In this document: one piece after another, positions 1 through 64,000 of the stretch | Numbering within the stretch: the first letter of the stretch is position 1 | Layout of the letters: every line of letters starts with the position of its first letter | From: a virus | IMG/VR virus record: IMGVR_UViG_3300005836_000029 | Span: 1 to 64,000 of that record | Strand: one strand, 5' to 3' | DNA: 64,000 nt | Translations under genes and position numbers: made by a program | The notes under the pieces: generated by a model | Database searches by the model: none | The model's input: the letters and a program-made list of their open reading frames with translations, nothing else | What the model was told of the DNA's origin: nothing

Positions 1-3000
1 GGTAAGAAGGGAAAGGGGAAGGGTGGGGGTACCCTCATGGGCGGAGGGGGAGGGGGAGCGGGACCCAAAGAGTCCTTCCGTGACGTCGCCCGGGAACTCA
101 AGGATGCCCTGACGAATTCGGTCACCAGCTTCTTCGCCAAGGACGCCAAGGGCCTGGCAGAGAGTGGTTCGAAGATTATCGGGAAGACCCTCAAGCTTGG
201 GCTCAAGGGCGGGGCCACTCTCGGTGGCGGGATGAGCAAGCTTGGAGCTGGGGTCTCCAAGGCAGGAGAGGCCAGGGGCGGCATGGGCGGGGGCGCCATG
301 AAGTTCGCTGGCGCTGGGCTCAAGGCTGTTGGAGGGACCCTTGGGAAAATGGGCGGCCTTCTCCAGACATTGGGGAAGCTCGGGCCCATTTTGAGCATGG
401 TCGGTTCCGCTATCATGGCGATCGTCAAGGTCCTGATCGACGCTGAGGCTCAGGCCAAGCAGTTCCAGAAAGAGCTGCTCGCAACTGCCTCGACGACCGA
501 GTTCCTGGCAGACACAGGAGGGAATGCAGCCCTAGCCTTCGACGACCTGGAACAGACGGTCAAGGGGGTGCGAGATGCGGCCTTCAGCTTCTCCAACATC
601 AAGTGGGGCATCACGGACGAGCAGGTCAAGACAGTCGTCAGCACTCTGAATCAGGAGGGTGTCAGCCTGCGGTCCATCGGGGATGAGGCGAAGAGGTCTG
701 GACGGTCCGTGCAGGACTTCACTTCGGACCTCGTGCATTCGAGCGTGGCCTATTCCCGAGCGTTCGGAGTTCCTCTGCAAGAGATCACGCAGATGCAGTC
801 GGAGCTCTTCACGGAGATGGGGCAGAATCTACAGCAGAGCCGCCTTTCGTTCGCTCAGATGACTCGAGCTGCCGGGGAGTCTGGTATCGCCTCGAACAAG
901 TTCTTCTCGATCATCCGGGGCGTTTCAGCGGACTTGAGCCTCTACAACACCCGTCTCGAGGATGCGGTCAAGACCCTCAAGCTCCTCGGGAAGGTGATGA
1001 GCCCCCGGAACGCTCAGAAGTTCATGCAGACAGCTACCCAGGCCCTCAAGGGCATGGGTCGTCACGACCTTCTCAAGACCGCTCTGCTCGGTGGGAAGCA
1101 AGCGTCGAAGGCTCTGGAACGGGACCTCGACCGCAAAGCCAAGAACATCGGGGACACCATCGCCGAGGCCGGGGGCAAGGCGGGACTTTCTCGTGCGGAC
1201 CTCCTGTCGAAGCCCGTCGAGGAGTTGATGTCCGGCGTGGGTAAGGAGCAAGCCGGCGCCATTCGGGAGGCCATCTCCGATTTGCGCATGGACACCAAGG
1301 CGTCGAAGAAGGGAGTCTTCGGCAAAGCCATGGCCATGCGCAATGTGGGCATGGGGGCCGGTCTCGAGATCATGAAGTCGTCCCTCAACATCGGAGGAAC
1401 GGGCAAGCTCGTCGATCGAATCGGTGATATCGGCACCCAGATGATGGCCGAGAACCAGGGCATCAGCATGGAGCAGCTCGCCGGCATGGCCAAGTTCGAA
1501 ATGGCCATCGACGACGAAAAGGAGACCCTGAAGAAGGGCCTCGAGAACAACGACCCCAAGACCCTCGAAAAGCTCTCCAAGGCCGGAATCAAGGCGACCC
1601 AGGAGGGTATCGACGCGGCTGGCACCGATCAGATTTTCGACACCATGGATGCCTCCAAGCAGGAACTCATGAAGGTCGATGCTGGCGTTCAGGACATGGG
1701 CAAGGCTCAGGCGAAGCTCACGAGCAGCGTTCTCGACAAACTGGGGGCCCTGGTCGACTTCGTGATGAACCAAATCTACGACGTGATGTCCTCGATCTTG
1801 GAAGCGATCATGAGCTTCCCCTTCGTCGGGGGCAAGGAGAAGGAAAAGGTCGGAGCTCTGAAGGCTGCTCGGCAAGCGACCGCTGGTAAGGTGGAGATCA
1901 CGAAGGTCATCAATGCCGCCGACGTGAACAAGGCCATCGCCGGGACCTCGATCGTCAAGTCGATGAACAAGGTCCTCGACCAAGCGGCGTCCATGGGCAA
2001 AGGTGCCCCCGACAAGACGGCCATGGAGATCGAAGCCCTGAAGGCCAAGAAGGCTACGGGTGAATCTGCGGCGACTCCTGGAGAAGCCTGGTCCAAGGCC
2101 GATGACAAGCATCTCGCCACGCTTGAGAAGCAGGCCGCTGAGCAGAAGAAGGTCATGGAGACGGCCCAGGGTCTCGTTCGAGACATGGACCGCGTGTTCG
2201 ACGCCGACCAGTGGGCCGCCGCTATCGAGAAGGGCAGCGGCAAGGAGATGGCGGATCGATTCAAGGAGATCCAGGCCGAGAACATGAAGCAGGTCGCTCG
2301 GGTAGGGGCTCGGGAGTTGTCCCCCTCGGAGATTCTCGACAAGATGGGGGCGTCCATGGGGGACATCGGCGCTGCCATCAAGGAATTGCCCACCGGAGAT
2401 GCCACACTAGGTCGAAAGACGGCGGGGCTTTCGGCCGCCGCTAGCACCTTGAAGGAGGGCGGGTTCTACGACGATGCCAAGGTAGCGGCAGAGTCGAGCC
2501 AATCGACAGCCGAGGCCACGCAGGACCTGTCCGATCGCTCGAAGGGTAATTCCTTGGTGGTCAAGTTCGGGGACTCTTGGCTCCGAAACAAGTACCGGAA
2601 GACGATCGAGGAAGCCGTCCTGGATTCGACGCGGACTGCTCTGTTCGAGTACTACATGTACAAGGACCTCGACCAGTCCGATGTGGCAAAGTATCTCCAG
2701 CAGAACAACATGAGCCCTCAAGACTTTGCTAAGAAGGCTCTCAGCGAGGCAAAGGAGGGCAAAACCGCCAAGGACTGGATGCAGCCCAGCGGTGGAGGGG
2801 AGGCCGGTACAGCTACCGGGAACGCAGCGGGAGGTATGGTCACAGGGGTCACGGACGGTCTTGCGACAGTCCGAGCGGCAGCCGGCGAGGGATTGGCCTC
2901 GGTGGGTCCTGGAGAGCGCATCCTGCCAGCCGGAGCTGGAGGTGGGGGTCGTGGAGGTGGCGGAGGAAACTACAACATCAACGTGAACGGCGTCGGTGGC

Positions 3001-3078
3001 AACGACCTGGCCAAGATGATCCATGCGGCGGTCATCGACACGGTTGCCGAGTACAAGCGGCGTGAGCGGTACACCTGA
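1..3078 (+). CDS. Tape measure protein, C-terminal part (5' end outside window)
   Basis: The reading frame is open from base 1, so the ATG at 37 is probably internal and the gene begins upstream. Over 1000 residues are visible. The start of the visible part is Gly/Ala/Lys-rich with a hydrophobic stretch around residues 100-135, followed by long helical, charged sequence. The C-terminus is Gly-rich and then ends in an 'INVNG...DLAKMIHAAVID' helix with a basic tail, a pattern common at the ends of phage tape measure proteins. The product would fill the tail tube, set its length and be ejected with the DNA. It lies directly upstream of hub and spike genes, the usual order. The role is inferred from composition, size and position. 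Confidence 0.8.
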   Translation, partial: GKKGKGKGGGTLMGGGGGGAGPKESFRDVARELKDALTNSVTSFFAKDAKGLAESGSKIIGKTLKLGLKGGATLGGGMSKLGAGVSKAGEARGGMGGGAMKFAGAGLKAVGGTLGKMGGLLQTLGKLGPILSMVGSAIMAIVKVLIDAEAQAKQFQKELLATASTTEFLADTGGNAALAFDDLEQTVKGVRDAAFSFSNIKWGITDEQVKTVVSTLNQEGVSLRSIGDEAKRSGRSVQDFTSDLVHSSVAYSRAFGVPLQEITQMQSELFTEMGQNLQQSRLSFAQMTRAAGESGIASNKFFSIIRGVSADLSLYNTRLEDAVKTLKLLGKVMSPRNAQKFMQTATQALKGMGRHDLLKTALLGGKQASKALERDLDRKAKNIGDTIAEAGGKAGLSRADLLSKPVEELMSGVGKEQAGAIREAISDLRMDTKASKKGVFGKAMAMRNVGMGAGLEIMKSSLNIGGTGKLVDRIGDIGTQMMAENQGISMEQLAGMAKFEMAIDDEKETLKKGLENNDPKTLEKLSKAGIKATQEGIDAAGTDQIFDTMDASKQELMKVDAGVQDMGKAQAKLTSSVLDKLGALVDFVMNQIYDVMSSILEAIMSFPFVGGKEKEKVGALKAARQATAGKVEITKVINAADVNKAIAGTSIVKSMNKVLDQAASMGKGAPDKTAMEIEALKAKKATGESAATPGEAWSKADDKHLATLEKQAAEQKKVMETAQGLVRDMDRVFDADQWAAAIEKGSGKEMADRFKEIQAENMKQVARVGARELSPSEILDKMGASMGDIGAAIKELPTGDATLGRKTAGLSAAASTLKEGGFYDDAKVAAESSQSTAEATQDLSDRSKGNSLVVKFGDSWLRNKYRKTIEEAVLDSTRTALFEYYMYKDLDQSDVAKYLQQNNMSPQDFAKKALSEAKEGKTAKDWMQPSGGGEAGTATGNAAGGMVTGVTDGLATVRAAAGEGLASVGPGERILPAGAGGGGRGGGGGNYNINVNGVGGNDLAKMIHAAVIDTVAEYKRRERYT

Positions 3079-3899
3079 TGGCAAGGATCCCGTCTCCCAA
3101 CCCTGACTTCTCGCCGATCACGGTTCCAGGGAAACCGGGCTACACCCATCCTGTTGATGTTCGGTCGCAGCTCTCTCCCTCACCCGTCGTAATCACGGGA
3201 AGTGCCTCAGGAAGTGCCGTTTCGACGACAGCACCGACGAACCCGAGGCCCATTCCGATGGCCTTCCAGGTGTCGAGCCCCTTCAGTCGGTTGCGGGCGC
3301 TTCTTCCTCATGCCCTGGTTTTGCACGTCAATCCCTCGAGCATCCAGGAGAGCAACAACCAGAAGATCGAACGGATCCAGACTCGGGGAGGATTCGTCGA
3401 ACAGCACTGGGGCCACGAGCTCGTCGAGATTTCTGCCGACGCTTCGACGGGGGCGTTCATGAACATCCGGACGGGGCTCACGAGCGTCTTGAGGCAGAGG
3501 ACGATCGCCTGGGACCGCTTCCGAGACCTCCACGATCTGTTTCGCAACAACGGGGCCGTCTACGATCCCTCGGGGAACCTCGTCCTTCAGGGGAACATCA
3601 TCCTCATGTACGACCGGGGGACCTATATCGGGGGGTTCCGCAGCTTCGAATGGGAAGACACCGAGGACAGCCCCTTCGCCTTCAAGTTGAGCTGGTCCTT
3701 CAAGATCGAGCACACGATCTACAGCGTCGACAGCTCTGGATTCGGAACGGTCGTCCCTGGGGCAACGCCGTCCTTCCAGAACATCAACACGGCGACAACG
3801 GCTGGGACGACGGCCAGTGAGGCCAATACAGGTCAGCAACTGGCGAACTTCGAACCGGCTGCTGTTTTCGCGAACAATCAGAACACAAACCTGAGGTAG
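3078..3899 (+). CDS. Tail hub/baseplate protein (VNPSS-type domain)
   Basis: A 273-aa protein whose ATG overlaps the stop of the tape measure gene. After a disordered N-terminus, residues about 84-215 form a domain with the signatures 'VNPSS', 'RGGFVEQHWG', 'FRNNGAVYD' and 'YIGGFRSFEW'. The same domain recurs at the C-terminus of the next gene (about residues 383-545 there). From memory, this type of domain follows the tape measure in several large myophages and is treated as a peripheral hub or tube-initiator protein; I cannot check this here. The tail end is Thr/Ala-rich low complexity. A structural role is well supported by context; the exact position in the tail is inference. Confidence 0.65.
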   Translation: MARIPSPNPDFSPITVPGKPGYTHPVDVRSQLSPSPVVITGSASGSAVSTTAPTNPRPIPMAFQVSSPFSRLRALLPHALVLHVNPSSIQESNNQKIERIQTRGGFVEQHWGHELVEISADASTGAFMNIRTGLTSVLRQRTIAWDRFRDLHDLFRNNGAVYDPSGNLVLQGNIILMYDRGTYIGGFRSFEWEDTEDSPFAFKLSWSFKIEHTIYSVDSSGFGTVVPGATPSFQNINTATTAGTTASEANTGQQLANFEPAAVFANNQNTNLR

Positions 3900-3903
3900 A
3901 AGT

Positions 3904-5637
3904 ATGGCCGCCATTCCGACCAATCGAAGGGGTTCTCCTGGGTCCCAGGTGTACCAGTCGATCGAAGCGACGGCGGACTACTACTCGCCTTTCACGTACG
4001 CCCAGCTCCTGACGTTCTACGACAGCTTCGAGTCGAGCATCGACCCGGCCTCAGGCTCCTTCCTCGGCGTAACCACGACGGGAACGATCTGGGGGAAGCA
4101 GAGCATTCTCTTTGCTGTAGGGATCATTCCTCCTGCGGCTGCCGTCACGGGGCGACTCCTCGACCGGACTTCCAGCATCATCACGGTGGAAGGTGCCGAC
4201 GGAATCAGCGGGACGAACGGGAGTACACAGGCACTCGGAAACGACAAGCGTGAACGGATCGTGTCCCTTGCGAATAGCTACATCGGAGCCGGTAACAGCA
4301 CGGATCCGGCCAGGTTCCAGGGCCTACTCGCGTCTGCAAATGACGGGGACCTCGTTAAGAGGAACTTCTTCCAGGCTCCCAATTTGAGCACTTGCGGCTT
4401 GGCAGTCCGAGGATTTTGGCGGGCTGCCGGGGTGCAAGACTCGAGCCTGACCGACAAATACAAGATCGGGGCGGCGATCAGTGACACGATCAATATTGGT
4501 CGTAAAAATGGGGCTCTCGTCAGTCCCAAACAAATCAAGGATGGCAGCTACAGCATCCAGCCCGGAGACATGGTTCTGGTGCAAACCCCGTCCGACGACG
4601 GGATCAGCCACCAGCACGTCTACACAGTCACCAGTGTGGACGGCAACGGGCACTACACCTCCGTGGATGGGGGCCAGGTCGATTCCCACGGACAGCAGGC
4701 CATCGGCCAGTACAGCCGCACGATCAAGGAGAACGCCGACGGAACCTTGGTGGACAACAACGGCTACGGTCCCCGGAATGTCGTCGCCGTCATCGATGTG
4801 AGCAAGTTGCCCTTCGACTTCGACAACGGCGGTACCAAGGCCGTCTCGGGCGATGCCAGCAACGGCAACTGGAACATCAACGGGGCTCCCAATGCCAAGG
4901 CCGCTGCTCAGCAGCAAGCTTCGCAGGCGGGCAGCCCCCTCTTGGCCACGGCGACGGGGCAGGACCTCACGGCTGCCCAGAAGAACGCGATCCAAGCGAC
5001 CCAGTTCGCCTTGGGGCAGATGGCAAAGTGCCCGCCCTTGGCCATGATGGTCAACCCGAGCAGCTTCTCCGTGAAGGGGGAGAAGATCGTCAACGACGGC
5101 AACTGGGGCCGCAACGGTCCCATCATCGAATACTGGGGTGACCAGCAGGACAAGATCAGTGGCTCCGGAAAGCTCGCCTCCTTCATGGCCATCGACACGT
5201 CCAATGCCAACGGACCCGGGCTCACCCGTTGGGCCAGGAACTATTCAGCCTCCTGGCAGAACTTCCAGTCGCTCTACCACATCTACCGCAGCAACGGGGC
5301 GGTGTTCCTGCCGGATGACACGACTCGCCGCGAGTACCAGAACCTGTCTCTGGTCGGGTCCATCTACATCTACTACGACAACGTGATCTACATCGGAAGC
5401 TTCGACAGCTTCAACCTCACCGAGAACGACACAGCCCCCTTCTCGGCGGAGTACAGCTTCGAATTCACGGTCCGAGCATCGTTCCTCCTCGATCGCACGG
5501 ACGATGCCTTCGACTACGGCGTCCCCCAGATCACGCAAGGGGCAAGCATCCCGTTCCAGACGCCTCCTCCAGAATCCAGGGTCATCACAACGCAGCCGGT
5601 GGCACAACCCCAGGGTGTCCTCCAGGGAGTCTTCTAG
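3904..5637 (+). CDS. Tail protein with NlpC/P60- or CHAP-like cysteine peptidase domain
   Basis: A 577-aa protein with at least two parts. Residues about 118-300 look like an NlpC/P60 or CHAP amidase/peptidase: a candidate nucleophile Cys164 in 'LSTCGLAVRGFWRAAG', then 'IQPGDMVLV' and a candidate His236 or His238 in 'ISHQHVYTV'. Residues about 383-545 match the domain of the preceding gene ('VNPSSF', 'IYRSNGAVF', 'YIGSFDSFNL'), so the pair arose by duplication. The two parts are joined by an Ala/Gln-rich linker. The likely role is a tail-tip protein that cuts cell-wall peptides during infection. The catalytic assignment rests on motif spacing alone, and the third residue was not identified. 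Confidence 0.7.
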   Translation: MAAIPTNRRGSPGSQVYQSIEATADYYSPFTYAQLLTFYDSFESSIDPASGSFLGVTTTGTIWGKQSILFAVGIIPPAAAVTGRLLDRTSSIITVEGADGISGTNGSTQALGNDKRERIVSLANSYIGAGNSTDPARFQGLLASANDGDLVKRNFFQAPNLSTCGLAVRGFWRAAGVQDSSLTDKYKIGAAISDTINIGRKNGALVSPKQIKDGSYSIQPGDMVLVQTPSDDGISHQHVYTVTSVDGNGHYTSVDGGQVDSHGQQAIGQYSRTIKENADGTLVDNNGYGPRNVVAVIDVSKLPFDFDNGGTKAVSGDASNGNWNINGAPNAKAAAQQQASQAGSPLLATATGQDLTAAQKNAIQATQFALGQMAKCPPLAMMVNPSSFSVKGEKIVNDGNWGRNGPIIEYWGDQQDKISGSGKLASFMAIDTSNANGPGLTRWARNYSASWQNFQSLYHIYRSNGAVFLPDDTTRREYQNLSLVGSIYIYYDNVIYIGSFDSFNLTENDTAPFSAEYSFEFTVRASFLLDRTDDAFDYGVPQITQGASIPFQTPPPESRVITTQPVAQPQGVLQGVF

Positions 5638-5639
5638 TC

Positions 5640-8600
5640 ATGCGAGGACCGTTCGAAGGTACGTGGCAGCAAGGTATCCGACCGACCGTCGTTACGGCTC
5701 CGGACGCCCTCGTGTACATCAACGGCGACACGGAACTGGTCGGATGCGCCTCGTGTCACCGGCGTTTCGACATCAACAAGTACATCACTTCGGTCCAAGT
5801 CGACCTCCACGTGGATAGCGTTCCGGGGTCCGCTTCGATCAACATGTCGATCCCCCGGCACTCGGTCGACGAGTTCTACTTCGACGGGAACCCTCTGATC
5901 ACCCCCATGATGGAGGTCGAGATTTTCGCCAAGGGGTACTTCCTCGTCGAGGGTCTGCCCCAGTACTACCCCATTTTTTGGGGTCTTGTGACGGAAGTCA
6001 GCGACAGCTACTCGGGGGGCGAGCACAGCTTCAGCATCAACTGTGCCGACATCCTCAAGTGGTGGGAGCTCTGCAAGATCAACACGACGCCTGCTTTCAC
6101 CCAAGGAGCCGGGCAGCTTGGGCGGAGCATTTTTGGCAACGTGCTCTTCGGATCGAACCCCTACGACATGATCTGGACGCTGGCTCAGCAATCCTTCGGA
6201 GATGTCGTCGTCGGTTCGGGGTCCCTCATCAGTCTCACCAAGGAATCCACCCAGAGGCAGACCTTCAACGTCGCCCTCGGGGACATCATGCTGTACTGGC
6301 AGCAGAGGTTCACACGCATCCGATCGAACCTCATGCTGTACGGTACGGCAGGGAATGCCGTTCGTGGGGATATCCTCTACCAGACCTACCAGAAGAACGG
6401 AGGTGATCGGCGATACAAGGACAGCAAGTCGGTTCCTTTCGCCTCGCAGGCCGTGCGTCAGGCAAATGGCGGCACGGAGGGGTCACAGATGGTCTTCGAC
6501 CCGACTGACCCGGCAGTGACAGCCTTCCGGACCCAGTTCAGCCAAGCCGGGCAAGTGAACTTCTGGTCGTCCGAGTTCCAGACGAAGCTCGAGATCGCCA
6601 ACGCCTGCAAGGACGCCATCGGCTTCGAGTTCTTCATGGATGTGACCGGCGACATCGTATTCAAGCCGCCCTTCTACAACCTCGACGTTCTCTCCAACAA
6701 GCCCATCTCTTGGATCCAAGACATCGACATCATCGATTGGGACTTCTCCGAGTCCGAGGCCGAGGTCGTCACCCAGCTCCAGCTCTCCGGATCCTTCGGC
6801 GGAAACATCGACTACGGCATGCCCGAGGAGTGCACGCCTACAACTTCCGTCACGGACTACCACCTCCTTCGCAAGTACGGCTGGAGGACGCAGACTTTCA
6901 ACTCGGAGTTCTCGTCGAGCCCCGTGCAGATGTTCAACATCGGGCTCGACATGCTCGACCGCCTCAATTCAAGGCGTTTCCGGGGGTCCGTCAACATCCC
7001 CCTGCGGCCCGAGCTGAGGCTAGGATTCCCGGTCTACATCGCGCCCAAGGATCAAGTTTGGTACGTCTCTGGCATCAGCCACAACATCCAGTTTGGTGGC
7101 AGGGCCCAGACGACCCTGACCTTGACCGCCAAGCGGAGCAAGTTCGTGGCACCGACGGGCATTGGCTCCCTCAAGGTGTCCTACAGCGGTGGAGGTGGGA
7201 AGAATCCATCGGGTCCGTTGTCGACGACCTATTCGGCCAAGCAGCTTGCGGCTGGGGGCCAGTTCCAAATCAAAGTGGGGGATGCTGCTCAGCTTCCCCC
7301 CACGAATCAACAGCTCGAGTCAGCAGCCTCTGGGAACAACCCCTACGAGCCTCTGGTCCTCCGCCACCCGAAGACCGGTCGGCTCCTCGGCTATCCCAAC
7401 GTGGTACTGGCCTACACCCGGCCGTTCGTCGACCCTGGGGCTACCAAGGCCGCCTCGGTACAGGGGCGGAAGGATCCGAATGCCGCACGTGTCGTAGCTC
7501 AACAACGCAAGAACGTCCAAAATCAAGGGACGGGGGTCATCAATGCCCAATATTCGACGGAAGCTCACACAGTCCAGAACGAGGACATCCTCCGTCAGAA
7601 GTACCTGAACAATCGGCACAGCTACGGCCTGAACTCGGCGGGGGTGTATGCGTACCTCTTCGAGCAAACGGCCTATATCAAGGAGATGGTCCTCGTACCG
7701 ACGAAGAACATCAAGATCGACTCGAATGCCACGACCCTTACGAAGAGCAATATCAAGTCCGCCACTGGAAGCACGGGGAACTTCCAGCTCGAGGGGGCCA
7801 CGGCGATGATTCGCCCCGTGAGCGATGAACGAGGGTTCGAGGTCATCGGCCACTTCCGGTACGGACGAGGGGTTTCCCTGACCGACGGTTCGCTCATTCT
7901 CAACAGTTCATCCTCGGACCCGGGAGCCCTGAACAGCAAAGCCAACGTCAGCTTTCAACTGGCGATGACAGGGGAGCTCACGGGCACCCTTCAGGCGCAG
8001 TCCTCTGGGCTGACGACAGCGAGCGGGCAATCGACCAACCCTGCCAAGACCATCGCCTCCCTTCAGCCGGAGGACCTCCAGACGGGTGCGTCGATCAATC
8101 CCGACACCAAGATTCCGGAGTTCAGTACCCCCGACCAGAACTTCGTGGATGCGGCTCCTTTGGGGTCTCCCAAGCAGTCGGGGGCGACGAACACAGGGTC
8201 CACGGCGGCCGTTGAAGCAGCCCAACTCTCGCATGCCCTGACCCTTGCGGAAATGGCCGTGAGGGAAGCCGTTCCCACGCAGGAGGAGTGCGACTGCCTC
8301 TTGGGTCGAGCCGACCTTGGTTTCATCAACGTGGGGTACCAAATCAGTGTCGTTGGGGTTTCGGGCCCCGTGTCAAGTGCATCGAGCCAGGCTGACTTGG
8401 CCTCTGCTCAGAAGTCCTTGGCCAACCTGTCGAGCCTTCAGGATGCCGCCGTTGCATCCGCTACAGCGGGAGCACCTCCCGACAAAGTATCTCTTCTCAC
8501 CGTCGAGGCCATCACGGCTTTCCAACAGCAGCATCAAGCAGAGATCGATGAGGCCGTGGCCATCACGGGGAATGCCCCAACGTCGACGACTACGAGCGGC

Positions 8601-9134
8601 CCCGTCCAGGATACGGTCCTCAACATGTCCGTGACCCTTGGAAGGGTCGAGGGATACCTGACGAACCTCTACCAGGCTCTGGATGTGTCCCATCAGCAGT
8701 ATGAGGCCGGACTCCGTGGGGATGCGTTGAACTTGCCTCAGAACAACCCCCAGGACATCCGTTTCGCAACGCCGGACGAATTGTCAGACGTCAGCCCGCC
8801 CTTCGGTGGGACAGGGAGGTCCCTGGGTGATCCGATCGCAGCCGCTCAGACGGCCGTCAACGACTTCAACAACGGCGTCGACAACATGGACAAGCTCGGG
8901 AAGTCTCTCCAGGCGCCCCAGAAGCGTGCCCAGTTGCAGCAAGAGATCGCAGACCTTCAGGGTCAAGTCGCGGATCTCACCAGCCAGCTCCAGGCGGCCC
9001 AGAGCAGCGTACCTCCGGCAAGCCCGAAGGAGATCAACCAGCTCAGCAAGCAGCTCGACCAAGTTGCTCAGAGGCTTGCCAAGAAGCAGCAGGACCTCAA
9101 CGTACTCAACGCCGAATACCCGCCCACGGGATGA
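5640..9134 (+). CDS. Baseplate hub-like protein (large)
   Basis: A 1164-aa protein. The N-terminal half (to about residue 510) is beta-rich with 'VDLHVDSVPGSASINMSIPR' and 'IFWGLVTEVSDSYSGGEHSF', resembling hub proteins of the gp27/gpD kind, which form the ring on which the spike sits. A 'CASCHRRFD' motif (Cys36, Cys39) may bind a metal. The C-terminal half is Gln/Ala/Ser-rich and ends in a predicted coiled coil (about residues 1085-1160, heptad-like 'LQQEIADLQGQVADLTSQL'). It lies between the peptidase-bearing tail protein and the spike, the expected place for a hub. Much longer than classical hubs; the C-terminal extension has no recognised function. Confidence 0.65.
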   Translation: MRGPFEGTWQQGIRPTVVTAPDALVYINGDTELVGCASCHRRFDINKYITSVQVDLHVDSVPGSASINMSIPRHSVDEFYFDGNPLITPMMEVEIFAKGYFLVEGLPQYYPIFWGLVTEVSDSYSGGEHSFSINCADILKWWELCKINTTPAFTQGAGQLGRSIFGNVLFGSNPYDMIWTLAQQSFGDVVVGSGSLISLTKESTQRQTFNVALGDIMLYWQQRFTRIRSNLMLYGTAGNAVRGDILYQTYQKNGGDRRYKDSKSVPFASQAVRQANGGTEGSQMVFDPTDPAVTAFRTQFSQAGQVNFWSSEFQTKLEIANACKDAIGFEFFMDVTGDIVFKPPFYNLDVLSNKPISWIQDIDIIDWDFSESEAEVVTQLQLSGSFGGNIDYGMPEECTPTTSVTDYHLLRKYGWRTQTFNSEFSSSPVQMFNIGLDMLDRLNSRRFRGSVNIPLRPELRLGFPVYIAPKDQVWYVSGISHNIQFGGRAQTTLTLTAKRSKFVAPTGIGSLKVSYSGGGGKNPSGPLSTTYSAKQLAAGGQFQIKVGDAAQLPPTNQQLESAASGNNPYEPLVLRHPKTGRLLGYPNVVLAYTRPFVDPGATKAASVQGRKDPNAARVVAQQRKNVQNQGTGVINAQYSTEAHTVQNEDILRQKYLNNRHSYGLNSAGVYAYLFEQTAYIKEMVLVPTKNIKIDSNATTLTKSNIKSATGSTGNFQLEGATAMIRPVSDERGFEVIGHFRYGRGVSLTDGSLILNSSSSDPGALNSKANVSFQLAMTGELTGTLQAQSSGLTTASGQSTNPAKTIASLQPEDLQTGASINPDTKIPEFSTPDQNFVDAAPLGSPKQSGATNTGSTAAVEAAQLSHALTLAEMAVREAVPTQEECDCLLGRADLGFINVGYQISVVGVSGPVSSASSQADLASAQKSLANLSSLQDAAVASATAGAPPDKVSLLTVEAITAFQQQHQAEIDEAVAITGNAPTSTTTSGPVQDTVLNMSVTLGRVEGYLTNLYQALDVSHQQYEAGLRGDALNLPQNNPQDIRFATPDELSDVSPPFGGTGRSLGDPIAAAQTAVNDFNNGVDNMDKLGKSLQAPQKRAQLQQEIADLQGQVADLTSQLQAAQSSVPPASPKEINQLSKQLDQVAQRLAKKQQDLNVLNAEYPPTG

Positions 9135-9137
9135 CCT

Positions 9138-11432
9138 ATGGTGATGCGCCAGACCCCCAAAAACGTCATCGGTCATGTCCCTGGAAAGCAATTCACGGAC
9201 ACGGGGGAGCCGTTCGGGCTGAAGGTCGCACTGATCACCCGGGTCGACGAAGTGAACATGAAAGCCGACCTCCGGATCCTCACGGGTGGAGGCGACCGGT
9301 TCGAGATCGACCTCACGCAGGGGATGGTGGGCCCCCGGAGTTTTTGGGGCGGTGTGCCCGAGGTCAATTCTCTGGCCATTGTCGGCTACCGCCGCCTGTC
9401 GAAGACCATCTACGATGCCGTGATCTTGGGCTACATCCCGGTGGGGAATCGCAGCGGGTTGCGATTCGATCCCTTTTCTCCCATCGACCCGAACGAGGTC
9501 GCCACGGAAGACCAGGCAGATGTGAGCGAGCTCGTGGGTCCGACGAGCCGGCTCAAGAGGCTCATGCTCAACCCTGGAGACGTCGGGGGCATGTCCTCTT
9601 CGGGGGCAGAGTTCGTCCTCTCCAAGGACGTGAACTTCACCAACCGGGCGGGGGACTCGATCGAGCTCCGCGATTCGGACCGTACCCTCGAGACCCACGT
9701 GGTTCACAAGGTCGAGAGTGAAGCGGGCATCAAGCGTGTGGCAGGCCCCGTTCGACGTGGAGGGTTTTTCCTGCCGGACGACCTCTTTTCGAACTCTCCC
9801 AACCAGCCGACCATCACGACGCAGACGATCAACGGTGCGACCACGACGACGGTCACGCCGTCGCAGGAGTTCTCAGAGGCTCCTACGGGGACCTTCGTCA
9901 CGTCTTCGAACCCCCTTCAGCTCAAGACCGAGACCACGGATGGGTACCTTGGAACCGACGAGCTCCAGGGTGTAGGCCCTGGACTGACCGGTGCTCCGAC
10001 CAAGTTCGCCAACGACCAGGGCCAAGTCTCGGCCATGTTCAACCAGTTCGACACGTATCCCCCGGTCACGTATGCCTCGGGACGTCGTGTCTTCTACGCT
10101 GGGACAGGACCTTCGGCGAGCCCTGAGGATGCAGACGCAGCCGTCGATGCCTTCGTCGAGGACCGCATGGAGATGTACCACACCTCCGACTTGAGCCAGG
10201 AGGTCCTCGAAGAGATCGACGGGTTCAACCCTTCGCCGAGGACGACCTACATCGAGAGGGTCATCGGCACGATCGTTGGGAACGACCTGACGACGAGCCA
10301 AGGAATGCGCCAGTACGGGCAGGTGCTCAAGCCGAACATCTTTCCGGACTTCACGACCGTCCAGCCCGGCAAGTTCACGCTCGAAGCCGCCGAGAGGTCT
10401 GCCACGAACCCAGACCTCGATACGGTGACCTCGGCGGGCGCATTCATGTTTCGGATTCGCCCTCCCCGAGGAGTTGGGGGAACCGACTTCGTGGCGGCCG
10501 TTTCGAAGCAGGGCAAGTTCTTCCTGAATGCCCCCGGGTCTGGGGTCGAGGGGTACCCTTCTGGAAGCCGAAACATCTCGGGAGAGATCAACCTCATGGG
10601 CGCCTTGAAGGCGTACATCGGAGCAAGTGCCCCCGACCGCATTTCGGCTCACGTCACGTGCGAAGGAGGCATCCATCTCGATATTGGTCGGGATGCAGAC
10701 GGCAACGCCATCACGGTGAGGTACCGGTCGGGCGTCAAGAGCATCTACGAGGGCAACCCCAACTCCAACGACGTGACTGTCGAGGAGAGCATCATTGGGG
10801 TCAAGCAGACGACCATCACGGGGGCAGAGATCACGAGCATCCAGGGCGCCCAGAAAACGGTCGTGAACGGTCTCGTCGGCTTCGAGTGCGACCGCTTCAC
10901 CGTGAACGGAAGCGGGGGTGTGACCATCAACGGCGGCGAGCTGAACATGACGGTCACGGGCAAGAGCCAGCTCCAGTACGCCCTGCCCCTGATCTCGACC
11001 ATCGTCGCGGGTGGCGAGCTGAAGACGGTCATCGCTGGAGGTTTCATCCAGACGGTACTCGCTGGAGCCATGGTCTATACGGCCGCCGCCGGAGCCGTGA
11101 CCTTCAACTGTGCCGCCGGAGCCTTCAACATCGTCGTCGGTACGGGGGCTATCGCAGCCAGTACCGGTGCCGGAGCGGTTTCTCTTTCGACGGCCTCGGG
11201 AGCTTTGTCCCTGGCGGCTGCTGCGGGTGCTGTGGCTATCACCTCGGGGCTCGCTCTGACGTTGACGGCCGGAGCAACCTGTGTGATTTTTGCACCAATT
11301 CTCTTGCTCGGAGGTCCGACGGCGGTTCTTGGGGTGGCTCGAGGTATCCCCACGTTCCCGCCTGGAACCCCGACTCTCGACTACATCACGGGGCTTCCGC
11401 TCATGGGAGCCGCGACGGTTCTCTCGAACTAG
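9138..11432 (+). CDS. Baseplate spike protein (gpV/gp5-like) with beta-helical tip
   Basis: A 764-aa protein. Residues about 10-115 look like an OB-fold spike base ('LKVALITRVDEVNMKADLRI', 'LAIVGYRRLS', 'VILGYIP'). From about residue 545 the sequence becomes short periodic beta repeats ('TTITGAEITSIQGAQKTVV', 'VTINGGELNMTVTG'), then Ala/Gly repeats of about 8-9 residues ('AGAVTFNC', 'GTGAIAAST', 'GAGAVSLST', 'ASGALSLAA'), typical of a trimeric beta-helix needle. The end is hydrophobic and Pro-rich. The spike pierces the outer envelope on tail contraction. An in-frame second ATG at 9144 could also be the start. It directly follows the hub gene. Confidence 0.75.
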   Translation: MVMRQTPKNVIGHVPGKQFTDTGEPFGLKVALITRVDEVNMKADLRILTGGGDRFEIDLTQGMVGPRSFWGGVPEVNSLAIVGYRRLSKTIYDAVILGYIPVGNRSGLRFDPFSPIDPNEVATEDQADVSELVGPTSRLKRLMLNPGDVGGMSSSGAEFVLSKDVNFTNRAGDSIELRDSDRTLETHVVHKVESEAGIKRVAGPVRRGGFFLPDDLFSNSPNQPTITTQTINGATTTTVTPSQEFSEAPTGTFVTSSNPLQLKTETTDGYLGTDELQGVGPGLTGAPTKFANDQGQVSAMFNQFDTYPPVTYASGRRVFYAGTGPSASPEDADAAVDAFVEDRMEMYHTSDLSQEVLEEIDGFNPSPRTTYIERVIGTIVGNDLTTSQGMRQYGQVLKPNIFPDFTTVQPGKFTLEAAERSATNPDLDTVTSAGAFMFRIRPPRGVGGTDFVAAVSKQGKFFLNAPGSGVEGYPSGSRNISGEINLMGALKAYIGASAPDRISAHVTCEGGIHLDIGRDADGNAITVRYRSGVKSIYEGNPNSNDVTVEESIIGVKQTTITGAEITSIQGAQKTVVNGLVGFECDRFTVNGSGGVTINGGELNMTVTGKSQLQYALPLISTIVAGGELKTVIAGGFIQTVLAGAMVYTAAAGAVTFNCAAGAFNIVVGTGAIAASTGAGAVSLSTASGALSLAAAAGAVAITSGLALTLTAGATCVIFAPILLLGGPTAVLGVARGIPTFPPGTPTLDYITGLPLMGAATVLSN

Positions 11433-11434
11433 CC

Positions 11435-12004
11435 ATGCCTATCACTCCCCCTGGCGTTGCAGGTGTTGTTGCTCCGAGTCTGGCATCTACAGGTGTCATC
11501 GGCCTGAACATGGCCCAACTTGCCCTGGGGGTTGGTATTGGGGTCACGACCTGGACGCAGCAGATCGTCGTCACCTCCGTCGATACAGGAACCCTTGGTG
11601 CAGGAGTAGGGGTTCCGATCCCGGTGATCGTGCCCCCGACAATCATCGCGAACATGATCACGGGGTTCGCCTCCTTCGCCCTCATTGGCATCATGTCGCC
11701 CTTGGTGGCTACAGGCATCGCCAACGGGATCATCCTGGCCTATCTCCAGGGGCTCCTCATCACGGCTCACCCGGGCACAGGGGTCGGGGCAGGGGTTGCG
11801 AAGTTCATCGCTCCGCCGGCTGCTCCGACCATCATCGCGGGTCTGGCCTCGGCCGGCATGATCGGGCTCTCGGTCCCCCAGCTTGGAGGCGCCATCGGCA
11901 TGGGGCTCGACCTCACCTTTTTGGCCATGGTCATGCCGGTCGCGATCGTGGGCCCGCCCTCGCCGCTTCCTGGAGGCGGAGCTGGCATCGGCAAGATCGT
12001 TTGA
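11435..12004 (+). CDS. Small hydrophobic three-repeat protein after the spike
   Basis: A 189-aa protein beginning at the ATG two bases after the spike stop. It has almost no charged residues and contains three related blocks: 'APSLASTGVIGLNMAQLA', 'ANMITGFASFALIGIMSPLV' and 'AGLASAGMIGLSVPQLGGA', each introduced by a Pro/Val/Ile-rich stretch. Its position right after the spike, where many contractile systems encode a PAAR-type tip, suggests it could be a tip or spike accessory, but I see no PAAR motif. The repeats could also be short membrane-active helices. Function unknown; the gene itself is secure because it follows the spike gene closely and keeps an unusual, ordered composition. Confidence 0.6.
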   Translation: MPITPPGVAGVVAPSLASTGVIGLNMAQLALGVGIGVTTWTQQIVVTSVDTGTLGAGVGVPIPVIVPPTIIANMITGFASFALIGIMSPLVATGIANGIILAYLQGLLITAHPGTGVGAGVAKFIAPPAAPTIIAGLASAGMIGLSVPQLGGAIGMGLDLTFLAMVMPVAIVGPPSPLPGGGAGIGKIV

Positions 12005-12020
12005 TACCCCCTACCTCATA

Positions 12021-12036
12021 GCTAGAGCTCTCTAGC
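12021..12036 (+). promoter_or_regulatory. Intergenic hairpin upstream of a small gene
   Basis: GCTAGAG and CTCTAGC form a perfect 7-base inverted repeat with only two bases between them (effectively a 6-base-pair stem with a 4-base loop). It sits in the 52-base gap before the gene at 12057, with the GGAG ribosome binding site just downstream and outside the stem. No T-run follows, so it is not a standard terminator. It could be an RNA processing site, a 5'-end stabiliser or an operator. Confidence 0.4.
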
Positions 12037-12056
12037 CAGATCCAAATGGAGATCCG

Positions 12057-12260
12057 ATGGAAAATCCGTGCTTGGGAAGGGTCGTCGACCTGATCGAGCA
12101 GCGCCCCGTTCGCAAGAACTCGAAGGGCGACTTGATCGCGGGCAACACGCAGCAGTACCTCGACCTTCTGCTGTGCAACGCCAAGGGGGAGGAGAAGCTC
12201 GTCCGAGTTCCGGTCGAGGCTGACGTGGTGGACTTCTACGCCGCCGGCAGTCCGGAGTAA
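12057..12260 (+). CDS. Small hypothetical protein
   Basis: A 67-aa product with GGAG about five bases before its ATG. It is soluble and moderately charged with no recognised motif ('GRVVDLIEQRPVRKNSKGD', 'KLVRVPVEADVVDFYA'). It lies between the spike block and a 1970-aa structural gene, whose GTG start follows five bases after its stop. A chaperone or minor baseplate role is possible from location only. Confidence 0.5.
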   Translation: MENPCLGRVVDLIEQRPVRKNSKGDLIAGNTQQYLDLLLCNAKGEEKLVRVPVEADVVDFYAAGSPE

Positions 12261-12265
12261 TCCTC

Positions 12266-15200
12266 GTGGGCTTTCTCCTCACCGGCTACCTGATGGAGCC
12301 ACCCCGTGTGGGGCAGTCGAACTCGCCGTTCACGTTCACGCCCAACACGAAAATCACCAATCAGGGGGCCTTCAACTCGGCTTACCCGACGGACGAATCG
12401 GTCGACAGGACCGACTACCTCGTGTTCGTCCGGGTCGATGGCGACTTGCCCGAAGCCATCTTCTGCTGGACGAAGAACGAGACCCTGAACCGGTTCGGCT
12501 ACGACGGCAAGAACCAGCGTTTCAGGCCGCTTCCTGGTTCGGCCATCGAGATCGTTGGAACCGTCACGGCGGATGCCAACATGACCCGGTTGAAGGTTCA
12601 GGCACCGATCTCCACCGATTTCACCAGTTTCCCGGTTCGTATCTCCATCGGAACCGTCGGTAGCGGCACAACGCTCTCGCTCGTACCCGTAGCCGACGAG
12701 GCGTCCTTCACGACGCCCTCCGTGGGTTCGGTGCAGGTCGCCCTCGACACGGGGACCCTCAACTGGAACGCCACGGACCTGACGACGTACGATGCCCAGA
12801 CCGTTCGGTTCCAGCGGCAGACCTTCTTCGCCTACAACAAGTCGACCGGCAATATCGGGGTGGTCGATGACACCCTTCTGTTGAATCCCATCCCGAAGAC
12901 GGGCCAGTTCCCTCTGGTTCGCATTGGCTTCCACGAGTGGCTCGTACCCATCGAGAAAGCCAACGACGGGTCCCTTTCGCCAGATCCAGTCTCGGGTACG
13001 GTCGAGTGGTCCAAAAAGACAGGGCTCCTCAAGTTCAACTCAGGAGACGTGAGCACCTACACGGGTCGTGCTGCCTACTACGATGGGGTGGTCTTCAACT
13101 TCAGCCTTCAGCTCTCCCCGTTCACACTCGGAACCGTACTCAGCCCCGGGAACCTGTCTCCGGTGCCCCCCGAGCTCGCCGACACCTTCTTTTTGGTCCC
13201 CGGGGTCGTCCAGTTCGCCGACACGACCTTCGTCGATGCCTTCTCCTTGTTCGGGGAACTAGGGGTCGTCGAGGTTCGACGGTCGGACGGCGCCGTCAAG
13301 TTTTCCCTGGCAGACGAGGCCATCTACGGGGCATCTTCGGTCCAGGCGTACGTCCCCGACTTGTCGATCGAGCGAGGCATGATCCTTCGCCTGCGTCGGA
13401 CGCCCGTTGACCCGGAGGCAACGGACCCCGACCTGAAGGATGTTTCGGCCATTTACGAGTCTCTCGATTCGACCTTGGCCGATCCCATCGTCGGCTTTCC
13501 GAAGGTCTTCTTGCCTGCTCTCCCGAGCGAGTCCTATTCCATCACGGTCCGGGTAACTCAGGGAACGGGGTCCTTCCTCGGGACGCTTCCTCGGCTGGAC
13601 GTTCCTTCGCCTCCAGAGGGGCTGGGCTACACCCTCGACTTCGAGAAGCAGGAACTACTCTACGCCCGGCGGAAGAACAACGTCGTTTTCCCTCAGTCGA
13701 CGGCCAAGCCCTACGGAACCGTGCAGCTATCGGATCCGATGGTCCTGCCATCGGAGCTTGTTCTCCAGCTCGAGACGGCACCAGGCAGCGGCCTCTACAA
13801 CACGCTCACGCTCGATGAGGACGTGACCTTCGACTACAACGCCGGCCTTGCCACGCTTGTCAATACGGTCGGGGAGATCGTCGCGTCCTCGTCTGCGGGG
13901 AAGTTCTCAGGGACGACCTTCACGGATACCTCCCAGAACTTCAGCGTCGCCGGGGTGGTCCCTGGAGACCTCCTGGTGGTCCTCTCCGGCGCCTCGGAGG
14001 GCGTCTACACGATCGGCTCGGTGGGAGCGACGACCCTGACCACGGACCTTCCAGGGGTGACGGAGAACCACTTGCAGTATGAGGTTCGGCACGGATTCGA
14101 GATTCTCGCCGATCGCTACTTCAAAGACGTGCCTCCCCTGGATCCGAACACCAAGGTCCAACGTCTCGTCAGCCTCGGGGCGGCTACGAACTCCCCTCGC
14201 CTTTCGATTCCCGTGGACAAGATTGGGGTCTCGGGGTTCCGGAAGGGCAAGACGTCCTTTCTGACCGTGGTCACGGTCTTGAACGATGGGGCCTTCACCT
14301 CGCCTCCGACCGGAACGGTTCAGGTGTCCCTCGATACGGGGAACTTGAACTTCAGTTCGGGAGACCTGGGAGCAACGGTTTACTGGGCCAAGACCCTCGA
14401 GATTGGCACCGAATTCAAAATCCAGCCGAGGCTCGGGTTCGTCCAGTTCACCGATCGCCTCCTGCAAAACGAGGAAGTCCTCGTCACGTACGCCATCCTC
14501 GACGACAACGACAACAAGGTCATCATCCAGGAGCGAGGGACATTCTTGGTCCGAAAGGAACTGACGGACCATCCGGCTACGACGAGCACCATCCACTTCA
14601 ATCCTTTGGGTCGAGAAGTAGCCTCTTCTCCTGAGGCCAAGGCATTCCGTGGGGGTCGACCCCAAGTCACGGGTACCCAAGTCCAGTTCAACTACTCGAA
14701 CTCGTCGGTCACCTTTCTCCCGGACAACCAGAAGCAGACCGTCTTCCCGCACGGGCAGAACATCGATCCAAGCGAACGGATCTACGTCGACTACTACATC
14801 TACGAGGCCATCGGGGGCGAAGACAGCCTGACCGTTGCTCAGCCCCCGATGTTGGGAGTCGCTATCGCGATCCAAGACGGAGACTCCTTCTTCCAAATCC
14901 CGGGGGATCGCACGGGAGAATTCCAGGCCAACTTCCTGCTTCGGGTCGATCGGACGGAAGTCTACCTACTCGCTGCACCGACCTACGATGCGGGGACGGA
15001 CACGACCACGGTCAACCTGGCGGCGCCCCAGGTCTTCCGTTCGGACTTCCAGAACCCGGGCCTGGCGATCACCTCGGGGCCTACTCGGGCGGCACCCTCG
15101 TTCCTCCTCCCTTCGTACTTCGTGACGGAGTTGCACACGTACGAGACGGTCGCACGTGGCTCGAAGACCATGAAGTTCGTGGGGGACCTGTCGGGGGTCT

Positions 15201-18178
15201 ACATCTCAGGGATCGTTGTCCACTGGACGAACGGGTCCGATGCCTTCGACTTCAACTTGGTTGAGGGGTCGACCTACGACAAGACATCGGACCGGACCAC
15301 CGTGACGTTCACGTCTGGAGGAGCTCGTCAGTACGATGCGACCTCCATCACCCTGAAGCGGTCCTCGAACCCCATCCTGCCGAGTCCTGTGGCCAAGGTT
15401 CCTACAAACCGCAGCCCCGATCTCACGTTGCCCTACGTCGTCTTCCGGCGAGTCGAAGGTGAGGTCGGCGTGGTTCTCCACGAGCCCGACGGCTACAGCA
15501 TCGACACAAGCGGTCTGGTGACCTTCACCGATCCGCTTCAGGACAACGAGCAACTGGTCATCTGCTACACCGGGGCCCGCATCATCTCGGATGGTCGATC
15601 GTTCCGAGCGTCTTACAGCCACAGCATCATCCCCAACGACTCGAACGGGATGGCCGGCCAAGTCCTCCTGATGGACTACACGACCTTCTCGCCCGACAGC
15701 TTCTACTGGCGGGTCGAGAAAATCTCGACCATCCGGTCGGAGTTGCGAGCGAAGTACAAGAGCGACGCTCAAGCGAGCATCCCTTCCGCCGGTCCCACCT
15801 TGTCGAACCAGGCTGGCTCAAAGCTTCAGAACCAGGGACGTCCCTCGCTCTTCTTCGACGAGGAGCACCTTGCCAACGAGGATGTCGTCGCTCGGGCGAC
15901 CCTCAAGTTCTACAACGACGGCATCAACTATCTGGAAGATGCCCTCCGCAGCATGGATGGCCGGGTCATCGGCGGGCACAACGGCAAGTTCCTGTTCGAC
16001 GGCAACATCGACAACCCGACTCGCACGAGCCTGTCTCAGGTCACGAACCAGATCGATGACCAGTTGAAGGTGTCCGATGCTCCGGTCGCCATCACCTTCC
16101 CGCCCTTCGCCATCACCTTCCTCGGCACCTACAAGAAGATGTACCAGGTGTCGAAGTTCAGTCGCTTCTACCCGACGCACAGGTATCTCTACGGCGTCGC
16201 TGCCTCTCCGACGGGACTCAAGACCGGCGATACGATCCTCGACATCGGCTTCCAGAAGCTTGCGGCTGTCAATGCCGTCTATCGGCGTCAACCGTGGGCC
16301 ATCGTGACGAGGCAGGCCAACATCGGCGATACCCTCATCTTCGTGGACACGACCCAGGGGCTCGAGGACCTTCTGAGGCCGGCCTTCAATACGGCCGTCT
16401 ACGGCCATCGGGTCGGGATCATTCGACAAGACGGCATCGAATTGGTCCCTTCCTTTTTTCCGAGCGATGTCGTGGGATCGACGGGGACAACCCTCACGCT
16501 GGGGACTCCTCTGGCGACGACGGTCCCGGTGGGATCTACGATCTACCAGGTCTTGTACGACCTGGGACCCCCGGCAAATCCGTACACCAAGTTCTATCGC
16601 CTCTACTTCGACATCGGGGCCAAGCTCGACGATGGGGTGCTGACGCACATCGAAGCGTTCCCCCCATTCGATGGGACTATTTCGGGATTCCCCGCTGAAT
16701 TGACGGTCCAAAGCCCTGCTGGCGGGGAGGTTCTGGACGTGGATGTGGACCTCTTCAACTCGCTCACGGAACCCTATCGGTTCCCTGCTTTGGATGGCGG
16801 GACCCACGACGACGACAACAACCGGACGTTCCCGATCCTGTCCCCCACGACAGACTCGGAAGGAGGGTCCAACGTGGGCTACGCCTACCTCGAGAAGGCC
16901 ATCATCGGCAGTCCTTCGGGGACTCTCAGGACGGCGACCACCTCTCCGTTCGTGGGCACGGGTGACCTTGACGGCACCAGGACGATCATCACGAACTCGG
17001 GGGGCCCTTGGCCGTCACCCGTGCCCAAGGTCTACGACCTCGTGGAGATCCGTTCGGGAACGAATGCCAACTCGGGTTTCCATTCGATCGTGTCGGTAGG
17101 AGCCTCCACGATCACGGTCGGTACAGCGTTCGCCACCGTGGACACCGGGTTCACGTTCACGGTGACGGTCTCGAACACCCTCGTGACGGGGACCGGGGCC
17201 ATTTTCGGGACGACTACCCTGACAGACACCCTCGTCGATTTCCAGTCTTCGGGGGTAGAGCCAGGTCATACGGTTGTCCTGACGACCGGGCCTTATGCAG
17301 GCTACCGCCGGCAGGTGGTTTCGGTGGATTCAGCGACACAGCTCACCATCACGGCTCTGCCCTCCGGAACCTTCGCGGACTATCGGGTCGATGATCCCCT
17401 GGGAACCTACGGAGGAACCGGATCGGTCCTCAACAACGATCTCCTCCCCGCTCTTCAGGGTGAGCTCCTACGGCTCGATACAGGAACCAGCCCTGCTTCG
17501 GAGAGGCAAGGGATCGAGAGCTTCTTCAACCAGTTCTTCACGACCATCCTCTCTCGCACCACGGGGCAGACCTTCGCCACGACGCAGTTCCAGGATACGG
17601 GTGCGAACTTCACCACGGCGGGAGTGGAAGCGAAGCAGTTCATCTACATCCGCAACGGAACGATGGCGGGGGTCTACAAGATCGTGTCGGTCGACTCCTC
17701 CACGAGCTTGACCATCAGCGAGACCTTCCCGGGAAGTGCGAGCGGCATCTCTTACAAGATCGTCTCCTCGCAGGGCTTGAACCTGAAGGCTCTCCAAGAC
17801 ACTTTTGGGGTCCTCCAGAATGTCGACCAGGCGATTTCGGACACGAGCGCCTTCTACAGCCTTGTGACGACCTCGGTGACCGTGGTGGGAGATTCGGGTG
17901 CCTTTGGTCGAAGGACACTCACATCGGACCTCGACAGTCGGTCGGCCGAGGTTGCGACTCGCATCGCCAACTTGGCAGACACGGGAGCTGGGGATCCCGT
18001 TGTCTTGAGCTCTGTTCTCTCTTCGTCCGGCAAGCTTTACAACAAGAGGTACGTATGGATCGACGCAAGGACCAACCTGGAGAAGGGAATCCTCCCGAAG
18101 AAGGAACGAGCGGAGAGCGACCGGGAGAAGGCGGTGGCCGACATCAACAAGCAGCTCACGAAGCTGCTGACAACGTGA
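12266..18178 (+). CDS. Giant structural protein (1970 aa), baseplate or appendage
   Basis: A 1970-aa, beta-rich, Thr/Ser/Asp-rich protein with a GTG start five bases after the preceding stop. It contains at least three copies of a roughly 55-65-residue module with a Phe-x-Asp start, 'AGVVPGD'-like centre and 'GVYTIGSV'-like end, at about residues 544-600, 1640-1705 and 1762-1830, and a looser copy near 1560-1635. Related modules occur in the proteins at 29849 and 45019. Residues near 1190-1300 contain helical sequence ('YLEDALRSMDGRVIGG'). The C-terminus is a charged helix ('KKERAESDREKAVADINKQ'). No enzyme motif is visible. The size and position before the wedge genes suggest a large baseplate component or a tail fibre carrier. 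The function is inference. Confidence 0.65.
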   Translation: MGFLLTGYLMEPPRVGQSNSPFTFTPNTKITNQGAFNSAYPTDESVDRTDYLVFVRVDGDLPEAIFCWTKNETLNRFGYDGKNQRFRPLPGSAIEIVGTVTADANMTRLKVQAPISTDFTSFPVRISIGTVGSGTTLSLVPVADEASFTTPSVGSVQVALDTGTLNWNATDLTTYDAQTVRFQRQTFFAYNKSTGNIGVVDDTLLLNPIPKTGQFPLVRIGFHEWLVPIEKANDGSLSPDPVSGTVEWSKKTGLLKFNSGDVSTYTGRAAYYDGVVFNFSLQLSPFTLGTVLSPGNLSPVPPELADTFFLVPGVVQFADTTFVDAFSLFGELGVVEVRRSDGAVKFSLADEAIYGASSVQAYVPDLSIERGMILRLRRTPVDPEATDPDLKDVSAIYESLDSTLADPIVGFPKVFLPALPSESYSITVRVTQGTGSFLGTLPRLDVPSPPEGLGYTLDFEKQELLYARRKNNVVFPQSTAKPYGTVQLSDPMVLPSELVLQLETAPGSGLYNTLTLDEDVTFDYNAGLATLVNTVGEIVASSSAGKFSGTTFTDTSQNFSVAGVVPGDLLVVLSGASEGVYTIGSVGATTLTTDLPGVTENHLQYEVRHGFEILADRYFKDVPPLDPNTKVQRLVSLGAATNSPRLSIPVDKIGVSGFRKGKTSFLTVVTVLNDGAFTSPPTGTVQVSLDTGNLNFSSGDLGATVYWAKTLEIGTEFKIQPRLGFVQFTDRLLQNEEVLVTYAILDDNDNKVIIQERGTFLVRKELTDHPATTSTIHFNPLGREVASSPEAKAFRGGRPQVTGTQVQFNYSNSSVTFLPDNQKQTVFPHGQNIDPSERIYVDYYIYEAIGGEDSLTVAQPPMLGVAIAIQDGDSFFQIPGDRTGEFQANFLLRVDRTEVYLLAAPTYDAGTDTTTVNLAAPQVFRSDFQNPGLAITSGPTRAAPSFLLPSYFVTELHTYETVARGSKTMKFVGDLSGVYISGIVVHWTNGSDAFDFNLVEGSTYDKTSDRTTVTFTSGGARQYDATSITLKRSSNPILPSPVAKVPTNRSPDLTLPYVVFRRVEGEVGVVLHEPDGYSIDTSGLVTFTDPLQDNEQLVICYTGARIISDGRSFRASYSHSIIPNDSNGMAGQVLLMDYTTFSPDSFYWRVEKISTIRSELRAKYKSDAQASIPSAGPTLSNQAGSKLQNQGRPSLFFDEEHLANEDVVARATLKFYNDGINYLEDALRSMDGRVIGGHNGKFLFDGNIDNPTRTSLSQVTNQIDDQLKVSDAPVAITFPPFAITFLGTYKKMYQVSKFSRFYPTHRYLYGVAASPTGLKTGDTILDIGFQKLAAVNAVYRRQPWAIVTRQANIGDTLIFVDTTQGLEDLLRPAFNTAVYGHRVGIIRQDGIELVPSFFPSDVVGSTGTTLTLGTPLATTVPVGSTIYQVLYDLGPPANPYTKFYRLYFDIGAKLDDGVLTHIEAFPPFDGTISGFPAELTVQSPAGGEVLDVDVDLFNSLTEPYRFPALDGGTHDDDNNRTFPILSPTTDSEGGSNVGYAYLEKAIIGSPSGTLRTATTSPFVGTGDLDGTRTIITNSGGPWPSPVPKVYDLVEIRSGTNANSGFHSIVSVGASTITVGTAFATVDTGFTFTVTVSNTLVTGTGAIFGTTTLTDTLVDFQSSGVEPGHTVVLTTGPYAGYRRQVVSVDSATQLTITALPSGTFADYRVDDPLGTYGGTGSVLNNDLLPALQGELLRLDTGTSPASERQGIESFFNQFFTTILSRTTGQTFATTQFQDTGANFTTAGVEAKQFIYIRNGTMAGVYKIVSVDSSTSLTISETFPGSASGISYKIVSSQGLNLKALQDTFGVLQNVDQAISDTSAFYSLVTTSVTVVGDSGAFGRRTLTSDLDSRSAEVATRIANLADTGAGDPVVLSSVLSSSGKLYNKRYVWIDARTNLEKGILPKKERAESDREKAVADINKQLTKLLTT

Positions 18179-18321
18179 AGCCCAAGCCCGAGTGGCGGTA
18201 CCGCAACAGGTTCCCCATTCAGGACCGGATGGCTGAGATCATCGGCCTCACGCTCGAAGTATCGGACAAGGAACTGGTCCGCCTTCGTCGCAAGCTGGAA
18301 CGTCTCCGGCTAGGAAGCTGA
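18175..18321 (+). CDS. Very small basic protein
   Basis: A 48-aa product whose GTG overlaps the stop of the 1970-aa gene (GTGA), implying translational coupling. It is rich in Arg and Lys with a C-terminal amphipathic helix ('ELVRLRRKLERLRLGS'). The next gene starts ten bases after its stop. The tight packing favours a real gene. Function unknown; small size and coupling would suit a chaperone or connector peptide. Confidence 0.45.
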   Translation: MKPKPEWRYRNRFPIQDRMAEIIGLTLEVSDKELVRLRRKLERLRLGS

Positions 18322-18331
18322 GAGAAGAACC

Positions 18332-20605
18332 GTGGCCGACTGGAAGTCATTTCAGATCCCGATCCCGCTCACGCAGGTCGTCGATCCGATCAAGAGCCTG
18401 CTCGAGACCCTGATGATCTTCTTGGAGATCCTCAAGGCCATCCTCGAGACCATCAAGATTTTCTTGCTCGACCTCTTGAACCCGATCAAGGCCCTCGTGG
18501 AGGCGCTCATCGGGCTGCTCATCGAGCTGATTCAAGCCCTGTTGGCCTCCGGTTGCTACATCTACTTCGACATCCCAGACCCCGTGAACGACCCCGACTT
18601 CTCTCGGGTCGCAGGCGGGTATCCGGCCTTCCTCGAACGGTTCGAGGGGTCCCTGTACGACACCAAGGATTTCAACCGCCCGCAGCCGAACGACTTGACG
18701 ACGAGTGGGTTCATTCTCTTCGTCCTCGATGCGGCAAACATCATCGAGCTGATCTTGGCCGTGCAGGCCATCATGCGGCTCTTCGGCAAGGCGTGGAAGT
18801 CGCCTCGGTATGCCGCCCCGGCCAATGTCAAGGCGATCCCGGTCGGCACCTCGGGGGATCCCATCTTGGCGGTGACCTCCCTTTTCACGAAGGGACCCAT
18901 CGAAAAGATCGAACTACAGTGGGACCTGCCTTCGGTCGTCGAGTCTCCTGACCCCGGCTTCTCGGATGCCGTCACGAAGTTGGCCGGCGAGTTCATTCCC
19001 CCCAACTTCCTGATCGAGAAGTCGGTCGACATTCTCCCGACCTCCCAGAAGATCGACATCGCAGACCTGGGTACGACGGATTCCGTTGGGCTTGTCCAGG
19101 TCGATGTACCGACGAAGTTGGACAAAGCTCTCGCTAGCTCCTTCGCAAAGGTTCAGGGTACAACGGTCTTCGCAACGCAGCCGTTGAGGGACAACCAGCA
19201 GGAACCTGTCATCAAGTTCCAGAAGTACATGAAGGCCGATACAACGGCCGGCATCCTGGGAGCTCTGACGGGTACCTTCCGGTTCATCGACGATGATGTC
19301 GAGGTCGGGCACGTCTACTACTACCGTATCCGAGCCTACTCCGGGGACCTCAACCTCGACACGACCAACTTCACCATCGGTGGCCTGCCGACGAGCTACA
19401 ATGCGCTGACGAGCGGCACCAAGAACAACTCCCAAATCCGCTTCTTCGAGTGGCCCTCCAGTGGCGATGAAGTAGTGATGGGGAAGCCGTCGGCGGTCGT
19501 TCGAGCGACGGTTCCTCCCGACCTTGGGGACTTCGATGTCCTCGAGAACCTGCGCCGCCTCTTCTTGGTGGCGTTGTCCCTCGACTTCCACATCCCGTTT
19601 CCGAGGGACAAGAACGGGGCGGCGGTGGTGTCGGTAGGACCCCCTGTGATTCCCTTGCAGTTCGATGCGACTGGAAATCCCGTAGCGCCGACGCCTCCGA
19701 GTGCTGTCGGCAAGGGGTCCCTGACCAATCAGGCATCCAGGCTTGCAGGGTTTCAGAGCAGCCTCCTTGTCGGCAAGCTCGCGGGTCTGGACGCTCCGGG
19801 CGATGCCTTCAGTGACCCCGGACTGGCAGACCTCACGGTCATGCCCTGGCAGCGGTTCAACGTCAGGAACACGGCAGCAAGGCTCGCCAATGGGGTCGCT
19901 TCGGCGATGCTCAGTCTCAACGGTGGCGAAGTCACGACCTTTCAGAACTACATGCAGGGGAACCCTCCACGTGGACCCGTCTCGACACAATTCCAGAATG
20001 TGCCAGGGAACCCACCCCTCTCGACACTGAGTGGCATTTGTTTCGCGTTCACGACTCCTGAGGACCCCAAGGTCACTCCCAACACGAACCAGACGCTCAC
20101 GACGTTCCTGGCTGCCTACGACGACACCAAGCTTCGGCAGAACGTCCTGACGGTCGTGACCTTCCTCAAGAACTTCACCTTGGGTGGCGTTCCCCCGGAC
20201 TGGATCTCGGTCTCGCCTCTCCGCGACCTCATCCCGTGGGCGATGGCCTTGCTCTACGACATCGTGGCCAAGATCCAGGCGTTGCTCGACGCCTTCCAGG
20301 GATTTTTGGACGAGATCGTCAAGTTCATCGACAACCTGGAGCGCAAGATCGACGCCATGGAGACCTTCGTCCAGTTCCTGATTGACATCCTCGACTTCAT
20401 CGAGGACCTGAACTTCGGGGTCTTCGTGTTGGCCGCCAACAATCTCAGCGGGGATGTGTCGACCTGGGTGACGACGATCGACGAGGCAACCGGGTCTCCT
20501 CCGCCGAGCGGACCAGGAGGGTACACGGCAGGCATCTGCATCGCCTACGCGCTCTTCAGCCCGGGAGCCTTGGTCACGGCTCTACAGACGATCTTCGGCG
20601 GATAA
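18332..20605 (+). CDS. Structural protein with amphipathic helical ends and Fn3-like core
   Basis: A 757-aa protein with a GTG start. Residues about 15-75 are a long run of hydrophobic or amphipathic helix ('LLETLMIFLEILKAILETI', 'LVEALIGLLIELIQALLA'), and a comparable helical segment lies near residues 630-700 ('LDAFQGFLDEIVKFIDNLE'). Between them is a beta-rich part where 'PANVKAIPVG' and 'VGHVYYYRIRAYSGD' resemble a fibronectin type III fold. The end is Gly/Pro-rich and hydrophobic. It belongs to the baseplate block by position. The helical ends could be assembly coiled coils or could insert in membranes on infection; the sequence does not decide. Confidence 0.6.
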   Translation: MADWKSFQIPIPLTQVVDPIKSLLETLMIFLEILKAILETIKIFLLDLLNPIKALVEALIGLLIELIQALLASGCYIYFDIPDPVNDPDFSRVAGGYPAFLERFEGSLYDTKDFNRPQPNDLTTSGFILFVLDAANIIELILAVQAIMRLFGKAWKSPRYAAPANVKAIPVGTSGDPILAVTSLFTKGPIEKIELQWDLPSVVESPDPGFSDAVTKLAGEFIPPNFLIEKSVDILPTSQKIDIADLGTTDSVGLVQVDVPTKLDKALASSFAKVQGTTVFATQPLRDNQQEPVIKFQKYMKADTTAGILGALTGTFRFIDDDVEVGHVYYYRIRAYSGDLNLDTTNFTIGGLPTSYNALTSGTKNNSQIRFFEWPSSGDEVVMGKPSAVVRATVPPDLGDFDVLENLRRLFLVALSLDFHIPFPRDKNGAAVVSVGPPVIPLQFDATGNPVAPTPPSAVGKGSLTNQASRLAGFQSSLLVGKLAGLDAPGDAFSDPGLADLTVMPWQRFNVRNTAARLANGVASAMLSLNGGEVTTFQNYMQGNPPRGPVSTQFQNVPGNPPLSTLSGICFAFTTPEDPKVTPNTNQTLTTFLAAYDDTKLRQNVLTVVTFLKNFTLGGVPPDWISVSPLRDLIPWAMALLYDIVAKIQALLDAFQGFLDEIVKFIDNLERKIDAMETFVQFLIDILDFIEDLNFGVFVLAANNLSGDVSTWVTTIDEATGSPPPSGPGGYTAGICIAYALFSPGALVTALQTIFGG

Positions 20606-20635
20606 AGCACTTGGGCCCCGTGAGAAGAGGAAGCC

Positions 20636-21448
20636 ATGGCCTACGATTGGCTCGGGACATTCAACAAAAGCCAGCTCGATCGGTTCTTGGCCTTCGCTCG
20701 TTCGCAGGTGCCCCTGATCGACGCTAGGATCAACCACCTCTCCGCTGAGATGGCACGGATCGGGTCCATCGCCTTCATCTACAACCAGGGGGTGCCCTCC
20801 AGCTTCTCAGTCGATCCGGCCTCCTACCTCGGCAAGCTCATCGCCGTGTACGAGGTCATGGGGGGAGACCCGTTCAAAGACCTTCGTGTGCGGGCAAAGA
20901 CCGACCCGGTTTTCGCTGTCCGGTCGACGGAGTTCAATCCCGTCCAGTACATGTCGAACGGGGAGGTCATCGGGGCCAAGGGCCTGGCGGATGCTGCGAC
21001 CGCCGAGATGATGCGGAAGGCCAAGACCTGGCTGAGCGAGACGCTCCGGTATCGATTCGGCCGGTTGGAGCGCAAGATCCGGAGGGCGATGGACTACGCC
21101 GACTCCCTCCAGAATGAGATCGATGTCCTCGAAACGATCAAGTCGACGGTCGAGACGGCGGACTCCTTCGAGCAGCTCGCCGCTCAGATGTCCACGCTCA
21201 TCAGCGACCCCAACTACCGGGCGATCTACGACGACCTCGGCAAGGACCCATTTGGTCTCACGACCTACGCTCCGTTCAGCTCCTACGATGTCGTCAACTC
21301 CTCCGACCCGAACATCCCTGTTCGATCCTCGGATACGGCCCAGAGGCAGAACACTGGGTTCGTAGGGCCTGAAGAGGTTGGCGAAGAGACGACCACGACC
21401 CTTGCTGCCGAACAAGCTGCCGAAGAAGCTGCGGGGACGACGGTATGA
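20636..21448 (+). CDS. Baseplate-region structural protein, unknown
   Basis: A 270-aa protein with a good ribosome binding site (AGAGGAAG) before its ATG. The first two-thirds is mostly helical ('LDRFLAFARSQVPLIDARI', 'LSETLRYRFGRLERKIRRA'), and the C-terminal 60 residues are Thr/Glu/Ala-rich and probably disordered. Its last four bases overlap the start of the gp25-like gene (ATGA). It is likely a wedge or wedge-connector component because it is coupled to the gp25-like and J-like genes. No family recognised. Confidence 0.5.
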   Translation: MAYDWLGTFNKSQLDRFLAFARSQVPLIDARINHLSAEMARIGSIAFIYNQGVPSSFSVDPASYLGKLIAVYEVMGGDPFKDLRVRAKTDPVFAVRSTEFNPVQYMSNGEVIGAKGLADAATAEMMRKAKTWLSETLRYRFGRLERKIRRAMDYADSLQNEIDVLETIKSTVETADSFEQLAAQMSTLISDPNYRAIYDDLGKDPFGLTTYAPFSSYDVVNSSDPNIPVRSSDTAQRQNTGFVGPEEVGEETTTTLAAEQAAEEAAGTTV

Positions 21449-22584
21449 GTTTCGACCGCAAGATCGACTTCGTGTGCCCGCACCTGGTCGTCGAAGAGGC
21501 TCTGTTCCTCAACCAGGACCGTGTGACAGTCCGACCCTTGCGTCCTATCGCTTCGGCCAATTCCGTCCATGTTCGTGTGGACAGTGCGATCGAAATCCCA
21601 TCGCAGGGTATCTACTTGCCGGCCATCGGCTTTGTCAGCAAGCAAGGGTCGTTCAACATCCGGTCAGGCGTCAACGATACGCTCACCTTGAAGGTGAACG
21701 ACGGAGCGGAGCAGACCGTCCAGATCGAACACGGGGAGAAGCTCTCAGCACGTGAGATCGCTCGCCGTCTGAATGAGGTCGCTGCCGACGTCTTGTTCGA
21801 CTTGTCGCCCTCGGGCCGGCTGCGAGTACAGACGCAACGCAAGGGCCGGGATGCCACCCTCATGGTGCGTCCGACGGCGATGGCGACGACTCTTGGATTC
21901 CCAACCAACCGGCAATGGCGAGGGACTTCGCCCTATCCCGGATGGTCGCTGGTCGCCGACACCAAAACTCTGCTCGATCGACCGACCCGTCTCATCATCT
22001 TCGACCGTCCCCTTCGCGGCTTTCTCGAGTACGTCGAATTGACCTACACCACTGTCCGGCAAGAATGCCGGCGGTGCGGAGGACTGGGCGTCGAGAACGA
22101 CTGGCGCTACGGAGCCCACGGAGAACTGTTCGAAGTCCGGGATGAAGCCCTCCTTCTCCAAGAGATCCAGAAGATCATCTACACCTTCCAGGGGTCCAAT
22201 TCGTTCCACATCTGGTACGGCACTCAGATCCTGGAGACATCGGGCAAGAAGCTGAGCTCCTCCGGCATCGTGCAGACCTTCATCATCAACGACATCCGGG
22301 AAGCCTTCCGCCGCTGGCAGAACATCAAGAAACAGCAGGAGGAGGCTCTCGGGCAGGTCGTTTCCGACGGCGAGTACCCCTTCCGCCTGCTGGAGACCAA
22401 GGTAACCCCTAGCACTCAGGACCCGACGGTCGTGTTCGTTTCTGTGACGCTTCAGAGCCGATCCCAGAAGCCCATCACCATCGAGCGTGGAGTCCAGATC
22501 CCGTTGCCGGCCGACATTCTCGGGGCATCGACGCAAGATGGCGTGATCGGTCAGTCCCTCAGCAACTTCGTGCTCACTGGGTAA
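21445..22584 (+). CDS. gp25-like baseplate wedge protein with N-terminal extension
   Basis: A 379-aa protein. The C-terminal part (about residues 225-370) resembles the gp25/W wedge family: 'LLQEIQKIIYTFQGSNSF' and 'HIWYGTQILETSGK', followed by a helix and a beta strand pair ('TVVFVSVTLQSRSQKPITI'). The N-terminal part is extra and contains 'CRRCGG' (Cys208, Cys211), perhaps metal-binding. T4 gp25 is much shorter (about 130 residues), so this is an expanded form. It lies immediately upstream of the baseplate-J gene, matching the W-J (gp25-gp6) order seen in contractile tails. The family assignment is from memory of the pattern. Confidence 0.6.
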   Translation: MSFDRKIDFVCPHLVVEEALFLNQDRVTVRPLRPIASANSVHVRVDSAIEIPSQGIYLPAIGFVSKQGSFNIRSGVNDTLTLKVNDGAEQTVQIEHGEKLSAREIARRLNEVAADVLFDLSPSGRLRVQTQRKGRDATLMVRPTAMATTLGFPTNRQWRGTSPYPGWSLVADTKTLLDRPTRLIIFDRPLRGFLEYVELTYTTVRQECRRCGGLGVENDWRYGAHGELFEVRDEALLLQEIQKIIYTFQGSNSFHIWYGTQILETSGKKLSSSGIVQTFIINDIREAFRRWQNIKKQQEEALGQVVSDGEYPFRLLETKVTPSTQDPTVVFVSVTLQSRSQKPITIERGVQIPLPADILGASTQDGVIGQSLSNFVLTG

Positions 22585-22586
22585 GC

Positions 22587-25500
22587 ATGGCTACAGCACC
22601 TAAGATCAACCTCCGAGACGGCAGTGGCACGACGCAGGAGCTCGTCTTCACGACGAACCAAGAGTTCATCGTGGTCGATGGGGTCGTGGATACCAATACC
22701 GTCGCCATGCAAGTCTCCGTCAACGACGCTCCCTTCACGTCCGACCCTACGTTGATCGAGCTCGACGGGATCAACTTCACCTTCCCCAATCCGGCCTCGT
22801 ACCCTGACGGATACCCGCTCGAACTAGGGGTCGATACGATTCGGTTCAGGGCGATCGACATCGTGGGGTCCGTCAGTGCCATCAGCACGGTCACGGTTAC
22901 CCGCATCGCCACCCTTACCACGAGCCTGGACCTCATCCCTACCGGGATCAAGGTGCGCCGACTTCGGAATGCGGTCGACATCCTTGCCGCCAAGGAGCCG
23001 ACAGGCGATCAGGTGTTCGGCTTCGAGTTCCGTGGCTTCAACATCTACGCCTCGACTTCCCCTGCGGGCACCACCGGATACTTCAGGGTCAACGAGAGCC
23101 CTGTTACCGAGCAGTCCACAGTCTACGACGAGGACCTCCTCGACGTGGACTCGAGCCAGGTCATTTTCACTCCGGATGATGGGACGACAGTCATCCGAGT
23201 CCGGCTCTCGGAGGAGAACGAATTCGGAACCGAAATCGGTACGATCCTGGATCGTCGTACGAGTCTCGGGACTGCTTCAGGCGAGCTCAAGTTCGCTCAG
23301 ACCCTTCAGAGCCGCACGCTGACCCAGTACTACTTCTTCCGGCACAATCGGCTCGGGGGTCTGGGGATCCTCAACTCGGACCAGTGGACGGACGTACCGG
23401 ATACGGACCCGCTCTACTACGTCGTGACGGCGGTCTACTTCGACACGGTGACGAACAGCGAGTTCGAGACCCCTTACTCGCAAGAGGTCCTTGGTCTGCC
23501 TTTCGTCATCGATACGGCCATCAGGGATTTGCCTGGGCGCACCCAGCTACAAGTCGTCCTCGACTTCGTGGATGCCATCCAGAGGATCAACCAGGAGGTC
23601 ACTCTGATTCCTGGTTCGACGACCCGGGACATCAGCATCGACCCGTTCTCCTCCGAAGCAGAACGCATCTGGTTCATCGTCGACTTCGTTCACCGGTCTC
23701 AGAGCTTCCTCACGCTCCTCCAGATCGACGATGCCAACGGGGACGGGGTGAGCGACCCTGTTGCGGGTTCGTCGTACAAGCAGGCGCTCAAGGCGGCCCT
23801 CGGCTTCCAGTCCGACTCGGCTGTCCAGACCCTGATCAACACCCAGTTCGACAAGCTCGCAGGGAACTTCCAACGGACCCGCTTGCCGGGTCGTCCTGCT
23901 ACCGGCCAAGTCGTCTTCTACACGACGACAAGGCCCACGCGAGACATCGTGATCGCCTCGGGCACTATCGTGTCCTCGAATGTCGACGCCACCAACGGCT
24001 TGCCCGCAGCCCGATTCGTGGTCGGAGGTACGTTCGTCCTCTCGGCAGCGAATGCGGCAGCCTTCTTCAACTTCAACACCCAGCGCTACGAGATCACCGT
24101 AGACATCGTAGCCCAGAACGTAGGAGCCGCTGGCAACCGCTCGGCCGGCTCCATCAAGAACGTGGTGACCCCGGTCGGAGGACTTCTGGTCACGAACACC
24201 GAGGCGACCGTCTTCGGCACCGACCAGGAGTCGAATACGGACCTGGCAACGCGAGCCGAACTGGGTTTCGTCTCCGTGGACACAGGGACCGAAGGAGGCT
24301 ACGCAGCAACCGCCGCAGCTCAGGTCGGCGTCATCAAGTCCAAGATCGTCAAGAGCGGGGACACGCTCATGATGCGGGACTACGACGAGGTGCGGCACAA
24401 GCACATCGGCGGCAAGGTCGACGTCTGGGTCCAGGGTCTCCGGGAACGTACGGTGAGCGAACGCTTCTCCTTCACGTTCAGCGTAGCCCGGGATATCCGT
24501 TGCCAGATCATCGACGTCGTGAACTTGGTCTTCCGGGTTCTCGACCCGCAGGTGACCCCGGACACCCCCATCGTCGAGATCCTCGACAACATGGCTCAAG
24601 GACTGGGCGTTCGGAATGCCACCAAGGGTCAAGACTACGACCTCACGGGCGTGACGATCCTCGACTTCGAGACGTTCCAGCTCAGTACGGCCGTTTCCCA
24701 GCCCGTCACGGCCTTCGATGATGTCATCATCGCCGACTTCAGGTTCAGGGCGATCAACCTTTTCACGTTCACCTTCCAACCGGTGAGGCGTGTGACCTCT
24801 GTCTCGGGAGAGGTGTCAGGAGCCCTCGACCCTCTTCTCGGCTACCAGCTCTACAAGACCGATGACCCCCTCCTCGAAGGGGAGAGCACCATCGCCAAGA
24901 ACTATCTCGTCATCAACCAGATCGGGGGCATCCCCAGCGGAGCCTCCCTCACGATCAACGACGAGCGCCACACGATGATCGGATTCTTCGAGGAGCCCCT
25001 CAAGAACATCGGGGTGAACACTGCCACGTTGAGGGTCTTCAACGTGGACAGGACGATCGAGTACGACGGCCCCGGCACGGTCGATCCCGACTTCGAGATC
25101 ATCGAGGGAACGGCCACCACCCCGGCAAAATTCCTCCGAACGTCCACCTCGTTGATTCTGAGCGGCCAGGTGGTCTCCGTCGACTACGACCACGACGAGA
25201 ACTTCACGGTCACCTACGTGATCAACGACCTTCTCCAGCAGCTCCAGCGGACCATCAACTCGAAGAGGCACATCACGGCCGATGTCCTCGTCAAGCAGGC
25301 GATCCTCAACTCGGTTGAGCTCGAGACGACGGTCCAGCTCAAGCGAGGGGCCACGAAAGACACGACCGATCCGGCCGTTCGGAGCTCGGTCAGCCTCGAA
25401 CTGAACCAGAAGATCATCGGCCAGGGGTCGGCTCAGTCGGACCTCATCAACGCGATCGATTCGACGACTGGGGTCGACTTCCAAGTCATCCCCCTGGCTC

Positions 25501-26030
25501 GAATGGGCTACGCCGACGGAAGCTTGAAGCTCAGGGAAACGGTCCTTCCTTCTTCGGCTCGGACGTCGAGTCTCGACATCGGCGGCAACCAGGTGTTCAT
25601 CCTGACGAACTCCTTGAAATACCCCACGACGGATGGAGGCGGCCTCACCACGGAACACCGGGGAGTGTTTCAGGATGACGAAGCCCTGACGCTCTCCACC
25701 TTGGTCTCCAACGTCGGGCAGAATGCGAACCAGGCGTACATCATTGGATCGGATGGGGCGATCATCACGGGCTACAGTGATGACGCCACCCTCATCGCCG
25801 ATGGTTTCACCGACCCGACCGACATCGAGGCCGAGCGTGTGAAGCGTACAGGCAACCATGTCCTCGTGAGCCTCTCAGGAGCAGGATCGCCTCCGGATGC
25901 GCCTGAGAACCACAGCTACGCCGCGAGCTACGTCATCCGAAACGACAAGGGTCCCCACGACATCACGGCCTCCGAGGTGGAGTTCATCGACCTCGGGAAC
26001 TTCACCTTGACCTTCAGGGAGGCGACCTAG
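22587..26030 (+). CDS. Baseplate J-like wedge protein (gp6-like)
   Basis: A 1147-aa protein. Residues about 510-570 carry the Baseplate_J hallmark: 'GAAGNRSAGSIKNVV', then 'GTDQESNTDLATRAELGFVS' and a glycine-rich turn. The N-terminal 450 residues are beta-rich with Ig/Fn-like strands, and the C-terminal 450 residues are a further mixed region. Typical J proteins are 300-650 residues, so this has extra domains on both sides. It would form the wedge arms that trigger sheath contraction. The flanking gp25-like and tail-protein-I-like genes, with overlapping or near-overlapping ends, support the call. Confidence 0.8.
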   Translation: MATAPKINLRDGSGTTQELVFTTNQEFIVVDGVVDTNTVAMQVSVNDAPFTSDPTLIELDGINFTFPNPASYPDGYPLELGVDTIRFRAIDIVGSVSAISTVTVTRIATLTTSLDLIPTGIKVRRLRNAVDILAAKEPTGDQVFGFEFRGFNIYASTSPAGTTGYFRVNESPVTEQSTVYDEDLLDVDSSQVIFTPDDGTTVIRVRLSEENEFGTEIGTILDRRTSLGTASGELKFAQTLQSRTLTQYYFFRHNRLGGLGILNSDQWTDVPDTDPLYYVVTAVYFDTVTNSEFETPYSQEVLGLPFVIDTAIRDLPGRTQLQVVLDFVDAIQRINQEVTLIPGSTTRDISIDPFSSEAERIWFIVDFVHRSQSFLTLLQIDDANGDGVSDPVAGSSYKQALKAALGFQSDSAVQTLINTQFDKLAGNFQRTRLPGRPATGQVVFYTTTRPTRDIVIASGTIVSSNVDATNGLPAARFVVGGTFVLSAANAAAFFNFNTQRYEITVDIVAQNVGAAGNRSAGSIKNVVTPVGGLLVTNTEATVFGTDQESNTDLATRAELGFVSVDTGTEGGYAATAAAQVGVIKSKIVKSGDTLMMRDYDEVRHKHIGGKVDVWVQGLRERTVSERFSFTFSVARDIRCQIIDVVNLVFRVLDPQVTPDTPIVEILDNMAQGLGVRNATKGQDYDLTGVTILDFETFQLSTAVSQPVTAFDDVIIADFRFRAINLFTFTFQPVRRVTSVSGEVSGALDPLLGYQLYKTDDPLLEGESTIAKNYLVINQIGGIPSGASLTINDERHTMIGFFEEPLKNIGVNTATLRVFNVDRTIEYDGPGTVDPDFEIIEGTATTPAKFLRTSTSLILSGQVVSVDYDHDENFTVTYVINDLLQQLQRTINSKRHITADVLVKQAILNSVELETTVQLKRGATKDTTDPAVRSSVSLELNQKIIGQGSAQSDLINAIDSTTGVDFQVIPLARMGYADGSLKLRETVLPSSARTSSLDIGGNQVFILTNSLKYPTTDGGGLTTEHRGVFQDDEALTLSTLVSNVGQNANQAYIIGSDGAIITGYSDDATLIADGFTDPTDIEAERVKRTGNHVLVSLSGAGSPPDAPENHSYAASYVIRNDKGPHDITASEVEFIDLGNFTLTFREAT

Positions 26031-26839
26031 TGCCTAGGTTCACGCTCGATCCCTCACGGGTCAATTTTTCGATCTACCGTCGGGGCAAGGAGTACAACCT
26101 CCGGGTCCTTCAGCGGGCTCAGAGCATCTTCTCGAACCTCCTGAACCTCCTGCCGTCGAACTACATCTCGGCCGTCCAGGGACCGAACTACACCCTCGAG
26201 TTGAAGGCCGTTGCGGTCGAGCTCGCCAAGATCGAGCTTGCCCTGGAGGACATCGACCTCGACCTCGACTACAGGTACACGCGGACGGAGTTCCTCTACA
26301 GCATCATCGGCTACCTCGTCTTCCTGAACGGGCGGCTCCCGGCCTTGGAGTTCGATGACGCCGAATTCCGGAAGTTCTTGCTGAACCTCATCCGGATCTA
26401 TTTCCAGGGGTCGGTCCCGCAGTCGATCAAGGACGCCACGGCCCTGTTCATCTCGGATGACTTCGAGGTCCTCGAGAACTTTCTCCTGACGCGAACGGGT
26501 GGCAGCGGGCTCGACATCTCGGACGAGTTCGGGTTCCAGATCACGATCGAGACGGGCGGCGTGTTCCCCCCGAACATTTTCGACCTCGAGTCGAGCCTCC
26601 GGGTCATCCTCGACGTCATTCGACCGGCGCACACCCTGTTTCGGATTCGGTACGTTTTCCGAGACAACTACAACCCGAACGAACCGAGCGGCCAGATCAT
26701 CGACGCCATGCGGTGGCGTCTCGCGAACTACTACTACGAGGACTACCGCTCGTACTGGCTGGGGATCAGGGATCGGGACCGCCTTGGCCGCAAGGAGAGC
26801 CAAGCGGTCGTGGACGAGGACCACAGCTCGGACTTCTGA
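26030..26839 (+). CDS. Tail protein I-like / baseplate wedge connector
   Basis: A 269-aa protein with a GTG start sharing one base with the J-gene stop. The order J then I matches P2-type baseplates. Helical N-terminus ('FSNLLNLLPSNYISAVQG', 'LAKIELALEDIDLDLDYR') and the C-terminal signature 'LDVIRPAHTLFRIRYVF' are similar in kind to phage proteins that link the wedge to tail fibres. The end is acidic and Tyr-rich ('WRLANYYYEDYRSYW'). A role in attaching the following fibre proteins is inferred from position. Confidence 0.6.
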   Translation: MPRFTLDPSRVNFSIYRRGKEYNLRVLQRAQSIFSNLLNLLPSNYISAVQGPNYTLELKAVAVELAKIELALEDIDLDLDYRYTRTEFLYSIIGYLVFLNGRLPALEFDDAEFRKFLLNLIRIYFQGSVPQSIKDATALFISDDFEVLENFLLTRTGGSGLDISDEFGFQITIETGGVFPPNIFDLESSLRVILDVIRPAHTLFRIRYVFRDNYNPNEPSGQIIDAMRWRLANYYYEDYRSYWLGIRDRDRLGRKESQAVVDEDHSSDF

Positions 26840-26844
26840 CTTCC

Positions 26845-26874
26845 TTTGATACCCCGTTTCCAGAGGAGAACCTC
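26845..26874 (+). promoter_or_regulatory. Leader with repeated TTTGATACCCC and weak RBS hairpin
   Basis: The 35-base gap before the gene at 26875 contains TTTGATACCCC (26845-26855), also found exactly at 12000-12010 at another operon-like break. A GAGG/CCTC pair (26863-26866 with 26871-26874) could fold over the AGAGGAG ribosome binding site. The stem is only four pairs, so control by structure is uncertain. The repeated 11-mer may be a phage promoter element. Confidence 0.3.
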
Positions 26875-27387
26875 ATGTCGGAGAGCTACCGTGTCCGCGC
26901 CTTCTGCACGATCCGTCACGAAGTCGCGTACGACTACGACGAGAAGCGAGGGATCTACCTCCGTCGCCTAGAATCTGAGGAGACGGTCGGCAACCTGATC
27001 CTGGATGGCGGGCTGGTAGCGATCCACACGTACATCTACGGGACGACGACGCAGAGGACCTCGGCGGGGCTCGGGACGGGGTTCAACTACATCGCCCTGT
27101 CGAACGACCCGAGCTCCCCGGCGGCGGGGGACACAGCCCTGGCTGGGGAGCTCTCGGGCAACGGCCTGGACCGAACGCAGGGGGCGGTGACCTTGCCGAC
27201 GGGCTCCGGCACCGTGACGACGATCTTCAACCAGTTCACCTTCACCGGTGGCTCTCAAGGAGTGCAGAAGACGGCCCTCTTCGACGCGGCCAGCATCGGC
27301 TTGATGGCCCACGAGATCCTCTTCACGGCACGGCTCCTGACCACGAACGACACGCTGTCCATGACCTTCCAGATCACCGCCACGTGA
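26875..27387 (+). CDS. Tail fibre-associated protein
   Basis: A 170-aa protein. I chose the ATG at 26875 because AGAGGAG precedes it at good spacing; the longer frame has no such site. The layout '...VGNLILDGGLVAIHTYIYG...FNYIALSNDPSSPAAGDTALAGEL...' is similar to the gene at 37934 ('LRNLVVLDASILIARLM...ALAVGTG...'), so both may share a small beta-sandwich fold seen near fibre genes. First gene of the fibre cluster. Probable role: fibre component or connector. Confidence 0.5.
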   Translation: MSESYRVRAFCTIRHEVAYDYDEKRGIYLRRLESEETVGNLILDGGLVAIHTYIYGTTTQRTSAGLGTGFNYIALSNDPSSPAAGDTALAGELSGNGLDRTQGAVTLPTGSGTVTTIFNQFTFTGGSQGVQKTALFDAASIGLMAHEILFTARLLTTNDTLSMTFQITAT

Positions 27388-27395
27388 GGTAGCCG

Positions 27396-28583
27396 GTGGG
27401 CTTCGCAACGATCCAAATCACTCAGGGAGCCAACGTCGGCGGCAGCGGCGAATCCGTGATCGGTTTCGACCGAACGACGGCGATCACCCTGACGGACGAT
27501 GGGGGCCCCGGCGCAACCACTTGGCTCTGGGAGGTCATCGCCTTTCCGGCTCCCGACGCCTCTGCTCCGACCGTCACCAATGACACGACGCAGGTCGGCA
27601 CCATCACCCCCGCACCGTCCCTGACGGACGGCGTGTACCTCGTCCGTCTCACGAGGGATGACCCCGTGGATGGGGTCTCGACGATGGTTCGGTTCTTCGC
27701 CGTCGAGGACGAGGATGCCCTGAGCTTTCCCTCGGCGGGCATGAACCGGAACATCTCCAACGTGGGGGGCTCTACGGACGCCCAGGAAGCCGGATGGTTC
27801 GGCTCCACCATCGGGGGCACCAACGTCTTCCTCGATGCGATCTTGCGCCTCCGGAAGCGCAGGGAAGGCCGATATCAAGGAAGGAACACGGCCTTCACCC
27901 ATTCCTCAGGGTCTCCGGTCGCGACCAACTACACGTACGCCGTTGACGACCCCCACCAGACGATCACGATGACGGGGGCCGGAACCTACACGGCCGACCT
28001 CGTTGCCGCAGGAGCGGAAGAGGGGGCTGTTTTCCGTTTCAAGGTCATCTTCAACGCTGGGGCCGGCAACTTCATCCTCCGGGACGATGGGAGCACGGTC
28101 CGTTTCACGATCTCGGCGCCCCCTGCCGGAACGGTGACCTACGACGTCGAAGCCTACTTCGACGGAACGAACTGGCTGCTGTCCGACTTCATGCTCCTCG
28201 ACCTCTACGGAGTCGTTCGATCGCAGGAGTTCTTGGGGGTCGCAGGAGTCCAGAGCAACTCGACCGACACGTTCGCCAGGATCGGGACCCTTCAAGTCGA
28301 TCCATCCGGGTTCCCTGCCAGCCAGGAGATCACCTGGGAGGCTACCTTCGACACGACGGACGGTGGCAACGCAGCCGAGGTTCGTCTCTACAACGTGACC
28401 GATGTCGGAGTCGTCTCCGGATCGACCTTCTCAACGACCTCAACGACGGCCGACACGCAGAGCGCAGTCGTTACCCTTCCTGGCAGCCTGAAGGACTACG
28501 AGATTCAGCTCCGGCTGACGACCACTGACCTGGCGCAACGTGCGACCTGTACACGGGCCCGACTGACCATCCGATGGGGTTGA
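27396..28583 (+). CDS. Tail fibre/appendage protein, C-terminal domain shared with 35468 gene
   Basis: A 395-aa protein with a GTG start eight bases after the preceding stop. Residues 1-110 look Ig-like ('DGVYLVRLTRDDPVDG'). The C-terminal 110 residues ('FARIGTLQVDPSGFP', 'AEVRLYNVTDVGVVSGSTFS', 'RATCTRARLTIRW') align closely with the end of the protein encoded at 35468. The domain looks like a beta-sandwich, perhaps for binding surface sugars or for trimerising. There is a basic stretch at about residue 150 ('LRLRKRREGRYQGR'). Function as an appendage is inferred from composition and cluster. Confidence 0.55.
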   Translation: MGFATIQITQGANVGGSGESVIGFDRTTAITLTDDGGPGATTWLWEVIAFPAPDASAPTVTNDTTQVGTITPAPSLTDGVYLVRLTRDDPVDGVSTMVRFFAVEDEDALSFPSAGMNRNISNVGGSTDAQEAGWFGSTIGGTNVFLDAILRLRKRREGRYQGRNTAFTHSSGSPVATNYTYAVDDPHQTITMTGAGTYTADLVAAGAEEGAVFRFKVIFNAGAGNFILRDDGSTVRFTISAPPAGTVTYDVEAYFDGTNWLLSDFMLLDLYGVVRSQEFLGVAGVQSNSTDTFARIGTLQVDPSGFPASQEITWEATFDTTDGGNAAEVRLYNVTDVGVVSGSTFSTTSTTADTQSAVVTLPGSLKDYEIQLRLTTTDLAQRATCTRARLTIRWG

Positions 28584-28591
28584 GGTAGGAC

Positions 28592-29554
28592 ATGGCATTC
28601 ACGTTTACGAAGAGTACTCCTGCAACCGGTGCCGTGGCCTGGTACGAATTCAAGGAGCAGCTCAAGTCCTCCGGCTGGACGGTCGAATCCTCGTCTGACG
28701 GGACGACCTACAACTCGTCCGGAGACCAAATCTCGAGCGGCAGCTCGGGAGCCAACGGATTCGCGAACACCAATGCTTGGGTTCGTTTGCGAAGCCCTGT
28801 CGGAGCAGGTGGGGCAGAGTTCGTCATCCAGCGTGGGACCGGCAACACCGTGTGGCGCCTGAAGTACAGCATGACCGCTGGTTTCACGGGAGGTTCGCCA
28901 GGAGCGACGCAAGTTCCTTCGGCCACGGATGAGGTTCTGCTCTGGGGGACAGGGACGGATGCCTCCCCGTCCTTCGGCACGTTGATGACCACCGACAACA
29001 CCTATCGTTGGAATGTCGGGGCCGACGGGGCTGCTCCCTACGGGTTCTGGGCCGGAGCCTTTCCGAACGGAGGAGGTAATCCCACGACGGGATTCGTCTA
29101 CGACCCCCTCACGGCTACGGAGGCAACCGACGGCCATACCTACGCCATCTATGTGTCTGGTAGCAGCCCGTTCGCCTCTAGTGGGGCTCTCAGCACGGAA
29201 TCCTTCGGAGCGACCTCGAACTACCTCTGGTCCTCGGTTCCGAAGGTCTCGCCAACCGGATCGGACTGGACGTTCTTTTCAGCAATGTGCCTCTTCGTTC
29301 AAACTGGAGCTCAGCTCGTCATCCCCACGAACACCCCGGTGAATCCGATCACCTCGAACGACCAGATGTTCCCCATCGTTCTGGCACGCCGGTCGGCCCT
29401 CGCGACTCCAGGGTACAAGGGTGCCACAACCATCATGAGGTGGCAGTCTCCGGATCGGACTACGGGGGATACCCTTACGGTCTCGTCGACACGTGATCGA
29501 ATCATCTACAGGAACGTCTCGCTCCCGTGGGATGGCTCGGTGCCGACCGTATGA
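28592..29554 (+). CDS. Tail fibre-cluster protein, possible receptor-binding
   Basis: A 320-aa protein rich in Gly, Ser, Thr and aromatic residues with little charge, typical of phage receptor-binding proteins. N-terminal 'VAWYEFKEQLKSSGWTVESS' is a short helical start; the rest is beta-rich ('TGNTVWRLKYSMTAGF', 'PYGFWAGAFPNGGG'). The stop overlaps the next ATG (ATGA). No catalytic motif. Role from context. Confidence 0.5.
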   Translation: MAFTFTKSTPATGAVAWYEFKEQLKSSGWTVESSSDGTTYNSSGDQISSGSSGANGFANTNAWVRLRSPVGAGGAEFVIQRGTGNTVWRLKYSMTAGFTGGSPGATQVPSATDEVLLWGTGTDASPSFGTLMTTDNTYRWNVGADGAAPYGFWAGAFPNGGGNPTTGFVYDPLTATEATDGHTYAIYVSGSSPFASSGALSTESFGATSNYLWSSVPKVSPTGSDWTFFSAMCLFVQTGAQLVIPTNTPVNPITSNDQMFPIVLARRSALATPGYKGATTIMRWQSPDRTTGDTLTVSSTRDRIIYRNVSLPWDGSVPTV

Positions 29555-29841
29555 CGGACTTCAACGGCGACTTTCTCCTCTCTAGCCTTCCTGCGACACA
29601 GGGAACTCCGGACGCACATGGCGCCCAAGGAACCCAAATCTTCGCTGGGGAAGGCGGACTGGTGACGAAGTACTTCCGCATGCGAGGGGTCGACAATGGC
29701 ACCTCGACCTACACAACGTGGACAGCAACTGGGTCTCCGGACCCGAACGGAGCTCAAGCAACCGCAGGCAATACGACGCCGACCCTTGTGGGAACGATCG
29801 TCGCAGCAAGCGGAATCGTGCTATCTGCTTGGGAATCGTGA
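29551..29841 (+). CDS. Small fibre-cluster protein
   Basis: A 96-aa product. The ATG at 29551 overlaps the previous stop, which favours it over the in-frame ATG upstream at 29527. It is Gly/Thr/Ala-rich ('GDFLLSSLPATQGTPDAHGA', 'GTIVAASGIVLSAWES') with a hydrophobic end. Probably a minor structural component of the same appendage as the upstream gene. No family recognised. Confidence 0.45.
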   Translation: MTDFNGDFLLSSLPATQGTPDAHGAQGTQIFAGEGGLVTKYFRMRGVDNGTSTYTTWTATGSPDPNGAQATAGNTTPTLVGTIVAASGIVLSAWES

Positions 29842-29848
29842 GATGTAG

Positions 29849-32800
29849 ATGGGCTACGGACGAGGTGAATACGGACAGGCAGGATTTGGTGGCTCGTCGT
29901 TTGAAACTGGCGGCCCCGTCCTTGTCTCCTCGGACCCCCTAAACGGGGCGACAGGGGTCTCTCCGACCGCGACCGTCAGCTTCCATCTCCAGTCTCCAGC
30001 GGGGCTCGATGAATTCAGCCTCGACGTCAACATCGACGGGCTTCAGGCCATTGTCGGTGGCGTCTTCCGGCCTGGCTACTCTGGGACGATCGTCCAAGAC
30101 CCTGAAACCGACATGGTTGTCACCATCTCGGGGCATCCTGGGATCGGCGGTGGCGCTACGCCAGTCGATATCTCGATCCTCGACTTGGCGGGCAATCCCG
30201 CGACCCCGAGTTTCAGCTTCACGACATCGGACCTCGTAACGTCTGCGCAGTCGATCCTCATCACAGAGGCCCTGTTTATCGGGAGTGACCATCCCATTCA
30301 GGTCACCGAGACCATCACCATTTCGACGGTGGTCTTGACGGGAGGTTTCCAGGCTTTTGTCCTCGACGGCTCGACCCTTGAGGTCATTCTGGGCCCTACG
30401 GAGGTCCATTTCGACCAGTTCTTCGATCTGGATCGGCATCGCCTTCGTCCTTTGCCGGAAGGTCATGGGGTCCCAGCAGCCATCCTGAGTGTGGACCCGA
30501 CGTTCGATGTGTACCAATCGGGGTCCTCGATCTTCGCCCTCCCTCTCGAGGATGCCTTCGTCTCAGGGTATTCAGGAGGTCTAGGGAGCTTGGCTGAGGG
30601 CGTCTCCAACATCCTCGACCTCAACGATACGGCGACCATCGACCCTTCAAGTGTCGGGGACTTCATCGAGATCGTCAACGGGGAGAACGTCGGGAGATAC
30701 CAGATCATCGCGGTCGAGACCTCGTACCTCGGTCCTCTTCCCGACCGTCGACCCCGCATCTACGTCGACCGACTTCTCGTTCTGAAGGACGTCAACAACG
30801 GCCATGTGGATGGCCTGGCCACGATCGTGAGCTCTACGGCTACGACGGTCACGTGCCAGATGGCTTCCCATCCGATGGTGACCCCCATGGATGGGCTTCA
30901 GGAGGTGGTTTTCGTCTTCAACGAGGCCACCGGGCAATCCATCACCTTGAACGAGATCCTGTCGGCGTACACCCCGGTGACGATCGACGCCTACGACACT
31001 TTCACGGTGACAACCAATCCCTCCTACTTCGAGGGGACGGTTGGGGATACCTTGAGGGTGCGAGGGAGGATCGACCCGAAGGTCCAGTGGCGCCACACAA
31101 GCGGCATCAAGTCCTACACGTGCAAGACGACGAAGTTCACCCTCGGGGAGAGCTACTTCTACTCTGCTCGCTTGTTCTCGAAGGACTCCCACGGAGCCTA
31201 CAACTTCGAGGTGTACTTCACGGCGGAACCTCCGCACGGTCACGAGAACCGGCCCAGGCTCATTCAGGCGACCTTCTTGCCCGAGGATGGGACCGTGCTG
31301 GTCTTGTTCGACCAGCCCATGCGCATCGACGATGCCAACCTGGGCAACATCGAGGACTACACGATTTCCGGGCCGACGGCGGTTCAGGTCAAGAAAGTCC
31401 TTGCTGTCAACCCCACGACGATCGCCCTCATCACCTCGGGTCTTGGGTCGGGAGACTACATCCTGACGGTCTCGACGAGCACGCCGAAGGACATCGCTGG
31501 GAACCCCATCGACCCGCTTTTCAACGCGGTCATTTTCACAGCGGCTGAGCCGGAGACGACGAGGAGCATCTTCACGGACAAGGGTCCGATCGCGAAGCCT
31601 CCCCTCACGCTCCAGACGGGGACGGGAGCCAGCTTCCAGACCTACAACGAGGTCACACTTCCCGGGTCTTCGTTGAACGCGAGCCACATCGGGCTGTACG
31701 TCAGGCTCAGTGGCGGGATCTTGAACGGAGGAACGTTCCGGATCTCTTCGGTCCTTGCAGCGACACGTGCTCGGCTGGCGAACGCCAGCTTCACGCTTCC
31801 TGACCCCAACAGCGGAACCCTGGACTGGGAACTCTTCGATCCGAGGCATGGACAGATCGCGGACGACCCCTTGGATGTCGTTGTCCGTATCAACGGGTCC
31901 CCGGTTGTTCCGGAAGCCGTTGTCGGTCTACTTGGCCAGGTCGTCTTGGATGCGGCCCCCATCGAGACGGACGACGTGAAGGTCGACTACTCGTGGGTCT
32001 GCAACCCCACGGTCGAACTTCGCCGCCTGAACAGCAAGGAGTTCCGGCTCAATGCGTGGAACCGCGATGCCGGGTACATCCACGACAAGAGCCAGCACAA
32101 GTACCGGTACAACAACGTCCTCATTCGGCCCGACGACTATGATCCGGTGGTCCCCAGCGCCATCCTCGACCAGCCGACGCTTCGGGAGCTTCACTACCGG
32201 GCCTACGAACGAGCGTACACGCCGGTCCTCAACGATCCGTCGTTGCTTCTCCTGAACAGCCCGATCCACCGAATCGCCTACCCGCCGTCTCAGCGAACTC
32301 TTTCCGAGGAATTCGTGGCCTACGAAGGCATCGGACTCCCTGAAAGCTTGACGACGGATCCTTGGGTTCGTCGCGGGTCTGGCACGGCGGTCTCTTCCTC
32401 CGGGCACTTGATCGTGACCGATGCCTCTCCGGGACCCTATCCGGCCGGGCAGCCGATCTTCTGGACCCGTCCGATCGATCTGACCTTCCCGCATGTCTTC
32501 GCGCTCTCGTGGAGGTTCATGCTGGACTCTACGGTGCCCGACGGGATCTTCACGGGAATCGCCGCTGGGTTCTCCGACGAGAAGGTCGTGCTCGTTGTCG
32601 GATACCTGGACGACGGGGGTACCAAGAAGATCGGCTTCCTGAAGCGTGGGTACGGGGACAACCCGTCCTCTCTGGCTGCCTGGACTGGGGGCATCGACCT
32701 GTCCGATGTCCCCACGGGACTGCCGGCTGAGATCGACTGGGACATCCTGCATAGCTACCGGGTCTTCCAGGACATGACCGGTACCATCAAGGTCTTCATC

Positions 32801-35458
32801 GACGGGGACATCGTTGAGCTCCTGAGGATCACGCCCGATGAGCTGCCCTACCTGGAAGAACTGCAAGGTCCCTTCGATCAGATCCAGGGAGCCTTCTTCG
32901 GCTCCCTGAGCCGGCCAGCCCAGAACAGCTCGACCTGGGACTTCGTGCGGTACCTCATTCAGCCGACGAGTCCGGTGCAGTCCTCTGCGTCCAGCTTCGC
33001 AAGCTACGAGGCTAGTGTCCCTCCGGAGCAAGATGCGAAACCTTGGACACCGGTTGGCTTCCACGGAACGGAGACCATCCAGTCGTCGGACCTTTTGCTC
33101 CTCGATTCCACGAGTGCGACCGATGCGACGACGGCATCCGCCGTGGGCTTGGTCGGGGGAGATTACAAGGGTTTCGTCCGCTTCGAGCCCCTCCTCACGA
33201 GCGTGAGCGAATTCGTTTTCGACGTCCAGGTTCAACTCCTGACGTTCACTCACGGGGTCTCGCAGTACGGCCTTACCTTCGCCGTGGATGATGGTAACCG
33301 CCTCATGCAGGTCGCCTTCATCACGGACCTCATTGGACCCCTTGGTCTGATTGCTCGTTTCAGCTACGGCGGCCGATCCCTCCCTGAGAACTTCGCCCCG
33401 TTCTACTGGCAGACGGTGGGAACGCAGACCGAAGAGATGGTAGGGCGGTACCTCCGCATCACGGACAGTTCCCTGGCGGATGGTCGTGTTTACTTCCTCG
33501 ACGACACGAGTCCCGTCAACCAACTCGGTCGAGTCGTCAGCTACCTCTACGACTACATCTTCGAGTTCCGTTGCCGAGTGTTGTCCTACACGGTCGATGG
33601 CGTGGGCTTCGCCGGGGTGTTCATGCAAGCGTACGACTCAGCTCGTACCGTGGGAGTCCTCTTCGAGGATATCGCAGGCACCCGCTACGTGACCTTCCAC
33701 TCGGATGGAACGACACTGGGACCCCTTGCGCAGTTTGCCTTCGACTGGGGGGACGGGAATTTCCACACGTACCGGGCTGTCAAGAGCACCACGGGCGATC
33801 TCATCTCGCTCTTCATCGACGGGACGTTCATCGGGTCGTTCCCCTACAGCTCCTTCCTGGCTCCAGCACCTGACCCCATCGGGCAGGTCAGCTTCGGATC
33901 TTCGACGCCGGCTAGCTCGAGTGCCATGTCGGTGGTCGAGTGGGCTTACGCCAATGCCTGGCGTGTTCGGACGGGCGAGTACAAGCGCTTCGTGGGCCTC
34001 TGGAAAGGCGTCGGCGGAGACAGCTTCCTCGACTACCACCTGCCCCTGAAGACTTCAGGAAGGAACGCCAGCGCCGTCGGAAATGCCCTCGGGGACGCCA
34101 ACGCCAGCTTCCTCGCCGATGGGGTCGTGGCTGGGGACTACATCGTGATCGATGCCGGAGCGAATGCGGGGGTCTACCCCATCGCCTCCGTAGGGTCTCC
34201 GACGGCCCTCACCCTCGGAAGTCCTTGGCCGGAGCAGCCCACCACGGTCGACTACCGCATCCTGAAGGAAACTGACTGGAGCGTGATGCACAAGTACCGG
34301 CTCCACCGGACCGCTACGGGGGAAGTTGCTCTGCTCCTGGATACCGACACGACCCCCTTGTTCGAGGTTGGCTACAACTCGCTCGACCTCCCGGAAAGTG
34401 GCGTCGGTATCATCCGGACGCTCGCTGACGGCTTGCCCGCATTCGCCTTCGGATCGTTCGATCCAGAGAACCTCGAGCAATCCTTGTGGGACTTCGTGCG
34501 CTACGGCATGACCACGAGCGTGACCAACCTCCGGATCGCTCCTCATCACCAGGTCATCAACCAGTGGAACGTGATGGAGTCCCCGGAAAGGCTCTTCACG
34601 CTTCTTCCCCACGAACTCACGGACTACAAGAGCAGCTCGACGGGACATGTTCCCAAGAAGGACCCCGACTTCTTGGAGGACCCCGGCCTCACGGCCTTCA
34701 CCCTGCTCAATCAGAGCACGCCGCTCTACCCCCGGACCCAGACCTTCGAGGTTCGGGCGCCCTACCCGGTGCAAGAGTTCATCGCCTCCCTGAACCAGCC
34801 CCAGGACGTCCTGAACAACGACGGGAACTTCACGACGAACGACGGGACCGTCCAATACCGCCTCGTCGTACCCGACGACGTGCTCTACAGCTCTCTCGAC
34901 GTGATCGAGCAGACGACGGGGACGGACGAACTCCTGGCGCCCTTCGATGACGAATGCCAGCCGAACTTTGGAGGCGTCCAGTACCAGAAAGAGGTCTGCC
35001 TCACCTACGACGGCTCGGTCCTTCCCGAAAACGACACCACGGCCCCGACTCCTTGGCAGCTCGTGAGCGATACCCCGGGCAGCGTCATGACCTCGGTGTC
35101 GGCGGGGATCCTGACCTACTCCACGTTCGGCTCGAAGACGGTCTACCGGAACAACACGCCCTTGCCGGATCACCCGAGCCTCATCAACGAGGTCCGGTTC
35201 AAGCTCAAGCTCACGAACGATGCGTCCGGAGGCACAGGGCCGACGCAGGTCATGTTCGGCTTCTCGGCTCCGGGGATGACCGCAGCTCTGACCTTCGTGA
35301 CGACGCCCCTTGGCGAGAGGCTTGTGCTCATCCTCGACCTGAACAACGGCAACGTCTTGGGTTCAGCCTCCTTCGATTTCAACGACGGGAACTTCCACAC
35401 CTACCGGATCGTTCGGGACCCTGGGCTGGCCGTCGTTCAGGTATTCATTGACTCCTAG
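29849..35458 (+). CDS. Giant modular appendage protein (1869 aa) with lectin-like modules
   Basis: The N-terminus is Gly/Tyr-rich ('GYGRGEYGQAGFGGSSFE'), similar to the start of the 36640 gene. Then come bacterial Ig-like (Big_5-type) stretches, e.g. around residue 30 and residues 470-570 ('VLVLFDQPMRIDDANLGN'). From about residue 880 there are several jelly-roll, concanavalin/LamG-like modules, each with 'FHTYR' or 'HSYRVF' plus 'VFIDG', two ending in 'WDFVRY' (about 880-1045, 1110-1365, 1477-1560 and 1777-1869). A copy of the 'AGVV-GD-GVY' module lies at about 1404-1470. The last jelly-roll stops right after 'VQVFIDS', so it lacks its final strands. Likely a large carbohydrate-binding tail fibre. 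Enzyme activity is not evident. Confidence 0.7.
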   Translation: MGYGRGEYGQAGFGGSSFETGGPVLVSSDPLNGATGVSPTATVSFHLQSPAGLDEFSLDVNIDGLQAIVGGVFRPGYSGTIVQDPETDMVVTISGHPGIGGGATPVDISILDLAGNPATPSFSFTTSDLVTSAQSILITEALFIGSDHPIQVTETITISTVVLTGGFQAFVLDGSTLEVILGPTEVHFDQFFDLDRHRLRPLPEGHGVPAAILSVDPTFDVYQSGSSIFALPLEDAFVSGYSGGLGSLAEGVSNILDLNDTATIDPSSVGDFIEIVNGENVGRYQIIAVETSYLGPLPDRRPRIYVDRLLVLKDVNNGHVDGLATIVSSTATTVTCQMASHPMVTPMDGLQEVVFVFNEATGQSITLNEILSAYTPVTIDAYDTFTVTTNPSYFEGTVGDTLRVRGRIDPKVQWRHTSGIKSYTCKTTKFTLGESYFYSARLFSKDSHGAYNFEVYFTAEPPHGHENRPRLIQATFLPEDGTVLVLFDQPMRIDDANLGNIEDYTISGPTAVQVKKVLAVNPTTIALITSGLGSGDYILTVSTSTPKDIAGNPIDPLFNAVIFTAAEPETTRSIFTDKGPIAKPPLTLQTGTGASFQTYNEVTLPGSSLNASHIGLYVRLSGGILNGGTFRISSVLAATRARLANASFTLPDPNSGTLDWELFDPRHGQIADDPLDVVVRINGSPVVPEAVVGLLGQVVLDAAPIETDDVKVDYSWVCNPTVELRRLNSKEFRLNAWNRDAGYIHDKSQHKYRYNNVLIRPDDYDPVVPSAILDQPTLRELHYRAYERAYTPVLNDPSLLLLNSPIHRIAYPPSQRTLSEEFVAYEGIGLPESLTTDPWVRRGSGTAVSSSGHLIVTDASPGPYPAGQPIFWTRPIDLTFPHVFALSWRFMLDSTVPDGIFTGIAAGFSDEKVVLVVGYLDDGGTKKIGFLKRGYGDNPSSLAAWTGGIDLSDVPTGLPAEIDWDILHSYRVFQDMTGTIKVFIDGDIVELLRITPDELPYLEELQGPFDQIQGAFFGSLSRPAQNSSTWDFVRYLIQPTSPVQSSASSFASYEASVPPEQDAKPWTPVGFHGTETIQSSDLLLLDSTSATDATTASAVGLVGGDYKGFVRFEPLLTSVSEFVFDVQVQLLTFTHGVSQYGLTFAVDDGNRLMQVAFITDLIGPLGLIARFSYGGRSLPENFAPFYWQTVGTQTEEMVGRYLRITDSSLADGRVYFLDDTSPVNQLGRVVSYLYDYIFEFRCRVLSYTVDGVGFAGVFMQAYDSARTVGVLFEDIAGTRYVTFHSDGTTLGPLAQFAFDWGDGNFHTYRAVKSTTGDLISLFIDGTFIGSFPYSSFLAPAPDPIGQVSFGSSTPASSSAMSVVEWAYANAWRVRTGEYKRFVGLWKGVGGDSFLDYHLPLKTSGRNASAVGNALGDANASFLADGVVAGDYIVIDAGANAGVYPIASVGSPTALTLGSPWPEQPTTVDYRILKETDWSVMHKYRLHRTATGEVALLLDTDTTPLFEVGYNSLDLPESGVGIIRTLADGLPAFAFGSFDPENLEQSLWDFVRYGMTTSVTNLRIAPHHQVINQWNVMESPERLFTLLPHELTDYKSSSTGHVPKKDPDFLEDPGLTAFTLLNQSTPLYPRTQTFEVRAPYPVQEFIASLNQPQDVLNNDGNFTTNDGTVQYRLVVPDDVLYSSLDVIEQTTGTDELLAPFDDECQPNFGGVQYQKEVCLTYDGSVLPENDTTAPTPWQLVSDTPGSVMTSVSAGILTYSTFGSKTVYRNNTPLPDHPSLINEVRFKLKLTNDASGGTGPTQVMFGFSAPGMTAALTFVTTPLGERLVLILDLNNGNVLGSASFDFNDGNFHTYRIVRDPGLAVVQVFIDS

Positions 35459-35467
35459 AGGTAAGCG

Positions 35468-36628
35468 ATGCCTGCCGTCACTGCGCTCATCCAATTTGGC
35501 CAAGGTCTCCTCGGTACTGCCGGAGAGGCATACGAAGGGGATCTGGTCAGCGGTACGGTCAATGTCCAGAACGATGACAACACCAACATCGCCTCTTGGC
35601 GCTTCACGCTGTTGGATGTGCCCCCGGATAGCGCCCTGGCTACTGGAGTCCTCGCTTCAGCCGATGACAACACGCCTACGACAAGTTTTGTCCCCGATGT
35701 CTTCGGGTCTTACCGTGTCATGCTGGAGGTATTCGACACGGCGGGTCTCGTCGGTACGACCGATAAGGACATCCGCAACTTTGGGGTCCGGAATGCGAGG
35801 GGCATCATCATCCCTTCGTACCAGAAGCTTCCGGATCCACTTCCTGTGCAAGGGTCTGGTCTCCCTGGCCAGAAGCCCGATGAACAGAACTACGCGGGGC
35901 AAACGAGGGGTTGGACTGGCGATCGAACGGATGGCCAGATGGAGGAGTTCTTCCTCACCTACGACGACCTGAAGATCAAGACGGTCTCGTCTACGCCCTT
36001 CACGGCGGCGGCTTCCGGAGAAGAGCCCCTCTACCGGGTCACTGTTGCTGGCGCTTCGGTATTCAACCTGCCGTCTGGCGCTCGTGTCGGTCAGCAGTTC
36101 AGGGTCATGCCAGCAGGAGGCGCCGCCACCATCACCGTGAACCCTCCTGGGGGCCACTCCATCGAGGGCGCCTCCTCGATGGACTTGCTCACGGGTGCAT
36201 CGGCTACGTTCGTCTATCTTGGGGGTACCTCCTGGACGCTCCTGGGGCTCAAGCAACTCGTAAATGACCTCGTGATTGCTGCGGGTATCTTCAGTACAGA
36301 CCAGACTGGATTTCAGACGATCGGGGCGATTCAGATCGATAGCGCGAGCTTCCCGAATACTGAGGGAGTCACGTGGAGGGCCATCATCGAGACCACGAAC
36401 GCCACGGACTCTGCCGAGATCCGCCTCTTCAACGTGACGACTTCTTCGGTCGTAGCTTCGTCTACTTTCAGCACGACGAGCCTCACGCCTGTCCAAGTTG
36501 GGGGAAGTATCAGCCTAACCTCAGGTGTGAACCTCTACGAGGCTCAACTCCGTCTGACTGGCACAGGATCTCCGGATCAGGCGACCTGCAAGAATGCCAG
36601 GTTGACCGTCAACTGGTTCCAACCGTGA
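35468..36628 (+). CDS. Tail fibre/appendage protein, paralogue of 27396 gene
   Basis: A 386-aa protein starting nine bases after the 1869-aa gene, with AGAGGTAAG as ribosome binding site. The N-terminal 90 residues are Ig-like ('FGSYRVMLEVFDTAGLVG'). Residues about 170-260 are a small beta domain ('VFNLPSGARVGQQFRVMPAG'). The last 110 residues match the end of the 27396 protein ('FQTIGAIQIDSASFP', 'AEIRLFNVTTSSVVASSTFS', 'QATCKNARLTVNW'). Probably a trimeric appendage carrying the same C-terminal binding domain on another stalk. Confidence 0.55.
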   Translation: MPAVTALIQFGQGLLGTAGEAYEGDLVSGTVNVQNDDNTNIASWRFTLLDVPPDSALATGVLASADDNTPTTSFVPDVFGSYRVMLEVFDTAGLVGTTDKDIRNFGVRNARGIIIPSYQKLPDPLPVQGSGLPGQKPDEQNYAGQTRGWTGDRTDGQMEEFFLTYDDLKIKTVSSTPFTAAASGEEPLYRVTVAGASVFNLPSGARVGQQFRVMPAGGAATITVNPPGGHSIEGASSMDLLTGASATFVYLGGTSWTLLGLKQLVNDLVIAAGIFSTDQTGFQTIGAIQIDSASFPNTEGVTWRAIIETTNATDSAEIRLFNVTTSSVVASSTFSTTSLTPVQVGGSISLTSGVNLYEAQLRLTGTGSPDQATCKNARLTVNWFQP

Positions 36629-36639
36629 GGAGCGTGTAA

Positions 36640-37881
36640 GTGTCCGGCGGCTTCGGCGGCGGTTCTTGGGGCGGTGGTGCCTTCGGCGGAAGTTCTGCCG
36701 GGGGTCCGGCTCCGTTCACGGGAACCGAGACCGTCACCTTCAGCGAGTCTCTGACCGTCGACCTGCCCCTTCTGCTCGTCGGAGCGGTCGCCCTCAGCCC
36801 GACACTGGTCCTGGTCACATTTTCGCATGACATCGACCCCCTATTCTCGACGAACTTCAACGCGTCGAACTACAACATCTCGCCGCCCCTGGCGGTCGTA
36901 GGAGTCGTTCCGAGTCCTTCTCCGAATGCCGTTTTTGTCAGCACAGCTCCCCAAGACAACTTTGGGTATCTGCTGACGGTCACGACGGCGAAGGCGGCCA
37001 CGGGGGACTTCCTCGAACCTCCCAACCAGATTGCGGGGTTTGTAGGATTCCCGGTCATCCCGAACTTCTTCGCGACGGGTCAGGCGAAGCGGAAGGTCGT
37101 CCTGATCTTCTCCACGAACATGCTGATCAACGCAGCTCTCGTGGACGCGGCAAGCTACACGATTACGGACCTGAACGGAGGCGCCATCCCCGTTTCCTCG
37201 GTGGATGTCGTTCCCGATGGCTCTCGAGTGACGCTCAACCTCGGAGCTGATCTTACGCCTGGCGGGTACTACAGCGTCCAGGTCGATGCGGCGGTCGTGA
37301 GCTCCCTTGGGGGGTACTCGCTCAACCCGAATACCGACCTCTTCCAGTGGGCAGCGATGGAGGGCATCCTCCTCAGGGGGCCCCTCACCATCCCCTTTTC
37401 TCGGTTCAGCGGGGAGGTCACGACGGGGCTGTTGGGGCAGCCTGCGGGTCAGGTATTTTTCAGTCCGGCGCTTCTTCAGCCAGCCTCGCCGTCGATCATC
37501 GAGATCGACGAGGTGGCGTTGTGCACCAAGAGCTACGACTCGTACGAATTTCCGCAGCTTGTTGACCCCCCGCCCCTGTACACGTTCAGGCCAGGAGCTC
37601 CTTCGACGGTCCTGGGAGGGACTTCTTCCCTCTGGGCGCCGGCAGAACGGCTGGGCCTGGCACGGGTCAATCTCACGGACAGCCACACGGACACCCTGCC
37701 GACGGCTACGGATGGTCCCTGCGATGCGACCTTGGTCGAGCCGATCGACATCACCCGGGCCGGATTCTTGAACGATGCCCGCTGGCACCTGTACGACGGG
37801 ACCGCCACGACCTTCATCGCGGCGGACAACCTGACCCCGATCGGACCCGGGCCTACGGTGAACATCAATCTCGAGCCGTAG
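36640..37881 (+). CDS. Appendage protein with Ig-like (Big_5-type) domains
   Basis: A 413-aa protein with a GTG start. A Gly-rich N-terminus ('SGGFGGGSWGGGAFGGSS') resembles that of the 29849 protein and may be a shared docking tail. Two Ig-like stretches follow, about residues 45-130 and 140-240 ('VVLIFSTNMLINAALVDAAS', 'LTPGGYYSVQVDAAVVS'). The C-terminal 150 residues are unassigned ('IEIDEVALCTKSYDSYEFPQ'). Likely an adhesive or structural appendage part. The 46 bases after it hold the motif and hairpin described at 37891-37927. Confidence 0.55.
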   Translation: MSGGFGGGSWGGGAFGGSSAGGPAPFTGTETVTFSESLTVDLPLLLVGAVALSPTLVLVTFSHDIDPLFSTNFNASNYNISPPLAVVGVVPSPSPNAVFVSTAPQDNFGYLLTVTTAKAATGDFLEPPNQIAGFVGFPVIPNFFATGQAKRKVVLIFSTNMLINAALVDAASYTITDLNGGAIPVSSVDVVPDGSRVTLNLGADLTPGGYYSVQVDAAVVSSLGGYSLNPNTDLFQWAAMEGILLRGPLTIPFSRFSGEVTTGLLGQPAGQVFFSPALLQPASPSIIEIDEVALCTKSYDSYEFPQLVDPPPLYTFRPGAPSTVLGGTSSLWAPAERLGLARVNLTDSHTDTLPTATDGPCDATLVEPIDITRAGFLNDARWHLYDGTATTFIAADNLTPIGPGPTVNINLEP

Positions 37882-37890
37882 TCCTGGCAG

Positions 37891-37927
37891 TTTCTCTTAT
37901 GCGGCCCCTCCTCTGAACCCAGAGGAG
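37891..37927 (+). promoter_or_regulatory. TTTCTCTTAT motif and RBS-sequestering hairpin
   Basis: TTTCTCTTAT (37891-37900) is followed seven bases later by CTCCTCTG-AACC-CAGAGGAG (37908-37927), a perfect eight-pair stem with a four-base loop. The right arm is the ribosome binding site of the next gene. The same 10-mer, followed after six bases by another hairpin over a ribosome binding site, occurs at 49657-49688. I read this as a possible phage promoter whose transcripts start with a translation-controlling hairpin. Confidence 0.5.
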
Positions 37928-37933
37928 ATGAAC

Positions 37934-38584
37934 ATGAAGCAAAGGGAGCGACTGCCGTCGCCCTCATCCGCCCTTTCGGTGGCCTTCGCCTGCCGCCCCG
38001 CCGACAAGTTCGACGAGAAGGGCTACTACATCCGAGGCGACGTCTTCATCCGCCTCCGAGACGCCAAGACCAAGCAGGTCCACGAGGAGCATGAGCTCCG
38101 GAACTTGGTGGTCCTCGACGCCAGCATCCTGATCGCTCGGCTGATGAAGGACAACGCCGAGCCTCCGAAGGGCATTTTTGCTCTTGCGGTCGGAACGGGA
38201 GACACGGGCTGGGACCTGATGAGCCCGCCAGCCCCGACGAACACGCAGCGGGCCCTCTACTCCGAGATCACTCGGAAGACGTTCTCGAACACGCAGTTCA
38301 TCGACAGTCTGAGTGTGCCAGTCGCCTACCCGACGAAGGTCGTGGACTTCACGACGGTTTACACGGAGTCCGAAGCCGTCGGACCCCTTGTCGAGATGGG
38401 TCTCATCGGGGGGAACATCTCCACGAACCTTTCGATCACCAACCCGGTGAGCCCTCCGAACGGAATCTACGACCCCACGGTCGACCTCACGATGTTCGAG
38501 ACGCTGGTCAACTACCTGACCTTCCCAGTGATCAACAAGCCCGCAACTTCCACGATGGAAATCGTGTGGCGGTTGACGTTCTGA
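37934..38584 (+). CDS. Tail fibre-associated protein
   Basis: A 216-aa protein. The ATG at 37934 is six bases from the GGAG of the ribosome binding site, while the ATG at 37928 directly abuts it, so 37934 is preferred. The core 'RLRDAKTKQVHEEHELRNLV' leads to 'VVLDASILIARLM' and 'GIFALAVGTGDTGWDLMSPP', a pattern similar to the 26875 gene. Likely a small fibre-linked structural protein; both genes of this type begin a cluster and both have a hairpin over the ribosome binding site. Confidence 0.5.
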   Translation: MKQRERLPSPSSALSVAFACRPADKFDEKGYYIRGDVFIRLRDAKTKQVHEEHELRNLVVLDASILIARLMKDNAEPPKGIFALAVGTGDTGWDLMSPPAPTNTQRALYSEITRKTFSNTQFIDSLSVPVAYPTKVVDFTTVYTESEAVGPLVEMGLIGGNISTNLSITNPVSPPNGIYDPTVDLTMFETLVNYLTFPVINKPATSTMEIVWRLTF

Positions 38585-38594
38585 GGGACGCGGT

Positions 38595-41213
38595 ATGACA
38601 ACGAAGAACCTCGGACCTGGCATCAGCGGCTACCTCGACCCTACGTACCGGGCCTGGGAAACGACGGTCTATCAGGCAGGAAAGCCGGTCCTCGACAAGG
38701 AGCTGAACCTCATCCAGGACTCGGCTCAGGAGGCCGTTCAGAAGCTTCGGCAGCGGGCGATGCCGTCGGGGTGGTTGTCGAAGGACTTCCTCGCGACGTC
38801 CGCAGCTACGTCCCCCATCTTCACGGCGAGTGCCATCGCCAACGAGCTGAACACACCGCAGCCTCTCCTGGCACACGTCAACGGCTGGCTCGTCGTCGTC
38901 TGGAACACGGGTTCCAACACGGTGAACCTGCTCGACCTCGGGGCTGGACCGGCAGGAGCTGGGACCAAGCGGTTCGACCTCGTGATCCTGGAAGTCTGGC
39001 GGAAGCTTCTGTCCCCTTCGCCCTCGACGGACGGCAAGAGTGGCTCGGGGCGCATCTGGTATTCGGGGAACGTCAGGATTGCTCCTGCCGACGACCTGAC
39101 CCTGAACTTCGCCGACGACATCCTGGACGGGAGCCTCGGCTCGGAGTCGACGAAGCGGGTGCAGATCCAGTACCGCCTTCGGGTGATCCAAGGGGTCGAC
39201 ATCCTGGCATTTCCTCTGGCCATGGATGATCCGACGGTCGTGGCGAACTCGGTTCCGGCAAGCGCAGCCGCTCCTGATGGCGTCGTGACCCTTTTCCCCT
39301 ACACGAACGCTACGGATCTCGGCGACCCAGGACTTTGGGTTGCTGGAGACGGCAACCCGGCGAACACCTTGGGGACCGTCGACGGGTACATGTATGCCCT
39401 GCCGCTCATGGCGGTGGTTCGACGCAACACCTCGGCCTTCGACCGCAACACCAACCACAACGGAGGTGTCGCCAGCCCCGGGCCTAGTGATCGGCCAGAC
39501 GGCTTGTTTTACGACATCATCGCGGACAAGGACATCATCGACCTCCGAACCGGGGTCGCAGAACCTGGGTGGGACTACCAGGATGTCCTCGCGAAGAACT
39601 TCCACTTCCTGCTCGACAACACGCTTCAGACCGAGACGACTCAGACAGCCATCGGCGGTGGGGTGACAGGAGTCACCCATCTGTGGGCGGACGAGATCGG
39701 CATCACCAACGCCCACGGCGGGGATGGTACGACCACCGGAGACACGCCTGGGGCGATGTTCATCGGCGAGTTCGATGCAATTCGGCGTCGTTTCTCGGAC
39801 CGTGTGGTCCACGAGACGATCGTGGTGAAGTACACGCCAGCAGATGGTTCAGGAGGCGGACCGAACTGGGCCAACGGGGACGTGATCACCATCGATCCCA
39901 CGGCTCTTCCGGTCTACGGCTACTCGGCCTTCAACTGGGCCTCGTATGCGCCGGCCGACGTCATGATCTACTCTGTCGTGAAGGCCGAGTTCATCGCTCA
40001 GGCTGGGTCGACGGCCAGTCAGGATGCTGATCAAGGGGTTTTCACGGTCTCCGGTCTCGGGGCCATTCCCATGACGAGCGTCACCTTCACGATCGACACG
40101 GTTCCAGGCGGCATCACGACCGAAGAGTTGTATCTCCGGTTGGAGATCGTCTACCCGACGGGCGTAGGGCTGACGAAGACTCCGGTCGCGGACTTTGGGT
40201 CCGCAAGTCTGTCCATCAACAACCCGGGGCAGATGCCGGCCGGGGCTCCTGTCCTCTTCGAGGCAGTCAACGGCTTCGCCATCGAGGCGCCTCATCGTGA
40301 AGCCACGATCACGTACAACACCGTGACCCAGACGTTCACGCAGTTGGCCGACTTCTCGGGAAACGACTACGTACGCATGCCCGAAAGGGTCCTCTCGGTT
40401 TCGTCGATCTTGATCAATGCCGTCGCCTACGGGGGAACCATTACGATCTCGGCGGATGGCTACACGGTCACCTTGGACCCCGGGGCCATCTCCTTTGGGG
40501 ACACGATCGACGTGGACTACAAGGCCCTCCGCCCGTTCCCCCAAAACGACGAGCAGGTCACCGTTTACTACGATACCAGGGCTCCTCAGACCCTCAAGGA
40601 CGGGCTTCTGGGGTCGAGCCAGACTTTCATCCCGAGGTACATCTGTCCCTTCCTGTACTCGCTCAGCGTGGGAAGTGGCTCGCAGGACACTGCCTACCCC
40701 TACGAGTCGCAGTACGTTCAGATGCCCGGCATCTATCCTTCGTCAGGAGGAACCTTCTCCGGCGAACACGAGTTTTCGGCAGGGGGTGGCATGACGCTAT
40801 CCACCACGGGATTTCAGACAGGTTTCTTGAAGTTGGAGACCAAAATTCCCCTCACTCCGGACCCTCAATCCTTCTCGTTGACTCGAGTTCCTGGGGATAT
40901 CGATGCTGAGGGGAGGGCCTATTTCAAAACCGTTCCTGCCGGGTACATTCCCAATGCTTGGGCCGAGCCCCTTCGGGATGCCAAGCGTCATCGGTGTGTC
41001 ATCCCGATCCTGTGCGAACTTCCTGGGGACACCTTGTTCGGGAAGAGGGGCGAGATGGTGATGGTCGTTCTGGAGACCTACCTCGCTCCGGATATTTCAG
41101 GCGGAGCTTCGGAACTGAACACTGTGCTCTTTCTGAGTTCCCTCACGAGCAACATCACTTCAGCGAGCATCTATCGCCTCAAGGGTAACCTTCTGAACAG
41201 CAGGTCGTTGTAA
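38595..41213 (+). CDS. Tail fibre/baseplate appendage protein with ELN-type N-domain
   Basis: An 872-aa protein. Residues about 1-350 align along their length with the 1459-aa protein at 45019: 'KPVLDKELNLIQD', 'VILEVWRKL', 'VQIQYRLRVIQG', 'LGDPGLWVAGDG', 'LGTVDGYMYALPL' and 'RPDGLFYDIIADKDIIDLR'. The 'ELNLIQ' start is reminiscent of DUF4815-type fibre attachment domains. The final 100 residues also match the end of the 45019 protein ('EMVMVVLETY', 'ASIYRLKGNLL'). The middle differs in length. Probably anchors fibres at the baseplate rim; the site is inferred. Confidence 0.6.
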   Translation: MTTKNLGPGISGYLDPTYRAWETTVYQAGKPVLDKELNLIQDSAQEAVQKLRQRAMPSGWLSKDFLATSAATSPIFTASAIANELNTPQPLLAHVNGWLVVVWNTGSNTVNLLDLGAGPAGAGTKRFDLVILEVWRKLLSPSPSTDGKSGSGRIWYSGNVRIAPADDLTLNFADDILDGSLGSESTKRVQIQYRLRVIQGVDILAFPLAMDDPTVVANSVPASAAAPDGVVTLFPYTNATDLGDPGLWVAGDGNPANTLGTVDGYMYALPLMAVVRRNTSAFDRNTNHNGGVASPGPSDRPDGLFYDIIADKDIIDLRTGVAEPGWDYQDVLAKNFHFLLDNTLQTETTQTAIGGGVTGVTHLWADEIGITNAHGGDGTTTGDTPGAMFIGEFDAIRRRFSDRVVHETIVVKYTPADGSGGGPNWANGDVITIDPTALPVYGYSAFNWASYAPADVMIYSVVKAEFIAQAGSTASQDADQGVFTVSGLGAIPMTSVTFTIDTVPGGITTEELYLRLEIVYPTGVGLTKTPVADFGSASLSINNPGQMPAGAPVLFEAVNGFAIEAPHREATITYNTVTQTFTQLADFSGNDYVRMPERVLSVSSILINAVAYGGTITISADGYTVTLDPGAISFGDTIDVDYKALRPFPQNDEQVTVYYDTRAPQTLKDGLLGSSQTFIPRYICPFLYSLSVGSGSQDTAYPYESQYVQMPGIYPSSGGTFSGEHEFSAGGGMTLSTTGFQTGFLKLETKIPLTPDPQSFSLTRVPGDIDAEGRAYFKTVPAGYIPNAWAEPLRDAKRHRCVIPILCELPGDTLFGKRGEMVMVVLETYLAPDISGGASELNTVLFLSSLTSNITSASIYRLKGNLLNSRSL

Positions 41214-42910
41214 TGCCCTCCAGCAAAGAACCCTTCAGCGCAGTAGCACCCTCGCAGCCCCCCTTCTCTTCTGGTTCGGGGAGTGCTGGATTCGCTCGGT
41301 CGGCGGATCTCCTCTACAGTGGGGGACCCGATTGGGCCGACGCTACCCCCAATCCTCCGACGACGGTCGAAGACCAGCTCGACAAGATCATCACGGATCT
41401 CGCGACGGGAAGCGGGGCCGGCAAGATTCAATACAACGGAAGCGGCAACGACTTCGCGGATACCTCGAACCTTGCGGCTGGGGACTTGCAGACGGTCCTC
41501 GATACCTTGGTGTCGACCTTGGGATCGATCACGGATACCACTTCAGGTGCCGACAGGATCGGGGTGGGGAACATCTTCAACCCCTCGATCACCATCCCTC
41601 AGGGAAGGCTGATCAACACTCTCGGTTACTTGTCTGAGGGTCAGTACCTACAGTACACCGATACCGGGGTTCAGTTCCTGAACGGCGACCCCCTTTTGGA
41701 TAGCGACCTCGACTCCACGATCAACGACATCGTGAACCACCTCAGCTCTGAGGCGCTCAACAACAGCGGGGCTCACATCGTCGGGACCTACGACCGGACC
41801 TCCTGGATCGACGGAACGACCAATCCGGCCACGGATATTTTCTCGGCCCTCGACAAGATCATCAGCGACCTCGCCAGCAGCACCGTCAACGCTTCGGGTG
41901 CCCACAAGCTCAGGATCGATGCGCGACCGACATGGCTCGATACCATTAGCAACCCTGCGAGTGACCTCGCCAGCGCCGTCGACAAGATCATCACGGACTT
42001 GTCCAGCACGGCAACTGGCATCACGGACGGTGCCTCCAAGATCGGTGCTGCGGCCGTCGGAAGCTTCTCCTCGGGAACCCTGAGGTCCCAGCTCAATGCT
42101 CTCGACACCGGGTGGGGGAAGCTCAACCGGGCGAACAGTTGGTCGGCTATCCAGACGTTCACGACGACGAGCAACTTCAACGTCTCGACACCCGATACCT
42201 CGAGCAACCTCGCCTCCGTCGCCACTCCGACCAACCGGGCTCTCCTCTACGAGTTCCGGCATACATCGACGGCCTACGGGCGCCTCTACGCACGCCGCGA
42301 GAACGGTGCCACAACGGACGGCTACGGCCTCGAGTACGTCTTCAATGCCGTATGGGGAGGCAGCTCCTGGTCTGCCGATGACACCTCGCTTCCGAGCCAT
42401 ATCTACGAGTTTGGCTACGACGACGGGTCCGAATCGGGGTTCGACACTTACGCGGCCATCAACCTGCGTCGGCGGGATGCCGGTGCGGGTACCTGGACAA
42501 GCTGGCAAGCCCCCCGATTGCGGATCCTGCCGGAAAACCCGGCTCCCACGGCTGCTGTCAACGGCAACACGCTGTCCTGCAAGAACATCAACAAAGCCTG
42601 GGGGCATATCAGCCTTGACGGGGCTGGAAACGCAACCCTGGATGATGGTTTCGGGGTCAGCAGCACGGTCTCGGTCACGTCTGGGGCTTCAGGGTATGTC
42701 ACGGTCACTTTCACAGTGAGTCTTGTGGGAGGCTACGTGGTTGTTGGAGCCGACAACCGTAACTCGACCACCCTTCGACACGTGAAGCCGGCCAACCAAG
42801 TGACGGGCAGCTTCAGGCTCCATTACTACGACGCGACGGGTACCATCCTCGACCCGTCCACCACGTCCGGGGTCATCGCCTTCATCGTCATGGGAGTTCA
42901 GACGACCTAA
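41213..42910 (+). CDS. Tail fibre with shaft repeats
   Basis: A 565-aa protein; its ATG overlaps the previous stop (TAATG). Residues about 40-290 contain shaft repeats of roughly 40 residues with the core 'W-D-x-x-x-NPA-D-x-x-x-ALDKII-DL', shared with the fibre at 43561. A junction 'GTLRSQLNALDTGWGKLNRA' marks the end of the shaft. The rest (about 310-565) is a beta-rich head with 'WTSWQAPRLRILPENP' and a final strand region 'VIAFIVMGVQTT'. Likely a trimeric host-recognition fibre. Confidence 0.65.
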   Translation: MPSSKEPFSAVAPSQPPFSSGSGSAGFARSADLLYSGGPDWADATPNPPTTVEDQLDKIITDLATGSGAGKIQYNGSGNDFADTSNLAAGDLQTVLDTLVSTLGSITDTTSGADRIGVGNIFNPSITIPQGRLINTLGYLSEGQYLQYTDTGVQFLNGDPLLDSDLDSTINDIVNHLSSEALNNSGAHIVGTYDRTSWIDGTTNPATDIFSALDKIISDLASSTVNASGAHKLRIDARPTWLDTISNPASDLASAVDKIITDLSSTATGITDGASKIGAAAVGSFSSGTLRSQLNALDTGWGKLNRANSWSAIQTFTTTSNFNVSTPDTSSNLASVATPTNRALLYEFRHTSTAYGRLYARRENGATTDGYGLEYVFNAVWGGSSWSADDTSLPSHIYEFGYDDGSESGFDTYAAINLRRRDAGAGTWTSWQAPRLRILPENPAPTAAVNGNTLSCKNINKAWGHISLDGAGNATLDDGFGVSSTVSVTSGASGYVTVTFTVSLVGGYVVVGADNRNSTTLRHVKPANQVTGSFRLHYYDATGTILDPSTTSGVIAFIVMGVQTT

Positions 42911-44348
42911 TGCCTTCTACCTACTACCTATTCGACGTTGCAAGCTCGAACATCTCTCAAGCGGATGTGAAGGAAACGGCCGCGAATGCAAGTATCGTGG
43001 CCTTCCAGGGCTACTTTCCGGTTCGCATTCCGAGCAACATCGTCCTGAACGGGTTCCCTCCCGCCACCTTTTCGAGCCTGATCAGCTCGAAAATCCAAGC
43101 GCTGATCAGCTACTACGGGGCCTTCGTCGGCGTCGAATACGACGACATGATCGACAACCCGTCGATCGACATGGCTGCCACGACTGGAGTTCAAGTCGGA
43201 AGTCGGGGCAGTGTCCTGTTGCAGGTCAACGGTGTCGTCACCACGACCATGGCCAATCTGTCCGGGACCCCCTCTGAGGTGGTATTCACCTGGGAGGTCT
43301 ACAGGGTCAACTACTCCGACCCGAAGGACGGGACCCTTTCGAAGACGCTACAAGAAGAATCCGCTTTCGACTTCACTGTCGAGCTCAGTTTCGACAACGG
43401 ATCGACCTTCAACACGGTCACCGATGGAGTGCTTTTCAGCATCCCGGTACCCTCACAGGGAAGCCAGTTCATCGCCCGATTCACCAATGACAACTCGGGT
43501 ATTCCCGAGTACCTTGGGTTCTGGACGTTGCTCTACTGACTCAAACGGTAAGGTTGAACAATGGCTGCACACGTCGTAGGTGGTGGACCCCTTCCCCCGT
43601 CCCTGGTGTCTGCTTCGCACGTCAACGATCCGGTGGATGCCCATCATGCTTCGGCTATCGGAACAGCCGGAAGTAATGCCTGGCTCGATGGAACCCTGAA
43701 TCCAGCATCGGACGTCCAGACGACGCTCGACAAGATCATCGACGATCTTGTGGCTTCCAGCTTGAGTTCGGGCTCTCACAAGATCGGATCGGCCGTCTTG
43801 GTGACTCCGGGTGGAGCCGGAGCAAGTGATACGCCAGCCGGTTCTATCCACTATCAACTTGAATCGCTCAAGGACGCCGCCACCATCGGAGCTGGAGCTC
43901 GACCCAACTGGTTCAATGGGACGACCAATCCAGTAAACGATGTTGCCACGTCCATCTCCAAGATCATCGGCGATCTGGCCGCCCTCACGGGTTCGGACGT
44001 CATCGGATCTGCGGCTCTTCCTGCTTGGTTCGATGCGACCCAAATCGGGTCGGGGTCGATCTTCGATCAGCTCGTCAACTTCGTCACCCACTTGAGCAGT
44101 CAGACCGTTTCGACCAGCGGTGGCGACAAGATCGGGGTTGCTGCTCGAGGGGCCTGGTTCGGAGGGTTTGTCACGAACCCTGCCACGACGGTCTACGGTG
44201 CTCTCGACAAGATCATCACGGACCTGACCGACGATACGGGTGCCAGCCACATCGGCATCGATGCTCGGAGCGACTGGCATGCCACCAGTGGTGTGACCAA
44301 CCCTGGTCCCGTCGATGTTCGTACGGCCATCGACAAGATCATCACGGA
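41381..44348 (+). repeat. Direct repeats encoding fibre shaft cores
   Basis: GACAAGATCATCACGGA occurs exactly at 41381-41397, 41981-41997, 44206-44222 and 44332-44348, with diverged copies such as near 41852 and 43732. Each encodes the 'DKIITD' core of the shaft repeat. The copies lie in the two neighbouring fibre genes in the same orientation. Confidence 0.75.
42910..43539 (+). CDS. Fibre-cluster protein, possible fibre tip or chaperone
   Basis: A 209-aa protein with a TAATG overlap with the preceding fibre gene, implying coupled translation. Helical part near residues 50-75 ('FSSLISSKIQALISYYGAF'), then beta-rich sequence ('RGSVLLQVNGVVTTTMANLS', 'VVFTWEVYRVNYSD'). Located between two related fibres, it could be a tip, collar or assembly factor. 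No family recognised. Confidence 0.5.
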   Translation: MPSTYYLFDVASSNISQADVKETAANASIVAFQGYFPVRIPSNIVLNGFPPATFSSLISSKIQALISYYGAFVGVEYDDMIDNPSIDMAATTGVQVGSRGSVLLQVNGVVTTTMANLSGTPSEVVFTWEVYRVNYSDPKDGTLSKTLQEESAFDFTVELSFDNGSTFNTVTDGVLFSIPVPSQGSQFIARFTNDNSGIPEYLGFWTLLY

Positions 44349-44958
44349 CCTCAAGAGCGACGTGAACCCCGACGGTGCGGGCCTCATCGGAGCCAAGGAC
44401 AACGGCAACAACCTGGCGGATGGAACGGTCCGATCACAGCTCGACCAACTGGACACGAACAAGGGGGGAAAGTTCGAGACCAACCTCTGGCAGGGCGACA
44501 ATACCTGGGATACCGGGTACAACTACATCTTCAAGTCGGACATCAACGAGCAGTGGTCGACATCCGTCACGACCCGGAGCATGTACCGAACCTTGAGTGT
44601 CGTCGGTACGGCCGGCCCGACGGACATCTGGGTGGACCCGTCCGGGTCGATCAACAACGGTCAGGTGGTCACGGCGCTGGTGACCATCACCTCGGTCCGG
44701 AGTCCTGCGATCAGCGCTGATCAGAACGGTCACTTCGCCCACTACTTGTGCCTGTGGTCCCGGGACCTCTCGGGTACGGGTATGGAGTTTCAGCTCCTCA
44801 AGACGGACTCGATCGGTACGGGCTCGCCCAACCTGGAGGTCCTGTTGACCATCGGAGCCAACTCCACGACTCCCAAACTGATGGCAACGGGTGCCAACGC
44901 CTCTGTGAACAAGGTCGCACACGTGATCGTCAGGAGGACGCGCCACCCCAGCGGCTGA
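43561..44958 (+). CDS. Tail fibre with shaft repeats, paralogue of 41213 fibre
   Basis: A 465-aa protein. Residues about 30-300 hold the same shaft repeat as the 41213 fibre ('AWLDGTLNPASDVQTTLDKI', 'NWFNGTTNPVNDVATSISKI', 'TNPATTVYGALDKIITDL', 'VDVRTAIDKIITDLKSD'). The shaft ends with 'DGTVRSQLDQLDTNKG', equivalent to the 'GTLRSQLNALDTGWG' junction. The head (about 310-465) is different from that of the 41213 fibre ('YRTLSVVGTAGPTDIWVDP', 'HYLCLWSRDLSGTGMEFQLL'), suggesting a second receptor specificity on a common stalk. Confidence 0.65.
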   Translation: MAAHVVGGGPLPPSLVSASHVNDPVDAHHASAIGTAGSNAWLDGTLNPASDVQTTLDKIIDDLVASSLSSGSHKIGSAVLVTPGGAGASDTPAGSIHYQLESLKDAATIGAGARPNWFNGTTNPVNDVATSISKIIGDLAALTGSDVIGSAALPAWFDATQIGSGSIFDQLVNFVTHLSSQTVSTSGGDKIGVAARGAWFGGFVTNPATTVYGALDKIITDLTDDTGASHIGIDARSDWHATSGVTNPGPVDVRTAIDKIITDLKSDVNPDGAGLIGAKDNGNNLADGTVRSQLDQLDTNKGGKFETNLWQGDNTWDTGYNYIFKSDINEQWSTSVTTRSMYRTLSVVGTAGPTDIWVDPSGSINNGQVVTALVTITSVRSPAISADQNGHFAHYLCLWSRDLSGTGMEFQLLKTDSIGTGSPNLEVLLTIGANSTTPKLMATGANASVNKVAHVIVRRTRHPSG

Positions 44959-44978
44959 TAGGGACTCCTGTCAGCCGC
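44951..44978 (+). terminator. Strong hairpin overlapping a stop codon, possible terminator
   Basis: GCGGCTGATAGG and CCTGTCAGCCGC pair over 12 positions (one T-G wobble) around a four-base loop GACT. The left arm contains the TGA stop of the upstream fibre gene. Only a weak T-run follows (CGTTTACT), about ten bases later, so this could be an attenuator or an mRNA 3'-end stabiliser instead of a full terminator. Confidence 0.45.
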
Positions 44979-45018
44979 CTGTGGCTCGTTTACTAATGAA
45001 GATGGAGATGAACTAGAC

Positions 45019-48000
45019 ATGAGCAGCAGCTTCGGTTCCGGCGCCTCCCGGGTTTTGAACCCCGATCAAGGAGCACTCGTCCAGGTTGTCTGGCAGCAGG
45101 GAAAGCCCCCGCTCGACTCCGAGCTGAACCTGATGCAGCAGCTCGACGACGACTGGCGCCGCATCATGGTCCTGCGTGGGGTTCCCTCCGGGTTCCTTGG
45201 GAACGCGACCAACAACCAAGAGAGCTTCCTCACCGATCTCGACTGGTCGAACTGGTTCAAGTTCGGTCAGCAGAGGTCCGGTGCCAAGAGGTCCATCGAA
45301 TGGGCCGTGGTCAACGGCTGGCTCGTGCCTGTGACGGGAACCCTGACGGGCTTCCCTCCTGGTTCCCCGAACGACACGGACACCTGGAACCGCATCACGC
45401 TGGACCCTCCGCCGGCCAACTCTGGCGATACTCGTATCGACTTCGTGTTCCTCGAAGTTTGGCTGGCTCGAACGCCTCCGAACCCTTCGGCGACGAACAA
45501 GCCGAGCGCCAGCGGACTCTACCGGTACGGCAACGTGGAAGGGGGCTACTCCTTCCTCTCGGATGACCTGCAAGATCCGGCCATCGGGTTCGAGACGACG
45601 CAGCGGATCCAGCTTCAGTACCGCGTCCGGGTGGTCTCGGGGCTCATCGGTCTGGCGAGCTACCCCGACGGCTTCGACCCGACCATCGTGAAGGCGAGGG
45701 GTGCAGCGACGACGAACACCTCCTACGTCTTCACGAACATGCGGAACGAACTAGGAGACCCGGGTCTCTGGAGGGCTGGGGACGGCACCCAGAACGCTCT
45801 GGGAACGGTCGACGGCTACACCTACGCCGTTCCCATCTGTGCGGTCTTTCGGCGCAATTCCGTCGCCTGGAACGGAGACCCCAGCCAGAACCTCAACGGC
45901 AGCTTCAACCGTAACCCGACGGCCATCGACCGTACCGGGTACAAGACCTTCTCGACGACCCCCACGTTGGCGGCAGACATCACTTCGACCGCCGTGTCGT
46001 TGACGCTCACTTCGGTCTCGAACATCCCGCTGCCCCTGACCCCCGCAACGGCCGTCTACATCCAGATCGGCGACGAGATTCTCACCTACAGCGTCATCAC
46101 GGGTACGACGATGACGATCACCTCGCGTGGGGCCCTCGGCAGCAAGGCCGAGAGTCACAAGGCAGGGGATGAGGTCAGGGTGCTCTCGGGGCGTCCCGAC
46201 GGCCTCTTCGCAGACCAGATTGCCAAGACGGACATCCTGGATCTCCGCCACGCCATCAACCCCAACGGGTTCGACTACGACACCCTGCTCCAGGCGAACC
46301 TCAACAAGCTTCTTCGAGGGGAGCTGAGGGCAAACTGGAAGCGTGCCGGAGGCGGCCCCCAGGGTTCGTTCGTCTTCTACCAGGACAAGATCAGCAGTTC
46401 TCCGGCGAGCTTGGGGGTGACCAAGCTCGATGCACCGGACAACATCCGCTTGGTCTTCTCGGATGCGGCGATGATCCAGCCCATCGAGATGATCCTCACG
46501 CCGCCGGTTGGCGTTGGACCGACGCAAACCATCGCCACGACGTGGGGGCTGAGCCTCTCGGCGACGGACAACTCTGTCTTGGCCGGCAGCTTCCAAGCGG
46601 GAGATGTCCTTTCGATCCCCATCGCTCAATTCAAGAACGGAATCGCCGGTTCGGACGGGGACCAGATCCGGTTCATCGGGTCCGACGACGTGACTGGAAC
46701 CCCCAATGTGGTGGTTCTCATGCGTGTGGACGGGGACTCCTTCTTCCTCTACGAGGGCGTCCACTACAGCGTGACGGCTGCTCCGACTCCGACGACCGAC
46801 CTGCAAATCACCCTGCTGTCCTCGGCGGTGACCCCCTGGCCGACCACGAGGCGCCTCTACGTCACGGTTCACGTGCTTTACGGTCCGGGGCGTGGGATGA
46901 GCCGGCGTCCGGATGCGGTTCACAGCGTGTCCTTCCTCAGCTCGGGGGCGGACATCATGACTCAGCTCTCCGGTATCCCTGCGGACAACATCCCTCAAAG
47001 GGTCGGGTGGGCACCCCTGTGGACGAAGTTCCGGAGCCTGAGCCCGGCAGCGATGGAGGATCTTCCGGGGCTCACCCATCTCTTGCCGGTGACGGCCGAG
47101 TCCTACGTCGATCCGGGAAGCAAGACGGTCATCCTCACGCCCTTTCGTCGCCTCGACATGCCTGACGTCACGCGGACGCTCAACGGCGCCAGCGTGAACG
47201 TCAACCAACCCTCGGTCGTTTCGTCGACCACCGGGTCTTCGGTTGGGAGCCAAGTCCTCACGGACGGGTCCCAGAACTTCACGACTGCGGGTGTCGTCGC
47301 CGGCAACGTGGTCGTGATCAGCTCGGCGACCGATCCTTCAGCGGCTGGGGCTTACATCGTCCAGACGGTCGGCACCACCACGCTCAACGTCGATCGCAAC
47401 ATCCCGACTTCGGCCGCAGTGACCTACTCGATCCATGTCGCCCAGGGGCTCATGCCCTTGAACGACATCCAGGGCGTCGCGAAGTGGACGACCACGGATC
47501 CCCTGAACCTCTTCCGTGGGACAACCTACGGCGATGCGGCCAGGAAGAACATCTTCATCCCGGTCCCCCGTCAGCTCGTACCTGGTTGGGGTGAGGTCCG
47601 GGTGCCGATCCTCCACACGGATACGGCGACCTTCGACGAAGGGATCAACTTCCTGGTCCTCTCGAAGAAGGGTGGCCTGCCGAAGCCAAACCCGGAACGG
47701 AACTACGTGCCGTACTCCAACGGCTCGCTCACCTACGCCCCGTTCTCGACGGCCGACCTCAACACGCTCACGCCTGCGACCTACAACACGGCCTTCACCT
47801 TCGGCGGCAACAGCTTTGCCGGCATGAGGTTCTTCACGGATACGCGGGGATTCGGTCGGACCGGGCTCGAGTTGCCGCCCTTCTACGGAATCGCGAGGCT
47901 GTTTGCCGTGTATGAGGCGGCAGACTACAAGCTGAACGGTTCGTCCTATAACTCGGTCACCCGGGTGTTCCAGGCGGGAGGAGCTACGAATCTGCTTCGG

Positions 48001-49398
48001 CAGAACTTCGACGGCCCCGCTTTCTGGATCGAGATCGACGAAGACGGGGACAGCACGTTCATCCTCAACTCGGAGGTCATCGACATCGCCCGGAGCCCGA
48101 ACGTCATCTCGAGCTTCGCCACCGGGGACTACGTGATCGAAGCGAACATCTTCGGCTTCGACCGAGGCAGTTTCGCTGTGGATCAAGGGTTCCGCTTGGT
48201 CTTGACCCGTGAGGTCTGGCCGCTCGACCCCTCGCAGGCCGGCAGCGCAACTCCTTCGGACAACTACGGGACAGGAGCCGATGCCGACGTCGCAAGTCCG
48301 ACACTCGTCGTCCCTGGTCCTGCTCTGTCCTCCGACGAAGTTGCGATCAACTACAGCCGCACGCCCTACCAAGGAGACGCCTGGGGCAGTCAGACGAACT
48401 ACCAGGACATCGGCTACACGCCGGGACCCCTTCTCTCGGGAACGGCATCGCAAATCGCCAACACGGTCCTGAACGAGCAGGCCCTCACCCGGCCGAACCA
48501 GAAGGTGCTGGAGGTGCTCAGCTCGATCGCCTTCACGACGACCTTGGGCACGGGACGCGTTGCTGGCGATGTCAACGAGGCATTCCCGATGGACTTCCGG
48601 AACATCGGGTACGAGGACCCGTCGTTTTACCCGCCCGCCACGGGTATCGACCCTCGTCCTCCCATCAAGCTCGGGGCCCTCATGCCGGGCGAAGGCTCGA
48701 TGATGACCCTTGGGACGGAGTACCACGGGTGTACGGAACGGCTTCCCATGGGAGCGCTCTACCGGGACAAGGACTTCCGAGGAGGACTCGTCGGAGGATT
48801 CGGCGATCCCGGCTTCGCCATCAACGCCATCGGACCCTTCCTCATGGTCAAGAACCGTACGACGGGGACCATCGGGGGCGGTGTCGGCGAGGCTCATTCC
48901 CTGGAACAGATCCAGATCCCGGTCCACACCGTTTCGATCGCTTCGGGTCAGCCCGGAGAACTCGTGGTGCACGTGGACGGCGAGCAAGGGAACTACAGCT
49001 TGCTCACGAACTTCCGGACGCACCGGGGAGGGTCGGCCTTCTCCGCAAATTCCCCGAGGCCCGGCGGCGAGATCCACACCAACGTCTTGGTGACGGGGCC
49101 TCACCAGGGGGGAGCTCGATCGCTGGGATGCCTCGCCATGCTGGTGCGGAACACCGTCACAAGCATCGGATCTACGGAGGTGTCGGCCGGCGGCGAGTTG
49201 ATGCTGCTCATCGTGACGACAGTCACGCAGCTCACGCCCTCCGGAGCCCTGGCTGTGCTTCTGATCGGTACGAACGGGACCGCCGAAGGGTTCTCTGCGG
49301 CGGATCTCTACCGCTGCGAAGGGCGCCCCCTGCTGAAGGACAACGTGCGGCCCGACATCGACCCCTCGACGATCGTTCTGTCCCCCAAGATCACCTGA
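45019..49398 (+). CDS. Giant appendage protein (1459 aa), paralogue of 38595 gene
   Basis: The N-terminal 430 residues match the 38595 protein ('QQGKPPLDSELNLMQQ', 'VFLEVWLART', 'LGDPGLWRAGDGTQ', 'RPDGLFADQIAKTDILDLR'). An extra domain at about residues 313-393 interrupts this region ('YIQIGDEILTYSVITGTTMT', 'AESHKAGDEVRVLSG'), a small module often seen in phage particles. A copy of the 'AGVV-GN-VV' module, also in the 12266 and 29849 proteins, lies at about 732-805. The end ('ELMLLIVTTV', 'SAADLYRCEGRPLL') again matches 38595. GGAG lies 11 bases upstream of the ATG. Likely a baseplate-rim or fibre-carrying protein. Confidence 0.65.
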   Translation: MSSSFGSGASRVLNPDQGALVQVVWQQGKPPLDSELNLMQQLDDDWRRIMVLRGVPSGFLGNATNNQESFLTDLDWSNWFKFGQQRSGAKRSIEWAVVNGWLVPVTGTLTGFPPGSPNDTDTWNRITLDPPPANSGDTRIDFVFLEVWLARTPPNPSATNKPSASGLYRYGNVEGGYSFLSDDLQDPAIGFETTQRIQLQYRVRVVSGLIGLASYPDGFDPTIVKARGAATTNTSYVFTNMRNELGDPGLWRAGDGTQNALGTVDGYTYAVPICAVFRRNSVAWNGDPSQNLNGSFNRNPTAIDRTGYKTFSTTPTLAADITSTAVSLTLTSVSNIPLPLTPATAVYIQIGDEILTYSVITGTTMTITSRGALGSKAESHKAGDEVRVLSGRPDGLFADQIAKTDILDLRHAINPNGFDYDTLLQANLNKLLRGELRANWKRAGGGPQGSFVFYQDKISSSPASLGVTKLDAPDNIRLVFSDAAMIQPIEMILTPPVGVGPTQTIATTWGLSLSATDNSVLAGSFQAGDVLSIPIAQFKNGIAGSDGDQIRFIGSDDVTGTPNVVVLMRVDGDSFFLYEGVHYSVTAAPTPTTDLQITLLSSAVTPWPTTRRLYVTVHVLYGPGRGMSRRPDAVHSVSFLSSGADIMTQLSGIPADNIPQRVGWAPLWTKFRSLSPAAMEDLPGLTHLLPVTAESYVDPGSKTVILTPFRRLDMPDVTRTLNGASVNVNQPSVVSSTTGSSVGSQVLTDGSQNFTTAGVVAGNVVVISSATDPSAAGAYIVQTVGTTTLNVDRNIPTSAAVTYSIHVAQGLMPLNDIQGVAKWTTTDPLNLFRGTTYGDAARKNIFIPVPRQLVPGWGEVRVPILHTDTATFDEGINFLVLSKKGGLPKPNPERNYVPYSNGSLTYAPFSTADLNTLTPATYNTAFTFGGNSFAGMRFFTDTRGFGRTGLELPPFYGIARLFAVYEAADYKLNGSSYNSVTRVFQAGGATNLLRQNFDGPAFWIEIDEDGDSTFILNSEVIDIARSPNVISSFATGDYVIEANIFGFDRGSFAVDQGFRLVLTREVWPLDPSQAGSATPSDNYGTGADADVASPTLVVPGPALSSDEVAINYSRTPYQGDAWGSQTNYQDIGYTPGPLLSGTASQIANTVLNEQALTRPNQKVLEVLSSIAFTTTLGTGRVAGDVNEAFPMDFRNIGYEDPSFYPPATGIDPRPPIKLGALMPGEGSMMTLGTEYHGCTERLPMGALYRDKDFRGGLVGGFGDPGFAINAIGPFLMVKNRTTGTIGGGVGEAHSLEQIQIPVHTVSIASGQPGELVVHVDGEQGNYSLLTNFRTHRGGSAFSANSPRPGGEIHTNVLVTGPHQGGARSLGCLAMLVRNTVTSIGSTEVSAGGELMLLIVTTVTQLTPSGALAVLLIGTNGTAEGFSAADLYRCEGRPLLKDNVRPDIDPSTIVLSPKIT

Positions 49399-49401
49399 GC
49401 C

Positions 49402-49650
49402 ATGGCAATCCGACACGTGAGCATCAAGGACTTCTCACCCGAACAACGCCGCGCATTTGGTGAGGCAAGGATTCGAGAGCTTCGACGAAGCCTTGCCTTG
49501 CCCCTCACCGACGAAGCTCGGAAGAAGATCGAAGATCAAATCGCCTCGGCGATCTCGATGATGCAGGCTCCCGGGACCCCGAGCCAAGGAACCCCGAGCC
49601 AAGATCATCAGGTTGTTTTGCGAGAGAACCTGACGATCAAGCAGCGCTAG
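49402..49650 (+). CDS. Small protein after the giant appendage gene
   Basis: An 82-aa product starting three bases after the preceding stop. The first 55 residues are charged helix ('FSPEQRRAFGEARIRELRRS', 'DEARKKIEDQIASAISMMQ'). Then comes a 15-base tandem repeat encoding 'GTPSQ' twice, and a short basic tail. Could be a fibre assembly chaperone, but only position supports that. Confidence 0.5.
   Translation: MAIRHVSIKDFSPEQRRAFGEARIRELRRSLALPLTDEARKKIEDQIASAISMMQAPGTPSQGTPSQDHQVVLRENLTIKQR
49575..49604 (+). repeat. Two-copy 15-base tandem repeat
   Basis: Two 15-base units with an identical 13-base core (ACCCCGAGCCAAG) in frame, encoding 'GTPSQ' twice. Likely a recent slippage duplication in a linker. 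Confidence 0.7.
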
Positions 49651-49656
49651 TCAGGG

Positions 49657-49688
49657 TTTCTCTTATTGGAGTGGCCTCTTAGGAGGCC
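49657..49688 (+). promoter_or_regulatory. TTTCTCTTAT motif and RBS hairpin, second copy
   Basis: TTTCTCTTAT (49657-49666) is followed six bases later by GGCCTC-TTAG-GAGGCC (49673-49688). The perfect six-pair stem buries part of the AGGAGG ribosome binding site (49681-49686), seven bases before the ATG at 49694. The arrangement matches 37891-37927 although the stem sequences differ. Confidence 0.5.
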
Positions 49689-49693
49689 CTTCA

Positions 49694-50197
49694 ATGGACG
49701 AGGTTGTCAGCCAACTCCTCACCTATCAAACCTGCATCCTGATGCTCGCAGTGACCATCGGGACCTGGTTCATCCGCAAATCGGTGGAGACGTTGGCTCC
49801 GGCCGTGAAGAAGGCGGCCGACGAGATGGCTCCGGCTCCGACGTACGTCACCCACCTGGCTGCCTGGTGGAACGAAGTCGGGCTGCATCTCATCCCGGTG
49901 CTTCTCGGTGTCGCCCTCGTCTTCGGGGTCAAGGAACTGACGCCCATGAAGCTCACATCCACGGGAGGGGTCACTCTCTACGGTGGCATCTGTGGCTGGT
50001 TCTCGTCGACGGGCTACAAGATTTTCCGCCGGACCCTCAAGACCAAGACGGGGGTCGAGCTCCCGAACGTGGAAGGTGATGATCCCGCCTCGGTGAAGCC
50101 TGTGGTCGAGGACAAGAAGGCCCCCGAGCCGCCTGCTCCCGAACCCCCGAAGGACGTGCCGCCTGCCACGGAGCCCCCGAAGGATCCGCCCGCGTGA
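49694..50197 (+). CDS. Small membrane protein, holin candidate
   Basis: A 167-aa protein with hydrophobic segments at about residues 12-27 ('TCILMLAVTIGTWFI') and 63-80 ('LHLIPVLLGVALVFGV'), and a third weaker one near 90-110. The C-terminal 45 residues are Pro/Glu/Lys-rich ('PEPPAPEPPKDVPPATEPPK') and probably cytoplasmic or periplasmic disorder. Size and layout would fit a holin or a tail-linked membrane protein. It is coupled to a second membrane protein by a GTGA overlap. No endolysin is adjacent, which weakens the lysis reading. Confidence 0.5.
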   Translation: MDEVVSQLLTYQTCILMLAVTIGTWFIRKSVETLAPAVKKAADEMAPAPTYVTHLAAWWNEVGLHLIPVLLGVALVFGVKELTPMKLTSTGGVTLYGGICGWFSSTGYKIFRRTLKTKTGVELPNVEGDDPASVKPVVEDKKAPEPPAPEPPKDVPPATEPPKDPPA

Positions 50198-50721
50198 GCG
50201 ACGAGCAGCCTACCTTCTGGCAGTCCGCCTGGGACTGGATCAAGCGGGTGGTGAGGGCGATTGCCGCACCCCTGCCGGCGATTCTCCTCGTTGTTGGAGC
50301 GATCCTTCTCATCGCTCTCGGCGTGAAGAACGTCCAGATCGGGGGGTTGCTCGCGAAGCTCTTCGGCAAGGAGAACAAGGACGGCTCGAAGGCCATCGAT
50401 GTGGCCAACAGCATCCCCGACGGCCGGGTCGACAAGGACGGCAACCTCATCCCGATCGGAACGCCAGACTCTCAAGGGGTCACTCAGGCGAAGGTCGTCC
50501 CGATTCAGGATTCTGGGCTCTTCGATGACCCGAGCGTGGTCAAGGTCGTGCCCCCTGGACAGACCGAGCCCGTCGTGGTGAAGCTCCCGGACGGTGTGAA
50601 GGCTAAGGACGTGGACAAAGTGATCATCGTGAAGCCGGAGGTCTACGCGGTCACGGTGAAGGACAGCTCGAAGGTGAGCTCGAAGGACGTGGACGACCTT
50701 CTCGCCAAATACGGGAGTTGA
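50194..50721 (+). CDS. Single-span membrane protein
   Basis: A 175-aa protein with a GTG start overlapping the preceding stop. One transmembrane segment at about residues 24-44 ('LPAILLVVGAILLIALGVKN') is preceded by a basic stretch ('WIKRVVRAIA'). The remaining 125 residues are soluble, with 'VVKVVPPGQTEPVVVKLPDG' and Lys/Asp-rich sequence. It could be a partner of the upstream membrane protein (holin/antiholin or spanin-like), though no lipobox or coiled coil is apparent. Function unknown. Confidence 0.5.
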   Translation: MSDEQPTFWQSAWDWIKRVVRAIAAPLPAILLVVGAILLIALGVKNVQIGGLLAKLFGKENKDGSKAIDVANSIPDGRVDKDGNLIPIGTPDSQGVTQAKVVPIQDSGLFDDPSVVKVVPPGQTEPVVVKLPDGVKAKDVDKVIIVKPEVYAVTVKDSSKVSSKDVDDLLAKYGS

Positions 50722-50722
50722 C

Positions 50723-51880
50723 GTGAAGACGCACGAACGAGTTGCCGCTCGCTACCGCCTTCTGCTCGCCATGAGCCTCGAAGAGGCGAAGGCTGTCCTC
50801 GGGTTTCCCCCTGGTTCGAGCCCGAGCGAGAACGAGGTCGAGAAGGCCCGGCGGCAGAAGGCCATCGAGAACCATCCGGACCGAGGCGGAGACCCGGACA
50901 AGATGGTCGAGGTCAACGTCGCCGCAGACGTCCTCGTGGGCAAACAACGGCCGACAGGAAGCCCGAGGCCCTACTCGAGGCCCGAGCCCCAAGGCACGCC
51001 GCCTCCCCCCGGAGGATGGTCGTACGAGCCCCCTCCGAAGCAGAAGGATGTCGAGGTCACCTTCGAGGAGGCCAAGAGCAAGGCGGGCATCCCGAGTGGC
51101 GTCAATTGGTGGTTCGTCACCGAGTCCCACAGCAGCGGCTACAGCGGGGACGAGTCCACACGACGGGCAACAGGCTACGTCGTCGTCGGAGAAACCGAGA
51201 ACGCCTGGGTCTTCGTGACCGTCGAGCACTTCTTCTCGGCGTACTACTACGTGGGGGGCGGACCGAAGTACGACACCTACCACATGGAGGTCATGAAGCT
51301 CCCGAAGCGGGGGAAGCCGGAGCCGGCCTTCCTCTACGGCGGCGTCATGAAGGCGTGGAAGAACTTCGAGTTCCTCGAGAAGAAGTTCAACTCGAAGATC
51401 AAGCCTCTGCCCGAGAGCTGGGTCTTCAGCGAGCGTTTCCCCTCATCCGGGTCCAGCACGACCATCAAGAAGCTCCTCGCCGACAAGGGCCTGCTTAGCG
51501 AGGAGCAGGCGGCGACCATCAAGACCTCGGTCGAGATGGAGCTCGAGACCTCGCTGGGCGAGAAGCCTGGGTTCGTTCCCGAGCCGACTGCACCCGGCCG
51601 TGAGCCCCGGGACTGGTACAAGATCACGCTCTGGATCAACGGTCGACCCCTCGTGCTTTCGCCCCAGGACACGAGGAAGTTCTTCACGGTCACGAACTAC
51701 GGGGCCACCAGCAAGATCCTCACCGTGGTGTTCGGGACCTACTGGCGTCACGGGGGCAAGAAGACCCTGACTCGGCTGCGGAAGGGCAAAGAGCTCCTCA
51801 CCTTGATGGGCGAGAAGCTTGGGGACCTGCCGCCCGGAGCCAAGGATGCTCTCCTCGCAACCGCCGCTCGGCTCAAGTGA
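50723..51880 (+). CDS. J-domain (DnaJ-like) protein with novel C-terminal region
   Basis: A 385-aa protein with a GTG start. Residues about 15-75 look like a short J-domain: 'SLEEAKAVLGFPPGSSPSEN', then 'KARRQKAIENHPDRGGDPDK' with the HPD triad at about residues 51-53. This triad stimulates Hsp70 ATPase, so the protein may recruit host DnaK. A Pro-rich linker (about 80-110) leads to a roughly 270-residue region with no recognised family ('WVFVTVEHFFSAYYYVGGG'). No zinc-finger or Gly/Phe region of full DnaJ is present. Its stop overlaps the next start (TGATG). Confidence 0.65.
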   Translation: MKTHERVAARYRLLLAMSLEEAKAVLGFPPGSSPSENEVEKARRQKAIENHPDRGGDPDKMVEVNVAADVLVGKQRPTGSPRPYSRPEPQGTPPPPGGWSYEPPPKQKDVEVTFEEAKSKAGIPSGVNWWFVTESHSSGYSGDESTRRATGYVVVGETENAWVFVTVEHFFSAYYYVGGGPKYDTYHMEVMKLPKRGKPEPAFLYGGVMKAWKNFEFLEKKFNSKIKPLPESWVFSERFPSSGSSTTIKKLLADKGLLSEEQAATIKTSVEMELETSLGEKPGFVPEPTAPGREPRDWYKITLWINGRPLVLSPQDTRKFFTVTNYGATSKILTVVFGTYWRHGGKKTLTRLRKGKELLTLMGEKLGDLPPGAKDALLATAARLK

Positions 51881-52497
51881 TGCGCTGGACCCTGATCTTC
51901 GGCCTGCCCCTTTTCCTCTGGGCCTCTTCGAGCTTGGCCGAGGAATGCAAAGGAACCTGCGTCCCCAAAGGGGACATGGCCAAGATCACGGAGATCCTGA
52001 AGGAGAAGAAGTGCCTTCAGACGACCAAGCCGACCTTCGAGCTTGACCCGATCAACATCGTCGTCGACAAGGACGGCCGGGTCTTCTACTCAGGAGCGGC
52101 ACCGAACCCCTACACGCTTCGGATGAAGTGGTGCAACTACGAGGCGGAGGCACAGGGGAAGGTGAACCTCGTCGCAGCCATGCGAGAGCCCTCGATGTGG
52201 GGGTTCCGATTCAGGCCCAAGGCGTACATCAGCCTCTTGCCCTTCGAGGCTTTCAACGTTGCCTCCGAGAAGGAGACCCTCTCCTTCGGGGATTCCTGGG
52301 ATGCCGGGGCCATGGTCGATTTCTTCCACTACGACTGGGCCAACCTGAACGTCGCCGTCGGGTTCCGGAGCTTCGGGGGTGGCCTCGGAGCCGACCTCAC
52401 CCAGAATTTCGGCATCTATGCCGGGTACGCCACTACGTGGGGAACGTGGCACCACAACCTGAACCTTGGAGTCTGGTTCTCGTTCTGGAATCCGTGA
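51880..52497 (+). CDS. Secreted protein, possibly outer-membrane barrel-like
   Basis: A 205-aa protein; I chose the ATG at 51880, which overlaps the previous stop, over the GTG just before. Residues 1-21 are a clear signal peptide ('RWTLIFGLPLFLWASSSLA') with cleavage likely after Ala; there is no lipobox Cys at the right place. The mature part alternates polar and aromatic residues ('WGFRFRPKAYISLLPFEAF', 'LGVWFSFWNP') and ends near an aromatic residue, as outer membrane barrels do. This suggests export to the periplasm or outer membrane of a Gram-negative-type host. A role in lysis or superinfection blocking is speculation. Confidence 0.55.
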   Translation: MRWTLIFGLPLFLWASSSLAEECKGTCVPKGDMAKITEILKEKKCLQTTKPTFELDPINIVVDKDGRVFYSGAAPNPYTLRMKWCNYEAEAQGKVNLVAAMREPSMWGFRFRPKAYISLLPFEAFNVASEKETLSFGDSWDAGAMVDFFHYDWANLNVAVGFRSFGGGLGADLTQNFGIYAGYATTWGTWHHNLNLGVWFSFWNP

Positions 52498-52533
52498 GCC
52501 GACGCCTGCGAAGAATGGTGTAAGCTGGGCGGC

Positions 52534-54318
52534 ATGCCGACCCGTAAGCCTCTGTCTGAGGCCCAAAAGAAGACCTACGCCAAGTTGAAGGAGGTCCGTG
52601 CTTCGACCACGGTCTCCCTCAAACCTACACCGCTTCTACGGAATCGGATCGTAGGTCTCGACGGAGAGGAACAGGACTTCGCCCTTCGCTACTATCAGGT
52701 CCAGGGCGTATTCCACATGCTCGCCTTGAACCGGATGGTCCTGGGCGACGACACGGGTCTGGGCAAGACCCTCGAGTCGATTGCGGCGCTCTGTTACCTG
52801 TGGGCCAAGGAACCCAACAACAGGGTCATCGTAGTTGCCCCGAAGAGCGCCATCCGGCAGTGGGCCTCCGAGATTCAGCGATTCTCTACAGGCTTGAAGG
52901 TCTTCCTGGCGAACGACGGGGTAGCCTTGAAAGGCGAATCGCCTGTCGATGGTCGGCGTAGGGTCTATGAGGCGTGGCTCAAGACACCTGCCTCGGAGCG
53001 GCCGGTCCTCATCTTGAACTACGCCTTGCTCGTTCGAGACTGGCATCACGGGGGATTCCAGCCGCCGAAGAAGGGCGGCAAGCTTTCGAAGGAGCCCGTA
53101 AGGCCAGGACTGCTCGACGGGATTATGCAGAGGGTCGGCCCGCAAGACCTCGTGGTCATCTTCGACGAGGCCACGGCCTTCAAGACACAGCGGACCAAGA
53201 CGTGGGAGGTCGCCCAGTTTCTCTCGGCTATGTCTCGGCGGGTCTACGGGCTTACGGCGACCCTCCTCAAGAACCACCTGATGGAGGGGTACTGCATCTA
53301 CAAGGTGGTCAAGCCCGACCTTTTCGGGACCAAGACGAAGTTCCTCGAAGACTACTGCGTCGTCCAGCATCAGATCGTCGGGCGCAAGCGCATCCCCATC
53401 GTGGTCAACTACAGGAACCTGGACGACTTCCGGGAGGTGATCGACCCCTTCTTTCTGGGCAGGAAGAAGCACATGGTTGCAAAGGAGCTCCCGACCCTGA
53501 CGACACGCGAGGTGTCCTTCGAGCTCAGTCCGGCGGAGGATGCAAAGTACGCCGAGGCTCTCAGCGGCGTCCTGGAACTAGGCGACGGCGAGGTCCGTGA
53601 GTTCGAAGAAACCAGGGCCCTCACGAGCTTGATCTACTGCCAGCAGGTCGTGAACTCCCTCGCGATGCTTCGCTTCAAGGAGGGCTCCGAGGTCAGTTCT
53701 TTCTCCGTCGACCTCGAGACTCTGGAGCGCAAGACCCACAAGATCGAGGCTCTCAGCACGAAGGAACAGGCTCTCGTCGACCTCCTCACCGGGGAGCTCG
53801 ATGGCGAGAAGGTCATCGTCTACACCCGCTTCGAGAGTATCGTCGGGCGTCTCCGGGAGATCCTGAGCCGTGAAGGGATCCTCAGTGTCCGCATCACGGG
53901 CAAGGAGAACGACAAGGCTCGGGCGGAGGCCCAGGCGGCCTTCCAAGACCTCAAAGGAGAGACCAAGGTCATCTTCATCACGGCCGCCGGAAGCGAAGCC
54001 ATCAACCTTCAGGCAGCGATGGCGATGGTCTTCTTCGACGCCCCGTGGTCGTACGGGGAGCTCCTTCAGCTTCTCGGTCGCATGATCCGGATCGGGTCGC
54101 CGAACGAGCGGGTCCTCGCCTTCCATCTCCTTGCCGAGCGCCCTGGCGTCCGCAAGGACCGCAAGACCATCGACCATCACGTGCTCACGCTTCTGCGTCG
54201 GAAGAAGGGCTTGATCGACAAGGTGCTCGGGGAGGCCGCCCTCGGGGCGCTCAAGTTCGAAAAGGCGCCCACGAAGCTCCAGGACCTCGTGAAATTGATG
54301 CAGTCGGAAGCGGTGTAG
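52534..54318 (+). CDS. SNF2/DEAD-like helicase (superfamily 2)
   Basis: A 594-aa protein with two RecA-like halves. The N-half has Walker A 'GDDTGLGKT' (residues 71-79), Walker B 'DEAT' (211-214) and 'LTATLLKN' (motif III region). The C-half has 'VIVYTRFESIVGRL', 'GSEAINLQ' (about 486) and 'LLQLLGRMIRIGSPNE' with the motif VI arginines. The pattern matches SNF2-family DNA translocases. It starts the replication block, 36 bases after the secreted-protein gene. Likely acts in replication, recombination or removal of bound proteins from phage DNA. Confidence 0.85.
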   Translation: MPTRKPLSEAQKKTYAKLKEVRASTTVSLKPTPLLRNRIVGLDGEEQDFALRYYQVQGVFHMLALNRMVLGDDTGLGKTLESIAALCYLWAKEPNNRVIVVAPKSAIRQWASEIQRFSTGLKVFLANDGVALKGESPVDGRRRVYEAWLKTPASERPVLILNYALLVRDWHHGGFQPPKKGGKLSKEPVRPGLLDGIMQRVGPQDLVVIFDEATAFKTQRTKTWEVAQFLSAMSRRVYGLTATLLKNHLMEGYCIYKVVKPDLFGTKTKFLEDYCVVQHQIVGRKRIPIVVNYRNLDDFREVIDPFFLGRKKHMVAKELPTLTTREVSFELSPAEDAKYAEALSGVLELGDGEVREFEETRALTSLIYCQQVVNSLAMLRFKEGSEVSSFSVDLETLERKTHKIEALSTKEQALVDLLTGELDGEKVIVYTRFESIVGRLREILSREGILSVRITGKENDKARAEAQAAFQDLKGETKVIFITAAGSEAINLQAAMAMVFFDAPWSYGELLQLLGRMIRIGSPNERVLAFHLLAERPGVRKDRKTIDHHVLTLLRRKKGLIDKVLGEAALGALKFEKAPTKLQDLVKLMQSEAV

Positions 54319-54327
54319 GAGGGGGAT

Positions 54328-55185
54328 GTGAGCGAACCTCCGATCTGCGCCAAATGCGGCAAAGCGCCCGTCGAGGGCTGCGAGGGCCGTGGCTACGTGC
54401 CCATCGGAGACGACGACAACACCGTCCAGACGTGTGTCAACATCTACCGGAAGCAGCTCGCCGCCCACCTGGGCCCCGAGTTCCAGGGCGTTCCGCACAC
54501 GAGCAAGACGCCCCTGATCAAGCTCAATCCGTCCGGAGGGCCGCCTCTGGTCGATCTCACGAGCAAGAACCTCATGATCCACTGCACGTGGGCAGGGTTC
54601 AAGCCGCACCTGAAGTACGCTCTAGCCGTGAAGGGGCTCAACTTCTACTGGCGGATCATCACGGACGAGCGCATCCGCAACGTGTTCGTCGGCTCCGAGT
54701 CCTACAAGGCCAGGTCGCTCAAGGATCGGGAGGCCGTCAGCACCTACAACAATCTCTCGCAGTTCGCGGGTGCCGACTGGGAACTCGTCATCATCAAGCT
54801 CGGCTACCTCGGCTACCAAAATCGGGCAGCAGCCGGGGCCTTGAAGGAGGTCTTGCTTCATCGGGCCTCCCTCAACAAGGCCACATGGATTCTCCAAGAT
54901 TCGAGCAAGAGCCGGGAGTGGATCCATTCCCGGAACGATGACGTGGAGGAGTACATCCGCGAGTACTACCGCGACATCCAAATCGAAGCGGCGCCGACGG
55001 ATTACGAGGACCCCGAGCCCGAAGAGGAGGATGTCGGAATCGTCGTCGACGACGACGAGCCCCCGAGTGACCCGGAGAAGTACATCGTCGAAGAAGAACC
55101 CGCTGAGACCGTTCCGACGCAGGAAGAAGGGCTACACATGCCGTGGGATGATGCAACCCCGAGCCGAAAAAAGAGGCGGTGGTGA
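54328..55185 (+). CDS. Degenerate DnaC-like helicase loader
   Basis: A 285-aa protein with a GTG start, ending inside the start of the DnaB-like gene. Residues 7-18 hold a zinc-finger-like Cys set (Cys7, Cys10, Cys18). Residues about 80-215 follow the helicase loader layout: 'SKNLMIHCTWAGFKPHL' where the P-loop should be, 'WRIITDERIRNVF', then 'LVIIKLGYLGYQNRAAAGAL' and 'LLHRASLNKATWIL'. The P-loop keeps Lys92 but has Phe before it and Pro after it, and Walker B has Lys157 in place of Asp. ATP hydrolysis is therefore doubtful. The tail is very acidic, then basic. It likely helps place the adjacent helicase. Confidence 0.65.
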   Translation: MSEPPICAKCGKAPVEGCEGRGYVPIGDDDNTVQTCVNIYRKQLAAHLGPEFQGVPHTSKTPLIKLNPSGGPPLVDLTSKNLMIHCTWAGFKPHLKYALAVKGLNFYWRIITDERIRNVFVGSESYKARSLKDREAVSTYNNLSQFAGADWELVIIKLGYLGYQNRAAAGALKEVLLHRASLNKATWILQDSSKSREWIHSRNDDVEEYIREYYRDIQIEAAPTDYEDPEPEEEDVGIVVDDDEPPSDPEKYIVEEEPAETVPTQEEGLHMPWDDATPSRKKRRW

Positions 55186-56660
55186 GGCGCCTTCTCCGAA
55201 ACGTCATCGATTTCCAGGACGGCAAGGCTTCCAAGGAGGCCATGAACGTCAACTACCAGCGTCTTCAGGCGTCGACGATCGAATGGTCTCAGCCCGTCGA
55301 CGAGCGGATCTTCAAGTTCATCCGGGAGTTCTTCAACAACAACTTCGAGCTCCCGACGGCTCGAACGATCGAGGACTTCTTCACCCGCTCCGACGACATC
55401 GAGGTCACGGAGCGGCTCAAGGACATCCAGGCTGCCGAGACCTACGTCCACAAGAACTACGCCCACCTTCTCGGTCAGCTCCTCGACGACCAGAACCGCA
55501 TCAAGATGCGGGCTATCCTCAAGGACGCCGAAGAGATCGTAACCAAGGGTCGGATCATCCAGGAGGGCCGGGAGAAGATCAAGCTCCAGGGGGTCAAGGA
55601 TGCCCTCATCTACGTCAGCCGGAATGCCCACGGCCTCATGCCCGTGGAAGTCCATGCTCGGACGAACGGCGACCTTCGGGAAGACACGAACGAGGCGTGG
55701 CAGGAGTACCAGATTGCCAAGAGAGAACGCGGCAATGTCTGGGGAGCCTTCGTCGGGATCAACGAGATCGACAAGGTGTGCCACGGCTGCAAGCGTGGGG
55801 AACTATGGATCCACGCTGCGTTTGTCGGCGAGCTGAAGACGACGTTCGCCCTCAACTGGTGCTACAACCTCGTCACTCGGTACCGCACGAACGTCTTCTA
55901 CGTCTCGCTGGAGGTTCCGTACACGCAGATCCGCCGCAACATCTACGCCATCCATTCGGCGAACAAGAAGTGGGCTGCCCAAGGAAAGAAGCCCCTCGAC
56001 TACCGGCAGATCCGTGACGGGGAACTGACCCCCGAAGAGGAACCCTTCTACCAAGAGGTCCTCGACGACTTCCACAACAACCCCGAGTACTGCCGCTTCG
56101 AGGTCTGGGCCCCCGAGCACGATGTCACCATTGACGACATCCGGGTCCAAGCCGAGATGGCCCACAAGCAGATGGACGTGGGGTTCATCGTCATCGACCA
56201 CGGGGGCCTCGTGGAGCCGACGAAGAAGAACAAGGACTTCACGATCGAGCTCAACTCGGTGCTCCGAGCTGCCAAGAAGACGCTCGCCTTGCACTTCAAC
56301 GGGGGCGAAGGCGTGCCGGTGCTCATGCTCTTCCAGCTCAATCGCCAGGGCAAGGACGAGGCCGACAAGAACGAGGGACGCTACAAGATCAAAGCCCTCT
56401 CCTACGCAAACGAAGCCGAGAAGAGCGCCGACTACATCACGACGACGTACTTGAACGACGGCCATCGTGAGGCTGGGACCACGCTCTTCTGCAATCTCAA
56501 GAACCGCGACAACCCCTTGTTCAACACCTTCACGGCGACCGTCGACTTCAAGTGCCGGCGCATCCTGAACTTCGACCCCACCATCAGTCGTGTGGCGGGC
56601 ATGCGCATCGATACGCCCGAAGGCACCGAGGCTCTGCTCCAGGGCTTGGATAACGTCTGA
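55179..56660 (+). CDS. DnaB-like replicative helicase
   Basis: A 493-aa protein. An N-terminal helical domain precedes a RecA-like core: 'GELWIHAAFVGELKTTFALN' at the Walker A site (Lys220; Leu replaces the usual Gly before it), 'VFYVSLEVPYTQIRRN', Walker B 'FIVIDHGGLV' (Asp340) and 'LMLFQLNRQGKDEA'. The order and spacing match DnaB-type hexameric helicases, which unwind the fork 5' to 3'. Two in-frame GTG codons (55179, 55182) can be the start; both overlap the loader gene's end. It is coupled to the loader upstream and the primase zinc domain downstream. Confidence 0.85.
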   Translation: MVRRLLRNVIDFQDGKASKEAMNVNYQRLQASTIEWSQPVDERIFKFIREFFNNNFELPTARTIEDFFTRSDDIEVTERLKDIQAAETYVHKNYAHLLGQLLDDQNRIKMRAILKDAEEIVTKGRIIQEGREKIKLQGVKDALIYVSRNAHGLMPVEVHARTNGDLREDTNEAWQEYQIAKRERGNVWGAFVGINEIDKVCHGCKRGELWIHAAFVGELKTTFALNWCYNLVTRYRTNVFYVSLEVPYTQIRRNIYAIHSANKKWAAQGKKPLDYRQIRDGELTPEEEPFYQEVLDDFHNNPEYCRFEVWAPEHDVTIDDIRVQAEMAHKQMDVGFIVIDHGGLVEPTKKNKDFTIELNSVLRAAKKTLALHFNGGEGVPVLMLFQLNRQGKDEADKNEGRYKIKALSYANEAEKSADYITTTYLNDGHREAGTTLFCNLKNRDNPLFNTFTATVDFKCRRILNFDPTISRVAGMRIDTPEGTEALLQGLDNV

Positions 56661-57322
56661 TGGCCGACAACATCAAGAAGGCGCAGTCCGAGAGCGTCCT
56701 CGAGCAGACTCGACGGGCGTGGGTGCGGACTCGCATCGAGCAGATCCACCGAATCGTTTCTGCTCACGATGTCCTTCAACGGCGAGGGGGCATTGACTTC
56801 AAGAGCACTTCGGGGCGTGAAGAGCAGTTCTCCTGTCCCTTCCACGGGAAGGACACCAAGCCGTCGGCTCGCATCTACCCCGAGAGCGCCAGGAGCCCGA
56901 GTCATGCTTGGTGCTTCGTCTGCCAGGAACGCTGGGACGCCATCGCTCTCTGGCGGAAGTTCAACGGAGACGGGGACGACGTACCCTTCACGCGGACCCT
57001 CACCCAGATGGAACAGGCGTACGGCATCACCAAGCCGGCCATGCCGCAAGAGCTCTGGGGAGCTGGAGAGGAGTCCGCCGTCTCCCCCGACCTCCTCGCC
57101 TTCGATTCCCTCTACGATGTCTGCGAGAACCGCCTGAAGTTTGCCCGGCCGATCTACTACAAGCTTGGTGACATGACGGGATACCTCGCGGCAAGCTGCA
57201 TCCTCGACAAGATGAGGCACCGGGTCGACAAGAGGCAGGTGAGCCCCGAGAAGGGCTCCGAGGTCCTCAGGCAGCTCTTGGGTAAAATTGGGGGGAAAGT
57301 CCAGGCATGTCCCGACGCGTGA
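56660..57322 (+). CDS. Free-standing primase zinc-binding (CHC2-like) protein
   Basis: A 220-aa protein whose ATG overlaps the helicase stop. Residues 59-88 are a CHC2-type zinc motif: 'CPFHGKDTKPSARIYP' (Cys59, His62) and 'WCFVCQERWDAI' (Cys85, Cys88). This domain reads the template start site in DnaG-type primases. No TOPRIM or archaeo-eukaryotic primase catalytic motif follows; the C-terminal 120 residues are helical and unassigned. Either the catalytic subunit lies outside the window, or the host enzyme is used. Direct coupling to the helicase suits a helicase-primase complex. Confidence 0.75.
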   Translation: MADNIKKAQSESVLEQTRRAWVRTRIEQIHRIVSAHDVLQRRGGIDFKSTSGREEQFSCPFHGKDTKPSARIYPESARSPSHAWCFVCQERWDAIALWRKFNGDGDDVPFTRTLTQMEQAYGITKPAMPQELWGAGEESAVSPDLLAFDSLYDVCENRLKFARPIYYKLGDMTGYLAASCILDKMRHRVDKRQVSPEKGSEVLRQLLGKIGGKVQACPDA

Positions 57323-57738
57323 AGCTCCCTACCTTGGAAATGGGGGAGGTCACCTTGCTGGTCATGTGGGAAAAGGGGGGCAAATGGGAGGCAACCATCG
57401 AGCCCCTCCGAGGGACACGGGTGGGGGACCAAATCAGCATCATCGCTCAGGGGGCTCTCACCCATGCCCTCCACGGCCTCTCACGGCCTCTTGTCGACGC
57501 CTTGGGGATTCCTCCAGCCGGAGCCCTCAGGAAGTTGCCCGAAGCCACCAAACAGTGCTCCAAGCGCCGCAATTGCCCGTTCTACCAGAAGGCCCACTGT
57601 CACACAGGAGCGAAGCAGATTTCCTGGTGCTTCGTGCCCGGCGGATTTTCGGATGAGGCCGGAGTAGCCGCTGCATCGCAAGTCATCGCCGAATGGCGCC
57701 AGGGGGTGTATGTCGTCGTGGTCAAGGAGGACTCTTAA
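57307..57738 (+). CDS. Small Cys-cluster protein
   Basis: A 143-aa protein whose ATG overlaps the end of the zinc-domain gene and whose stop overlaps the polymerase ATG (TAATG), so it is part of the replication operon. Residues about 79-105 contain four cysteines spaced C-x5-C-x7-C-x9-C ('CSKRRNCPFYQKAHC'), which could bind zinc or an iron-sulphur cluster. The N-terminus is beta-like ('EVTLLVMWEKGGKWEATIE'). No known family; a primase- or polymerase-linked accessory role is suggested by position. Confidence 0.5.
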   Translation: MSRRVKLPTLEMGEVTLLVMWEKGGKWEATIEPLRGTRVGDQISIIAQGALTHALHGLSRPLVDALGIPPAGALRKLPEATKQCSKRRNCPFYQKAHCHTGAKQISWCFVPGGFSDEAGVAAASQVIAEWRQGVYVVVVKEDS

Positions 57739-60635
57739 TGCCGTCGCCTGAAGAGGAGGAGACCAACTGGGAAGAGGAATTGCTCAACAACATCCCAGTT
57801 GCGACTCCTACGCCGGAGCCTGCCAGTGCCGCTCCGACTCCGACTCCAGCCCGAGCACGACCGGCCATCTTCGACGACGATGACGCCGAAGATCCCGCTT
57901 CGTATTTGTCCTCGTCGGGCCTCCAGACGCAAACCCAGGTCGACGCCAACAATCGGAACCTCTTCAAGCCGTGGATGCAGTTCCACAAGTTCACCCTCGT
58001 CAAGACCGTCGACGAGGTGAAGAAGATCGTCGACGAGGCGCTTTTGCACGGTCGCTGCGCCCTCGACCTCGAGACGGAGGGCTTCGACAACCGCATCGAC
58101 TACGACGCCGACGGGAAGCCCTCTACGAAGCACAAGATCGTCGGCTTCTGCATCGGATTGAAGGGGGCGGGCTACTACATCCCGGTTCGACACTCGTTCG
58201 ACCGAACGTATGGCCAGGCCGACCCCAACGTCCCGGTTCAAGGCGTCGAGGCGGAGATCCGACGACTTTGCCTCGCATCCCAGCCCATCTTGACGGAAGA
58301 GGGCCTGGCCGAGGACCCCTACGCTTCGATGAAGTGGGAGGTCCCTCCCAGGATCATCCTGTACTTCTGGAATGCGCTGTTCGATCAGGAGTTTCTCTAC
58401 CCGATCACGGGCATCGACTTCTGGCATCCCGCGAGCTTCGAGGACGGAATGCTCGCGGCCTACACGACCTACACGGACGACGCCATCGGTCTCAAGGCCA
58501 AGGCGTTCGAGAAGCTATCCATTGCCGACCCCGATGTGAAGGACGGTGAAGGAAAACCGGTCGTCTACAACTACGAGATGATCGAGTTCGAGGAGCTCTT
58601 CCCCCCGAACATCAAGCGGGCGGATCGGAAGATCGCCGACGTGTATCCAGAGGAAGGCTCGGACATCGTTCGCTACGGCTGCTCGGATGGCATCTGCACC
58701 GAGCTCCTGTGCGAGACGAAGAAGGTCCAGTGGGAGTTCGCCAAGGAACCCGCCAGCTACACCTACAAGGAGGTCGTCAGCGACCCTACCAAGAAGCACA
58801 GCTTCACCTACAAACTCGAGCGCCAGACGGCCCAAGCTGTGCGTGTCCTGGAGCGGTCCCGGGCAAAAATCGACAAGGACGAGCTGAAACTGCTCCTCGA
58901 CGAAGCTCAGAACGAGCTCGAGTCCTACGAGGAGAAAATCAAGAAGATCGCAGCCTCCAAGGGTTTTCACGGGTTCAACCCCGGCTCGCCGGAGCAGCTC
59001 TCCACCTTCCTCTTCGAGAAACAGGGTCTCGACATCAACCCGAAGCCGAAGAAGAACGAGGCAAGCGGGCAGTACAAGACGGACGCTGCGACTCTCGAGC
59101 AGATGTACGAGGCCAACCCTGACATCGAGGTGCTCGACTGGGTGGTGAAGTACCGGCAGATCGACAAGATCATCGGCACGTACCTCACGAACCTCATCGC
59201 GAACTGCGACGAGAACGAGTGCCTTCGGTTCAAGTTCCTCCAGACGGGAGCTGCCACCGGACGCTTCACGGCGCCCTCGGGGGAGGTGGAGCACGGCTTC
59301 AGTGGCATCCCCATCCAGGGCATCCCCGCCAGGAGCGACCCGAAGAAGCCGAAGGTCGCCCACTCGCTTCGCCGGATGTTCGTAGCTCGTCCCGGCTACA
59401 CCCTCGTGAAGATCGACTACGCCGGGCAGGAACTACGCATCGTCACGAACCTCTCGAGGGAGCCCCTCTGGCTGAACGAGTTCAAGGCCGCAGCAGCTCA
59501 AGGCAAAGAGGCGGATCTTCACACGCTCACGGCCCAAGCCTTCTTCGGCCCGCACATCACGAAGGCCAACAAGGTCGAACGGAACATGGGCAAGATCGCG
59601 AACTTCTCGCTCATCTACGGCGGCGGGGTGCAAGCGATTCAGCGGGCGACGAAGTGCGACAAGGTGGAGGCATCCCGACGCAAAGCGAACTTCGACAAGA
59701 GCGTCCCGACCTTCGCCAAGTGGGTGGCGAAACAGCATGCGGACGTGAAGAGGGACCTTGGAGTCTCGACGGCCTTCCAGCGCTTCATTGCGATTCCGGA
59801 TGCCAACATCAAGCCCGGCCAGGTCATCCGTGGCCAGGCGATCGATGAGCAGGAGGCCCGTCGGATTCGAGCCGGTTGCGAGAGGAAGAGTACGAACTAC
59901 CCGATCCAGGGGAGTGGTGCCGACATCCTCAAGATCAGCCTGGTGAAGCTCGCGAAGGACCTCGGGAGGAGGGGCTGGCTCAGGAACGGGGGCGACGACA
60001 GCGTACGCATGATCATGACGGTCCACGACGAGATCGTCTTCGAGATCCGGCATGAGCGCCTGACGACCGCCCTGCCCGAGATCATCCGCATCATGGAATC
60101 TCCGAGCGCCCTCTGTCACTGGGAAATCCCGCTCGTCGTCGAGCCCCTCATCGGCCTGAACTGGGAGGCCAAGTACGACTGGCTCGAGATCATGCACGGC
60201 GAGGCTCCGGTGCCGGACTGGCTCGTCGACTTCGTGAAGCCGGGCGTCGATGTGGCCGTGCACACCCCGGAGCCCTCAGCTCCAGCCGCAACGGCTCCTG
60301 CCCAAACTCCGACGGCCTCCCCAGCTCCTTCGAAATCTGCGAAACCTTCGAGTTTGACGCCGAGCGTCAAAGCTGCAAAGGTCGCCACCTTCCTCCTGCC
60401 GAAGGACTTCCTCACGAGGGAGTCGATTCGCCTCGTGATGATGGCCATTTCCGGGTCTGTTCCCATCGGAGACCAGCCCCGTGAAGGGGTCGTTCGGCTC
60501 CAGGTCAAGGACCAGCAGGGCAACGTTCTGATCGACCCTAAGCTCGGGATCCATGTCTTTCCCGAGCGGTTTTCTCGGGAACTGCACGATCGGAACCTCG
60601 GAGGCAACGGCTGGGAGATCGAGGAAAATACCTAA
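57738..60635 (+). CDS. Family A DNA polymerase with proofreading domain and extra C-terminal domain
   Basis: A 965-aa protein; I chose ATG 57738, with GGAGG upstream, overlapping the previous stop. After an acidic, Pro-rich N-terminus comes a 3'-5' exonuclease with Exo I 'ALDLETEGFD', Exo II 'WNALFDQEFL' and Exo III 'RYGCSDG', all intact. The polymerase has motif A 'KIDYAGQELRI' (Asp560), motif B Arg615, Lys619, Phe623 and Tyr627 ('NMGKIANFSLIYGGG'), and motif C 'MTVHDEIVF' (Asp764). Residues about 835-890 are Pro/Ala linker, then about 75 residues of an extra domain of unknown role. This is the phage replicative polymerase. Confidence 0.93.
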   Translation: MPSPEEEETNWEEELLNNIPVATPTPEPASAAPTPTPARARPAIFDDDDAEDPASYLSSSGLQTQTQVDANNRNLFKPWMQFHKFTLVKTVDEVKKIVDEALLHGRCALDLETEGFDNRIDYDADGKPSTKHKIVGFCIGLKGAGYYIPVRHSFDRTYGQADPNVPVQGVEAEIRRLCLASQPILTEEGLAEDPYASMKWEVPPRIILYFWNALFDQEFLYPITGIDFWHPASFEDGMLAAYTTYTDDAIGLKAKAFEKLSIADPDVKDGEGKPVVYNYEMIEFEELFPPNIKRADRKIADVYPEEGSDIVRYGCSDGICTELLCETKKVQWEFAKEPASYTYKEVVSDPTKKHSFTYKLERQTAQAVRVLERSRAKIDKDELKLLLDEAQNELESYEEKIKKIAASKGFHGFNPGSPEQLSTFLFEKQGLDINPKPKKNEASGQYKTDAATLEQMYEANPDIEVLDWVVKYRQIDKIIGTYLTNLIANCDENECLRFKFLQTGAATGRFTAPSGEVEHGFSGIPIQGIPARSDPKKPKVAHSLRRMFVARPGYTLVKIDYAGQELRIVTNLSREPLWLNEFKAAAAQGKEADLHTLTAQAFFGPHITKANKVERNMGKIANFSLIYGGGVQAIQRATKCDKVEASRRKANFDKSVPTFAKWVAKQHADVKRDLGVSTAFQRFIAIPDANIKPGQVIRGQAIDEQEARRIRAGCERKSTNYPIQGSGADILKISLVKLAKDLGRRGWLRNGGDDSVRMIMTVHDEIVFEIRHERLTTALPEIIRIMESPSALCHWEIPLVVEPLIGLNWEAKYDWLEIMHGEAPVPDWLVDFVKPGVDVAVHTPEPSAPAATAPAQTPTASPAPSKSAKPSSLTPSVKAAKVATFLLPKDFLTRESIRLVMMAISGSVPIGDQPREGVVRLQVKDQQGNVLIDPKLGIHVFPERFSRELHDRNLGGNGWEIEENT

Positions 60636-60660
60636 TCTTCCTATGGAAAGGCTCTAGTAC

Positions 60661-61242
60661 GTGGCCGAGAAGCACGACTTCCTGTCGGTCTGCAACGATC
60701 ATGGGGTTCCGGTTCGGGACTTCGAGGCGCAGTTCTGCTTCCGCTGCCTTCAACCGGAATGTACGCGAAGTCTGAGCGGCAAGAGCCGTTTCGAGAGGCG
60801 GGTCGATACCTGGGAGGACCAGTTCTTCAACCACGTCCCCCGGATGTCCGAGGCCGACCCCCGGTTCGTGCAGCTTCGAGCGAAGAAATTCATCGAGATC
60901 GAGCGAGGCCCCGTCCCGGAAATCGGGCGGGCCGTTCGAGCTTGGATCGACCCCCGGGATCTTGACGCGGCACCCGAAAGCCCGCACTCTACGGAGGATT
61001 CTCCCCCGGTCCCTCCTGCTGAGGTTGCCGAAGAAGAGTCCTCCACCCTGACGGAGACCCCACTTTCCCAGTCCCCTCCACCCCCCGTGCTCATGAACAC
61101 GCCGTTCCGACAAGGGCAGATGCTACGAGGCTCGAAGCCAGCGGCACCCCCTCGGGACCCCTGGGCAGCCAAACCCAAAGAACCGGAGATTCCGAAGGTT
61201 CGGCCAGGGGCCAAGATCAAACTCGGCGGCTCTGGTGTATAG
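60661..61242 (+). CDS. Zinc-finger-like protein with Pro-rich tail
   Basis: A 193-aa protein with a GTG start. The first 40 residues contain 'VCNDHGVP' and 'CFRCLQPECTRS', a possible four-Cys metal site. A helical part follows ('VQLRAKKFIEIERGPVPEIG'), then a disordered Pro/Glu/Ser-rich stretch and a basic end ('VRPGAKIKLGG'). Such an organisation fits a nucleic-acid-binding or adaptor protein. The 25-base gap before it has GGAAAGG as ribosome binding site. Function unknown. Confidence 0.5.
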   Translation: MAEKHDFLSVCNDHGVPVRDFEAQFCFRCLQPECTRSLSGKSRFERRVDTWEDQFFNHVPRMSEADPRFVQLRAKKFIEIERGPVPEIGRAVRAWIDPRDLDAAPESPHSTEDSPPVPPAEVAEEESSTLTETPLSQSPPPPVLMNTPFRQGQMLRGSKPAAPPRDPWAAKPKEPEIPKVRPGAKIKLGGSGV

Positions 61243-61275
61243 AGGGGTACCGGACCTCAACAAGGACGACTCAGC

Positions 61276-61458
61276 ATGAAATGGGATTTCATCATCGGAA
61301 CGGACGGCAAGGTGGTCACGGAAGTGATCGATCGCGAGGATTCCGTCTGCTCCGAGATCAAGAGGGTCACGAACGCCGTGGGCCGCGAACTCTCCGACGA
61401 ACACATCGGTCCCGAGTGTGATCGGGTCGAGGAGATCCAGGGCGGCGGCGGGTCCTGA
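61276..61458 (+). CDS. DUF2997-like small protein
   Basis: A 60-aa protein resembling DUF2997: 'DFIIGTDGKVVTEVIDRED', then 'SVCSEIKRVTNAVG' and an acidic end. Members of this family have a short beta hairpin, a conserved Cys in a helix, and commonly lie beside DUF1257 genes; here a DUF1257-like gene follows after 40 bases. This is from recall of the family pattern and neighbourhood. Role unknown; likely a partner of the next two proteins. Confidence 0.55.
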   Translation: MKWDFIIGTDGKVVTEVIDREDSVCSEIKRVTNAVGRELSDEHIGPECDRVEEIQGGGGS

Positions 61459-61498
61459 TCTCGAAGCAAGAACCACCGAAAGGAAAAGGACCACCACC

Positions 61499-61837
61499 AT
61501 GAGTCACCGTGTGACCACACAAACCGAGATCAAGGACCAGGCCCTGGCCATCCAGGCCCTCAAGGCCGCCAAGATGGACTTCACCCAGAGCGGGTCGACC
61601 ATCCGCATCACGAGCGGCCCGATCGCAGGCGCCAGCATCAACCTCACCACCGGCGACGTCGAAGGGGACACCGACCAGGGGCATCGCCGGAGCGACAACA
61701 GCCTCGGCCTCCTGAAGCGCCACTACGCCGAAGCGAAGATCCAGCAGGAGTGCCGGATCCAGGGCATCACGATCGAGTCCCGCACCGTCGAGAAGGACGG
61801 CCGGATTCGGCTGCGCTGCCAGGGTCACTTCGCCTGA
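61499..61837 (+). CDS. Ycf35-like (DUF1257) protein
   Basis: A 112-aa protein with a strong ribosome binding site (AGGAAAAGGA). It begins 'MSHRVTTQTEIKDQALAIQA', matching the 'MSHF-T-I-T-I-D' start typical of Ycf35/DUF1257, and ends with 'LLKRHYAEAKI' and a final beta hairpin, again as in that family. Ycf35 is encoded in red algal plastids and cyanobacteria and has no established biochemical role that I can cite. It is followed by an intrinsic terminator, then the Ycf46-like ATPase gene. Confidence 0.6.
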   Translation: MSHRVTTQTEIKDQALAIQALKAAKMDFTQSGSTIRITSGPIAGASINLTTGDVEGDTDQGHRRSDNSLGLLKRHYAEAKIQQECRIQGITIESRTVEKDGRIRLRCQGHFA

Positions 61838-61862
61838 TCACGCTGCCGACCCCGGCGGAAAT

Positions 61863-61897
61863 GAGGAAGGCCCACTTCGGAAGAAGGGGCCTTCTTC
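61863..61897 (+). terminator. Intrinsic terminator
   Basis: GAGGAAGGCCC and GGGCCTTCTTC form an 11-pair stem (one G-T pair), with an internal C-TTCG-G tetraloop inside the loop, followed by T-rich ACTTTCAT. It lies 25 bases after the Ycf35-like gene and ends its transcript, so the Ycf46-like gene probably has its own promoter between 61898 and 61945. Confidence 0.75.
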
Positions 61898-61945
61898 ACT
61901 TTCATCCCTAAGTTCTCGACGAAGCGGTGTAGAAGGTACTTGATC

Positions 61946-63544
61946 ATGGCCCAGTTGAATCCCGACCTGTACTTCCACCTGAAGAGCCTCTCTCGCCTCA
62001 TCTACTACGTGACCGAGGAAGAGGATCGCGCCATCATGAAGTTGGCCGAGGTTCTCAAGCCGCACGCCGACGACAACCGGGTCCACGTGTTCAACGCCGC
62101 CTTTGGGCTTCAGCCCATCCAAGCGGTCGTGGATGACTGGCGTCGGCGAACCCATGCGGAGAGCACGACGGCTACCGACATCCATCGGGCGCTCATCCAA
62201 ATCTACAAGGAGGAGCCCCTCAACAAGAAGAACTTCTACATCATCACGGACCCCGAGCGGTGGCTCGTCGACACGCATGTCCAGCGGCGGGTCCTCAACA
62301 TCATCCACCAGGTTCACGCGGACGAGAACAACGTCAAGATCCTGTTCTTCATCTCGAACCGGCTGTCCATCCCGCCGAAGCTCCAGCGGTACATCGAGGT
62401 CATCTACGACCGTGGGCTCAGCGAAGAGGAGTACGACGAGGAGGTCGACAAGATCGCCAAGAAGCTCCAGACCCAGGCGCCGAAGGGGTCCATCCGCTTC
62501 TTCAAGGGTCTCACGTCGTTCGAGGTCGATGCTGCCATCGCCCAGTCGGTGGTCAAGACCCGCAAGGACAAGAACCCTGCCGACCAGCGTCGGATCGACC
62601 CCAAGTTCATCGCGGACTACAAGCGCCGGCAGCTCCACAAGACGGACCTCTTGACCTACGTCGACGTCTCGGCCTTCGGCTTCGAGCAGATCGGCGGAGT
62701 GAAGCGGTTCAAGCAGTGGGCCGAAGCCACGAAGGCGTGCTGGACCGACGAGGGGCAGAAGTTCGGTCTCGAGCCCCCGAAGGGTGTCCTGGCGGTCGGC
62801 GTCTGGGGCTGTGGCAAGAGTCTCTCCGTCAAGGCGCTCGGCAACGCCTGGCGTTTGCCGGTCGTCAGCCTCGAGATGGGGCGGCTGCGGTCTTCCGGGG
62901 TCGGCGAGTCCGAGGCCAACGTCTACCGGGCGATCAACCTGATCGAGTCGGTGGCCCCCTGCATCGTCTGGATCGACGAAGCCGAGAAGAGCTTGGCCGG
63001 CAACCAGAGCTCGGCACACTCGGATGCCGGGACCACGGCCCGGACCATCGGCATCCTCTCGACCTGGCTCCAGGAAACGAAGTCCCAGGTCTGCCTGGCG
63101 ATGACGGCGAACAGCCTGAAGACGCTGCCGGTCGAGTTCGTCAACCGCATCGAGGAACGCTTCTTCTTCGACTTGCCGAACGAGGACGAGCGGATCGAGA
63201 TCCTCAAGATCCACCTCACCAAGAAGAACCAGGACCCGACGAAGTTCCAGCTCGCCGAGCTGGCCGAAGCCGCCAAGAACATGGTCGGTCGTGAGATCGA
63301 ACAAGCGATCCGGTCGGCCCTTCGGGATTCCTTCATGGCCAACAAGGATGGCCTGGACCAGGCGATTCTCCTTGCCGAGATGCAGCGCAAGCCTCGCATC
63401 TTCAAAACCATGGTCGACGAGCTTCGAGAGGTCCTCGAGTGGGTCGGGTTCGACCCCGACCTCAACGAGGGCATCCGGGCGAAGTTCGCTTCGGACAAGA
63501 GGAGCGAGACCTTCCGGGAGTTCAAGGTAGCTGGCAAGGAATGA
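61946..63544 (+). CDS. Ycf46-like AAA+ ATPase
   Basis: A 532-aa protein; ATG 61946 has AGAAGG nine bases upstream and is preferred over the TTG at 61940. The N-terminal 240 residues are the non-ATPase region typical of Ycf46, with 'SLSRLIYYVTEEEDRAIMKL' and 'LFFISNRLSIPPKLQRYIEV'. The AAA+ core has 'FEQIGGVKRFKQWAEA', Walker A 'GVWGCGKS' (Lys291), 'LRSSGVGESEANVYRAI', Walker B 'CIVWIDEAEKS' (Asp344, Glu345), sensor 1 'AMTANS', an arginine finger in 'VNRIEERFFFDLP' and sensor 2 'GREIEQAIRSA'. It looks fully active and may remodel a protein target, possibly with the two upstream small proteins. Confidence 0.8.
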   Translation: MAQLNPDLYFHLKSLSRLIYYVTEEEDRAIMKLAEVLKPHADDNRVHVFNAAFGLQPIQAVVDDWRRRTHAESTTATDIHRALIQIYKEEPLNKKNFYIITDPERWLVDTHVQRRVLNIIHQVHADENNVKILFFISNRLSIPPKLQRYIEVIYDRGLSEEEYDEEVDKIAKKLQTQAPKGSIRFFKGLTSFEVDAAIAQSVVKTRKDKNPADQRRIDPKFIADYKRRQLHKTDLLTYVDVSAFGFEQIGGVKRFKQWAEATKACWTDEGQKFGLEPPKGVLAVGVWGCGKSLSVKALGNAWRLPVVSLEMGRLRSSGVGESEANVYRAINLIESVAPCIVWIDEAEKSLAGNQSSAHSDAGTTARTIGILSTWLQETKSQVCLAMTANSLKTLPVEFVNRIEERFFFDLPNEDERIEILKIHLTKKNQDPTKFQLAELAEAAKNMVGREIEQAIRSALRDSFMANKDGLDQAILLAEMQRKPRIFKTMVDELREVLEWVGFDPDLNEGIRAKFASDKRSETFREFKVAGKE

Positions 63545-63547
63545 GGA

Positions 63548-63772
63548 ATGAGCCTCTTTCAGAGCACCAAGGAGTCCCAGGAGGACTCCGGCCTGCCGGA
63601 CTTCGAGGCATCGGACTTCGACGCTGAGGAGTGGGCTGAGACCTTCGAGACGGCCGCCTCGATCGGGGATGTCCTCGAACGCATGCTCGACCGTCCGATG
63701 ACGACGACGATCGAGGACGGGTCGGAGTTCACGACGACCTTCGGGCTCTCGCTCAGCGTCTTCGTGAGCTAG
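63548..63772 (+). CDS. Small acidic protein
   Basis: A 74-aa, strongly acidic product with GAGGA before its ATG, three bases after the ATPase stop. Residues 15-50 are Asp/Glu-rich helix ('FEASDFDAEEWAETFETAAS', 'IGDVLERMLDR'), and the end is beta-like ('FTTTFGLSLSVFVS'). Its tight link to the AAA+ gene suggests a partner, inhibitor or substrate adaptor. No family recognised. Confidence 0.5.
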   Translation: MSLFQSTKESQEDSGLPDFEASDFDAEEWAETFETAASIGDVLERMLDRPMTTTIEDGSEFTTTFGLSLSVFVS

Positions 63773-63781
63773 GCTAGAGCC

Positions 63782-64000
63782 ATGCCCGACGACGACTGGG
63801 ACGAGCACGACGAGATCGACTTGGTGACCGCCGAAGGCTACATGCTGGAGGCGGGGCAGGACCCTGACGCTGCTCGAACAGCTCTCGAGCAGCGGATCCG
63901 CCCGCAGGTCCTTTCCGATGCTCGACCCGAAGCCGACTGGCTTCGGGATGCCAGGGCCCTCCTCAACGGGAACAAGGCCATCCGAGACTTCGTTCGGGAA
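63782..64000 (+). CDS. Acidic hypothetical protein (3' end outside window)
   Basis: Open from the ATG at 63782 to the end of the window (73 codons). The N-terminus is very acidic ('PDDDWDEHDEIDLVTAEG'), followed by a charged helix ('ARTALEQRIRPQVLSDARPE'). The gap before it is only nine bases, so it is likely in the same transcript as the ATPase. Function unknown; the rest is not visible. Confidence 0.5.
   Translation, partial: MPDDDWDEHDEIDLVTAEGYMLEAGQDPDAARTALEQRIRPQVLSDARPEADWLRDARALLNGNKAIRDFVRE

Follow-up and report, generated by a model that had tools for sequence, protein, structure and literature searches.

The locus studied here raises the question of how a phage helicase loader and the replicative helicase encoded next to it could work together when the nucleotide-binding motifs of both depart from the canonical pattern. 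An earlier note on this DNA described a DnaC-like loader and a DnaB-like helicase with altered P-loops and suggested that the two had evolved together. We analyzed a window of 64,000 nucleotides, which is part of a 66,418-base IMG/VR virus record (IMGVR_UViG_3300005836_000029). The observation itself is confirmed, in that all of the named residues are present (F91, K92, P93 and K157 in the loader; L219, K220-T221-T222 and D340 in the helicase) and both reading frames are open, while the interpretation is partly supported. The best explanation, to which we assign a probability of about 0.7 as a whole, is that the two genes sit among the replication genes of a large tailed phage and encode a helicase that is active, with a P-loop of non-canonical form, and an ATP-independent loader of the DnaC type. 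It is based on fold and sequence relationship, the fixed variant residues, the kept catalytic residues and the linkage of the genes, from which we infer the activity of the helicase, the failure of its neighbor to bind nucleotide and the loading function.

The Replication Block and Its Relatives

Positions 52534-60635 of the window hold, in this order, an SNF2 helicase, the loader, the DnaB-type helicase, a short CHC2 primase-type protein, a small ORF and a family A DNA polymerase:

52534..54318, + strand: SNF2-type helicase, which opens the replication block (Pfam SNF2-rel_dom, E 9e-24; Helicase_C, E 7e-17)
54328..55185, + strand: putative helicase loader of 285 aa, a degenerate (pseudo-)AAA+ protein (predicted fold of DnaA/DnaC/IstB; related by profile to canonical DnaC loaders of phages)
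55179..56660, + strand: DnaB-family replicative helicase, 493 aa (Pfam DnaB_C; phrog_19; PDB profile match)
56660..57322, + strand: short CHC2 zinc-finger primase-type protein (phrog_47 DNA primase, E 9.9e-7; Pfam Zn_ribbon_DnaG at 21.5 bits, slightly below the cut-off of 24.9)
57741..60635, + strand: family A DNA polymerase (Pfam DNA_pol_A, E 3.7e-71)

The family match of the short primase-type protein is confined to its zinc-finger part, and no TOPRIM domain was found within it. Outside the block, the ORF at 50723-51880 has an N-terminus that looks J-domain-like by eye (HPD in ENHPDRGGDPDKM) and, after it, a long stretch of unknown nature.

Our family sample consisted of 61 loci, which gave 48 distinct contigs once 13 contigs found twice had been dropped. 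The order of the block is the same around the helicase in most of them, with SNF2 in 45 of the 48, the loader detected by blastp in 45, and the primase and the polymerase in 41 each. When profile searches are included, a loader homologue lies immediately upstream of the helicase in 46/48 contigs (the loader of L047 was detected by profile only and missed by blastp); the two contigs that have none there, L030 and L035, are both short and start at the helicase. The clade consists mostly of large uncultured phages, with contigs that reach 529 kb, and its sole GenBank relative is LR745208, a 485 kb uncultured phage, which was also the only match when two loaders were used as tblastn queries against 50,697 phage records. 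A scan of genome contigs yielded a single MAG contig carrying both the helicase and the pseudo-loader (L080, 33 kb). The gene order is swapped there (L080:4899-7116), so that the loader follows the helicase; the MAG was binned as a deltaproteobacterium, a bin that does not by itself assign a host.

The Loader Has an AAA+ Relationship but No P-Loop

Three parts of the loader bear on whether it could use ATP:

54340..54447, + strand: Zn-ribbon-like N-terminal segment, residues 5-40, with C7, C18 and C36 invariant in the alignment; predicted to bind metal
54571..54609, + strand: position expected of a Walker A loop, residues 82-94, at which a strand passes directly into a helix; H94 invariant (DSSP of the model; column counts)
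54784..54804, + strand: Walker-B-like strand, residues 153-159, with a basic residue at 157 replacing Asp (column counts, 47 homologues)

The N-terminal segment contains at least four Cys in all 47 rows, although the rows run from stop to stop and some of these counts take in residues that precede the start. Neither a Walker A motif of the form [G/A]xxxxGK[S/T] nor a Walker B motif of the form hhhhD[D/E/N] occurs in any of the 47 homologues. Column 157 is never acidic (Arg 35, Lys 5, Gln 2, hydrophobic 5), and column 92 holds Lys in 6 of the 47 and Leu in 19. By comparison, H94 and R179 are invariant throughout (47/47), and R179 aligns with an Arg that eight canonical phage loaders share without exception.

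The earlier note had taken Lys92 for a retained P-loop lysine. We rejected this assignment because the column is not conserved and the residue lies inside a helix. In the AlphaFold2 model of the loader (37 sequences, pLDDT 82.7, pTM 0.72), DSSP ends the strand at residue 86 and starts the helix at 88, which leaves the modeled protein without a phosphate-binding loop. The loss of the ATP motifs stands, both Walker motifs being absent from all 47 homologues, but the description of an altered P-loop does not, as there is no P-loop left to be altered. Very probably, the protein is unable to bind or hydrolyze ATP in the manner of AAA+ proteins.

Tracing the origin of the loader required structure and profiles. 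Searches against Pfam, PHROGs, NCBIfam, PADLOC and PDB sequences gave no usable family, only scattered weak matches to unrelated families, each reaching one or two members, and the loader used alone as a single-sequence query against viral contigs found no relative; its relatives were reached via the helicase. Structural comparison of the model (Foldseek, VIA-align) matched DnaA domain III, DnaC, IstB and DnaI, with VIA Z-scores of 10.7 for DnaA (8btg), 9.6 for DnaC (3ec2), 9.5 for E. coli DnaC (6qem) and 9.0 for DnaI (2w58), which places the predicted core in the initiator/loader group of AAA+ folds; the Foldseek TM-scores were modest (0.22-0.38 on the query). Its best viral structural match was gp225 of phage G (E 2.4e-7), a canonical protein with G-x-x-G-x-G-K-S and L-I-V-D-N encoded directly before a G-K-S DnaB. 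Profile comparison by HHalign with eight canonical phage loaders gave a probability of 95.1 (E 3.4e-8) over 202 columns that include the Zn-ribbon, while the negative control, the loader against the helicase profile, gave 0.4 (E 0.16). The AAA+ fold, without which the earlier reading of the loader would have had no footing, was thus recovered by Foldseek, VIA-align and HHalign alike. Since Walker A and Walker B are found in 0/47 homologues, the protein is best regarded as a pseudo-AAA+ descendant rather than as an ATP-dependent DnaC. As a pseudo-AAA+ protein it would still serve as a loader, its link to the helicase being known from the adjacency of the genes.

We also considered a canonical loader encoded elsewhere in these genomes and rejected it, if not with full closure: PF01695 matched in 16 of 22 records, with 2 above the cut-off, and nearly all of the matches lie in ORFs of 403-1180 aa and cover 22-54 profile positions around a P-loop, with one more covering 104 positions and falling below the cut-off. 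ClpX-like proteins were seen at L078:1177-2460 (Pfam) and, by eye, at L079:508-1962 on the - strand, and the weak IstB matches in other records may be these same ClpX-like proteins.

The absence of both ATP motifs and of any family library match, together with a long, acidic C-terminal tail of low confidence (mean pLDDT <62 in blocks from residue 221), could instead indicate a replisome adaptor or single-stranded DNA-binding protein made from an old loader. We consider this unlikely, as the protein matches phage G gp225, and the loaders annotated as DnaC-like in Pupper, E3, Sebata and Finch, in both gene position and Zn-ribbon/AAA+ layout, and we continue to treat it as a DnaC-type loader that would act without ATP.

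The Helicase P-Loop and the Residue after Walker B

Membership of the helicase in the DnaB family is supported by Pfam DnaB_C (63.4 bits against a curated cut-off of 27, E 2.8e-17), by phrog_19 (E 5.7e-31) and by a profile match to the solved DnaB 2vye (E 4.8e-18). Its relevant sites are as follows:

55815..55841, + strand: variant Walker A, residues 213-221, A-A-F-V-G-E-L-K-T; Leu219 codon at 55833-55835 (alignment)
55911..55913, + strand: catalytic Glu245 of the S-L-E motif, kept (alignment)
56196..56201, + strand: Walker B Asp340 followed by the unusual His341 (His in 39/41 family rows)
56334..56336, + strand: Gln386 (motif H3), kept (alignment)
56499..56507, + strand: K441-N-R443, KxR finger motif, kept (alignment; role of KxR as given in PMC9599734)

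The P-loop sequence A-F-V-G-E-L-K-T does not match the canonical [G/A]xxxxGK[T/S]; despite this, the domain score and the remaining motifs mark the helicase as a variant derived from DnaB, not as a canonical member. The register of the P-loop is unambiguous: when the family profile is aligned to BstDnaB by hmmsearch, the KT residues of the two P-loops coincide, and in a multiple alignment that includes six GK helicases L219 falls on the Gly column. A better alignment, which the earlier note thought might restore canonical residues, leaves Leu219 on that column.

The substitution of Gly immediately before Lys220 (position K-1) is clade-wide. Of the 48 distinct contigs, 42 carry Leu and 5 carry Met at K-1, 47/48 in all, and L043 alone has Gly. 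The window and L080 are two further Leu or Met cases; Leu or Met at K-1 is fixed in the clade. The family pattern is A-x3-G-x-[L/M]-K-[T/S], with a Gly usually at K-3. In contrast, K-1 is Gly in 16/16 control phage DnaB proteins, comprising six near relatives (Magritte, Pupper, phage G, Finch, Sebata and E3) and ten chosen from two tblastn listings. According to PMC9599734, the [G/A]xxxxGK[T/S] motif, including this Gly, is almost universally conserved, and the Gly serves in backbone bending and phosphate contact.

The remaining catalytic residues do not share this divergence. Lys220, Thr/Ser221, Glu245, Asp340 and Gln386 are retained in 41/41 family rows; K-x-R is intact in 40/41, the exception being L039. 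The residue following the Walker B Asp (D+1) is His in 39 of the 41 distinct family rows, Gln in one (L036, which combines it with Leu at K-1) and Tyr in one (L043), whereas of the 15 controls in which it was readable 13 have Tyr or Gln and 2 have His. In these rows, the change that tracks the P-loop Leu is one inside the helicase, the D+1 His, although this His is not restricted to Leu-type loops, since it stands beside a normal G-K in the 2 controls just mentioned. The Tyr at D+1 of Vibrio cholerae DnaB is listed among the residues near the catalytic water in PMC9599734; as that source also puts the K-1 Gly at the phosphates, the two changed sites of the helicase could face the same chemistry.

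The exceptional member, L043, has a helicase (L043:4992-6482) with P-S-H-G-K-T and I-D-Y, that is, a canonical G-K-T and a Tyr at D+1, encoded beside a loader as degenerate as those of the rest of the family. In an IQ-TREE phylogeny of 44 rows, it is nested in a 100/100 group of seven Leu-type helicases; the trait columns were kept, which works against nesting, and the outgroup branches are very long, so we used the nesting alone. L043 as the ancestral state was rejected on account of this position. The simplest account of the aligned sequences would be that the P-loop of L043 reverted naturally or was replaced by gene conversion, with a His to Tyr change alongside. Because K-3, K-2 and K-1 of L043 are all unlike those of its sisters, point reversion and conversion by a different DnaB are equally possible.

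These findings bear on the suggestion that loader decay and helicase P-loop change are a coevolved, mutually dependent pair. Both traits are confined to the same clade, and LR745208, the sole loader match in the phage records searched, also has Leu at K-1. However, the traits have one shared origin, which puts a link between pseudo-loader and Leu P-loop beyond statistical test, and L043 uncouples them by placing a G-K-T helicase beside a still-degenerate loader. Mutual dependence of the two proteins is accordingly about as improbable as the adaptor reading above, and the proposal that they evolved together is not borne out.

Less probable still is that the helicase is a degenerate, non-hydrolyzing DnaB paralogue with a structural or regulatory role, host DnaB doing the unwinding. 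The near-universal conservation of the K-1 Gly (PMC9599734) speaks for such a loss of function, but the retention of all other catalytic residues across the 41-row family is unlike decay, the gene sits among loader, primase and polymerase genes, and the full canonical loop of L043 implies a site that is still functional as a P-loop in that member. Furthermore, no second DnaB was seen, as 21/21 records, including those of 411-529 kb, have a single DnaB_C ORF (PF03796; in two records one ORF in two pieces); this is strong but not final evidence that the clade helicase is the only DnaB in those records, which may be incomplete. A sequencing or alignment artefact is refuted by the agreement of dozens of independent contigs and by the normal G-x-G-K-T of the neighboring SNF2 protein.

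Proposed Mechanism and Comparison with Known Systems

We therefore return to an active helicase paired with an ATP-independent loader. The helicase would be a DnaB-type hexameric ATPase, predicted to be active, in which the last Gly of the Walker A loop has been exchanged for a large hydrophobic residue, usually with a Gly at K-3, to give the family pattern described above. The His at D+1, in place of the usual Tyr or Gln, probably helps to set the nucleotide and the catalytic water in a reshaped pocket; this pocket is not visible in our structure model of the helicase, which was built from 9 sequences and is too poor to use (pLDDT 64). The DnaC-type loader, which still has a Zn-ribbon and an AAA+ core fold but no longer a phosphate-binding loop or a Walker B acid, would bind the helicase ring and crack it without ATP, leaving ATP control to the helicase. 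More tentatively, and at somewhat less than even odds, the ATP switch of helicase loading may have moved out of the dead AAA+ loader, with the job of the P-loop Gly shared in the new loop by the K-3 Gly and the His beside the Walker B Asp. If so, L043 would be a natural double revertant that shows the coupling of the two helicase sites.

With other DnaB/SF4 helicases (BstDnaB and those of the Microbacterium phage Magritte, the Gordonia phage Pupper and phage G), the clade shares the fold family, the catalytic Glu, the Walker B Asp, the H3 Gln and KxR, and it differs in Leu/Met rather than Gly at K-1 and in mostly His rather than Tyr/Gln at D+1. The gene order loader-helicase-primase is common to Pupper and E3, and to phage G with small ORFs between. 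With phage DnaC/DnaI-type loaders (Pupper gp146, phage G gp225), the clade protein shares the Zn-ribbon CxxC...CxC, the predicted AAA+ initiator-type core and the site before the helicase gene, but it is without a Walker A loop and its Walker B acid is mostly Arg/Lys. Lambda P is an ATP-independent loader, and the folds of DciA and lambda P are unrelated to that of the clade loader. Their working mode, with no loader ATPase, may nevertheless be like that expected of the clade protein, which is an AAA+ descendant; the class of DciA loaders is described as ATP-independent in PMC8213410, and it is from this that we infer ATP-independent binding of the ring.

Jumbo phages of the phiKZ group have a divergent DnaB with a modified Walker B that is thought to be active (PMC7824862), and are thus similar in having a changed nucleotide motif. 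The clade does not belong to the phiKZ type, which combines the modified Walker B with a family B polymerase; here K-1 of Walker A is changed, the Walker B Asp is kept and the polymerase is of family A. The titles and abstract openings surveyed, from open-access literature, contained no report of a DnaB with Leu or Met at K-1 or of a P-loop-less DnaC-type phage loader, and such reports may exist elsewhere. Considering that the K-1 Gly is among the most conserved residues of P-loop ATPases (PMC9599734), a whole clade of replicative helicases in which it is replaced, together with one natural revertant, offers a direct test of the role of this Gly. The pseudo-AAA+ loader, in turn, raises the question of whether a DnaC-type mechanism requires any ATP turnover by the loader.

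Inteins at the P-Loop

Six helicases of the clade (L001, L013, L014, L040, L046 and L059) carry inteins of 173-438 residues exactly between K220 and T/S221, the one in L040 being only 173 residues long. An intein inserted in the P-loop of DnaB is already known as mycobacterial site b (PMC6195587); the position in the clade matches that site and differs in that it lies within an L-K|T loop. Insertion at the K|T junction points to the L-K-T sequence as a conserved target. A second site, after a Y-A-N-x stretch near residue 413, is occupied in L012, L014, L034, L056 and L059, so that L014 and L059 have inteins at both sites, and probably corresponds to site a (H4) of mycobacterial DnaB.

Follow-up and report, generated by a model that had tools for sequence, protein, structure and literature searches.

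The question raised by this locus is whether three consecutive phage genes, whose products are a Ycf46-type AAA+ ATPase and two small proteins, one DUF2997-like and one of the DUF1257 (Ycf35) type, make up one functional unit, and on what such a unit would act. Ycf46, Ycf35 and DUF2997 are conserved in cyanobacteria, and Ycf46 and Ycf35 occur also in algal plastids. The stretch studied (the window, 64,000 nucleotides) represents most of a 66,418-base IMG/VR virus record. The three ORFs were found where the initial annotation had placed them, at 61276-63544, and form part of the following series of features, some of which keep their position in a clade of jumbo-phage relatives (the jumbo clade, to which the window belongs):

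55179..56660, + strand: DnaB-like replicative helicase (phrog_19, E=5.7e-31); position kept in the jumbo clade
56660..57322, + strand: primase zinc-domain-like protein (phrog_47 DNA primase, E=9.9e-7); position kept in the jumbo clade
57307..57738, + strand: 143-aa conserved block protein; position kept in the jumbo clade
57735..60635, + strand: family A DNA polymerase, PolA (PF00476, E=3.7e-71; phrog_17, E=6.8e-91)
60661..61242, + strand: 193-aa 4-Cys protein (alignment; N-termini of relatives)
61276..61458, + strand: DUF2997-like protein, 60 aa (profile matches, alignment)
61499..61837, + strand: DUF1257 (Ycf35-type) protein, 112 aa (profile matches; AlphaFold2 pLDDT 78)
61863..61897, + strand: GC-rich terminator-like stem-loop between the DUF1257 and AAA genes (z=-3.65; relatives have stem-loops in the same position)
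61926..61931, + strand: GGTGTA element, promoter-like, 5′ of the AAA start (conserved in the jumbo clade)
61946..63544, + strand: Ycf46-type tandem AAA+ ATPase, 532 aa (phrog_8638, E=1.5e-85; PF00004; BLASTP, 1e-63; pLDDT 91.6)
61946..62650, + strand: predicted degenerate, Walker-less N-terminal AAA-like domain, residues ~1-235 (Foldseek; sequence lacks Walker A)
62798..62821, + strand: Walker A, GVWGCGKS (K291, invariant in 63 relatives)
62975..62980, + strand: Walker B acidic pair D344-E345 (sequence; invariant in relatives)
63146..63148, + strand: arginine finger R401 (invariant in 63/63 relatives)
63782..64000 (continuing to 65038), + strand: start of a ~400-aa clade protein 3′ of the AAA gene (E=5e-124 to the clade profile)

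Gene block and transcription units

Besides DnaB, the primase zinc-domain protein and PolA, a phrog_62 helicase is also encoded upstream of the three genes, and it is on account of these neighbours that the label 'replication region' is right. The Pfam and PHROG matches thus bear out the claimed position of the trio next to the polymerase. The ATPase was read from ATG 61946, a frame that fits the numbering of K291, D344 and E345. For the DUF1257-like gene the ATG at 61499 was preferred, the mechanical ORF beginning at GTG 61418.

In the tree the window clade is separate and fully supported, on a long branch. Its other members lie on contigs of up to 529 kb, and the 66-kb record therefore probably represents part of a jumbo phage genome. 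The block is almost unchanged across the clade: DnaB, primase zinc domain, 143-aa protein, PolA, 4-Cys protein, DUF2997, DUF1257, AAA, 400-aa protein. DnaB, the primase domain and PolA adjoin the trio in nearly all members. The 143-aa protein had no family match in Pfam or PHROG. The 193-aa protein, with the cysteine pattern C-x(~14)-C-x2-C-x4-C, sits between PolA and DUF2997 across the clade (L284-L308); its four cysteines form a possible metal site, and no family was found for it in Pfam, PHROG, PADLOC or NCBIfam. The ~400-aa protein directly follows the ATPase throughout the clade (L002:7601-8809). PHROG, PADLOC and NCBIfam gave no family for it, and in Pfam it has only an HTH match below the cut-off.

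Two elements lie in the gap between the DUF1257 and ATPase genes. The stem-loop has counterparts in the same gap of relatives, several of them with T runs. Some stem-loops of the clade are extremely stable (z=-7.4 in L295, z=-8.0 in L296). The hexamer GGTGTA is the top enriched 6-mer 9 to 22 bases 5′ of start codons in the clade (35 seen versus 3.4 expected), peaks sharply 10 bases before the start codon (clade loci L284-L308) and occurs 129 times on the coding-rich strand (versus 50). The enrichment was absent from other viral loci, and a search around the trio found no sigma-70 promoters. GGTGTA may act as a promoter or start element peculiar to this lineage. With the terminator-like hairpin and GGTGTA lying between the small pair and the ATPase gene, a simple single operon is improbable for the trio; the small pair would end one transcription unit and the ATPase begin another. 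Separate transcription units would alter the initial picture of a single trio and leave the functional link intact.

Families and predicted architecture of the three proteins

The initial annotation had assigned the proteins to DUF2997-like, Ycf35-like and Ycf46-like families, and had proposed profile searches for all three. Pfam DUF1257 (PF06868) matched the window protein with E=0.0014 and 19.3 bits, below the cut-off of 22.2. A DUF1257 profile built from other phages and bacteria, with the window clade left out, picked the window ORF out of 845 ORFs (E=2e-10), and a comparison of profiles with hhalign gave 98% (E=7e-14), column-shuffled controls reaching at most 1.04%. With DUF1257/Ycf35 proteins the window protein shares the MSH N-terminus, the helix-strand layout and a C-terminal block of the type Y..G..(beta)(beta), but it is shorter and lacks the central YD(V/L)G segment. 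Its model had no fold match in the PDB (best E=0.57), and searches by sequence gave no meaningful relatives of solved structure for DUF1257 or DUF2997.

For the DUF2997 protein of the window the Pfam scan gave no match. Three close jumbo-phage relatives match PF11211 directly (1e-4, 0.0017 and 0.013), the closest relatives reaching at most 22.4 bits versus a cut-off of 24.1. When the profile of 17 clade members was compared with that of the rest, the match was 95% (E=3.3e-8), whereas 50 column shuffles gave at most 4.1%. The window protein has the beta-hairpin (as a pattern), Gly, invariant Cys and helix of DUF2997, Cys25 being the sole invariant column of the alignment; it differs in an extra SDE..GPEC tail with a second Cys. 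The family assignments are thus supported, those of the small proteins by profiles from relatives and not by the direct Pfam cut-offs, and that of the ATPase by phrog_8638 and BLASTP.

Residues 8-499 of the ATPase match phrog_8638, a full-length match that includes the degenerate N-terminal half. Residues 18-499 are 30% identical to a cyanobacterial Ycf46-type protein (BLASTP). The family of phrog_8638 includes proteins of mycobacteriophage cluster O; the cluster O phage SchoolBus gave no Pfam match to DUF1257 or DUF2997. As in Ycf46 (Synechocystis slr0374, COG0464-type), a degenerate N-terminal half is joined to an active C-terminal AAA domain, and in cyanobacteria, as in the window, a DUF1257 gene adjoins the ATPase gene. 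The window ATPase differs in being phage-encoded, in its place in a replication block and in having lost one of the two arginines that the second region of homology (SRH) commonly carries.

The initial annotation had stated that all catalytic motifs are kept. K291, D344, E345 and the arginine finger R401 are indeed invariant in 63/63 aligned relatives. In the window clade, however, the R-(K/R) pair preceding the R401 region, present in 59 of the 63 relatives, is deleted, which takes one of the two usual SRH arginines (R-K/R-G-R) from all four clade members in alignment A10; the second SRH arginine is a common trait that is not known as defining for Ycf46-type ATPases. The pore-loop position is occupied by G318 in the window ATPase and by L, F or Y in most relatives. 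This glycine tells against taking the ATPase for a simple aromatic pore-loop unfoldase; substrate threading is uncertain and not to be taken for granted.

In Foldseek searches the AlphaFold2 model of the ATPase covered the two rings of p97, Cdc48, NVL, Rix7 and Drg1 in alignments of ~550 columns, nearly its whole chain (E ~1e-19 to 1e-22; best TM ~0.6). In the model the N-terminal half is an inactive AAA-like domain without Walker motifs, and the C-terminal half, judged by its motifs, is an active AAA domain. The predicted architecture is that of a Cdc48-type remodeller, in the sense of working like Cdc48, not of belonging to its family: the tandem AAA ring fold is shared with Cdc48/p97, but the window protein has no N domain, its first ring lacks the Walker motifs (no Walker A), and its NCBIfam CDC48 score was 66.9 versus a cut-off of 802.65 bits. 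The predicted model therefore supports the earlier placement among remodelling ATPases.

The closest PADLOC match of the AAA domain was the defence ATPase IetA (2.9e-16), over the AAA region alone. Identity with IetA was rejected, as the score was 52.7 versus 510 bits and no adjacent protease was recognised, and PADLOC and NCBIfam gave only generic AAA similarity to defence systems. No MoxR-VWA pairing was found, a VWA domain being absent from the scanned window proteins (Pfam) and from the top neighbour tallies.

Recurrence of the gene set in phages and bacteria

When the ATPase served as seed, 80 loci each were collected from bacteria and viruses, and iterated profiles were then applied. All three genes were present in 60 of 91 phage or viral loci and in 20 of 80 bacterial loci. 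As these counts start from the ATPase, a second search was seeded from DUF1257: all three genes were found in each of its 17 viral loci. In the window clade DUF2997 lies beside DUF1257 in 14/14 loci and the ATPase is present in 13, the one locus without it ending at a contig edge. The ATPase-seeded, DUF1257-seeded and clade sets share some contigs; some DUF2997 genes are masked in the drawn order by the overlap filter but are present among the matches. In Myxococcota the ATPase adjoins all 25 sampled DUF1257 genes, 24 of them also with DUF2997. In cyanobacteria a second, shorter DUF1257 gene directly follows Ycf46 in 19/20 sampled genomes (L247-L266). Gene order varies across lineages, yet the set is kept together, a pattern better explained by function than by a frozen order. 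ATPase-only lineages also exist (Corndog-type phages and many bacteria). This survey bears out the co-occurrence of the genes in phages and bacteria.

Phages carry the set in at least two arrangements, that of the jumbo clade and that of phages of ~80-110 kb, here called siphophages as a shorthand that implies nothing on morphology. The latter group includes cultured Rhizobium, Pseudomonas, Aeromonas, Agrobacterium and Rhodobacter phages, and has the order AAA, X (~210 aa), DUF1257, DUF2997; in many of its members phrog_38408 and a replication-initiation/DnaD-like gene lie just 3′ of the set. Rhizobium phages RHph_I4 and L338C, Pseudomonas phages PA_L9 and SM1 and Aeromonas phage HJ05 thus cluster the same three families as the window, but in reversed order, with the extra ~210-aa X and with a replication initiator instead of PolA as neighbour. 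In one large phage group protein X (~200-250 aa) lies right after the ATPase, at L007:5576-6214, L009:5189-5815 and 32 other viral loci; no known family was found for it, and by comparison neither the 4-Cys nor the ~400-aa protein of the clade is its counterpart. DUF3150 was seen in 5/145 scanned neighbour proteins, and some viral loci have a ~330-aa gene after the AAA gene (for example L165, L183 and L185). DUF3150 occurs near MoxR-type AAA genes.

The bacterial sets lie beside FHA coiled-coil or WGR proteins and not beside replication genes; of the Pfam families seen in bacterial neighbours, FHA was the most frequent (7/77). Large proteins of ~800-1230 aa precede the bacterial ATPase at several loci, mostly of Myxococcota (L027, L028, L030, L034, L036), that of L027 having an FHA domain and a coiled coil. 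In Nostoc plasmid copies proteins of ~360-400 aa lie upstream of the ATPase. As the bacterial sets stand in non-replication contexts, the basic activity is not confined to replication, and the replication link may be a phage-specific use or mere neighbourhood.

In cyanobacteria a ~115-aa gene lies in front of Ycf46, and a DUF2997-DUF1257 (ycf35) pair occurs also without a neighbouring ATPase. The cyanobacterial DUF2997-ycf35-fed7 cluster includes a 4Fe-4S ferredoxin gene (PMC4284462). Loss of Ycf46 lowers EcaB carbonic anhydrase activity, and the operon slr0373-slr0374-slr0376 is responsive to a lack of iron and to oxidative stress (PMC7496141). The order ~115-aa gene, Ycf46, DUF1257 probably corresponds to this stress operon; we infer that slr0376 is the DUF1257 gene after Ycf46.

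Proposed function of the set

We propose that the ATPase, with a predicted inactive AAA-like N-terminal ring and an active C-terminal ring, would work as a Cdc48-like ring that remodels protein complexes. As its dedicated small partners, DUF1257 and DUF2997 would serve as adaptors or regulators, choosing the substrate or gating the ATPase, and the three proteins would bind each other. In the jumbo clade the module is built into the replication block and would most likely act on the phage's helicase, primase, polymerase or their host partners. The recurring trio very probably makes up one functional unit; the explanation as a whole, a Cdc48-like module with two dedicated partners acting on the phage replication assembly, we hold to be evenly balanced between right and wrong. 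It is weakened by the small-gene pair that occurs without the ATPase, by the ATPase-only lineages, by the hairpin and promoter-like element before the ATPase gene, by the bacterial neighbours and by G318.

The tight linkage to DnaB, primase and PolA in the jumbo clade, and the replication-initiation genes linked to the set in siphophages, speak against another reading, in which host proteins (for takeover or counter-defence) or virion assembly would be the target of the module and its position would reflect only early co-expression. The FHA and WGR neighbours of the bacterial relatives would suit this reading, as would the match to IetA, of which the window ATPase has no features beyond the AAA domain. 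In other jumbo phages a part in virion assembly has also been suggested for AAA+ chaperones (PMC7824862). We regard action on host or virion proteins as rather unlikely. A role as a redox or metal-cofactor chaperone appears still less probable: DUF2997 and DUF1257 would handle a metal or Fe-S partner, and the AAA ring would insert or release a cofactor or reactivate a metalloenzyme. Rubisco-activase-like and MoxR-like AAA proteins have such activities. The ferredoxin gene of the DUF2997-ycf35-fed7 cluster, the lowered EcaB activity on loss of Ycf46 and the iron and oxidative-stress response of its operon agree with it, and so do the invariant Cys25 and the 4-Cys protein that precedes DUF2997 in the jumbo clade. 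However, a single Cys is by itself no metal site, the 4-Cys protein is clade-specific, and no ferredoxin was recognised beside the scanned phage trios. Finally, the weak Pfam scores of the window proteins, taken alone, would allow a chance grouping of unrelated small ORFs beside an AAA gene; this was rejected, and we give it practically no credence, in view of the recurrence of the set in separate lineages of phages and bacteria and the significant profile matches with shuffle controls.

Under the proposed module, Ycf46, DUF1257 (Ycf35 and the Ycf46-linked paralogue) and DUF2997 might even be parts of one ancient machine of cyanobacteria and plastids, Myxococcota and phages, put to replication use in the jumbo clade; we advance this tentatively and rather doubt it. 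If true, an ancient machine became a fixed part of the jumbo-clade replication block, remodelling helicase, primase and polymerase complexes.

All of the families were known already. What is new is the version of the jumbo clade, which is tied to a replication block, runs in the reverse order and has additional partners and a changed arginine region; with it, phage biology gains a predicted Cdc48-like tandem AAA ATPase in the replication block of a jumbo-phage clade. In the open-access literature, to which the search was confined, we found neither a phage role for Ycf46, DUF1257 or DUF2997 nor a three-part system. For Ycf46, Ycf35 and DUF2997 the linkage of the set in phages and distant bacteria offers a concrete hypothesis, one machine with two partners. 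The cultured Rhizobium, Pseudomonas and Aeromonas phages that carry the set provide tractable hosts, and the record of Rhizobium phage RHph_I4 already names DUF1257 and DUF2997 beside the ATPase.
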